A stretch of 34,543 nt of DNA from assembly GCA_007118135.1 (NCBI GenBank), contig SKSE01000056.1, positions 1-34,543 of the forward strand, given 5' to 3'. This DNA comes from Bacteroidales bacterium. Lineage in GTDB: Bacteria > Bacteroidota > Bacteroidia > Bacteroidales > UBA7960. Each line of letters opens with the position of its first letter. Within the stretch, counting starts at the first letter, position 1. The position numbers and the translations under genes were made by a program. Below the pieces are notes generated by a model. It was not told the DNA's origin. It saw nothing but the letters and a program-made list of their open reading frames with translations, and made no database searches. This document shows, in pieces, positions 1 to 34,543 of this stretch.

Positions 1-2463
1 GATTATTCAACCCGGGGGGTGGAATTTATTACCGGGGGTGTTGAAGCAATTGATCAGTGGGAATCTTTTCCTGTTCTTGGTTCTGAAAGTGAGCTGGCTG
101 CAGAAGAGCCATACTGGTGGACTCTCCCGGATGGTAAAAGCCTGATGGCTCTTTTCAGGGATAACCGCAGGAGCGGGTACCTGTACCGTTCATTTTCAAT
201 TGATAATGGTCGTAACTGGAGCCGACCCGTTCAAACAGATTTTCCTGATGCCCGTTCAAAGTTCAACGGTCTCCGGTTAAGTGACGGAAGGTATGTTCTG
301 GTTTCCAATCCTCATCCAAGAAAAAGAGATCCGCTTACAATATCCATTAGTGACGATGGAATGGTTTTCACCAAAATGGGTTACCTCGTTGGGGGACGTC
401 ATATTGATTATCCTCATGTAATTGAACATGATGGGTTTCTGTATATTGCCTTTGCAGGTTCTGCAAAGCAGATGATAGAGGTGCTTAAGATAAGGATTGC
501 AGAGTTGGATTCAGTATTTAGTAATTTTTCTTATCAGGCTGTTTCCCAGCCGGAAGTAAAAACAAATTCGGTTGGGATGGAACTGGTTAAAATTAACTCC
601 GGATCTTTTATTATGGGCTCAGAGGAAGGGGAATATGATGAAAAACCTGTAAGAAAGGTTAACATTTCCAATCCCTTTTATATGAGTTCTACGCCGGTAA
701 CAAATGTCCAGTATGAACAATTTGACCCGCATCACAGAATGCTGAGGGGAAAGCGGGGACTTTCGAATGAAGATAACGAAGCCGTTGTTTATGTTAGCTG
801 GTATGATGCGGTAGCGTTCACCGAATGGTTAAGCATAAAAGAAGGGAAACCTTACCGGCTTCCTACCGAAGCGGAATGGGAATATGCTTGCAGGGCAGGA
901 ACGGAAACCCTTTATAATACAGGCGACAGTCTGCCTGTTATCTATCACCTGAATCAAAGGAATGTATGGTACCCGAAAGAGGTTCCGTTAACCGTAGGAA
1001 AAACTCCCCCAAATCCATGGGGTTTGTATAATATGCATGGGCTGGTTGAAGAATGGTGCCTGGATTGGTATGGGCCTTATACAGGTGATGAGCTCATTGA
1101 TCCGTTTGCTTATCATGATAGTGATTTCAGGGTCACCAGGGGTGGCAGTCACAATACCGACCCTGTTTTTTTGAGAAGTGCCAACAGAATGGGGATGATA
1201 CCGGAGAATAAACATTTCCTTACCGGCTTCCGGGTAGTTCAGGCTGAAATGCCGGCCAGGCTGACAGTGGAAAGGGGAGATGTAAAAAAATGGGCTGAAC
1301 AGGTGATCCAGTCTCCGTCTGACTGGACCTCCCGCATTGATATGGATGAACCCTATTTCAGTGAACCGATATATTTTCAGAAAATTCCTTACGGTTCAGA
1401 TGGACCACTTTATTCGCAGCATAATCACTGCCCTGATATTACACCTCTTCCTAATGGAGACCTTTTTGCTACATGGTATACAACTGTTACCGAACAGGGA
1501 CGGGAACTGGCGGTAGCTGCAAGCCGGTTAAGGAGTGGAGCAGATGAGTGGGATGAACCGGACCTGTTTTACAAAGTACCCGACAGGAATATGCACGCCA
1601 CCTCAATATTGTGGGATCGTTCAGGAGACCGGATTTACCATTTCCAGGGCATGGCGGTCAGCTATGGCTGGGGAGATCTTGCTCTGTTTATGAGAACCAG
1701 TGAGGATAATGGGTTGACCTGGTCGAAACCTCACTGGATCAATCATGAGCATGGTTTGCGGAATATGCCCATTGCCGGTGCTTTTAAAACATCTGAAGGA
1801 GCTATCATTGTGCCCTGCGATGCCGTTACCGGAATGGAAGGAGGTTCCGCCATTCATATCAGCATCGATAATGGTATCACATGGAATGATCCGGGGGCAG
1901 GAACTCCGCGACCGGAATTTGATGAAGGAAAAACCGGTGGCACAATAGCAGGAATTCATGCAGGATTGGTTGAACTCAAAGACGGGTCATTGATGGCATT
2001 GGGCAGGGGTAATAACATTAATGGATATATGCCAATGAGCATATCTGAAGACATGGGTAGATCGTGGACCTACTCGGCCAGTCCTTTTCCCCCGATTGGC
2101 GGTGGTCAGAGACTGGTCTTGATGAGGCTTAAGGAAGGCCCGCTTTTTTTTGCTTCCTTCACAGGCCTTCATGATGATGAAAAGGGAATGGAATTTACGG
2201 ATAAAGAAGGGAATAAATACACAGGTTACGGATTATTTGTGGCCCTTTCTTATGATGAAGGAAAAACATGGCCTGTAAGAAAACTTGTAACACCAGGCGA
2301 AGGAGAGTTTGATGGAGGCGCGTGGACAGGAGAATTCGTAACAGACGATGCCCGGGCAGAACCCCGGGGTTACCTGGCTGCTACACAATCTCCTGATAAT
2401 ATTATTCATCTGATCTCCAGCAGGCTGCATTACAGATTTAATCTTGCCTGGATTGAAGAGTGA
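1..2463 (+). CDS. Sialidase-like / FGE-like / sialidase-like fusion protein, 5' end outside window
   Basis: The reading frame is open from base 1, so the true start lies upstream; the GTG at base 19 is only the first start-like codon. The visible protein has three parts. About 150 residues resemble the end of a sialidase-like beta-propeller with an Asp-box (SIDNGRNWS). An FGE-sulfatase/SUMF1-type domain follows, roughly bases 560-1240, with NSVGMELVKINSGSFIMGS, LPTEAEWEYACRAG and RGGS. A second sialidase-like propeller fills the rest, with Asp-boxes SEDNGLTWS, SIDNGITWN, SEDMGRSWT and SYDEGKTWP. Sialidase-fold proteins in such loci act outside the cytoplasm on glycans, but the substrate cannot be read here. 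The FGE-like part lacks the cysteine pair of true formylglycine-generating enzymes after RGGS (about base 1138), so it is more likely a binding or structural domain. A remnant of a DHDPS-family gene follows. I am sure of the domains, not of the activity. Confidence 0.85.
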   Translation, partial: DYSTRGVEFITGGVEAIDQWESFPVLGSESELAAEEPYWWTLPDGKSLMALFRDNRRSGYLYRSFSIDNGRNWSRPVQTDFPDARSKFNGLRLSDGRYVLVSNPHPRKRDPLTISISDDGMVFTKMGYLVGGRHIDYPHVIEHDGFLYIAFAGSAKQMIEVLKIRIAELDSVFSNFSYQAVSQPEVKTNSVGMELVKINSGSFIMGSEEGEYDEKPVRKVNISNPFYMSSTPVTNVQYEQFDPHHRMLRGKRGLSNEDNEAVVYVSWYDAVAFTEWLSIKEGKPYRLPTEAEWEYACRAGTETLYNTGDSLPVIYHLNQRNVWYPKEVPLTVGKTPPNPWGLYNMHGLVEEWCLDWYGPYTGDELIDPFAYHDSDFRVTRGGSHNTDPVFLRSANRMGMIPENKHFLTGFRVVQAEMPARLTVERGDVKKWAEQVIQSPSDWTSRIDMDEPYFSEPIYFQKIPYGSDGPLYSQHNHCPDITPLPNGDLFATWYTTVTEQGRELAVAASRLRSGADEWDEPDLFYKVPDRNMHATSILWDRSGDRIYHFQGMAVSYGWGDLALFMRTSEDNGLTWSKPHWINHEHGLRNMPIAGAFKTSEGAIIVPCDAVTGMEGGSAIHISIDNGITWNDPGAGTPRPEFDEGKTGGTIAGIHAGLVELKDGSLMALGRGNNINGYMPMSISEDMGRSWTYSASPFPPIGGGQRLVLMRLKEGPLFFASFTGLHDDEKGMEFTDKEGNKYTGYGLFVALSYDEGKTWPVRKLVTPGEGEFDGGAWTGEFVTDDARAEPRGYLAATQSPDNIIHLISSRLHYRFNLAWIEE

Positions 2464-2498
2464 GAATTATTGCAAAACAGGGATTTAACAGCATTTGA

Positions 2499-2729
2499 GG
2501 CGTATTTAACCCGGGTTCAAAGGGTGAAATTGCCAGCTTGAGCTACAGTCTTAGAATCGAGTTGATTGAACGCACATGTTATTTTGTTAAAGGGCGAGTG
2601 CCGGTTCTGGCCGGGATAACCGATTCCGATTTTTCAGAAAGCCTTAATCTGGCCAGGGTAGCAGCAGAAAGCGGTGCAGATGCAGTTAAGAATTTACTTA
2701 AGGAGTTGGATTATTTGAAATTGATGTAA
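2499..2729 (+). pseudogene. Remnant of a DHDPS/N-acetylneuraminate lyase family gene
   Basis: The frame reads GVFNPGSKGEIASLSYSL, then RIELIERTC, VKGRVPVLAGITDSDF, SLNLARVAAESGADAV and finally KNLLKELDYLKLM before a stop. The first part matches the DapA/NanA family stretch around the GTTGE motif and the following helix and strand (the usual form is like GxxGIFxLGTTGExxSLSYxLR). The final part looks like the family's C-terminal tail. The middle of the barrel, including the catalytic lysine, is missing, and so is the N-terminus. An ATG-free 63-codon frame could be read from TTG at 2538, but it would not fold as an aldolase. It sits directly after a sialidase-like gene, where an acylneuraminate or keto-deoxy-sugar aldolase would make sense. 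An internally deleted relic is my reading. Confidence 0.65.
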
Positions 2730-2743
2730 ATAATATTAAATAC

Positions 2744-4822
2744 ATGGATAACAGAAGAAGCTTTTTAAAAAGGATCTCACTACTTATTTCTGGTAACCTC
2801 TTTGCTCCGGTTATCTATTCAAATTTCAAACCCAGTGAATACCTGCAAGGAATTAAGTTACGAAGTACCAGCCAGATTATTGATTCCGGTTTATTATCCG
2901 GTTATGTCAATGATTTTAACCGCTTGGACGATGAGATTTACAAGCAGTCTTTTCCTAATTCCATGGCATTGGACTTCCTGCAAAACAATATACCACTGTT
3001 CGAATGTCCTGATAAGGAAATAGAAAAGACATATTATTTCCGTTGGTGGGCTTTCAGGAAGCATCTCCGGCATACAGAAGACGGGTGGGTTATTACTGAG
3101 TTTTTGCCAGAGATGGGGCATGCCGGAAAGCACAACACAATATCCTGTCCGGCCGGTCATCAGTTCAGAGAAGGAAGATGGCTTCATTCACAAAAATTTC
3201 TTGATGACTATGCCGTATTCTGGTTCCGGAAAGGGGGCAATATTCGCAGCTATAGTTTCTGGGTAGCAGATTCGGTTTTTGAATATTCGAAGGTTACAGG
3301 AGATTTTTCACTTGCCAGGGAGTTGTTGCCGGATATGGTTGAAAACTATATGGAATGGGAAAAATCCAGGCTCGATCCGAACGGATTGTACTGGCAGATT
3401 GATGTTAGGGATGGAATGGAGGTGAGCATAAGCGGAAGCGGTTACCGGGCAACCATCAACAGTTATCAGTATGGAGATGCCATAGCTATCGCAAAGATTG
3501 CAGAAATTTCAGGGCTTTATGATCTGGCGGGCAGGTTTCGTCAGAAAGCAGCCGGCATACGACATCTGTTAAATAAGTATTTGTGGGATGATACTTCGGC
3601 TTTTTATAAGGTTGGAATACGCACCACAGAGCAGGATCCAATGCCTGCAGGAATTTTGTCATGGAGAGTTAACAATGATGCGGAGCTTACACAGAAAGCA
3701 CTACCCTCGTCTTCCCATTCGGCAGATGAAGAGGGTCTCAATGCCCTGAAAAATAATCAGGATCCAGCATCATCGGGCGATACATCAGTATCCAGGATGA
3801 CACTTTTTCCCCGGAAAGGGGAGGCAGAATGGGTTCAATATGATTTTGAGAAGCCTGTTGATGTTAACAGTTTGCAGGTTTACTGGGCCCAGGATGAAAA
3901 TCACACTTTACCACGTGAATGGCGGGCATTTTACCGTAGGGATAACGATTGGCATCCGGTTCCTGCAAGAGTTCGTAACAGGGTAGGGGCCAATAGTTTC
4001 ATTTCTTTGCCCATGGATCAGATTACCACAACTGGTCTCAGATTGGAGGTTGTATGCCAGGGTACTATTCCGGTTATCGAAAACCATGGACTGCATCTTA
4101 CTGATGTAAGGGAATTGCATGGCTATACTCCCTGGTATTTTGAAAGGCTTGCTGAAGATAGAATGGCAGTAGCATGGCAGCAATTAATGGACGAGGATGG
4201 TTTTTATGCCCCATTTGGTCCAACTACTGCAGAGCAAAGACACCGGGGGTTTAAGGTTTCGTACATCGGTCATCCATGTCAATGGAACGGTCCGAGCTGG
4301 CCCTTTTCAACAGCCATAACACTTACGGCATTGGCTAATCTGCTGAATAGCAAACCACAATCTTATATCACTAAAGCAGATTATCTCAAGGTTTTAAGGA
4401 ATTATGCCTTAAGTCACCGGATTATCAATGATGGTCAAAAGAAGTGCTGGATTGATGAAAACCTGAATCCCTTTACAGGAGACTGGATAAGCCGGACTAT
4501 GTTACAGCGCTGGGGTCAGAAACCTGTTGAACGGGGGAAAGATTACCTTCATTCGTCATTTTGTGATTTGATTATTAGCGGGTTAATAGGAGTAAGGCCG
4601 CAACCTGACAGCAGGGTTGTTGTAAATCCGCTGGTGCCTGATGATTCATGGGACTGGTTTTGCCTCGACCGTGTTCCTTACCATGACAGAATGCTTACCA
4701 TTATTTGGGATAAGGAGGGTAACCGGTATGGCAGGGGTAAAGGGTTGACCATAATGGCAGATGGAGAGATAATTGCAAGTTCCAGGGAGCTCCGGAGGCT
4801 GGATGTAAACTTACCCGGGTAA
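2744..4822 (+). CDS. Exported (alpha/alpha)6 glycoside hydrolase (MGH1/GH63-like) with inserted discoidin-like domain
   Basis: A 692-residue protein. The N-terminus (MDNRRSFLKRISLLISG) is a good twin-arginine signal, so export is probably by Tat. Residues about 90-300 and 460-690 look like the toroid of MGH1/GH63-type glycosidases: a tryptophan-rich start (FRWWAFRKHLRH), WQIDVRDGMEVSISG, WNGPSWPFSTAI and HSSFCDLIISGLIGVRP. Between them, about residues 325-450, is a jelly-roll segment (SSSHSADEEGLNALKNNQDP, then WVQYDFEKPVDVNSLQVYW). It resembles the F5/8-type C-like module also seen attached to GH127-type proteins. The segment probably binds sugar. The likely role is trimming an oligosaccharide in the periplasm; linkage and sugar cannot be predicted. 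It starts 14 bases after the DHDPS relic and shares strand with the LamG-sialidase gene downstream. Confidence 0.8.
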   Translation: MDNRRSFLKRISLLISGNLFAPVIYSNFKPSEYLQGIKLRSTSQIIDSGLLSGYVNDFNRLDDEIYKQSFPNSMALDFLQNNIPLFECPDKEIEKTYYFRWWAFRKHLRHTEDGWVITEFLPEMGHAGKHNTISCPAGHQFREGRWLHSQKFLDDYAVFWFRKGGNIRSYSFWVADSVFEYSKVTGDFSLARELLPDMVENYMEWEKSRLDPNGLYWQIDVRDGMEVSISGSGYRATINSYQYGDAIAIAKIAEISGLYDLAGRFRQKAAGIRHLLNKYLWDDTSAFYKVGIRTTEQDPMPAGILSWRVNNDAELTQKALPSSSHSADEEGLNALKNNQDPASSGDTSVSRMTLFPRKGEAEWVQYDFEKPVDVNSLQVYWAQDENHTLPREWRAFYRRDNDWHPVPARVRNRVGANSFISLPMDQITTTGLRLEVVCQGTIPVIENHGLHLTDVRELHGYTPWYFERLAEDRMAVAWQQLMDEDGFYAPFGPTTAEQRHRGFKVSYIGHPCQWNGPSWPFSTAITLTALANLLNSKPQSYITKADYLKVLRNYALSHRIINDGQKKCWIDENLNPFTGDWISRTMLQRWGQKPVERGKDYLHSSFCDLIISGLIGVRPQPDSRVVVNPLVPDDSWDWFCLDRVPYHDRMLTIIWDKEGNRYGRGKGLTIMADGEIIASSRELRRLDVNLPG

Positions 4823-4911
4823 CACTATAACCCATGGTACATTAATTTTTAGGTTATATCCAATGCCGTTACATTGCAAATGATCGTGGATCCGTAACTA
4901 AACAACAAGAT

Positions 4912-7023
4912 ATGAGAAGTCAAATCACAATCCTGTTAACTCTTGCTATTTGTTTGGTGGCATCTGATCCGGTAATCACCGGTCAGGAATTTAAGCGCTT
5001 AACGATCAGTAATCAGGAATTGCAAGGTAATCCGGGGTTTACCAGACCCGGAGTTAATTGCAAAGGAGTGAATTTAGGAAGTAATGGTCAGTCAGACACA
5101 AATATATCGTACGAAGAACCTGATGAACCAGATCAGCATCTTGTTGCCAGATGGTGCTTTGAAAGTGGTCTAACTCCCCTGGATGACAGTTCCCCAGCAG
5201 GACTGAATAATAAATTGAGTGTTTCGGGCAATATCCGTTTTGAGGATGGTATTGCTAAGTTTCCTTTCAGGGAAAACGGGGCAGGTCTGAAGACTTCTTC
5301 AGGTCTGCAAATGCCTCCGGGGTCTGCTATGACATTATGGGTCCGCTTTAAGGTGAGTCAGGCGCCTTCTGACACCATATGGCTTCTTGATAAGGGTTTT
5401 TTCACAACTCGTAACCGGTCACTTGGCATCTATTTAGCTCCTGATAGGACAGTGGACTACCGGATGATTGTCGGCACTAAATTTTCGGATGATGGTTTCA
5501 GATCAAAAAGTTTTACTGAAGTGGATACTTCTGAGAATCCTCCGGCAGGTTTATGGATACAAGTCGCGCTTGTAATTGATAAACAAGAAAATTTGATGAA
5601 CGGCAGATTGTATTATCGCACCGAGCATACCAATATGCCTAATCATTGGAATTTACTTGGTATATACTGTAATATGGGGAATATATTCCGTTCTGATGCC
5701 AGCCTTTTTATTGGTAACAATCCTGAGCTTAAGCAATTATCATCGGAATTATGGATTGATGAGTTAAGAATTTATGACTGTGCCTTCTCTATAGATGAGC
5801 TTTTTAATATATGGCCTGTATTGGGAGCATATCCCGAAATATCAGGAAAGGTGCCCGGTTCGGTAGTTGATTACCTTCCTTCTGAATCAGGCTTTTACCT
5901 TGGATCACCTTCAATTATCATTATGCCTGACGGAAGCTATGTTGCCAAGGCTGATGAATTTGGCCGGTCAGCAGAAGGAGCCATTACCAGGGTGTATCGA
6001 TCGCTTGATAATGGTAAGACCTGGAAGATGATCACACGCGTTGATGGTATGTTCTGGTCTAATCTTTTTTACCATGATGGGGCACTCTATATGATGGGAA
6101 CAAATATGGGGCACGGAAGCGGACAATGTATCATCCGCAGATCGGAGGATGCTGGTTTTACCTGGACAGTCCCAAAAGATGAGAACAGTGGAATTCTTTT
6201 ACCTGATATTCCCTACCATACAGCACCTATGCCAATGGTAATCCATAATGGCCGTATATGGAGAAGCATGGAGGATGAAAAAGGGAAGCCCTATAATCAT
6301 TGGGGACCAAGATTCAGGGCTTTCATGATGAGTGCACCTTTGGATTCGGACCTGCTTAAGGCCTCAAGCTGGACATCCTCTGTACGACTTAATTATAATC
6401 CGGAATGGCTGGACGGGCGGTTCAGGGGATGGCTTGAGGGGAATGCAGTTGTTGATCCTGAGGGAAATATAGTAAATATCTTAAGGACTGATTTTCGTCC
6501 TGAGGGCGGAAAAGCTGCAATTATAATGTATAGTGAAGATGGTAAAGAAGCTTTTTTTGATCCTGATAAAGATTTTATTGATCTGCCGGGAGGGTCTAAA
6601 AAGTTTTTCATTAGATATGATGAAAAATCAGCACATTACTGGGCCTTGTCCAATGCTATCCTGCCTAAGCACGCTGGCTATGTATCTGAGGAAGCAAAGG
6701 ATTTTATAAGAATAAATTCCGCACCCCGGCATAACCCTGGTGGAAGGCATTCATTCAGCAATCCAGAGAGGTTGAGAAATACAATTGTTTTGATGATTTC
6801 CAAAGATTTACGTGCGTGGGATATAGTGGATATTGTGCTGTACCATCCTGATGTCAGTAAACACGGGTTTCAGTATCCTCATTTTGTATTTGATGGTGAT
6901 GACATAATATTCCTTTCACGCACTGCATATGATGATGGAAGAGGTGGGGCCGATAACCAGCATAATGCAAATTTCATTACATTTCACCGTATAGCCAATT
7001 TCCGGAAATTGGCAGCTCATTAA
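4912..7023 (+). CDS. Secreted LamG plus sialidase-like (BNR) protein
   Basis: A 703-residue protein with a hydrophobic N-terminal signal (about residues 5-24). Residues about 70-300 form a LamG/concanavalin A-like beta-sandwich (ALTPLDDSS-type start, MTLWVRFKV, DELRIYDCAFS end). Residues about 310-700 form a sialidase-like propeller with Asp-boxes SLDNGKTWK and SEDAGFTWT. LamG domains of this kind usually bind glycan, and the propeller carries any catalytic function. The order (LamG then propeller) is the reverse of the minus-strand protein at 7302-9098, so they are probably separate family members and not recent copies. It lies 89 bases after the (alpha/alpha)6 glycosidase and could share its transcript. 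True sialidase activity is uncertain because the catalytic arginine triad and Tyr/Glu pair were not assigned by alignment. Confidence 0.85.
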   Translation: MRSQITILLTLAICLVASDPVITGQEFKRLTISNQELQGNPGFTRPGVNCKGVNLGSNGQSDTNISYEEPDEPDQHLVARWCFESGLTPLDDSSPAGLNNKLSVSGNIRFEDGIAKFPFRENGAGLKTSSGLQMPPGSAMTLWVRFKVSQAPSDTIWLLDKGFFTTRNRSLGIYLAPDRTVDYRMIVGTKFSDDGFRSKSFTEVDTSENPPAGLWIQVALVIDKQENLMNGRLYYRTEHTNMPNHWNLLGIYCNMGNIFRSDASLFIGNNPELKQLSSELWIDELRIYDCAFSIDELFNIWPVLGAYPEISGKVPGSVVDYLPSESGFYLGSPSIIIMPDGSYVAKADEFGRSAEGAITRVYRSLDNGKTWKMITRVDGMFWSNLFYHDGALYMMGTNMGHGSGQCIIRRSEDAGFTWTVPKDENSGILLPDIPYHTAPMPMVIHNGRIWRSMEDEKGKPYNHWGPRFRAFMMSAPLDSDLLKASSWTSSVRLNYNPEWLDGRFRGWLEGNAVVDPEGNIVNILRTDFRPEGGKAAIIMYSEDGKEAFFDPDKDFIDLPGGSKKFFIRYDEKSAHYWALSNAILPKHAGYVSEEAKDFIRINSAPRHNPGGRHSFSNPERLRNTIVLMISKDLRAWDIVDIVLYHPDVSKHGFQYPHFVFDGDDIIFLSRTAYDDGRGGADNQHNANFITFHRIANFRKLAAH

Positions 7024-7122
7024 TTATCTTATCAGTGTCATTAGCATAATGAACAACAGATCCATTAACTCCCTAATTAATAGGCTGATTTTACCTTTAT
7101 GGTTTAGCATTTGCACAGGTCC

Positions 7123-7188
7123 GGAGAACTGGAAAGAGAGAAAGTTAATAATTTACTTGAGGAACTGGATTATTATGAATTAATTAAC
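7123..7188 (+). pseudogene. Possible C-terminal remnant of a second DHDPS-family gene
   Basis: In the 278-base gap between two convergent sialidase-like genes, one frame reads GELEREKVNNLLEELDYYELIN. It parallels the tail of the relic at 2499-2729 (VKNLLKELDYLKLM) and resembles the C-terminal helix of DapA/NanA-type aldolases. A stop lies a few codons upstream, so it is not part of an intact gene. As with the first relic, it follows a sialidase-like gene. The match is short and mostly helix-forming residues, so chance is possible. I see nothing else in the gap. Confidence 0.4.
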
Positions 7189-7301
7189 ACTGATATCTTA
7201 TTTTTTATCCGGGCAATTGCGGTTATATTAATAATTTAAAGGAACAATTATATATTCTCCTATACCTCCCATGGTGAACTATCCTTATATTTTGTAATAG
7301 T

Positions 7302-9098
7302 TTATTGCTTTTGAAGCTGAACTAAATGGCTTTGATGATTTCCTATAAGCTCTGTATTCATCAAAGGCCTGTTATAGATCCTGAGGTTTGACAGTCGCCC
7401 CAATCCTCTTAGCACTCCAGTACCTAACTGACCAATTTCGATTTTGTTAAAATCAAAATCTGCAAAATCGGCCCTGTAACGCCCCCAGCCATACTGGCGA
7501 AAATCCTTTCCATTGTTTACTACTCCGTCCACTACAAACTGAATAATTCCAGGCCCATTGTCGGCAGTAACAGATACTGAATGCTCATTATAAGTACTAA
7601 TAATTCCCGGGTCAGAGCGCCATGAGTCAGTTATCTCACCGTCATTGAGAACTACCTCAACCGATCCATATTCGGCTGTTTTGAGTTGCAGAGTTTTACC
7701 ATTTTCATCAGTGGCTTCCAGGATTACCTGACCCGGTGTAATATCCACCAGTTCAAAATTTAAATCTATGGTGAAACCTTTCTTCAGCTGATGTGTCTCC
7801 GGCGTCGATAAACTTAATTCACTTCCCGGTTCAAGGTGGCTTTCAGCCCATTCACCCAATAATCCATCTCTGGTAACGAAATCCCGATCGAATTGCGACC
7901 AGAGGGTATTCAGAAACTCTGCGGGAATTGAATGGACCCTCGCTTCTTCCTTATTTGTTTCAGTGATCCAGTACCTGCCATCCTGCTCGATAAGATCCGG
8001 ATAGCTCATTCGAATATTTAAATTGTCTTCATATAGAAGTATCTCCGGCTGACCCCAGACAATTCTGCCATCTTTTTCAATTCCACCGCTGATCCATGCA
8101 GGATTTCTGTTCATGTAATCCCTGCCACCATGATTGTGATACCAGAAGAGGTATTTCCCATTGCTGGTTTTCCATATTCGTGGACATGCCCGTGGGTTTT
8201 TCAGCTTTACTCCGTGTTCATACCTGGGGATCTGTGGCAAAGTCCATGAATACCCCCCATCATAGGAATATGATTCAGCAGGATAGCCTGAAACAGTCCT
8301 GTGCATAGAGTATAAAGTACCATTACTCATCTGAAAAATATTATGCTCCGCATTAATCGGCCCCAGCATATCATTTTTTACCCCGGTTTGTGAATCAGGA
8401 AGCATAAGCCAATTGAGTTTGTCGGGATTTCTCTCACTGTTAATATTATCAGATTTGAAAAACCAACCCTCACTATTATCGAGAAGGTGTTTTCCAACTT
8501 TGGAAAACGCAAACATCATACCGCCGGCAATATCAATAGGCTTGCCAATACCCCAAAACATCTGAACTTCCCCTCCCCAGTCATTGTTATAATCAACTTC
8601 TGTTTTTGGCATATCCAGCCGGTATCTTTCAGACCATGTTTTCCCATCATCATCGGAATACTTAAAGCAATACCATCCTAAAACATCTTCTCTTATAATG
8701 TTACCGTTAAGCTCGAAAATTTTATCACCATTGAATACATAAAATACATATATCCTGCCATAATCTGTCAGGTAGGGCATAGCCCATGAGGCAGATTCAC
8801 GACGGGGGTTTTCAATTCTGACAGTATCGGACCATGTTTTTCCCTGGTCCTCACTTATGCTGCTTACGATATGCTGTCCTGCGGTGCCTTCCTCGCCGGC
8901 ATTTGTTGTAAAAACAGCTAGCCATTTACCATTTTCAAGTACGACTACGTAAGGCTGGTCGGAGTATCCATAAGCGTAGATTAGATCTCCATGCTTTGCA
9001 TTTCTCCAGTCAAACTCACCCGCATGGTTATTACCAATAATGAAAACATTTATTAATATCATTATAGTGAAGAAGCAGAAATTGTTTTTTAGTTTCAT
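7302..9098 (-). CDS. Secreted sialidase-like (BNR) protein with C-terminal LamG domain
   Basis: A 598-residue protein starting with a signal peptide (MKLKNNFCFFTIMILINVF). Residues about 25-420 are a sialidase-like propeller with Asp-boxes SEDQGKTWS, SDDDGKTWS and SYDGGYSWT. Residues about 435-590 are a LamG-like sandwich ending in RLSNLRIYNRPLMNTEL. It is the last gene of the minus-strand run sulfatase, sulfatase, GH29 fucosidase, this gene, and ends convergently with the plus-strand LamG-sialidase gene. A decayed copy of its 3' end lies upstream at 10671-10745. The substrate is unknown; the neighbours suggest a fucosylated, sulfated glycan, so the enzyme may be a sialidase-fold hydrolase of another specificity. 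Confidence 0.85.
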   Translation of the reverse strand: MKLKNNFCFFTIMILINVFIIGNNHAGEFDWRNAKHGDLIYAYGYSDQPYVVVLENGKWLAVFTTNAGEEGTAGQHIVSSISEDQGKTWSDTVRIENPRRESASWAMPYLTDYGRIYVFYVFNGDKIFELNGNIIREDVLGWYCFKYSDDDGKTWSERYRLDMPKTEVDYNNDWGGEVQMFWGIGKPIDIAGGMMFAFSKVGKHLLDNSEGWFFKSDNINSERNPDKLNWLMLPDSQTGVKNDMLGPINAEHNIFQMSNGTLYSMHRTVSGYPAESYSYDGGYSWTLPQIPRYEHGVKLKNPRACPRIWKTSNGKYLFWYHNHGGRDYMNRNPAWISGGIEKDGRIVWGQPEILLYEDNLNIRMSYPDLIEQDGRYWITETNKEEARVHSIPAEFLNTLWSQFDRDFVTRDGLLGEWAESHLEPGSELSLSTPETHQLKKGFTIDLNFELVDITPGQVILEATDENGKTLQLKTAEYGSVEVVLNDGEITDSWRSDPGIISTYNEHSVSVTADNGPGIIQFVVDGVVNNGKDFRQYGWGRYRADFADFDFNKIEIGQLGTGVLRGLGRLSNLRIYNRPLMNTELIGNHQSHLVQLQKQ

Positions 9099-9168
9099 AA
9101 TTAAAATATTAGTGATACTTTTCAGGTAATCAATTGAATACTCAATTTGTTATTTGTTTCTTAACCCG

Positions 9169-9222
9169 TGTTTGAAATTCCATTGACGAATAATGCAGTA
9201 CACCATTGACCCTGTTTGAAAT
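9169..9222. repeat. Two short motifs each repeated in direct orientation upstream of the sialidase-LamG gene
   Basis: The 132-base gap between the fucosidase and the sialidase-LamG gene holds TGTTTGAAAT at 9169-9178 and again at 9213-9222, and CCATTGAC at 9180-9187 and again at 9203-9210. The order is A-B-B-A with every copy in the same orientation, so this is not a hairpin. It could be a regulator site pair or the leftover of a small duplication. The function is unknown. Confidence 0.45.
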
Positions 9223-9230
9223 AAAAAGAT

Positions 9231-10598
9231 TTATTTTCTCTCCAGAACAATCACCGTGGCGACAGTATCAGGAGCTATCAAAGGAAGCTGCAAGCTAATT
9301 CCTGCAGTATTATCAGTAATTGGGACAGAAGACCTGCTGCTGTCAGACAAAAGCCACGCCCTCTTAATGTCGGTTATGCCTTGAAGTGATAACTTACCAT
9401 CTGCAGGCCAATCGAATACATGAGAATAAATACGATTATCCTTAACGGTATATCTTCCCCATTCGGGGCGATCCACCGGACTTGGGTCCACTCCATAAAT
9501 CGCCTCTCCGTTTACTTCTAACCATTGCCCCATAGCTTTAAGACGTTCAATGCTTGGAGCGGGAATAAGGCCTTCAGCAGTGGGTCCGACATTAAGAAGA
9601 AGGTTGCCACCCTTGGATGCAATATCAATCAGGTCATGTATAAGAGTTTTAGAAGATTTCCAGTTATGATCAAAATGTTTATATCCCCATGTATCGTTCA
9701 TAGTCAGGCACGACTCCCATTTCTCCCCGGGAATTCCTGTAGCCGGGATCTGCTTTTCAGGTGTGCCAAAGTCTCCGGCGAAATCTCCTTCCTTATTCAT
9801 TCCATCCATCCCCTGACGGCCTTTATCCACACGGTTATTAACAATAAGATCAGGTTTTATATTTCTCAGATAATTATAAATATCTTTTCCCATCTCTGAA
9901 GTGTAGTCAGGAATCCACTCACCATCAAACCAAAGTACTCCGATATCACCATAATTTGTAAGCAACTCTTTCAATTGCGGTTTCATATAATTCTCGATGT
10001 AGAGCTCAAAGTTGGGATTACTCCGTTCGTCATTAGCCCACTGATTATATTTAGGTTCAAAAATACCCTGTGCATAGGGATGGTACCAGTCCATTATAGA
10101 GTAATAAAACCCAAGCCTTATGCCGGCATTCTCACATGCATCAGCAAGTTCCTTTAATATATCACGCCCAAAAGGAGTGGCACCCATTATGTCCCATTCA
10201 GTATAATCTGAATCCCACAGGCAAAAGCCATCATGGTGTTTTGCTGTTATAATTATGTAATTCATACCAGCTTCTTTGGCTATGGAAACCCACTCTTCTG
10301 CATCAAACTTAACTGGATTAAATTCTCTGGCAAACTGTTCATATTCAGAAATGGGTATTTCGAGACTATTCATTATCCATTCCCCGATTCCACTAACTTT
10401 CTCACCTTTATACTCACCTGCCGGAACCGCATAAAGGCCCCAATGTATAAACATACCAAATTTTGCATCATCCCACCAGGCCATTCTTTCTGATTTTGCA
10501 TCCTCCGATTCATTGAGATAGTCTTTTGTAGGGCTACTGCAATTGAATATAAGCAAGAGTAATGTAGCTAGCAGAACGAAAATATTTGCTTTTCTCAT
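9231..10598 (-). CDS. GH29 alpha-L-fucosidase, lipoprotein
   Basis: A 455-residue protein that should remove alpha-linked L-fucose from glycans in the periplasm or at the cell surface. The start MRKANIFVLLATLLLL ends in a lipoprotein-type cysteine (C20). Family hallmarks run in order: WWDDAKFGMFIHWGLYAVPAG, ITAKHHDGFCLWDS, GFYYSIMDWYHP, then VLWFDGEW. The aspartate of that last motif (D225) sits where the GH29 nucleophile lies (D224 in the Thermotoga enzyme). SKGGNLLLNVGPTAEG closes the barrel. The acid/base residue is poorly conserved in GH29 and I do not assign it. The length is normal for a GH29 without a long C-terminal addition. It is third in the minus-strand run behind two sulfatases, with a pseudogene relic in the gap upstream. 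Confidence 0.95.
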   Translation of the reverse strand: MRKANIFVLLATLLLLIFNCSSPTKDYLNESEDAKSERMAWWDDAKFGMFIHWGLYAVPAGEYKGEKVSGIGEWIMNSLEIPISEYEQFAREFNPVKFDAEEWVSIAKEAGMNYIIITAKHHDGFCLWDSDYTEWDIMGATPFGRDILKELADACENAGIRLGFYYSIMDWYHPYAQGIFEPKYNQWANDERSNPNFELYIENYMKPQLKELLTNYGDIGVLWFDGEWIPDYTSEMGKDIYNYLRNIKPDLIVNNRVDKGRQGMDGMNKEGDFAGDFGTPEKQIPATGIPGEKWESCLTMNDTWGYKHFDHNWKSSKTLIHDLIDIASKGGNLLLNVGPTAEGLIPAPSIERLKAMGQWLEVNGEAIYGVDPSPVDRPEWGRYTVKDNRIYSHVFDWPADGKLSLQGITDIKRAWLLSDSSRSSVPITDNTAGISLQLPLIAPDTVATVIVLERK

Positions 10599-10670
10599 AT
10601 TGATTGATTTAGTAAATAATTAAATTGGTTACTCAAGATAATATTTTCTTTTAGTGAATTATATAACATT

Positions 10671-10745
10671 ATGATTTACTATAAGCTACGCATTCATTAA
10701 AGGTATTATATGGTTCCTCAGGTTTGACATTTTACCAATACTCAT
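10671..10745 (-). pseudogene. Relic of a LamG-domain C-terminus
   Basis: On the minus strand this reads MSIGKMSNLRNHIIPLMNA, stop, LIVNH. It aligns with the end of the sialidase-LamG protein at 7302-9098 (GLGRLSNLRIYNRPLMNTELIGNH). The stop sits where that protein has the Glu of TEL, and the match continues past it. The nucleotides also match (a shared stretch around CTCAGGTTTGACA in each). It fills most of the informative part of the 204-base gap between the second sulfatase and the GH29 gene. A deleted paralogue once present in this operon is the simplest explanation. Confidence 0.7.
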
Positions 10746-10802
10746 ATTAACCGCATCCGGCATAAGTGCCAAAACCCCTGCAAGAATAATTAAGAATTTT
10801 AA

Positions 10803-12191
10803 TTATTTTGCAGGCCTATATTTTTCGTTATTCCACTCAAAGGGAAATTCGTCTTCCTTTTGAATCAGGATGGTCTCAAACCTGTCCTTTTTAATTTTCT
10901 CATCCTCCAAAAGATTGTTCATCTGTGTCAGTTCAAGAGGATCTTTCAGGGTATTATAGAACCTGCCATCCTGGTATAATTTATATTTGCCATTCATTAC
11001 CCATCTGTTATGCTGATTGTTGTTGCTGGGCCATCCCCATCTTGGGGCATAATGAACGAAGATTTCATCTTTATCAGCTCTTTGGTTATCTCCTGTCAAT
11101 ACATTGAAAAAACTTTTCCCATCTGTAAAATATGCTGTGGGATCGATTCCTGCAGCATCGGCCAGTGTGGGCAAAAAATCGGTGAAATCAATCATGCCAT
11201 GAAAAACCCTGCCTTTTTCAATCTTTTTTGGCCAGGATATGATCAATGGGACATGATTTCCTGCATTAATTGTTTCTCCTTTCGCACCCTTTACAATTCG
11301 ATCGACTGTACTGGAGTAGATGGAACGATGTGTGCCATTGTCAGAGGTAAAAATAAACAGCGTGTTTTCCCAGAGATTTTTTTCTTTCAATTTTCCCTCA
11401 ATCTGGCCGATTATCTTGTCGAGGTAAGAGATCATATCAGAAAAATGAGCATTGTCTTGATGATATCTCATAGAAGGATCATCCCATAGCGGAGAATCGG
11501 GTGTTGGAACAAACGGATCATGAGGCAATATCATTGGATAATAAACGAAAAAAGGTCTGTTGGCATTCCGGTCAATAAAATCTGTAATAAAGTCTGCAAC
11601 AACCTGAGGGCCATAGACGTCCGGGTCACGGGGAAGTTCCAGTCCATTTCTGTTAATCAGCGGGTTGGCATATCTTTCTCCTTCTGCTGCTCTCCGGTTC
11701 AGCTGCCACAGGCAATACTCATCAAAACCGAAATGATTTGGGCGTGTCAGGTCCTGGTTGCCAGGATTGTTTCTGTTCAGGCCATTCAATTGCCACTTCC
11801 CTGCAACGCATGTTGCATAGCCAGCATCTTGCAGCAAATTGCCAAATGTTAATTCTTCCGGATTCAGGTATCCAAAATCTTCATAGTTTCTGAAATTATA
11901 CTTACCGGTCATTATTTTCACCCGGGAAGGCGTGCACAAAGGCTGGGAATAGCAATGCTGAAAACGGATACCCACGTTTGCTATTCGGTCAAGATTTGGT
12001 GTTTGATATTGCGTGCTTCCATTTATTCCAACACATTCATACCCCATATCATCAGCCAGTATGAGAACAATATTTGGTTTGGTATGAGTCGACATGTCGG
12101 GTTTACATGAAACAAGCAGGAAAAAGAAAAAAAACAAAGTAAAAATTTTGTTTCTGAAACAGCCAAATAAAAACTTGTTTTTTTGATACAT
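10803..12191 (-). CDS. Family S1 sulfatase, lipoprotein
   Basis: A 462-residue arylsulfatase-fold enzyme that should cleave sulfate esters from glycans outside the cytoplasm. A long hydrophobic run ends in LLVSC, giving a lipoprotein cysteine at C29. Residues PNIVLILADDMG carry the metal-binding aspartates. PLCTPSRVKIMTGK carries the C-x-P-S-R signature with C86, which must be converted to formylglycine. FIFTSDNGTH supplies the later metal-binding Asp-Asn. The maturation enzyme is not evident in the window. It starts 21 bases after the stop of the neighbouring sulfatase and is probably co-transcribed with it. The desulfated glycan is probably then attacked by the GH29 fucosidase. The S1 subfamily cannot be fixed by eye. 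Confidence 0.93.
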   Translation of the reverse strand: MYQKNKFLFGCFRNKIFTLFFFFFLLVSCKPDMSTHTKPNIVLILADDMGYECVGINGSTQYQTPNLDRIANVGIRFQHCYSQPLCTPSRVKIMTGKYNFRNYEDFGYLNPEELTFGNLLQDAGYATCVAGKWQLNGLNRNNPGNQDLTRPNHFGFDEYCLWQLNRRAAEGERYANPLINRNGLELPRDPDVYGPQVVADFITDFIDRNANRPFFVYYPMILPHDPFVPTPDSPLWDDPSMRYHQDNAHFSDMISYLDKIIGQIEGKLKEKNLWENTLFIFTSDNGTHRSIYSSTVDRIVKGAKGETINAGNHVPLIISWPKKIEKGRVFHGMIDFTDFLPTLADAAGIDPTAYFTDGKSFFNVLTGDNQRADKDEIFVHYAPRWGWPSNNNQHNRWVMNGKYKLYQDGRFYNTLKDPLELTQMNNLLEDEKIKKDRFETILIQKEDEFPFEWNNEKYRPAK

Positions 12192-12212
12192 GTTTATTGT
12201 CCCTTTGATCTT

Positions 12213-13697
12213 TTATTTGATACCGTTTCTTGCTTTTTGTCTTGCCTTTTCATACCTGGATCTCATTTCATTGAGAACGGCTTCATATGCCGGATTATCT
12301 GCAAGGTTCACAAATTCTTCCGGATCGTTGTCATGATCATATAATTCTTCATTATGTGGCAAAGCCTCTTCTCCCCACCGGGTATATCTCCAACGATTGG
12401 TTCGGATGGTGCCATCTCTACCATGGTAAGTAATGGTATATGCATATGCATTGGTATCTTCATCCAAATCACCTCGTAAATATCCCACCAGGCTTTTCCC
12501 TTGCAATATTTCGGGCTCCTGACCACCAAAACCGCATAATTCAGTAAGTGTCGGGTACAAATCAATCAATTCGGTAATGGTATTGCATGATGTTCCGTAG
12601 TTGCTTTCATAGCCAGGCACAGAAATGATCAGTGGGGTTCGAACGCTTCCCTCCCACAAACTGACCTTCGACCAACAGTCATGTTCACCAAGGTTATATC
12701 CATGGTCGGAAAGAAATATGATGATTGTTTCATTGCGTAGTTGAAGCCGGTCAAGTGCATCGAGCAAGCGTCCGACCTGTTGATCCATGAAACGTACGCT
12801 GGCCATGTAGCCACTGATTGTCTGGCGTTTTTGCAGCTCATTCATCCCAAAAACTTTTTCATTTTGTCGGCGCAGCGCCAGTTCAGGCACATTTTCTCCG
12901 GTTCTGACAGGAGGCAGCATGACTTCATCTTCCGGATAGTGCGCGAAGCAGTTTTCGGGTGCGATAAATGGCACGTGTGGCCTTACAAAACCAACTGCCA
13001 GGAAAAAGGGTGCGTCTTTTTTAATGCGTTGTCTGTTTGTGCCACCCTCGGGCAATCTCCCTGCGCGATTCTCTAAAATTGCAATGGCCTGAGTGGTGGC
13101 CATATAGTCGGCCTGTGTTTCCTCCATGCCATCTGGGATAATCATCCTTGAAAAGTTGGAGCCGAAATGCAGGTTTTTGGGTGACAGGAGTTCGAGTTTT
13201 CCGGGCCCCAGCGTTTCATTTGCCATCACGTTGTATGCATAATCCCACGAATCGGGTTCGTCGCCGCCTGGTTCTCCGCGTTCGATGCCACCGGGAACGC
13301 CCATGTGGAATATTTTGGAGACCCGGGCTGTAAAATAGCCTCTCTCGCGAAAGAAACCGGCCATTGATGGATGGTTCGCCAGTTCTGGTGTCTCTTTTTT
13401 GTAACTTCCGGGCTGGTCGTTGTTTCTTAAAACACCATTGGTTTCAGGGTAAAGTCCGCTCATAAATGATGCGCGCGATGGCCCGCATACAGGGTATTGG
13501 CAATATGCCCTTTCAAAACGCACACCTTCGGAAGCCAGTCTGTTTAAAAAGGGGGTGTGGTCGTCAATTCCCATGTAGGGGCCTATCCTGGTGTTCAGGT
13601 CATCGGATACGATGAGCAGGATATTGGGTTTCTGGGCATGAATGGCCGATTGTGATACCAGAAACAAAGAAAAAGTAATAATGGTAGATTTCTTCAT
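12213..13697 (-). CDS. Family S1 sulfatase, iduronate-2-sulfatase-like
   Basis: A 494-residue enzyme with a type I signal peptide ending near residue 21 (IHA before Q22). PNILLIVSDDLNTRIGPYMG and PVCGPSRASFMSGLYP give the metal site and the C-x-P-S-R signature with C71. AVGFVRPHVPFIAP and FLSDHGYNLGEHDCWSK are typical of the iduronate-2-sulfatase-like branch. In Bacteroidota this branch acts on many sulfated sugars, so the name gives fold and branch, not substrate. It is the first gene of the minus-strand run. One sampled line inside it (13261-13320) is 36/60 G+C against 24/60 in one line of the next sulfatase (11101-11160), hinting at separate origins. The gene diverges from the DUF5703 gene. 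Confidence 0.93.
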   Translation of the reverse strand: MKKSTIITFSLFLVSQSAIHAQKPNILLIVSDDLNTRIGPYMGIDDHTPFLNRLASEGVRFERAYCQYPVCGPSRASFMSGLYPETNGVLRNNDQPGSYKKETPELANHPSMAGFFRERGYFTARVSKIFHMGVPGGIERGEPGGDEPDSWDYAYNVMANETLGPGKLELLSPKNLHFGSNFSRMIIPDGMEETQADYMATTQAIAILENRAGRLPEGGTNRQRIKKDAPFFLAVGFVRPHVPFIAPENCFAHYPEDEVMLPPVRTGENVPELALRRQNEKVFGMNELQKRQTISGYMASVRFMDQQVGRLLDALDRLQLRNETIIIFLSDHGYNLGEHDCWSKVSLWEGSVRTPLIISVPGYESNYGTSCNTITELIDLYPTLTELCGFGGQEPEILQGKSLVGYLRGDLDEDTNAYAYTITYHGRDGTIRTNRWRYTRWGEEALPHNEELYDHDNDPEEFVNLADNPAYEAVLNEMRSRYEKARQKARNGIK

Positions 13698-13954
13698 GTT
13701 GTAAAAATAAACAAATCGATTGATCTTAATTAACTTATTTGACGCTTTTTGACTTATGCTATAAAATGTGTTGAATTACCTGATAAAATTCAAGATTGGT
13801 ATTAAAACAAGCTATCAGAGTTATATTATTTATGTATTTTTATCCTTTTGATTATTATTTTGCGGGAATATAAAACCACATTTATAGCAATCCCATGGGC
13901 AGTATTCTCACCTTTTCAATAACATAATTTTTAGCATTAAAACTCTGGTAAATA
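13698..13954. other. Divergent intergenic region between the sulfatase run and the DUF5703 gene
   Basis: This 257-base AT-rich stretch must hold promoters for both directions. I see only one-mismatch versions of the Bacteroidota -7 box (TAnnTTTG): TTATTTTG at 13855-13862 on the plus strand and TCGATTTG at 13719-13712 on the minus strand. Neither has a convincing TTG at -33. No hairpin or operator repeat stands out. Confidence 0.3.
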
Positions 13955-16249
13955 ATGACACACTCAAGAAATCCTAAAACCCTGTTTTTTTTCCTGTTTA
14001 CATTATTTTCCGCTTCTTCATGCATGGAAAATGTTAATGTTTCTTCCGAAAACCTGGAAAAATTAAAAGAATTCAATGTTTCCTGGGATTCCCCTTCAAA
14101 AAATTCCCTGGGCTCCATGCCGGCAGGCAATGGCGACATCGGGATTAATCTCTGGGTGGAGGAAAACGGCGACTTGCTTTTTTACCTTTCGAAGACCGAT
14201 GCCTGGAGTGCCAATGCCCGGTTGCTCAAAATAGGAAAGGTAAGATTATCCCTATCACCCAGCCCTTTTCAAACAGGAAAACCTTTTTTGCAGGAATTGA
14301 TTTTACAGGATGGTGTTATACACATTGAAGCAGGAGATCCAGGAGAAAAGGTGTCCATTCATGTTTGGATTGATGCCAATCATCCTGTGGTTGAGCTGGA
14401 TGTGAAAAGTCAGCAAAAGATTACAGCTTCAGTCGCCACAGAACCCTGGCGGCTGGAACAAAGAGAAATCCTGGAAAATACTGTAGAGATTCATTCTGCC
14501 TATGGATTAAAATCAGTTATAGTTGAGAAAGATACCATTCTTGACAATGATATGGAATTTGTGATATGGGCTCACAGAAATGAACGATCGTCATGGCAGG
14601 ACAACCTTACGATGCAAGGCCTTGAAGGATATATAGAAAAGGGCAAAGACCCATTGCTGCATAAAACATTTGGAGCACTCATCCATTCGGGGGCCATGCA
14701 GAAAACCACACCGAAAAAATTAGAAACCGAGGACCCTGTCTCACAATTCTCGGTATCAGTATTTGCATTAACGGATCAAACCAACAGTCTGGATCAATGG
14801 GTAAAAGAGATCAGTCAAATTTCCCGGAAAGTCAACTCTTTATCCCGCGAAAAAAGGTTGAAAGCCCATACAAACTGGTGGCAGTCTTTTTGGGACAGGA
14901 GCCATATTTTTGTCAACACACAAAATGAACAGGAAAAAGACAAGATTTTTAATGTTAACCAGGGATATGTGCTCCAGAGATACATGAATGCCTGCTCAGG
15001 AAGAGGAAGTTATCCCATAAAATTCAACGGTTCCATCTTTACAGTTGACACCGAATATCTGGATAATCGCTTCGGAGGTCTTGATGCCGATTACCGCCAG
15101 TGGGGCGGACCTTACTGGTGGCAAAATACCAGGTTGCCTTACTGGTCAATGCTGTTAGCAGGAGACTTTGATTTAATGCAACCGCTTTTTAAAATGTACA
15201 GAGATGTGCTGGATATCCGAAAATTTGTTACAAAAACGTACTATGGGCACGAAGGCGCTTTCTACATCGAAACCATGCGCCACTGGGGAACTTTTGCAGA
15301 GGTAAACTACGGACACGACCGACCTGCCGATATGCCTTTAGATAAAACAGTGAACACGTTTATACGGTACTACTGGCAGAGTGGGCTGGAGTTTTCGTTA
15401 ATGGCACTGGACTATTATGCAATAACCAAAGATGAAAAAACATTACAAGAGGTCATCCTTCCGGTGGTAACTGAAGTAATCACCTTTTTTGATCAGCATT
15501 GGGGGAGAGACGAGAATGGAAAAATTCTGTTTGACCCGGCTATGGCGCTGGAAACCTATCAAGTTGCAGTAAATCCATTGCCCGAAATAGTTGGAATAAA
15601 TAAAGTCTGCACCGAATTACTAAAGTTGCCGGAAACTGTAATTAGTAACGAACAACAAAAACAATATAAACGACTGATTACCGAACTACCTGAAATTCCG
15701 ATGCGGGAAGTGGATGGTGAAAAATTACTGGCACCGGCGCATGAATATAGTGGTAAGCAAAATATCGAGAATCCCGAGTTATATGCCATTTTCCCATATC
15801 GCAGATATAGCGTCGGAAAGGATGATATTAAACTTGGAATAAGGACGTTTAAAGCGCGTGATTCCAGAGAAAATCGTGGCTGGCAGCAACATTCCATCAA
15901 AGCAGCATACCTGGGATTAGCAGAAGAGGCAGCAGAATTGATGGCTGACTATTTTAACGCCAGCACGACCTATTATCGTTTTCCGACCATGTGGGGCCCC
16001 AATTATGACTGGACTCCTGACCAATGTCATGGTTCAGTCGCTATGACAGCCCTGCAACGTATGCTATTGCAATACGAAGGAGACGAAATTTATCTTTTGC
16101 CGGCATGGCCCAAAAACTGGGATGTAGATTTTAAATTGCATGCACCAAATAATACCACAATCGAAGGGATACTGAAAAACGGTGAGATAACCCGATTAAT
16201 AATTACTCCCGATGAACGGGAGAAAGACGTTTTGAACAAATTAAAATAA
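13955..16249 (+). CDS. DUF5703-family (GH95-like fold) lipoprotein
   Basis: A 764-residue protein with a lipoprotein signal (LFSASSC, C23). Residues about 40-130 match the DUF5703 N-terminal pattern: VSWDSPSKNSLGSMPAGNGD, then LFYLSKTDAWSANARLLKIG. The rest looks like an (alpha/alpha)6 toroid (WWQSFWDRSH, GGPYWWQNTRLPYW, MWGPNYDWTPDQCHGS). DUF5703 proteins are common in polysaccharide-use loci and look like relatives of GH95. I know no settled enzyme activity for the family. Its position before a GH141-like and a GH95 gene suggests action on the same fucose-rich substrate. The gap to the next gene is 94 bases, so one transcript is plausible. Confidence 0.8.
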   Translation: MTHSRNPKTLFFFLFTLFSASSCMENVNVSSENLEKLKEFNVSWDSPSKNSLGSMPAGNGDIGINLWVEENGDLLFYLSKTDAWSANARLLKIGKVRLSLSPSPFQTGKPFLQELILQDGVIHIEAGDPGEKVSIHVWIDANHPVVELDVKSQQKITASVATEPWRLEQREILENTVEIHSAYGLKSVIVEKDTILDNDMEFVIWAHRNERSSWQDNLTMQGLEGYIEKGKDPLLHKTFGALIHSGAMQKTTPKKLETEDPVSQFSVSVFALTDQTNSLDQWVKEISQISRKVNSLSREKRLKAHTNWWQSFWDRSHIFVNTQNEQEKDKIFNVNQGYVLQRYMNACSGRGSYPIKFNGSIFTVDTEYLDNRFGGLDADYRQWGGPYWWQNTRLPYWSMLLAGDFDLMQPLFKMYRDVLDIRKFVTKTYYGHEGAFYIETMRHWGTFAEVNYGHDRPADMPLDKTVNTFIRYYWQSGLEFSLMALDYYAITKDEKTLQEVILPVVTEVITFFDQHWGRDENGKILFDPAMALETYQVAVNPLPEIVGINKVCTELLKLPETVISNEQQKQYKRLITELPEIPMREVDGEKLLAPAHEYSGKQNIENPELYAIFPYRRYSVGKDDIKLGIRTFKARDSRENRGWQQHSIKAAYLGLAEEAAELMADYFNASTTYYRFPTMWGPNYDWTPDQCHGSVAMTALQRMLLQYEGDEIYLLPAWPKNWDVDFKLHAPNNTTIEGILKNGEITRLIITPDEREKDVLNKLK

Positions 16250-16288
16250 TAAGAGGATGAAATCCACATGACACGCACGTCACAAAAG

Positions 16289-16319
16289 TGAATGTTTAAG
16301 CGTAAGTGGTTTACATTCA
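16289..16319. repeat. Short inverted repeat before the beta-helix gene
   Basis: TGAATGT (16289-16295) and ACATTCA (16313-16319) are perfect 7-base complements separated by 17 bases, 25 bases before the ATG of the beta-helix gene. This could be an operator or a weak hairpin. It could also be chance in an AT-rich gap. Confidence 0.25.
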
Positions 16320-16343
16320 ATAATATAGGTTAAATTTATCAGC

Positions 16344-18587
16344 ATGAAATTACATTTAAACGTAACCTTTTTCTTTACAGTATTCCTGATGCTTGGTGTT
16401 GCCGCTCAGGATATTTATGTTTCTAAAGAAGGCAACGACAGTAATCCCGGAACAAAAGAAGAGCCTGTTTCCACATTGGAGGCAGCCCGTGATTTAATCA
16501 GGCAGTACAAGGGAACGAATGATTTGCCCAAAGGTGGAATTACGGTATGGATCGGAGAAGGTCAATATGACCAGGAGGAACCATTTATTCTTAATGAGAA
16601 TGACTCCGGAGAACCGCAGGCTCCAATTGTTTGGCGGGCAATGCCAGATGAGAATGTAGTTGTAACCGGTGGCAAAAGCATTCCTTCTTCAGCTTTTCGA
16701 AAAGTTACCGACAGAACCGTTCTTGACAGGCTTTCAATATCTGCAGCACAAAATGTATTGCAGGTAAATCTTAAAGAACTCGGTATCAAAGATTACGGTG
16801 AAATACAACAGTATGGGCATGCGATGCCGGTAGTACCGGCCCCACTTGAAGTTTTTTTCAATAACAAACCCATGACCCTGGCCAGGTATCCCAATGAAGG
16901 ATATATCAAAATCGGGAAGGTCATTGACCCGGGTTCAGTGCCCCGAACACAGGATTACAGTAACCGCGGTGGCATTTTTGAATATACCGATCCCCGTCAT
17001 GAAGTCTGGGCCGGACAAGAAGATGTGTGGTTCCAGGGAACTTTTAATTACGGTTTTGCCGATGATAACCTTTGGGTTGAATCTATCGACCCGAAAACCA
17101 GGCAAGTGAAAATGGCCATGCCATCTATGTATGGTATAGGCAGTGGGCGCGACTATCAGCATTACTTTGCTTATAATATTTTAGATGAACTGGATAGTCC
17201 GGGGGAATGGTATCTGGACAAAAAAACGGGTATTCTCTATTTCTGGCCACCCGGCGATATACATGATGGGTCGGTAATGATTTCTATATTGGAAGACCCC
17301 ATCTTTTGCCTTGAAGGCACAAGCTATGTAACAATCCGCGATTTAACCATTGAAGTTGGCAGGGGCATTGGTATTTACATTGAAAGGGGAACAAGCAATC
17401 TGATAGCCGGCTGCACGGTAAGAAATGTGGGTACAAGTGGTATATTTATGGGGCAGGGGGCAAAGCAAACCTTTCCTTACATTACCCATGAAAGCTATGA
17501 AGGCGTGCCCATTTCAAGACAAATAGGCAATTTATCAGGGCATATTTATAAATACACCCACTGGGACAGGAAAGCAGGAACCAACCATGGTATTTTAAGT
17601 TGTGATGTATATAATACGGGAAGCGGAGGAATTTATATAAGTGGCGGTAGTAAACGCAAATTGATACCCGGCAATAATTATGCAGAAAATTGCAAAGTTT
17701 ATAACTATAACAGGCGCAATAAATTTCTATGGGCAGGAATAAATATTGATGGTTGTGGAAACAGGATAAGTCATTGCGAAATATTTGATTCCGAGTGGCA
17801 GGGAATATATGTGAACGGGAATGAGCACCTCTTTGAATACAACCACATCCATCATGTTACACTTAATTCAGATGACACTTCACCCTGGTACATTGGCCGT
17901 GATCCCAGCGACCGTGGAAACATCATTCGTTACAATTACTTTCATAACATAGGCAATCCAAACCGTATGAATATGGGAATTTATTGTGATGACTCAAGTA
18001 CAGATGTACTGGTTTACGGCAATATATTTTATAAAATGAGCACCAGGTATGGTGTGCTGTTTTCGAATACAGGGTGGGATTTGAAGATGAGGAACAACAT
18101 TGTTATTGAACCAATTTCTCATACGTTTGTCGTTTCAGCGCATTTTTATACCTGGTATAGTGGAGGCGGTCCTGCCATGTTTGGGGAGAATGGTCTTTTA
18201 AGAAAACGCATGCTTGAAAATGTAAATATTAAGCAAAGTCCTTATTCGGAAAGATACCCTGAGTTGATTTCTTTCTTACGTCCTATTGTTGACGGAAAGG
18301 AATGGGAAGGAATGCGTGCAAGGAGAAATGTCCTATCCGGAAATCTCATTGTTGGTGGGCCCGAAGAGCCTTTACATTTAATGGGTGGTGAACATGCTCA
18401 AGCCGTATCTGTAAACAATTACAGAACCGATAGCGATCCCGGTTTTGTCGATTATAAAAACGGAAATTTTAATCTCAGACCCGATTCGGAAGTTTTTGAC
18501 AAGATTCCCGGCTTTGAAGCATTGCCCTTTGACAAAATGGGTTTGTACATAGATCAGTATAGAAAAAGTTTAAGCGATAAAAATTAA
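16344..18587 (+). CDS. Secreted right-handed beta-helix protein, GH141-like
   Basis: A 747-residue protein with a signal peptide (to about residue 21, VAAQ). DIYVSKEGNDSNPGTKEEP and AARDLIRQYK open the mature protein. This opening is typical of the beta-helix family that includes GH141, to which a Bacteroides alpha-L-fucosidase from rhamnogalacturonan-II degradation (BT1002) belongs. Residues about 320-600 carry repeated parallel beta-helix coils (VTIRDLTIEV, GIYIERGTSNLIAGCTVRN, NRISHCEIFDSEWQGIYVN). Its place beside GH95 and GH29 fucosidases fits a third fucosidase-like enzyme. A beta-helix lyase or an epimerase-like protein remains possible, since catalytic residues cannot be assigned. Its last bases take part in the 41-bp repeat that leads into the GH95 gene. 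Confidence 0.75.
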   Translation: MKLHLNVTFFFTVFLMLGVAAQDIYVSKEGNDSNPGTKEEPVSTLEAARDLIRQYKGTNDLPKGGITVWIGEGQYDQEEPFILNENDSGEPQAPIVWRAMPDENVVVTGGKSIPSSAFRKVTDRTVLDRLSISAAQNVLQVNLKELGIKDYGEIQQYGHAMPVVPAPLEVFFNNKPMTLARYPNEGYIKIGKVIDPGSVPRTQDYSNRGGIFEYTDPRHEVWAGQEDVWFQGTFNYGFADDNLWVESIDPKTRQVKMAMPSMYGIGSGRDYQHYFAYNILDELDSPGEWYLDKKTGILYFWPPGDIHDGSVMISILEDPIFCLEGTSYVTIRDLTIEVGRGIGIYIERGTSNLIAGCTVRNVGTSGIFMGQGAKQTFPYITHESYEGVPISRQIGNLSGHIYKYTHWDRKAGTNHGILSCDVYNTGSGGIYISGGSKRKLIPGNNYAENCKVYNYNRRNKFLWAGINIDGCGNRISHCEIFDSEWQGIYVNGNEHLFEYNHIHHVTLNSDDTSPWYIGRDPSDRGNIIRYNYFHNIGNPNRMNMGIYCDDSSTDVLVYGNIFYKMSTRYGVLFSNTGWDLKMRNNIVIEPISHTFVVSAHFYTWYSGGGPAMFGENGLLRKRMLENVNIKQSPYSERYPELISFLRPIVDGKEWEGMRARRNVLSGNLIVGGPEEPLHLMGGEHAQAVSVNNYRTDSDPGFVDYKNGNFNLRPDSEVFDKIPGFEALPFDKMGLYIDQYRKSLSDKN

Positions 18588-18650
18588 AAACTATCTGTTA
18601 ACCAACTTAAAAAGTATAAGCGATGAAAATTAAAAACTATCTTTTAATCA
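18564..18650. repeat. Pair of 41-bp direct repeats spanning the beta-helix stop and the GH95 start
   Basis: Copy 1 is 18564-18604 and copy 2 is 18610-18650, with 4 differences in 41 aligned bases by my count. Copy 1 contains the last codons and stop of the beta-helix gene (AGCGATAAAAATTAA). Copy 2 reads AGCGATGAAAATTAA, and its single A-to-G change creates the ATG of the GH95 gene. The first codons of the GH95 signal peptide (MKIKNYLL) are therefore shared sequence with the 3' flank of the upstream gene. Confidence 0.85.
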
Positions 18651-20965
18651 GTCTAATCCTGCTTCTTTTTTGCAGTTGTTCAAGAAATGATATATCCCAT
18701 ACAGAATATGTAATGTGGTATAATCAGCCTGCCGGTGAATGGGTTGAAGCCTTGCCTGTGGGTAATGGTCGATTGGGCGCTATGGTATTTGGCAATCCTG
18801 TAAAAGAGCGAATCCAGTTTAATGAAGAGAGCTTGTGGGCAGGTAGTAAAATTGACAACAATAACCCACAATCATTGGAAAACCTTGGGAAGATACAACA
18901 GCTGATTTTCGATGGGGATTACGATACAGCTGTAAGAATGGCCAATGATTTCATGGTAGGCACACCTCCCAGGATTCGCTCTTATCAAACTTTTGGTGAT
19001 CTTATTCTGGAATATCATTGGAACGACCAGCCAAAGAATTACAGAAGAGAACTTCATTTAAACAAAGGCATTGCTACCACTGTATTTGAAGTAGGGGAAA
19101 ATGTCATAAAGCAAGAGGTATTTGTTTCGGCCCCTCATGATGTTATTGCTGTCAGGATTTTATCCGACGAACCAATTAGTTTAGATGTGAGTCTCACGCG
19201 CGAAAAGGATGCGGTTGTAGAAACCACCGCTGATGGCAGAATTATAATGACCGGCCAAATTATTGACCAGGATGATCAATTAAGGGGACCAGGCGGTGCT
19301 CACATGAAATTCTCTTCCATAGCAAAACTTTTAAATAAAGGAGGAAATCTGCTAAATAAAGATGAAGGAATCGCATGCATAGAAGTAAATGAGATTACTG
19401 TTTTTCTTACTGCGGCAACTAACTATGATATTGATAAACTTAATTTCTCACCGGCTATTGATGCACTTGCGGAATGTGAAATAATTCTGGAAGGAATTAA
19501 TGGCTTGTCTTTCTCACAAATAAAAAAGGCCCATGTAGAAAACCATTCCGATATGTTTGACCGTGTAAGCTTAAGCTTTGGAGAAGACACTCTTACACAC
19601 ATTCCCACCGACCAGAGATTGAATCGGGTAAAGGAAGGAGCAATTGACAATGGACTGGTTGCCACTTTTTTCCAATACGGAAGGTATTTGCTGATGGGTT
19701 CTTCCCGTGAGCCGGGACGTTTACCTGCCAACTTACAAGGGGTATGGAACGAGCATTTTCAAGCACCCTGGAATTCTGATTTCCATACAAATATTAACCT
19801 GCAAATGAATTACTGGCCGGCAGAAGTTTGCAATTTATCGGAAACCAGTTTAATTCTTGCCCGGTTTATGGAGAAGATTACCGTGCCGGGAGCAGTTACA
19901 GCCAGAAAAATGTATGGTGCTAATGGCTGGACAATGCACCATTTAACCGACGTTTTTGGGCGAACCGGAGTTGCTGACGGGGTATGGGGAGTATCGCCAC
20001 TTGCCGGTACCTGGATGACTTTCCCGATTTATCGACACTTCCAGTTTACAAGGGATACAGCGTATTTAAGAAGCATTTATCCAATACTCAAAGGTTCTGC
20101 AGAGTTTATACTGGACTTTTTAATTGAATCTCCGGAAGGCTATTTGGTAACCAATCCTTCTCATTCTCCTGAGAATTATTTTTTTGTTCCCGGAACCAAC
20201 AATCAGGAACGTTCGGCATTAACATACTCCGCAACGATGGATATTCAGATTATAAAAGAATTGTTTGATATAATTATTACCTCTTCTGAAATTCTGGAAA
20301 AAGACCAGGTTTTTGCTGAAAAAATTAAGGAAACCAGAAAACAATTACCTCCCGTAAGAATCGGTGAAGATGGTACTATTCAGGAATGGATTCAGGATTA
20401 TGAAGAAGTTGAATTAGGACATCGCCATATGTCTCACCTGTTAGGACTCTATCCGCTGGCACAAATTACAACTGAAACACCTGAGTTTTTTGATGCAGCC
20501 CAAAAGACTATACATAAAAGACTTGCCCATGGTGGAGGACATACCGGTTGGAGCCGTGCATGGATTGTTAACTTTTTTGCCCGGTTGCAGGATGGCGAAA
20601 GAGCTCATGAAAATCTTCAGGCATTTTTGGCAAGATCAACTTTGTTAAACCTTTTTGGTGATCATCCTCCGTTTCAGATCGATGGAAACTTCGGTGCTAC
20701 AGCAGGAATTGCAGAGATGCTTTTGCAATCGCACAATGAAACGATTCGTCTTTTACCGGCATTGCCCAATGCCTGGAACGAAGGAATTGTAAAAGGGTTA
20801 AAAGCCAGAGGAGGTTTTGAATGCGACATTTACTGGAGCAACGGAAAGCTGACAAAAGCAATTATTTATTCAGAAAATGGAGGCAGAACCCATGTTGAAT
20901 ATGGTTCCGAAAAATTTACAATCGACCTTAAACCAGGAGGCCAATATACCTATTTGATTGATTAA
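18623..20965 (+). CDS. GH95 alpha-L-fucosidase, lipoprotein
   Basis: A 780-residue inverting fucosidase, expected to act on alpha-1,2-linked or related fucose. The signal ends in LLLFCSC with C19 the likely lipidated residue. The N-terminal sandwich carries YNQPAGEWVEALPVGNGRLG and FNEESLWAG. The toroid carries HTNINLQMNYWPAE, where N390 and N392 correspond to the paired base-activating asparagines of the Bifidobacterium enzyme (N421/N423). QEWIQDYEEVELGHRHMSHL holds the general-acid Glu region, and FQIDGNFGATAGIAEML holds the conserved Asp. All key residues appear present and the length is normal. It is the last gene of the plus-strand trio, 35 bases after the beta-helix gene. The final 96 bases around its stop recur at 27760-27855. 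Confidence 0.95.
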   Translation: MKIKNYLLISLILLLFCSCSRNDISHTEYVMWYNQPAGEWVEALPVGNGRLGAMVFGNPVKERIQFNEESLWAGSKIDNNNPQSLENLGKIQQLIFDGDYDTAVRMANDFMVGTPPRIRSYQTFGDLILEYHWNDQPKNYRRELHLNKGIATTVFEVGENVIKQEVFVSAPHDVIAVRILSDEPISLDVSLTREKDAVVETTADGRIIMTGQIIDQDDQLRGPGGAHMKFSSIAKLLNKGGNLLNKDEGIACIEVNEITVFLTAATNYDIDKLNFSPAIDALAECEIILEGINGLSFSQIKKAHVENHSDMFDRVSLSFGEDTLTHIPTDQRLNRVKEGAIDNGLVATFFQYGRYLLMGSSREPGRLPANLQGVWNEHFQAPWNSDFHTNINLQMNYWPAEVCNLSETSLILARFMEKITVPGAVTARKMYGANGWTMHHLTDVFGRTGVADGVWGVSPLAGTWMTFPIYRHFQFTRDTAYLRSIYPILKGSAEFILDFLIESPEGYLVTNPSHSPENYFFVPGTNNQERSALTYSATMDIQIIKELFDIIITSSEILEKDQVFAEKIKETRKQLPPVRIGEDGTIQEWIQDYEEVELGHRHMSHLLGLYPLAQITTETPEFFDAAQKTIHKRLAHGGGHTGWSRAWIVNFFARLQDGERAHENLQAFLARSTLLNLFGDHPPFQIDGNFGATAGIAEMLLQSHNETIRLLPALPNAWNEGIVKGLKARGGFECDIYWSNGKLTKAIIYSENGGRTHVEYGSEKFTIDLKPGGQYTYLID

Positions 20966-20969
20966 AAAA
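20874..20969 (+). repeat. 96-bp direct repeat, left copy (3' end of the GH95 gene)
   Basis: The bases match 27760-27855 at 94 of 96 positions (offset 6886). This copy is the intact GH95 3' end plus four bases after the stop codon. The two differences (CCA/CCC and CAA/CAG) are both silent in the GH95 frame. To the left the match fades after a few bases (TTCA shared). To the right it stops at 20969. Confidence 0.95.
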
Positions 20970-21058
20970 CACTATTGTCCGGTAAAAAATTAGAGAAAGG
21001 AAGCATGCTGTTTTGTTCCTTCGCCAAGTGCACATCATTACGTGAGGTTTCTGGCGCG

Positions 21059-21182
21059 ATGCTAAGATTGGCAGGCAAAACCAAGCATTTTAAGTTGGAT
21101 CATAACCCATAATAGAAGCACCCTGTCTGATGTAAATAAAAGACGTGATGCAGACGTGTTTTGCCTGATTTACAATTAGCAT
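21059..21182. repeat. Imperfect long inverted repeat at the left edge of the cytochrome module
   Basis: The outer arms ATGCTAA (21059-21065) and TTAGCAT (21176-21182) are complementary. So are the inner arms CAGGCAAAAC (21072-21081) and GTTTTGCCTG (21158-21167), a perfect 10-base pair. The gaps between inner and outer arms are 6 and 8 bases. The centre is 76 bases with no reading frame of note. It could be a MITE-like fragment or a structured RNA or terminator. No target-site duplication is visible. The rest of the 291-base gap 20966-21256 shows nothing I recognise. Confidence 0.45.
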
Positions 21183-21256
21183 TTACAAAAATACAATCAT
21201 CATTTATCGGACGTTAGTGATAGTTATTATTATATTTACCAAATTATTTCTTTTTT

Positions 21257-23035
21257 ATGGGATCGATCAGATATCTATTGGTAGTTTTTGTTGTGTTGTT
21301 TGTTCTTCTGGTTTCTTATGGCAGCCTTAATGACAGTAAATCTCCACCCTTTTATCCCACAGACATCAAAGAGACTTCCGGTCAGCAGTTTTTGTTGTCT
21401 AATAAGGGAACAAAAGCAGTGGCATTGTACCCTGAAGGGTTTGAGAGTCCACTCCGGGTTTGGCATTTTGATGAAGCGCCAACGGGTCTGGGCACCAGAG
21501 GTGATTATGCCTATGTAACAACATTTGAGACGGTCGGGGAGGTACACATCCTTCATTTGCAATCAGGTGAAGTTGAAAAAACACTGACCACAGGCTCAGG
21601 TGCTAACACGCCATTGATTTCTCCTGATGGCAATGCGCTTTATGTGTTGAACCAGTTTCAGGGCACGGTCAGTAAAATTGACCTGAACAGCCGGGAGGTC
21701 GTAGCTACTGTCAAGGTGTTGCGTGAACCCCGGTCTGCAGTCATTGACAAAGATGGCAGGTATCTTTTCGTAGCAAATTTTTTGCCTGCACAGCGTGCTG
21801 ATCTTGACACAGTAGCTGCGATGGTTTCTGTAATTGATCTTGAAGGGTTTACAAAGGTCAGAGACATTGCCATGGCCAATGGAAGCAATTCTTTGCGTGG
21901 GATGGCTCTCAGTCCTGACGGGAAATATGTTTTTGTTACCCATAACCTGGCCCGGTTTGGTGTGCCTACCAATCAGCTAACACAGGGTTGGATGAATACC
22001 AGCGCCATGGGCATTATTGATGTCGGCACACTCGAAAAGATCGCCACCGTTTTGCTTGATGATCCCGAACGGGGCGCTGCAGGCATCTGGGATGTCAACT
22101 GCACCACTGAAAATATTGTAATTACCCATTCAGGAACCCATGAGATCAGCCTGATTGACTACAATGGTTTCGTGGAAAAGCTAAATACCTATCCCAATAA
22201 AAATCTTCTGAATTTCGATCTGAGTTTCATGCAGGGAATCCGTCAGCGCATTCCTCTTGTTGGCAATGGTCCCCGTAATTTTGTCATTTCTGGCAACATG
22301 GCATTCATCCCCACTTATTTTTCTGATACGCTTAATGTGGTAAGTCTGACCAACGGACAGATCACTTCCGTTGCGCTTAATCCTGGCAGGCTTGCATCGA
22401 ATATTGACATTGGAGAAAGGGTTTTCAATGACGCCAGCTTCTGTTTCCAGAACTGGCAGTCGTGCAATGGTTGCCATCCGGGAGATGCGCGAGCAGATGG
22501 TTTAAATTGGGACCTGATGAATGATGGGGTTGGCAACCCGAAGAACACAAAAAGTTTGCTCTACAGCCATGTAACCCCTCCTGCAATGATTTCTGGCATC
22601 CGCGCAAGCGCTGAAATGGCTGTCAGAGCGGGTTTCACCCATATACAGTTTGCAAAAATATCCGAAGACCTTGCCAAAGCTGTCGATGAATACCTGAAGT
22701 CACTTCAGCCAGTTCCCAGCCCATGGCTGGCAAATGGGAACCTATCTGAAAAAGCAGAGCGGGGCAGGGATGTTTTCAATAGACTCGGTTGTGGAGACTG
22801 TCATTCAGGCCCTTATTATACAGACCTGCAGATGTATAGGATTGGTGAAGATGTGGAGTTTGAAAACGGATGGGATACACCCACGCTGATTGAGGTTTGG
22901 CGAACTGCTCCATACCTCTTTGACGGCAGGGCTGCCACCATGGAGGATGTATTTGCCGTTCATAATCATGGGATTTACGAAAAACTGTCAGATAAAGAGT
23001 TGGATGAGTTGGTTGAATTTGTAAATTCCTTGTGA
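21257..23035 (+). CDS. YVTN beta-propeller fused to diheme cytochrome c peroxidase-like domain (HzsB/HzsC-like)
   Basis: A 592-residue protein with one hydrophobic N-terminal segment (RYLLVVFVVLFVLLVSY) acting as signal or anchor. Residues about 45-385 are a seven-bladed YVTN-type propeller (ISPDGNALYVLNQFQGTVSK, DKDGRYLFVANF, LSPDGKYVFVTHN). Residues about 385-592 are a MauG/cytochrome c peroxidase-like domain with two c-type heme sites, C403-NG-C406-H407 and C512-GD-C515-H516. DTPTLIEVWRTAPYLFDGRAATMEDVF is the usual C-terminal peroxidase signature. A propeller plus a diheme peroxidase-like unit is what anammox hydrazine synthase has as HzsB and HzsC, which are fused in Scalindua. With an HzsA-like gene two positions downstream, the resemblance is hard to ignore. 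It probably works in the periplasm. Without the neighbour it would be called a generic YVTN-cytochrome. The reaction is unknown. Confidence 0.85.
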   Translation: MGSIRYLLVVFVVLFVLLVSYGSLNDSKSPPFYPTDIKETSGQQFLLSNKGTKAVALYPEGFESPLRVWHFDEAPTGLGTRGDYAYVTTFETVGEVHILHLQSGEVEKTLTTGSGANTPLISPDGNALYVLNQFQGTVSKIDLNSREVVATVKVLREPRSAVIDKDGRYLFVANFLPAQRADLDTVAAMVSVIDLEGFTKVRDIAMANGSNSLRGMALSPDGKYVFVTHNLARFGVPTNQLTQGWMNTSAMGIIDVGTLEKIATVLLDDPERGAAGIWDVNCTTENIVITHSGTHEISLIDYNGFVEKLNTYPNKNLLNFDLSFMQGIRQRIPLVGNGPRNFVISGNMAFIPTYFSDTLNVVSLTNGQITSVALNPGRLASNIDIGERVFNDASFCFQNWQSCNGCHPGDARADGLNWDLMNDGVGNPKNTKSLLYSHVTPPAMISGIRASAEMAVRAGFTHIQFAKISEDLAKAVDEYLKSLQPVPSPWLANGNLSEKAERGRDVFNRLGCGDCHSGPYYTDLQMYRIGEDVEFENGWDTPTLIEVWRTAPYLFDGRAATMEDVFAVHNHGIYEKLSDKELDELVEFVNSL

Positions 23036-23102
23036 ACAGGGCTGCATTGGAAAAGGAATGGCTAATTTGCTAAACCCACTTTAAGAGATTTTGAGGAGAA
23101 AA

Positions 23103-23129
23103 ATGAATAATCAGGATAATTCCCGGTAG
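23103..23129 (+). other. Eight-codon open frame with a Shine-Dalgarno-like site before the RidA-like gene
   Basis: GAGGAGAAAA precedes an ATG that reads MNNQDNSR and stops, three bases before the ATG of the next gene in another frame. GGAG-type sites are unusual in this window. It could be a leader peptide, or the true N-terminus of the next protein displaced by a frameshift or sequencing error. Confidence 0.3.
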
Positions 23130-23131
23130 AT

Positions 23132-24289
23132 ATGTTGCAAACGAGATATTCAGTTATAAAAACATCAGGTGCCGGTTTCACCGGGCAACTGGAAGAATTA
23201 TTTGATGCTTTCAAACCCGGAAATAAGGTTGTAAGGCTGGTGCTCTTCGGAAACCCTTCAGGATGTGAGGAATATCGGGCAAATCTTGGTCAGATAAAAA
23301 ATGCTGTGCACCGGTATTTTGGGGATCAACCGCCGGTTTACAGTTATATTGCCCAGCCGCCATTAGATGGTAACAGGTTGACAATGGAGATTGTTGAGAT
23401 TGTTCCTGAGGTATCAATGCAATTTTTTTATGGCAGCAAGAATGGAACTCCATATATCACTGTAAAAACGGATTGCGTCAAATATCTGTTTGTTGGCGGG
23501 TTAAAGGCAGATTCGCCAGGTTTGGGACTAAGGGAACAGGCTGATGAGATTTTTGCCAGACTGGATCAGATACTGAATATAGAAGGGATGCCAATTTCAT
23601 CAATTGTCAGGCAATGGAATTACATCGAACAAATACTTGCGATTAAAAACGGAAGACAACATTATCAGGAGTTTAACGATTCAAGGTCGCTGTTTTATCA
23701 TCAAACAACTTTTGAGAATGGTTATCCGGCGGCAACCGGAGTAGGTGCCAGTTGTGCAGGCGTTGTTGTTGATCTCGACGCGTTGCATCCGCTGCGGCAT
23801 GATGTAAGGATTGTATCACTGAATAATAGCTTGCAGGTGCCGGCCCATGCCTACTCGCCCTCCGTCTTGCTGGGTGAAGATGACCGGAAAACGGGACAAA
23901 AATTCACCCCAAAGTTTGAAAGGGGTAAAGCCATTTTATATGGCAACAAAGGATTTATCTATATTTCTGGCACCGCAGCAATCAGGGGTGAGAAAAGCTT
24001 GAATGATGCCTCTGTGAAGGAACAAACCCGCATGACCCTTGAAAATATCCAATACCTGATATCAAATGAGAACCTGGCCAAAGAAGGAATAAATGATGTG
24101 GAGAGTGTCAGGCTCTGTTCGTTGCGGATTTATCTGAAGGAGAATCACTATTACGATCAGGCAAAAAAGATTGTTGAAGAGATTTATCACGGCTTGCCTG
24201 CGGTATACCTTAAAGGCGATGTTTGTCGCGATGAGCTTTTGGTTGAAATTGAGGGGGCCGCCACTTTCAACTTATTAACAAAATTATAA
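23132..24289 (+). CDS. RidA/YjgF-superfamily, chorismatase-like protein
   Basis: A 385-residue protein with no signal peptide, so presumably cytoplasmic, unlike its two heme-protein neighbours. The C-terminal half carries the YjgF/RidA pattern: GKAILYGNKGFIYISGTAAI, then VKEQTRMTLENIQYLI, and later VESVRLCSLRIYLK. The overall layout (N-terminal partner domain, then RQWNYIEQI and GYPAATGVGASC, then RidA) resembles the FkbO/XanB2 chorismatase family, which converts chorismate to hydroxybenzoate-type products. Whether the chorismate site is complete cannot be judged by eye. It lies 96 bases after the propeller-cytochrome gene and 37 before the HzsA-like gene, so the three probably form one operon. 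Making an aromatic compound or protecting against a reactive amine or imine are both possible roles. Confidence 0.7.
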   Translation: MLQTRYSVIKTSGAGFTGQLEELFDAFKPGNKVVRLVLFGNPSGCEEYRANLGQIKNAVHRYFGDQPPVYSYIAQPPLDGNRLTMEIVEIVPEVSMQFFYGSKNGTPYITVKTDCVKYLFVGGLKADSPGLGLREQADEIFARLDQILNIEGMPISSIVRQWNYIEQILAIKNGRQHYQEFNDSRSLFYHQTTFENGYPAATGVGASCAGVVVDLDALHPLRHDVRIVSLNNSLQVPAHAYSPSVLLGEDDRKTGQKFTPKFERGKAILYGNKGFIYISGTAAIRGEKSLNDASVKEQTRMTLENIQYLISNENLAKEGINDVESVRLCSLRIYLKENHYYDQAKKIVEEIYHGLPAVYLKGDVCRDELLVEIEGAATFNLLTKL

Positions 24290-24326
24290 TCATGTTTCTT
24301 TTCTCCATTCCATTCATCTTCTTAAA

Positions 24327-27300
24327 ATGTTCATAATGAAAAATAGTTTCGGCATTATACCTTTTTTACTGCTGCTCCTGGTTATGGTCATCATTTCAGG
24401 CAATGCCTGGAAAGAAACCGAAAAAAGTGAAATTCTTTTTGATCCATACCAGTATGAACCGGTTTCGGAAAATGCTTTTGACGACATCATTTTCCGGCTT
24501 GAATCATTTGATCCAACCATGTACAGGATGGCGCTGGATGATCTGCAGAATACCTATCCCACAAAATTTATTACAGAGGACAAGACACTCATTGCTTTGA
24601 ATAGAATGGATGAAGGCAGGGACGAACTGATCAGAGGAGTGCGCGACGGCGATAGAAGCGCCTATCGGGATGCGGTATTGCTGATGCGGCAGCTTGATCA
24701 GCAATTGCTTCATAACCCGCTGATTGATGGGAAAACCATGGTGGCCATCAAACGCCGGATTGGCGATCGCGCGCGCACTGAAATGGGTGGCGGTATCGGA
24801 CTGGCGCCGTCAAACTTCCAGAACAATTCTGAAATACATCATCCAGCAACGGGCTGGGACAATGAATTCATCACGATTTCAATGAAAGGTGCCAGCCGCA
24901 TCATTAGCTACCTGTATACCCCACCCAAAGGTATGATCATTGCCAATCCGGATGTGCATTACAGCGGCAAAAGAATGCTTTTTGCCTCAATTGGCAGCAA
25001 CAACAGGTGGCATATTTTTGAAATTGACCTTGTGGACAGGTCGGTCAGGCAGGTCACCCCCGAAGCTTACAAAGATTTTGATAGTTTTGAGCCAATATAT
25101 ACCCCCGGAGGTAAGATCATATTCTGCTCAACAGCCACTTTTCTCGGACTGCCCTGCACCGACGGGGGCAATAAAATGTCGGGCATCTTCCAGTATGATC
25201 CCGAAACAGGAACCACCCGGCAGCTGACTTTTGACCAGGACAGCAACTGGGATCCGGTTGTCATGAATGATGGCCGCATCCTTTATCAACGCTGGGAATA
25301 TGCCGACATGGCACATTCCAATTACCGCCTTTTGTTTACCATGAATCCGGATGGGACAGGCCAGCAGGCCTACTATGGCTCCAATTCCTACTTTCCCACG
25401 GCATTTTTCAATGCCCGGCCCATTCCGGGCCATAGCACGGCTGTTGTGGGTATTGCAAGTGGCCATCACGGCATATCGCGCAGCGGTCGCATGCTGGTGA
25501 TCGATCCCGCAATTGGGCGGAAAGAGGCTGATGGCGTTACTGCCGAAATACCTTATTATGGCAGGAAAGTTGAGCCTTTGGTGCGCGACAGGCTGGTTGA
25601 TGGGGTCTGGCCGCAGTTCCTGCAGCCATATCCGTTGAGTGATAAGTATTTTTTGGTGTCAATGAAGCCAACCCCCCGCTCTTTGTGGGGACTTTACCTG
25701 GTTGATGTTTTTGGGAACATGACGCTGATCATAGAAAGTGAAAACGAAGCCTTTGTTGAACCGGTTCTGGCTGATGCAGTGCCTGCCAAACCAATCATAC
25801 CTGAAAGGGTCAATCCCGACAGCAAAACAGCAACGATATTTTTGCAGAATGTTTATGAAGGTGATGGTTTAAAAGGGATCCCAGTGGGTGAGGTTAAGAA
25901 GCTTCGCGTGATCTCTTATGGATTCAGTCCGTGGGGACAGGGTGGACTATTGGGTACGATCGGCATGGATGGCCCGTGGGACATTAAGCGGGTGCTGGGT
26001 ACGGTAGATGTAGAGGCCGATGGATCGGCCATGTTCATGGTTCCTGCAAACACGCCAATTGCTGTGCAGCCCCTTGATTCGGAAGGAAAGGCACTGCAGT
26101 TGATGAGGTCATGGTTTACCGCCATGCCCGGTGAAACGCTTTCATGCATCGGATGCCATGAAGACAAAAACCGGGTGCCTCTTCCCGGTATCAGCCTTGC
26201 TGCACGAAAAAGACCCCAGGAGATCAAAGAGTGGTATGGAGAAGAGCGGGGATTCAGTTTTGCGCACGAGATTCAACCCATTCTTGACAGGGCCTGCGTT
26301 GCCTGTCATAACGGGGATCGACCTGAATTGATCTATTTGAAAGGTGACAAAAGAATTACTGATTGGAATTCTCAGATTTCCGGACGTGCAGATCAATATT
26401 ATGGTGGAGATTTCTCCTTGTCATATGGGAATTTGCATCGCTTTGTGCGTCGTCCGGGCATTGAAAGCGACATTGACATGCTTGTTCCCATGGATGTGCA
26501 TGCCGACCAGACGGAGTTGATGCAAATCTTGCAAAAAGGACATTATAATGTTCAATTATCAAGGGAGGAGCTGGAAAAAATTGCCTGCTGGATTGACCTG
26601 AATGCCCCGTTTCACGGCCGCAGATCTGATATAAGAACATTTTACCGTACTGAACAGGCCAGGGTTTTGAGGTCGAAATATGCCAGCATGTTTAACATCA
26701 CAGAACCTGATCTTGAAGTTTTGCCCCCACTTCCCACGTCAATTGTTCCTCAACTACCGGAACCCCTTTCTATTGACAAGGGAGTCGATACCATACCCGG
26801 ATGGCCGGTGGCCAGGGGCGACATTGAGAACCGGCAACTTGCCCTGGGTAAATACCAGGTGTCCTTGCCGTTGGCAGAAGGAATTTCGATCGATATGGTC
26901 AAGGTGCCGGCCGGCAATTTCATTATGGGGAGTACCGACCATCCGGATGAGATGCCACGAACGGAACAGCATGTTTCAGCTTTCTGGATCGGACGGTTCG
27001 AGGTAACCAACAAGATATATGCCCTGTTTGACCCCGGTCATGACTCAAGGGATGAGCACCGGCATGGTTATCAATTCGGCAGGAAAGGTTACCCGTTGAA
27101 CCATCCCGACCAACCGGTGGTTCGCGTTTCGTGGGATGAGGCCATGGCATTTTGCAGGTGGCTGAGTGATAAAACCGGCCGAAACTTTACCCTGCCTACC
27201 GAGGCGCAGTGGGAGTGGGCAGCGCGTGCCGGAACAGACACACCTTATTCTTTTGGCAATTTTGGAGATGACTTTTCGCTGTATGCAAATTTTGGAGATA

Positions 27301-27695
27301 TCACACTCAGAGAGTTTGCCGCATGCACGGCACATAAAAACTATGAAAGTGTGAGGATCATTGATAACCCGGGCCCATACGATGATTGGATCCCGCGAGA
27401 CACAAGCTTCAACGACGGTGGCTTCGTTTCAGAAATGGTGGGTCGCTACCGCCCGAATTTTTTTGACCTGCATGACATGCACGGAAATGTTTGGGAGTGG
27501 ACCCGGTCATCATACATGCCCTATCCCTACCATGATAACGATGGCCGCAATGCGGTGAACAACGACCTCAGCAAAGTTGCACGGGGCGGATCCTGGCGCG
27601 ACAGGCCGCATCGTGGCACCTCCAGCTACAGATTGCCTTACCGGCCTTACCAGAAGGTGTTTAATGTTGGTTTCAGGGTGGTTATCGAAGAGTAA
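24327..27695 (+). CDS. HzsA-like diheme protein (hydrazine synthase alpha-type) with C-terminal FGE/EgtB-like domain
   Basis: A 1122-residue exported protein (hydrophobic segment about residues 10-27; an in-frame ATG three codons later is the alternative start). Residues about 170-500 look like the six-bladed TolB-like propeller of HZS-alpha (ADGS-type turns, GGKIIFCSTATFLGLPC, YQRWEYADMAHSNYR, HHGISRSGRMLVIDP). The middle domain follows, with GTVDVEADGSAMFMVPANTP and the first heme site C607-IG-C610-H611. The next part, SFAHEIQPILDRACVACHN, holds the second heme site C657-VA-C660-H661. Residues about 850-1120 are a SUMF1/FGE-like domain (MVKVPAGNFIMGS, LPTEAQWEWAARAG, HGNVWEWT, RGGSW at 1086). 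In Kuenenia HzsA a tyrosine four residues after the first CxxCH histidine binds the heme iron; here that place is N615. Hydrazine synthesis is therefore unlikely. The FGE-like part lacks the catalytic cysteines. The reaction is unknown. Confidence 0.85.
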   Translation: MFIMKNSFGIIPFLLLLLVMVIISGNAWKETEKSEILFDPYQYEPVSENAFDDIIFRLESFDPTMYRMALDDLQNTYPTKFITEDKTLIALNRMDEGRDELIRGVRDGDRSAYRDAVLLMRQLDQQLLHNPLIDGKTMVAIKRRIGDRARTEMGGGIGLAPSNFQNNSEIHHPATGWDNEFITISMKGASRIISYLYTPPKGMIIANPDVHYSGKRMLFASIGSNNRWHIFEIDLVDRSVRQVTPEAYKDFDSFEPIYTPGGKIIFCSTATFLGLPCTDGGNKMSGIFQYDPETGTTRQLTFDQDSNWDPVVMNDGRILYQRWEYADMAHSNYRLLFTMNPDGTGQQAYYGSNSYFPTAFFNARPIPGHSTAVVGIASGHHGISRSGRMLVIDPAIGRKEADGVTAEIPYYGRKVEPLVRDRLVDGVWPQFLQPYPLSDKYFLVSMKPTPRSLWGLYLVDVFGNMTLIIESENEAFVEPVLADAVPAKPIIPERVNPDSKTATIFLQNVYEGDGLKGIPVGEVKKLRVISYGFSPWGQGGLLGTIGMDGPWDIKRVLGTVDVEADGSAMFMVPANTPIAVQPLDSEGKALQLMRSWFTAMPGETLSCIGCHEDKNRVPLPGISLAARKRPQEIKEWYGEERGFSFAHEIQPILDRACVACHNGDRPELIYLKGDKRITDWNSQISGRADQYYGGDFSLSYGNLHRFVRRPGIESDIDMLVPMDVHADQTELMQILQKGHYNVQLSREELEKIACWIDLNAPFHGRRSDIRTFYRTEQARVLRSKYASMFNITEPDLEVLPPLPTSIVPQLPEPLSIDKGVDTIPGWPVARGDIENRQLALGKYQVSLPLAEGISIDMVKVPAGNFIMGSTDHPDEMPRTEQHVSAFWIGRFEVTNKIYALFDPGHDSRDEHRHGYQFGRKGYPLNHPDQPVVRVSWDEAMAFCRWLSDKTGRNFTLPTEAQWEWAARAGTDTPYSFGNFGDDFSLYANFGDITLREFAACTAHKNYESVRIIDNPGPYDDWIPRDTSFNDGGFVSEMVGRYRPNFFDLHDMHGNVWEWTRSSYMPYPYHDNDGRNAVNNDLSKVARGGSWRDRPHRGTSSYRLPYRPYQKVFNVGFRVVIEE

Positions 27696-27759
27696 TAAGC
27701 GTTGATGTTTCGTCGTCGGGTAGTCGGGTGCTGTCGTCAACAAACAGTGAGATCTTCAC

Positions 27760-27855
27760 AAAATGGAGGCAGAACCCATGTTGAATATGGTTCCGAAAAA
27801 TTTACAATCGACCTTAAACCCGGAGGCCAGTATACCTATTTGATTGATTAAAAAA
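27760..27855 (+). pseudogene. 96-bp direct repeat, right copy (orphan 3' end of a GH95 gene)
   Basis: Matches 20874-20969 at 94/96 bases. In frame it still reads the GH95 tail (NGGRTHVEYGSEKF, then TIDLKPGGQYTYLID and stop), but no GH95 sequence precedes it. The 64 bases between the HzsA-like stop and this copy are GTCG-rich filler that I do not recognise. It marks the right end of the module that begins after the left copy. It may come from a second GH95 gene or from a duplication made during insertion. Confidence 0.95.
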
Positions 27856-28191
27856 TCAAATTGCATAAACTATAATCAGGCAGTATTTAATATCAAGCCT
27901 TAGTTTTGACATCAGGGTTGATACACATTAAAAATCAATTTCCTTTTCACCTTTTAAGAATAATTAGCAGGTCTTTAAAATCTAATATAATTACTTTTGG
28001 CATTTAAACTGATTAGTTCCTGCAAAGATTGATTTTTAAAGGGAAAGCAGGATACTACGATAGGATAAAAATCTGTATTTGAATCAGAAATAAGATATTA
28101 TTATCCGAATTACTGTTTTTTTAATATTATTACTCCGGTTGAATTCTATTATGTATTAAGCCGGCTTAAAAACACCAGCTATTTTTTCCAG
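27856..28191. other. 336-base intergenic leader before the RND efflux operon
   Basis: AT-rich DNA with no reading frame of note. A 12-base inverted pair, TTAAAAATCAAT at 27928-27939 and ATTGATTTTTAA at 28028-28039, surrounds the candidate -7 box at 27992-27999. The pair is 88 bases apart, so a simple terminator is unlikely. It may be an operator pair or chance. No riboswitch or small RNA is recognised. Confidence 0.35.
27992..27999 (+). promoter_or_regulatory. Candidate Bacteroidota -7 box for the efflux operon
   Basis: TACTTTTG is an exact match to the Bacteroidota primary-sigma consensus TAnnTTTG. No clear TTG lies about 19-21 bases upstream, and the leader to the ATG would be about 185 bases. 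The call is therefore tentative. Confidence 0.3.
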
Positions 28192-29268
28192 ATGAACAAA
28201 AAATTCAAACCTGTTTTTATCATTATGGTGGTAATTGCCATTGCAGGCATCATATTCTACCCCAAGATCAGGCCATTAATATCAAATGAACCTGAGGCGC
28301 CGGTTCCTTCCCGTGCAATGGGTCCCCGTACGCTCAATGTTGAAGCCATGCAACTTGAACCCCGTCGCCTGGTAGAATATATTAATATTCCCGGTACCCT
28401 TATTCCCGACGAGCAAGTAGATCTTTCCTTTGAGACATCAGGTAAGATTGTCGACATAAATTTTGACGAAGGAACACCCGTTCGCAAAGGACAGTTACTG
28501 GCCAAAATCAACGACCGGCATTTACAGGCACAGCTTCTGAAGCTTCAGGCACAGAAAAAACTTGCTGAAGAACGCGAGTTTCGTCAGCGCAGTTTGCTGT
28601 CGCGCGATGCCATCAGCCAGGAAAGCTACGACCAGGCTGTTACCGAACTGCAATCGCTTGAAGCTGACATTATGCTTCTTGAGGCAAGAATTGCAGAAAC
28701 CGAACTCAGAGCACCTTTTGAAGGTGTAATAGGTTTACGCCATGTAAGTGAAGGTAGTTACGTCAATCCTAACACCCAGATTGCCCGGTTGATAAAAAAT
28801 GACCCTTTGAAAATAGAATTTGCCATTCCTGAACGCTACGCCGGAGATATAAAAGTTGGTTTTCCATTGAGTTTTGTGCTGGATGGTAATCCTGATGCAC
28901 ATCTTGCAAGGGTTTATGCCGTTGATCCCAAGGTGGATGTGCGAACACGCAATATTACCGTAAGAGCCCGCTACAACAATCCCGGCGCAAGAATTAAACC
29001 TGGAAGATTTGTTTCCATTCAGTTGGAGATGGCTGAAATAGAAGATGCTTTGGCTATTCCCTCAGAGGCACTAATTCCTGAAATGGATGGCGACAGGGTT
29101 TTTGTTTATAGAAATGGCAAAGCCGAATCTGTTGAAGTTACAACTGGCTTGCGAACTGAAGACCAAATCCAAATTACCAGTGGACTGCAGACTGGCGATA
29201 CACTCATTACCACGGGTATTCTTCAACTCAGGCAGGGCATGCAGGTTATTATCGACAAATTTATTTAA
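28192..29268 (+). CDS. RND efflux periplasmic adaptor (membrane fusion protein)
   Basis: A 358-residue HlyD/AcrA-type adaptor that should link the inner-membrane RND pump to the outer-membrane channel. One N-terminal membrane segment (about residues 6-24, FKPVFIIMVVIAIAGIIF) anchors it. The barrel-sandwich halves are GKIVDINFDEGTPVRKGQLLAKI and ELRAPFEGVIGLRHVSEGSYV, flanking a coiled coil rich in Leu, Gln and Glu (residues about 115-170). The beta-barrel and membrane-proximal part follow (DVRTRNITVRARYNNPGARIKPGRFV). Twelve bases separate it from the permease, so they are one operon. Substrates cannot be inferred. Confidence 0.95.
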   Translation: MNKKFKPVFIIMVVIAIAGIIFYPKIRPLISNEPEAPVPSRAMGPRTLNVEAMQLEPRRLVEYINIPGTLIPDEQVDLSFETSGKIVDINFDEGTPVRKGQLLAKINDRHLQAQLLKLQAQKKLAEEREFRQRSLLSRDAISQESYDQAVTELQSLEADIMLLEARIAETELRAPFEGVIGLRHVSEGSYVNPNTQIARLIKNDPLKIEFAIPERYAGDIKVGFPLSFVLDGNPDAHLARVYAVDPKVDVRTRNITVRARYNNPGARIKPGRFVSIQLEMAEIEDALAIPSEALIPEMDGDRVFVYRNGKAESVEVTTGLRTEDQIQITSGLQTGDTLITTGILQLRQGMQVIIDKFI

Positions 29269-29280
29269 GCCAATATATTA

Positions 29281-32200
29281 ATGAGTTTATCATCTATAAG
29301 TATACAACGCCCGGTACTTGCAACAGTTTTTACTATTATTATCCTGTTGTTTGGCCTTATAGGAATGACTTTTTTGGGTGTGCGGGAATTTCCCAGCGTT
29401 GACCCACCCATTATTTCTGTAAGAACTTCCTATCCGGGCGCTAACTCCGATGTTATTGATGCACAAATTACCGAACCGCTGGAACAAGCCATCAATGCCG
29501 TACCCGGTATACGAAACATAACCAGTGTAAGCCGTCAGGGTAGTAGCAATATTACAGTAGAGTTTGAGCTAAGTGTAGATATGGAAACCGCGGCCAATGA
29601 TGTACGCGATAAAGTCGCCCAGGCCCAGCGTCGTTTGCCGCGCGATGTTGACCCCCCGATAGTTTCCAAGGCCGATGCCGATGCCAGTCCTATTATGTTT
29701 ATTAACATACAGAGCGACAGGCGCTCTCTAACAGAACTTTCGGAATTTGCCGAACTCACATTCCAGGAAAGGTTACAAACCATCGATGGCGTAAGCTCGG
29801 TGCCCATCTGGGGGCAAAGACGCTGGAGTATGCGCTTGTGGATGGATCCCGCAAAGCTTGCCGGTTATAATCTTACTCCGCTGGATGTGCGTAATGCCAT
29901 AATGCGCGAAAATGTGGAACTTCCCTCCGGCAGTATAGAAGGTACTACTACTGAACTTACCATACGCACACTGGGATTACTTACCACTCCCGATGAATTT
30001 GATAATCTCATCATACGCCAGGAAGGAGATCAGATTGTACGTTTTATGGATATAGGCCGTGCAGAACTGGGTTCTGAGAACCTGCGAAGCATATTGATGC
30101 GCGACCGTATTCCCATGTTAGGTGTAGCGATTATTCCGCAACCGGGTTCCAACCATATTGATATTGCCGATGAGGTTTACAACCGTCTGGAGCATATACA
30201 AAGAGACTTGCCTGATGATGTTTTTTTCCAGGTAGGTTTCGATAATACAAAATATATTCGCTCATCTATAGTGGAAGTGCGCAATACCATTTTTATAGCA
30301 TTCTTTCTTGTAGTTGTTATTATCTTCTTCTTTTTGCGCGACTGGCGAACCACACTTATCCCCATTCTTGTAATACCGGTTTCATTGGTTGGTTCCTTTT
30401 TTATCATGTATGTGGCAGGATTTACCATCAATGTTCTCACCCTGCTGGCTATTGTTCTTGCCATTGGCCTTGTGGTGGATGACGCCATTGTAATGATGGA
30501 GAATATTTATGTGAAGATTGAGAATGGAATGACTCCAAAACAGGCCGGGTTAAAAGGAGCACAGGAAATATTCTTTGCCATAATTGCCACTACTATTACT
30601 CTGGTGGCTGTTTTTATTCCCATTGTTTTCCTGGAGGGGATGACCGGAAGGCTATTCCGCGAGTTCAGTATTGTTATAGCAGGTGCTGTAGCTATTTCTT
30701 CTTTTGTGGCACTTACTTTCACACCCATGCTATCTACAAAGATTCTGAAGCAACGCACAGAACGTGGTGCTCTGTATAAAAAGACCGAAAGGTTCTTCAG
30801 GGCCTTGAATGATGCCTATAAAAACTCACTTGATCGATTTCTTGCTAAAAGGTGGATAACATTTTTTATTCTTTTAGGTGCCATCGGACTCATCGTTTTA
30901 CTTTACGCAAATATTCCTGCAGAAATGGCTCCTTTGGAAGACCGTTCGCAGATTACAATCAATGCGCAAACCCCCGAAGGTGCAACTTTTGAGTTTACCA
31001 GGGATTATATTTTCGATATTGCTGAGATGGTAATGGAAGAAGTACCTGAGATAGAAGGTGTGATATATATGGTTTTTGGTAGCTGGGCAAATGTCAGGGT
31101 AATTCTCGTCCCACCCTCAGAAAGACAAAGGTCGCAGCAGGAAATTGCCGATTACCTTTCAGCCAGAGTAAGTCAGATGACACGTGCCCGTGCCTTTGTA
31201 ATGCAGCAATCTACCTTTGGCGGACGTCGGTCCGGAATGCCCGTACAATATGTATTGCAGGCGCAGAATATCGAACGGCTAAGGGAAGTGCTACCCGGGT
31301 TTATGGAAAAAGTGGATGACAGTGATATTCTGCAGATGGCCAATGTAAACCTTCGTTTTACAAAACCAGAAATACAGGTATCCATAAACCGAGATAAAGC
31401 TAACCTGATGGGTGTATCTACCCAGAATATCGGGCAAACACTTCAGCTTGCATTGTCAGGCCAGCGCTTTGGTTATTTCTTCATGCATGGCAAACAGTAT
31501 CAGATTCTTGGTGAACTGGCCCGTGAAAACCGAAATAAACCTCTCGATTTGAAGTCGCTCTATGTGAGGAATAATTTTGGCGATATGATTCAGCTCGATA
31601 ACCTGGTTACATTGCAGGAGCAAACAGCTCCACCGCAGTTGTATCGCTACAACCGGTTTGTTTCTGCAACGGTTTCTTCCGGACTTGCCCAGGGAAATAC
31701 CATTGGTGATGGAATTGAAGAGATGAACCGCATTGCTGATGATGTACTGGATGAAACCTTCCGTACTGCCCTGGCGGGTGATTCAAGAGACTTTCAGGAA
31801 AGCGCATCAAGTCTGATGTTTGCATTCCTGCTGGCTTTGATACTTATTTTCCTTGTGCTTTCGGCTCAGTTTGAAAGTTTCAGAGATCCGCTTATCGTTA
31901 TGATGACAGTGCCGCTGGCATTAACCGGAGCTTTATTCTTTATGTGGTATTTTGATATTACTATGAATATCTTCAGCCAGATAGGTGTCATCATGCTTAT
32001 CGGTCTGGTATCCAAGAATGGTATTCTCATGGTGGAATTTGCCAATCAGCGGAAGCAGCAGGGTATGGAAAAGCTTGATGCCATAAAATTTGCTGCAGCT
32101 GCCCGGTTCCGGCCGATTCTGATGACCAGCCTCTCAACCATTCTCGGAGTATTACCTTTGACCCTTGGCCTTGGCGAAGGTGCTCAGAGCCGTATTGCCA

Positions 32201-32319
32201 TGGGTGTGGCTGTTATCGGTGGATTAATCATTGCAACTTTTCTTACACTTTATGTGGTTCCGGCCATTTATTCCTATGTTTCAAGTTCTAAAAAGAATAT
32301 AAGTGATGAGCCGATTTAA
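29281..32319 (+). CDS. RND-family efflux permease (HAE1/AcrB-like)
   Basis: A 1012-residue inner-membrane proton-driven pump. The layout is the usual duplicated RND fold: a membrane segment near residues 10-30, a large periplasmic loop, a cluster of five to six segments (about 335-490), a second loop, and a final cluster (about 835-1000). The proton relay is intact: D400 and D401 in VDDAIVMMEN match the AcrB Asp pair 407/408, and K912 in LVSKNGILMVEF matches Lys940. The start ATG at 29281 opens with MSLSSISIQRPVLATVFTII, the standard N-terminus. It overlaps the channel gene at its end. It probably exports drugs, bile salts or other amphipathic compounds. Confidence 0.97.
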   Translation: MSLSSISIQRPVLATVFTIIILLFGLIGMTFLGVREFPSVDPPIISVRTSYPGANSDVIDAQITEPLEQAINAVPGIRNITSVSRQGSSNITVEFELSVDMETAANDVRDKVAQAQRRLPRDVDPPIVSKADADASPIMFINIQSDRRSLTELSEFAELTFQERLQTIDGVSSVPIWGQRRWSMRLWMDPAKLAGYNLTPLDVRNAIMRENVELPSGSIEGTTTELTIRTLGLLTTPDEFDNLIIRQEGDQIVRFMDIGRAELGSENLRSILMRDRIPMLGVAIIPQPGSNHIDIADEVYNRLEHIQRDLPDDVFFQVGFDNTKYIRSSIVEVRNTIFIAFFLVVVIIFFFLRDWRTTLIPILVIPVSLVGSFFIMYVAGFTINVLTLLAIVLAIGLVVDDAIVMMENIYVKIENGMTPKQAGLKGAQEIFFAIIATTITLVAVFIPIVFLEGMTGRLFREFSIVIAGAVAISSFVALTFTPMLSTKILKQRTERGALYKKTERFFRALNDAYKNSLDRFLAKRWITFFILLGAIGLIVLLYANIPAEMAPLEDRSQITINAQTPEGATFEFTRDYIFDIAEMVMEEVPEIEGVIYMVFGSWANVRVILVPPSERQRSQQEIADYLSARVSQMTRARAFVMQQSTFGGRRSGMPVQYVLQAQNIERLREVLPGFMEKVDDSDILQMANVNLRFTKPEIQVSINRDKANLMGVSTQNIGQTLQLALSGQRFGYFFMHGKQYQILGELARENRNKPLDLKSLYVRNNFGDMIQLDNLVTLQEQTAPPQLYRYNRFVSATVSSGLAQGNTIGDGIEEMNRIADDVLDETFRTALAGDSRDFQESASSLMFAFLLALILIFLVLSAQFESFRDPLIVMMTVPLALTGALFFMWYFDITMNIFSQIGVIMLIGLVSKNGILMVEFANQRKQQGMEKLDAIKFAAAARFRPILMTSLSTILGVLPLTLGLGEGAQSRIAMGVAVIGGLIIATFLTLYVVPAIYSYVSSSKKNISDEPI

Positions 32320-33631
32320 GCTGATTTTTACTGGTTTATTATTGATATTTACTTCTTATGCCGGAGTGCTGGCTCAACATGCATTGTCATTGGAAGAGTT
32401 TATTGATATTGCATTGGAGCAGAATTACTCTCTGCGTATTGTGAAAAACCAGGAGAGAGTTGCAGGTAACAATTTCACCCGGGGAAATGCAGGCATGCTT
32501 CCCAGTCTTGATCTGAGATCACAATTTTCCGGAAATATCAACAATACAAATCAGAATCTTTTGGATGGCACTGAATTCAGCCAACGTGGAATTCACAACA
32601 CCACATTCAATAATGCCTTGCAGGGAAGCTGGATGCTGTTCGACGGTTTCAGGGCGCAAATACGCTATGCTCAACTGGAAGAACTCAAAAACCTGAGTGA
32701 GCTCAACACTCGAATTCAGATTGAAAACCTTATTGCACGGCTTGCTTCAGAATATTATTTTTACATACAGCAAACCCAGCAATTTTCCAATTTACAGTAT
32801 GCTGTAGATATATCCAAAGAAAGGGTTAGAATAGAGCAGGAGCATTTTTTACTGGGATCGGGTTCTAAAGTAACACTTTTGCAGGCTGAAGTAACTTTGA
32901 ATGCTGACAGTTCGCGTCTTGAGCGACAATATGAAGTGCTGAGTGCATCACGTATCAGGCTTGCCGAGTTGCTTGCCCTACCTGATCTTTCTGAATCTGT
33001 GGTGCCGGCAGATACTTCTATAGTTGTAAATCCGGGCCTGAGATATAACGAACTTGAGAGTGATGTGATAAGCCAGAATGCTTCAATACTGGCAGCTTTA
33101 CAAAACCGTAAAATCAGCGAGTATGATTTGGATTTGATAAGGTCGCGCACCTATCCTTACATGAATTTGAGTTCGGGTTACGGTTATACTTTCAGTACAT
33201 CCCAAAGTGCTGCGTGGGAAAATCAACATACATGGGGCATGAATTACGGTATAACGGTTGGAATAAATCTTTACGACGGACGCAACCTTCAACGGCAGAA
33301 AAGTAATGCCCGCATAGAACTTGAGAGCCGCGACCTTGCAGTTGAACGGGCACAACAAGAATCTATTGCTGATTTGCTGACTATCTATAATACTTACTCC
33401 AATAATCTTCGTCTGCTCGACCTTGAAACCCAAAACCTTGAAGCAGCGCGTGAAAATGTGGAGATAGCTTTCGACAGGTATCGCCTGGGAGCACTCTCCG
33501 GGTTTGAGCTTCGTGAAGTACAAAGAAACCTGCTGGAAGCCGAAGAACGCCTGCTTTCCATTCAGTACCAGGCCAAAATGGCCGAAATAAGTCTGCTGCA
33601 GATTTCAGGAAGAATACTGGAAAGTTTTTAA
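32306..33631 (+). CDS. TolC-like outer-membrane efflux channel
   Basis: The protein is 441 residues from the ATG at 32306. A GTG at 32303 is in frame but adds only one residue, and the ATG is preferred. The signal peptide is about residues 1-24 (IFTGLLLIFTSYAGVLAQ). Two OEP repeats follow (about 30-220 and 240-440), with LSLEEFIDIALEQNYSLRIVKN, then WMLFDGFRAQIRYAQLEE, and in the second half LNLYDGRNLQRQKSNARIELE. These are typical of the outer-membrane factor of RND pumps. It overlaps the end of the permease gene by 14 bases, indicating translational coupling, and completes the tripartite pump. Confidence 0.95.
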   Translation: MSRFKLIFTGLLLIFTSYAGVLAQHALSLEEFIDIALEQNYSLRIVKNQERVAGNNFTRGNAGMLPSLDLRSQFSGNINNTNQNLLDGTEFSQRGIHNTTFNNALQGSWMLFDGFRAQIRYAQLEELKNLSELNTRIQIENLIARLASEYYFYIQQTQQFSNLQYAVDISKERVRIEQEHFLLGSGSKVTLLQAEVTLNADSSRLERQYEVLSASRIRLAELLALPDLSESVVPADTSIVVNPGLRYNELESDVISQNASILAALQNRKISEYDLDLIRSRTYPYMNLSSGYGYTFSTSQSAAWENQHTWGMNYGITVGINLYDGRNLQRQKSNARIELESRDLAVERAQQESIADLLTIYNTYSNNLRLLDLETQNLEAARENVEIAFDRYRLGALSGFELREVQRNLLEAEERLLSIQYQAKMAEISLLQISGRILESF

Positions 33632-33659
33632 AGGATATTATCTAATTCTTACCATTTAT

Positions 33660-33680
33660 AGTGTAATTCAAATTTGCACT
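33660..33680 (+). terminator. Possible weak hairpin after the efflux operon
   Basis: AGTGTAA (33660-33666) and TTGCACT (33674-33680) can pair, with one G-U pair, around a 7-base loop, 29 bases after the TolC-like stop. No T-run follows, so it is at best a weak terminator. The rest of the 139-base gap shows nothing. Confidence 0.3.
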
Positions 33681-33770
33681 CTGTCTTCATTAAACAAACC
33701 TTTATCTGGTTGTCTTGTTTATAAAAAAGTAATTAGTTCCTGTATTTAAATCTAAGCCGAAAGATTTCTT

Positions 33771-34543
33771 ATGAAACACTTATACATCTTTTCTGCATTT
33801 TTTCTTTTACTTTTCATATCATCTGTTTACAGTCAGCATGTTAACAGCGTTGATCAAATTTCATCTGCAACAGCTGAAGAAATTTCAGGATTGATTGACT
33901 TTGATGTACCTTATGGGGTTCGTTTTTATAAAATGACCTATAATACCATGGGTTCTGACGGATTATCTGATGTTGCTTCCGGTGTCATTGTAATTCCTAA
34001 TAATGATGCAAATGATTTTCCTTTGGTTATTTATCATCATGGAACCAGCGCGAGTAGAGATGAGGTTCCATCTTCTTTAAATCTGGATTATGAAGCATAT
34101 GCAGCCATCGGGGCAAGCGGCTTTGCTGTGATAGCTCCTGATTACCTTGGAATGGGAGAATCAAGAGGTTTTCATCCTTATGTACACCGCGAAACCCAGG
34201 CAAGAGCTTCCATAGATATGCTCAGAGCATTTCATGAATGGATTGAAAATGCAGATTATGCCGTAAACGATAAATTGTTTCTTACAGGCTATTCGCAAGG
34301 TGGACATGCATCCATGTCAACCCATCAGGAACTGGAACTTAATTATACTGATGAGTTTACTGTTACAGCAGCCACCCATTTATCCGGTCCATACAGCGTT
34401 TCAGGTGTTATGCGGGACCTGATGTTCAGCGAGAGCAATTACCTCTTTCTGGGTTTTATTCCTTACGTAATATTGGGTTATCAGGAGGTATATGGAAATA
34501 TTTATAATGAACTTACCGATATTTTCCAACCGGTTTTTGTTCA
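33771..34543 (+). CDS. Secreted alpha/beta hydrolase (secretory-lipase-like), 3' end outside window
   Basis: The frame starts with MKHLYIFSAFFLLLFISSVYSQ, a clear signal peptide, and stays open to the last base (257 full codons seen). FPLVIYHHGTS carries the oxyanion-hole region. VIAPDYLGMGES precedes a nucleophile elbow GYSQGG with S175 as the likely catalytic serine. The pattern, with a long insert after the elbow and HxEL, resembles secretory lipases and other large serine esterases. The acid and His of the triad probably lie beyond the window. It sits 139 bases after the efflux operon with its own leader, so it is probably a separate unit. An ester of a sugar or lipid could be the substrate; nothing here decides it. 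Confidence 0.85.
   Translation, partial: MKHLYIFSAFFLLLFISSVYSQHVNSVDQISSATAEEISGLIDFDVPYGVRFYKMTYNTMGSDGLSDVASGVIVIPNNDANDFPLVIYHHGTSASRDEVPSSLNLDYEAYAAIGASGFAVIAPDYLGMGESRGFHPYVHRETQARASIDMLRAFHEWIENADYAVNDKLFLTGYSQGGHASMSTHQELELNYTDEFTVTAATHLSGPYSVSGVMRDLMFSESNYLFLGFIPYVILGYQEVYGNIYNELTDIFQPVFV

Follow-up and report, generated by a model that had tools for sequence, protein, structure and literature searches.

Three adjacent genes in the window, the whole 34,543-nucleotide stretch of Bacteroidales DNA analysed here, form the core of a recurrent module, the outer proteins of which are homologous to the HzsBC and HzsA parts of hydrazine synthase (HZS). We infer, with somewhat better than even confidence, that the outer proteins are exported, that they assemble into a heme redox complex and that the substrate of this complex is an organic compound derived from a carbohydrate or from chorismate.

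The Three-gene Module and Its Outer Proteins

The three open reading frames lie where a first-pass annotation had placed them, and together with the profile matches they bear out its proposal of a three-gene HZS-like module with a RidA/chorismatase-like gene in the middle. Its fucosidase/sulfatase setting is likewise borne out by a domain scan of the flanks, which carry fucosidase, GH95-type and sulfatase genes. No genes of known aromatic metabolism were found among the window neighbours scanned. The features are as follows, all on the + strand.

21257..23035, +, fused HzsB/HzsC-like (BC) gene, 592 aa (open reading frame, profile and structure matches)
21965..21991, +, BC propeller loop P237..Q240..G244-W245
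22463..22477, +, BC CxxCH heme motif 1 (C403-H407), counterpart of heme gamma-I
22790..22804, +, BC CxxCH heme motif 2 (C512-H516), counterpart of heme gamma-II
23132..24289, +, FkbO/Hyg5-type chorismatase homologue, 385 aa (middle gene, profile matches)
24327..27695, +, HzsA-like (alpha) gene, 1122 aa (Pfam and profile matches)
25887..26162, +, HZS_alpha domain (residues 521-612, Pfam)
26145..26159, +, alpha CxxCH (C607-H611), counterpart of heme alpha-I
26295..26309, +, alpha CxxCH (C657-H661), counterpart of heme alpha-II
26892..27683, +, C-terminal FGE-sulfatase-like domain (PF03781, E 1.4e-41)

The BC protein runs from an N-terminal hydrophobic segment (seen by eye) through an HzsB-like propeller to a diheme MauG/CCP-like domain. 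It matches the NCBIfam hydrazine_BC fusion model (E 2.8e-30, 105 bits, cut-off 1250) and the HZS beta and gamma models (72.6 bits, cut-off 560; 71.8 bits, cut-off 625), and phmmer aligns it with both Kuenenia HzsB (5c2v_B, 4.1e-19) and HzsC (5c2v_C, 1.7e-16), in agreement with the earlier view that HzsB and HzsC parts are fused in one protein. An AlphaFold model has a mean pLDDT of 67, with the diheme part mostly below 50. A Foldseek search with this model returned 5c2v_B as its top match (E 5e-21; TM 0.85 by target, 0.52 by query), upholding the HzsB fold that had been proposed. Residues P237, Q240, G244 and W245 of the propeller loop are all invariant in 30/30 aligned HZS-like BC proteins.

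The alpha protein is composed of an N-terminal hydrophobic segment (by eye), a propeller-like part, the HZS_alpha domain, a cytochrome-like part and the FGE-like domain. A match to the Pfam HZS_alpha profile had been set beforehand as a test of its identity, and this profile indeed scores 114 bits (4.1e-33, cut-off 26.6); the NCBIfam hydrazine_alpha model gives 50 bits (cut-off 800). A 22-row profile retrieves HzsA (5c2v_A, 3.7e-29) with both heme regions aligned. Homology to HzsA rests on these profile matches, the predicted structure of the alpha protein (mean pLDDT 41) being unusable.

The FGE-like C-terminal domain was absent from the first-pass annotation. In a true FGE the catalytic cysteine pair lies near the C-terminus; by eye, no cysteine was seen in the C-terminal RGGSW..GFR stretch of the alpha protein, and FGE activity of the domain was set aside on this ground.

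Residues Tied to Hydrazine Chemistry

We located the counterparts of HZS active-site residues in the window proteins. The place of alpha-Tyr591, the proximal ligand of heme alpha-I, is taken by Asn615, four residues after the histidine of the alpha-I motif (across 22 rows, Asn 18, Tyr 1, other 3). The zinc ligand alpha-Cys303 would fall at about N353 in a weak alignment made by hand; Scalindua is without Cys303 according to the literature. At heme alpha-II, which in HZS is bis-His ligated, the second CxxCH is present, and an invariant histidine (His739, 22/22) lies one residue off the aligned place of the distal His772. Gamma-Cys165, which makes the third covalent bond to heme gamma-I, corresponds to I463, with the chain offset set by hand, and its column holds 24 Ile, 5 Ser and 1 Thr in 30 rows. 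Gamma-His144 of the gamma-I pocket corresponds to I445; here the 30 rows hold Ile (21), Val (3), Trp (4), Thr (1) and Ser (1) and no His.

A true hydrazine synthase would account for the clear HzsA and HzsBC homology and for the gene pairing, but the places of Tyr591, Cys165 and His144 are not conserved, which largely refutes it, and for every HZS model matched the score lies far under the curated cut-off. On these two grounds we reject hydrazine synthesis by the window complex and grant a true synthase only a very slight chance. The window genome also contains no HAO-type PF13447 match, a weak test since 0/14 control genomes matched either, and PMC12758564 takes the same view of its own homologues. 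A hydrazine-type role is not sustained. The window enzyme is probably a different redox enzyme, and not a nitrogen one; less probably, it may act on a different nitrogen substrate.

The gamma-I pocket bears on a second alternative, in which the BC protein would be a MauG/CCP-like enzyme using peroxide to oxidize a protein partner (e.g. the alpha/FGE protein), with no small-molecule substrate. Like MauG and bacterial CCP, it has a CCP_MauG domain (PF03150, 34.7 bits, cut-off 25.6) and two CxxCH hemes, and it weakly matches MbnH-family and MauG models. MauG and CCP carry a Trp at the gamma-His144 place, as stated in the part of PMC12758564 used here, whereas the window protein has Ile445 rather than this conserved Trp, which among the 30 rows occurs only in 4 type II proteins. 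The cytoplasmic enzymes of the operon would also be left unexplained, and we consider this alternative unlikely.

The Chorismatase Homologue

The product of the middle gene matches PF21168 in its N-terminal part (1.1e-10) and the RidA-fold PF01042 in its C-terminal part (1.3e-9), both over the Pfam cut-offs, as well as TIGR04444 (1.4e-30, 106.7 bits, cut-off 325), and these matches substantiate the RidA/chorismatase identity assigned to it before. It resembles the FkbO/Hyg5/XanB2 chorismatases in having both domains and in keeping the Glu and the Cys. Its C365 lines up with C327 of Hyg5 and its E372 with Hyg5 E334, and for Hyg5 a catalytic role of Glu-334 is reported in the part of PMC7170507 consulted. 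Among 55 aligned chorismatase homologues the catalytic Glu place is occupied by Glu in all and the Cys place by Cys in 54. It differs from those enzymes in scoring under the family cut-off and in being encoded between c-type heme genes. No export signal was seen by eye, and our literature search found nothing linking HZS-like genes to a chorismatase.

Recurrence across the Order

We sampled 393 genomes of the order, the window genome included; Planctomycetota and the anammox relatives lie outside this sample. There are 32 HzsBC-like places, with an alpha-like gene nearby in 25 and a chorismatase homologue adjoining the HzsBC-like gene in 10, where neighbourhoods end at contig ends and the counts exclude L028-L031, which came from a chorismatase query and are hence biased for chorismatase. 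Co-occurrence elsewhere had been named beforehand as a test of the module, and these counts speak in its favour. Full-length chorismatase homologues are present in 35/393 genomes, 17 of them with BC (Fisher p 9.5e-14), and in 10 of these 17 the two genes are at most 5 kb apart. For the cupin described below, the respective numbers are 14 genomes with the cupin, 27 with BC and 13 with both (p 3.9e-16), at most 5 kb apart in 10/13. The p values are not exact because the genomes are related; the genes are paired more often than chance would allow.

In many genomes the chorismatase homologue lies away from BC, which counts against our main reading. It is not near BC in 7 of the 17 genomes with both, BC is missing from 50 of the 70 genomes in which a chorismatase-type match of any sort occurs (34 neighbourhoods of matches away from BC, 32 + 2, were examined as a subset), and it is absent from the neighbourhoods of L063 and L106, which are otherwise full operons. 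On a quick tree, from which fragment L068 was left out, the label "chorismatase adjacent" requires at least six changes, so that adjacency was gained or lost several times. Alpha and BC distances are correlated over 19 loci (r 0.67, 0/5000 permutations), a result confounded by shared genome ancestry.

Fuller Operons and a Proposed Mechanism

Besides the core genes, fuller operons encode an IclR regulator, a D-lyxose-isomerase-like cupin, DhaK, DhaL, an LsrF-like aldolase and a protein for cytochrome c assembly. The latter is of the ResB/CcsA type in all three such genes scanned (L060, L106, L107), and the cupin profile retrieves the D-lyxose/D-mannose isomerase 7nzo (8.5e-20). Carbohydrate loci surround the module in the window, L029 and L100, and in L065 an L-fucose isomerase and an FGGY kinase adjoin the alpha-like gene. 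In the window version the isomerase, kinase and aldolase genes are not in the operon, and since the window genome (88.7% complete) has no dihydroxyacetone kinase (Dak1) match, a sugar route with this kinase is not a fixed part of the system.

In the mechanism that we favour, the BC and alpha proteins would be exported and would join in a single tetraheme complex with the architecture of HZS. In the periplasm, either heme alpha-I or heme gamma-I would catalyse a redox reaction of an organic compound, with the remaining hemes relaying electrons, and the complex would make no hydrazine. The cytoplasmic chorismatase-type enzyme would make or consume the partner compound through protonation of the methylene of an enol ether. 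Where the operon is fuller and looks catabolic, the sugar so formed may then be isomerized, phosphorylated and cleaved to yield DHAP.

The BC proteins of type II HZS-like operons share only 25-26% identity with the window BC, and these operons contain a RidA-fold protein in 5/8 places, with the same Cys and Glu positions in 5/5. A DAHP synthase scores over cut-off in both type II loci scanned (L066 and L120). DAHP synthase is the first enzyme of the shikimate pathway, and as a true DAHP synthase in these loci it points to aromatic and not to sugar chemistry, which counts against our main reading. Together with the conserved catalytic Glu and Cys, these findings would suit a working chorismatase that converts chorismate to 3-hydroxybenzoate or a relative, which the exported heme complex would oxidize, reduce or use as a redox mediator. 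We regard this as possible but clearly less probable than our main reading: the TIGR04444 score is far below its cut-off, the type I isomerase, dihydroxyacetone kinase and aldolase go unexplained, and the window neighbours scanned include no known aromatic-metabolism gene.

A more specific reading, which fits the gene set but which we hold to be improbable, can also be drawn up. HZS-fold complexes would be a general periplasmic tool for attack on carbon-oxygen groups, and the window branch would free a sugar of a carboxyethyl (lactyl-type) ether. Desaturation by the heme complex would give an enolpyruvyl ether, the methylene of which the chorismatase-type enzyme would protonate to release pyruvate and the free sugar, with isomerase, kinase and aldolase completing the route. 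If this were true, anammox hydrazine synthase would have branched off late from an enzyme of sugar catabolism.

Relation to Published HZS-like Proteins

We compared the module to the published HZS-like proteins, as described in PMC10732223 (2023) and PMC12758564 (2025). The view that anammox HZS alone combines such parts no longer holds, since pairs of HZS-like alpha and beta-gamma proteins are reported in Phycisphaerae MAGs, with hzsABC-like genes also in KSB1 (PMC10732223), and in four clades, I-IV (PMC12758564). The window module shares with Kuenenia HZS (5C2V) the alpha and beta-gamma homologues, two CxxCH motifs in each and close genes, and with Scalindua the fusion of HzsB and HzsC (reported in both sources). 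It differs from anammox HZS in being without the active-site residues and in having the FGE-like domain and a chorismatase homologue between the outer genes. Co-located alpha and fused beta-gamma genes outside anammox are also a feature of clades I-IV and the Phycisphaerae/KSB1 sets. In contrast to these published descriptions, the window branch carries two heme motifs in alpha, an Ile in place of Trp in the gamma-I pocket, the FGE fusion and chorismatase, isomerase, kinase and aldolase neighbours; the FGE fusion, the isomerase-kinase-aldolase operon and the chorismatase neighbour are not named in the part of PMC12758564 on HZS-like clades. This comparison sets our branch beside clades I-IV by published description and not by sequence.

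The same source cites the view that hydrazine synthase, having no relatives, arose de novo. The gene-order link of the window branch to a chorismatase-type enzyme provides concrete leads, open to test, on the chemistry of the HZS-like family at large, and the sugar isomerase, kinase and aldolase of the fuller operons provide further ones. The type II loci fit the description of clade III in PMC12758564, with an FG-GAP gene upstream of alpha, an extra heme motif in BC (8/8) and two downstream binding-protein genes, the last seen in a domain scan of L066 alone.

A hydrazine synthase-like gene module

The three genes proposed in the first-pass annotation were recovered at the same coordinates in the window:

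21257..23035 (+), fused HzsB/HzsC homologue (BC)
23132..24289 (+), FkbO/Hyg5-type chorismatase homologue
24327..27695 (+), HzsA-like protein (alpha)

BC matches the NCBIfam model hydrazine_BC with an E-value of 2.8e-30 but with 105 bits of a 1250-bit cut-off, and phmmer aligns it with Kuenenia HzsB (4.1e-19) and HzsC (1.7e-16), in agreement with the proposed fusion. An AlphaFold model of BC, built from five sequences, has a mean pLDDT of 67, with the propeller mostly above 80 and the diheme part mostly below 50. The first PDB match of this predicted fold is HzsB (5c2v_B, TM 0.85 over the target), followed by many unrelated propellers. A search with the HZS-alpha profile, suggested earlier as a check, identified the third gene (Pfam HZS_alpha, 4.1e-33); Pfam also revealed an FGE-sulfatase-like domain that had been overlooked. 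A profile of 22 alpha-like rows matches HzsA at 3.7e-29, most strongly in the middle domain and second heme region and weakly in the propeller. The structure model of the window alpha was unusable (pLDDT 41). Domain and profile matches place the middle gene, previously described as RidA/chorismatase-like, with the FkbO/Hyg5 chorismatases.

Distribution and gene order

All distribution counts take in the window genome, which has one HZS_alpha gene. Such a gene is found in 5 of 59 relatives, with none in the other 11 genomes of the window's genus among them, in 17 of the 395 genomes sampled from the phylum (13 over the cut-off) and in 0 of 14 controls; its distribution is thus patchy. At an E-value of 1e-20, a BC profile found matches in 27 of the order's 393 sampled genomes (33 rows, one gene being in two pieces, hence 32 places). 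We examined the neighbourhoods of all 32 places, the window's own and those fetched, labelling genes by blastp. The anticipated co-occurrence was seen, with an alpha-like gene near BC in 25 places. Six of the seven others (L067, L102, L103, L104, L105, L123) meet a contig end on the expected side; the seventh, L111, has BC and the chorismatase homologue, with 13.7 kb downstream lacking alpha. In four further loci from a chorismatase query, outside the 32 places (L028-L031), BC adjoins the chorismatase homologue in all four and alpha is present in three.

Loci by gene order
Type I (L028, L030, L060, L063, L101-L108): IclR, BC, chorismatase homologue, cupin, DhaK, DhaL, aldolase, propeller protein, alpha, cytochrome c assembly gene
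Type II (L066, L119-L125): FG-GAP/UnbV, short alpha, three-heme BC, propeller protein
Alpha/BC pairs largely or wholly lacking the remaining labels: L100, L109, L110, L112-L118

The type I order varies, and parts are absent in many loci. Among the 32 BC places, the chorismatase homologue adjoins BC in 10, the cupin does so in 10 and DhaK in 8; L063 and L106 hold the remaining type I genes without the chorismatase homologue. At L063:14532-18593, two neighbouring ORFs (710 and 643 aa) take the place of a single alpha-like gene, through either a gene split or a sequencing error. In our tree, the window BC clusters with those of L101 and L028 (support 99). A RidA-fold protein occurs in 5 of 8 type II places, and type II loci match clade III of PMC12758564.

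A full-length chorismatase homologue is present in 35 of the 393 genomes and the cupin in 14; BC accompanies the former in 17 (Fisher p 9.5e-14) and the latter in 13 (p 3.9e-16), p values that are not exact because the genomes are related. The chorismatase homologue is within 5 kb of BC in 10 of the 17 and apart in 7; the cupin is within 5 kb in 10 of the 13. A chorismatase-type match of some kind is present in 70 genomes, 50 of which have no BC, and this counts against a tight link.

Active-site residues

We compared the homologues with hydrazine synthase (HZS) residues given in PMC12758564 and PMC12607021. The alpha-I CxxCH histidine is kept in 22/22 alpha rows, Cys277 is common to all 22, and each histidine of a His-His pair is present in 21. 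The place of Tyr591 is taken by Asn in 18 rows, Tyr in 1 and other residues in 3. Among 30 BC rows, the place of gamma-I His144 holds Ile or Val in 24, Trp in 4 and others in 2, and that of Cys165 holds Ile in 24, Ser in 5 and Thr in 1; a loop, P..Q...GW, is invariant (30/30). The four Trp rows are the type II rows, in agreement with the Trp that PMC12758564 reports for clades I-III, which provides a check on the alignment register. With the Tyr591, His144 and Cys165 places not conserved, the window system, a relative of HZS, probably does not make hydrazine.

Chorismatase homologues and accessory genes

In an alignment of 55 chorismatase homologues, drawn from the fetched neighbourhoods according to blastp score, Hyg5 Glu-334, whose role is described in PMC7170507, is kept in 55/55 and Cys-327 in 54/55. 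Several kinds of chorismatase homologue lie near c-type heme genes (DHOR di-haem peroxidase, ResB/CcsA, HZS_alpha):

L061:4061-11191, di-haem DHOR gene near a more distant homologue
L183:4482-9326, di-haem DHOR gene near a more distant homologue
L157:5276-8880, ResB/cytochrome c assembly-type gene adjoining the homologue
L180:2148-8087, the same, with an HZS_alpha protein on the opposite side

This may reflect a wider link. Stand-alone homologues (L172:8183-12682, L174:420-4984, L164, L165, L167) lie beside a protein of ~500-600 aa and often also one of ~610-640 aa; L172, the sole such locus scanned, has a PD40 propeller protein and a DUF6057 protein in these positions.

In the fuller operons, the 811-837 aa gene adjoining alpha is a ResB and cytochrome c assembly fusion (3/3 scanned), which supports genuine c-type hemes. 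The cupin (0/11 sequences with a meaningful Pfam match) matches D-lyxose isomerases by profile (7nzo, 8.5e-20; 2y0o, 5e-16), and its N-terminus, judged by eye, is lipoprotein-like in some sequences and not in others. The aldolases of L028 and L105 exceed the LsrF model cut-off of 297 (457.9 and 459.2 bits) and match ADH synthase more weakly. DhaK and DhaL are over Pfam and below NCBIfam cut-offs; the window genome has no Dak1 match.

Candidate function and genomic setting

Beyond the homology, pairing, residues and neighbours established here, we favour an exported tetraheme redox enzyme, encoded in carbohydrate loci and acting on an organic substrate. The N-termini of the heme proteins, hydrophobic as judged by eye, suggest export, and the two proteins may form a complex. 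A role in aromatic metabolism is the main rival, because DAHP synthase is present in two type II loci, among them L066, where it and two binding proteins follow the type II genes. HZS-like enzymes were already proposed as a possible wider family in PMC10732223, and PMC12758564 divides them into four clades, with Bacteroidota listed among the fused-subunit homologues. We found nothing in the open-licence literature linking hydrazine synthase with a chorismatase.

Returning to the carbohydrate setting, the polysaccharide locus recognized earlier is supported by a GH95 protein, a DUF5703/GH95-like protein, a GH29 fucosidase, two sulfatases and BNR proteins in the window. L029 (GH95, GH2, GH43, GH39, GH97, DUF5703) and L100 (two fucosidases, GH95) are carbohydrate loci too. 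The window genome encodes an L-fucose isomerase outside the window locus. L065:5086-13858 contains genes for an L-fucose isomerase and an FGGY kinase in convergent orientation to three others, which encode HZS_alpha-like, RidA-fold and GH2 proteins. The left edge of the window (1-2463) encodes a second protein with an FGE-sulfatase-like domain, plus BNR repeats, and an RND efflux set (HlyD-type, AcrB-type, outer membrane factor; 28192-33631) begins ~500 bases after the module.
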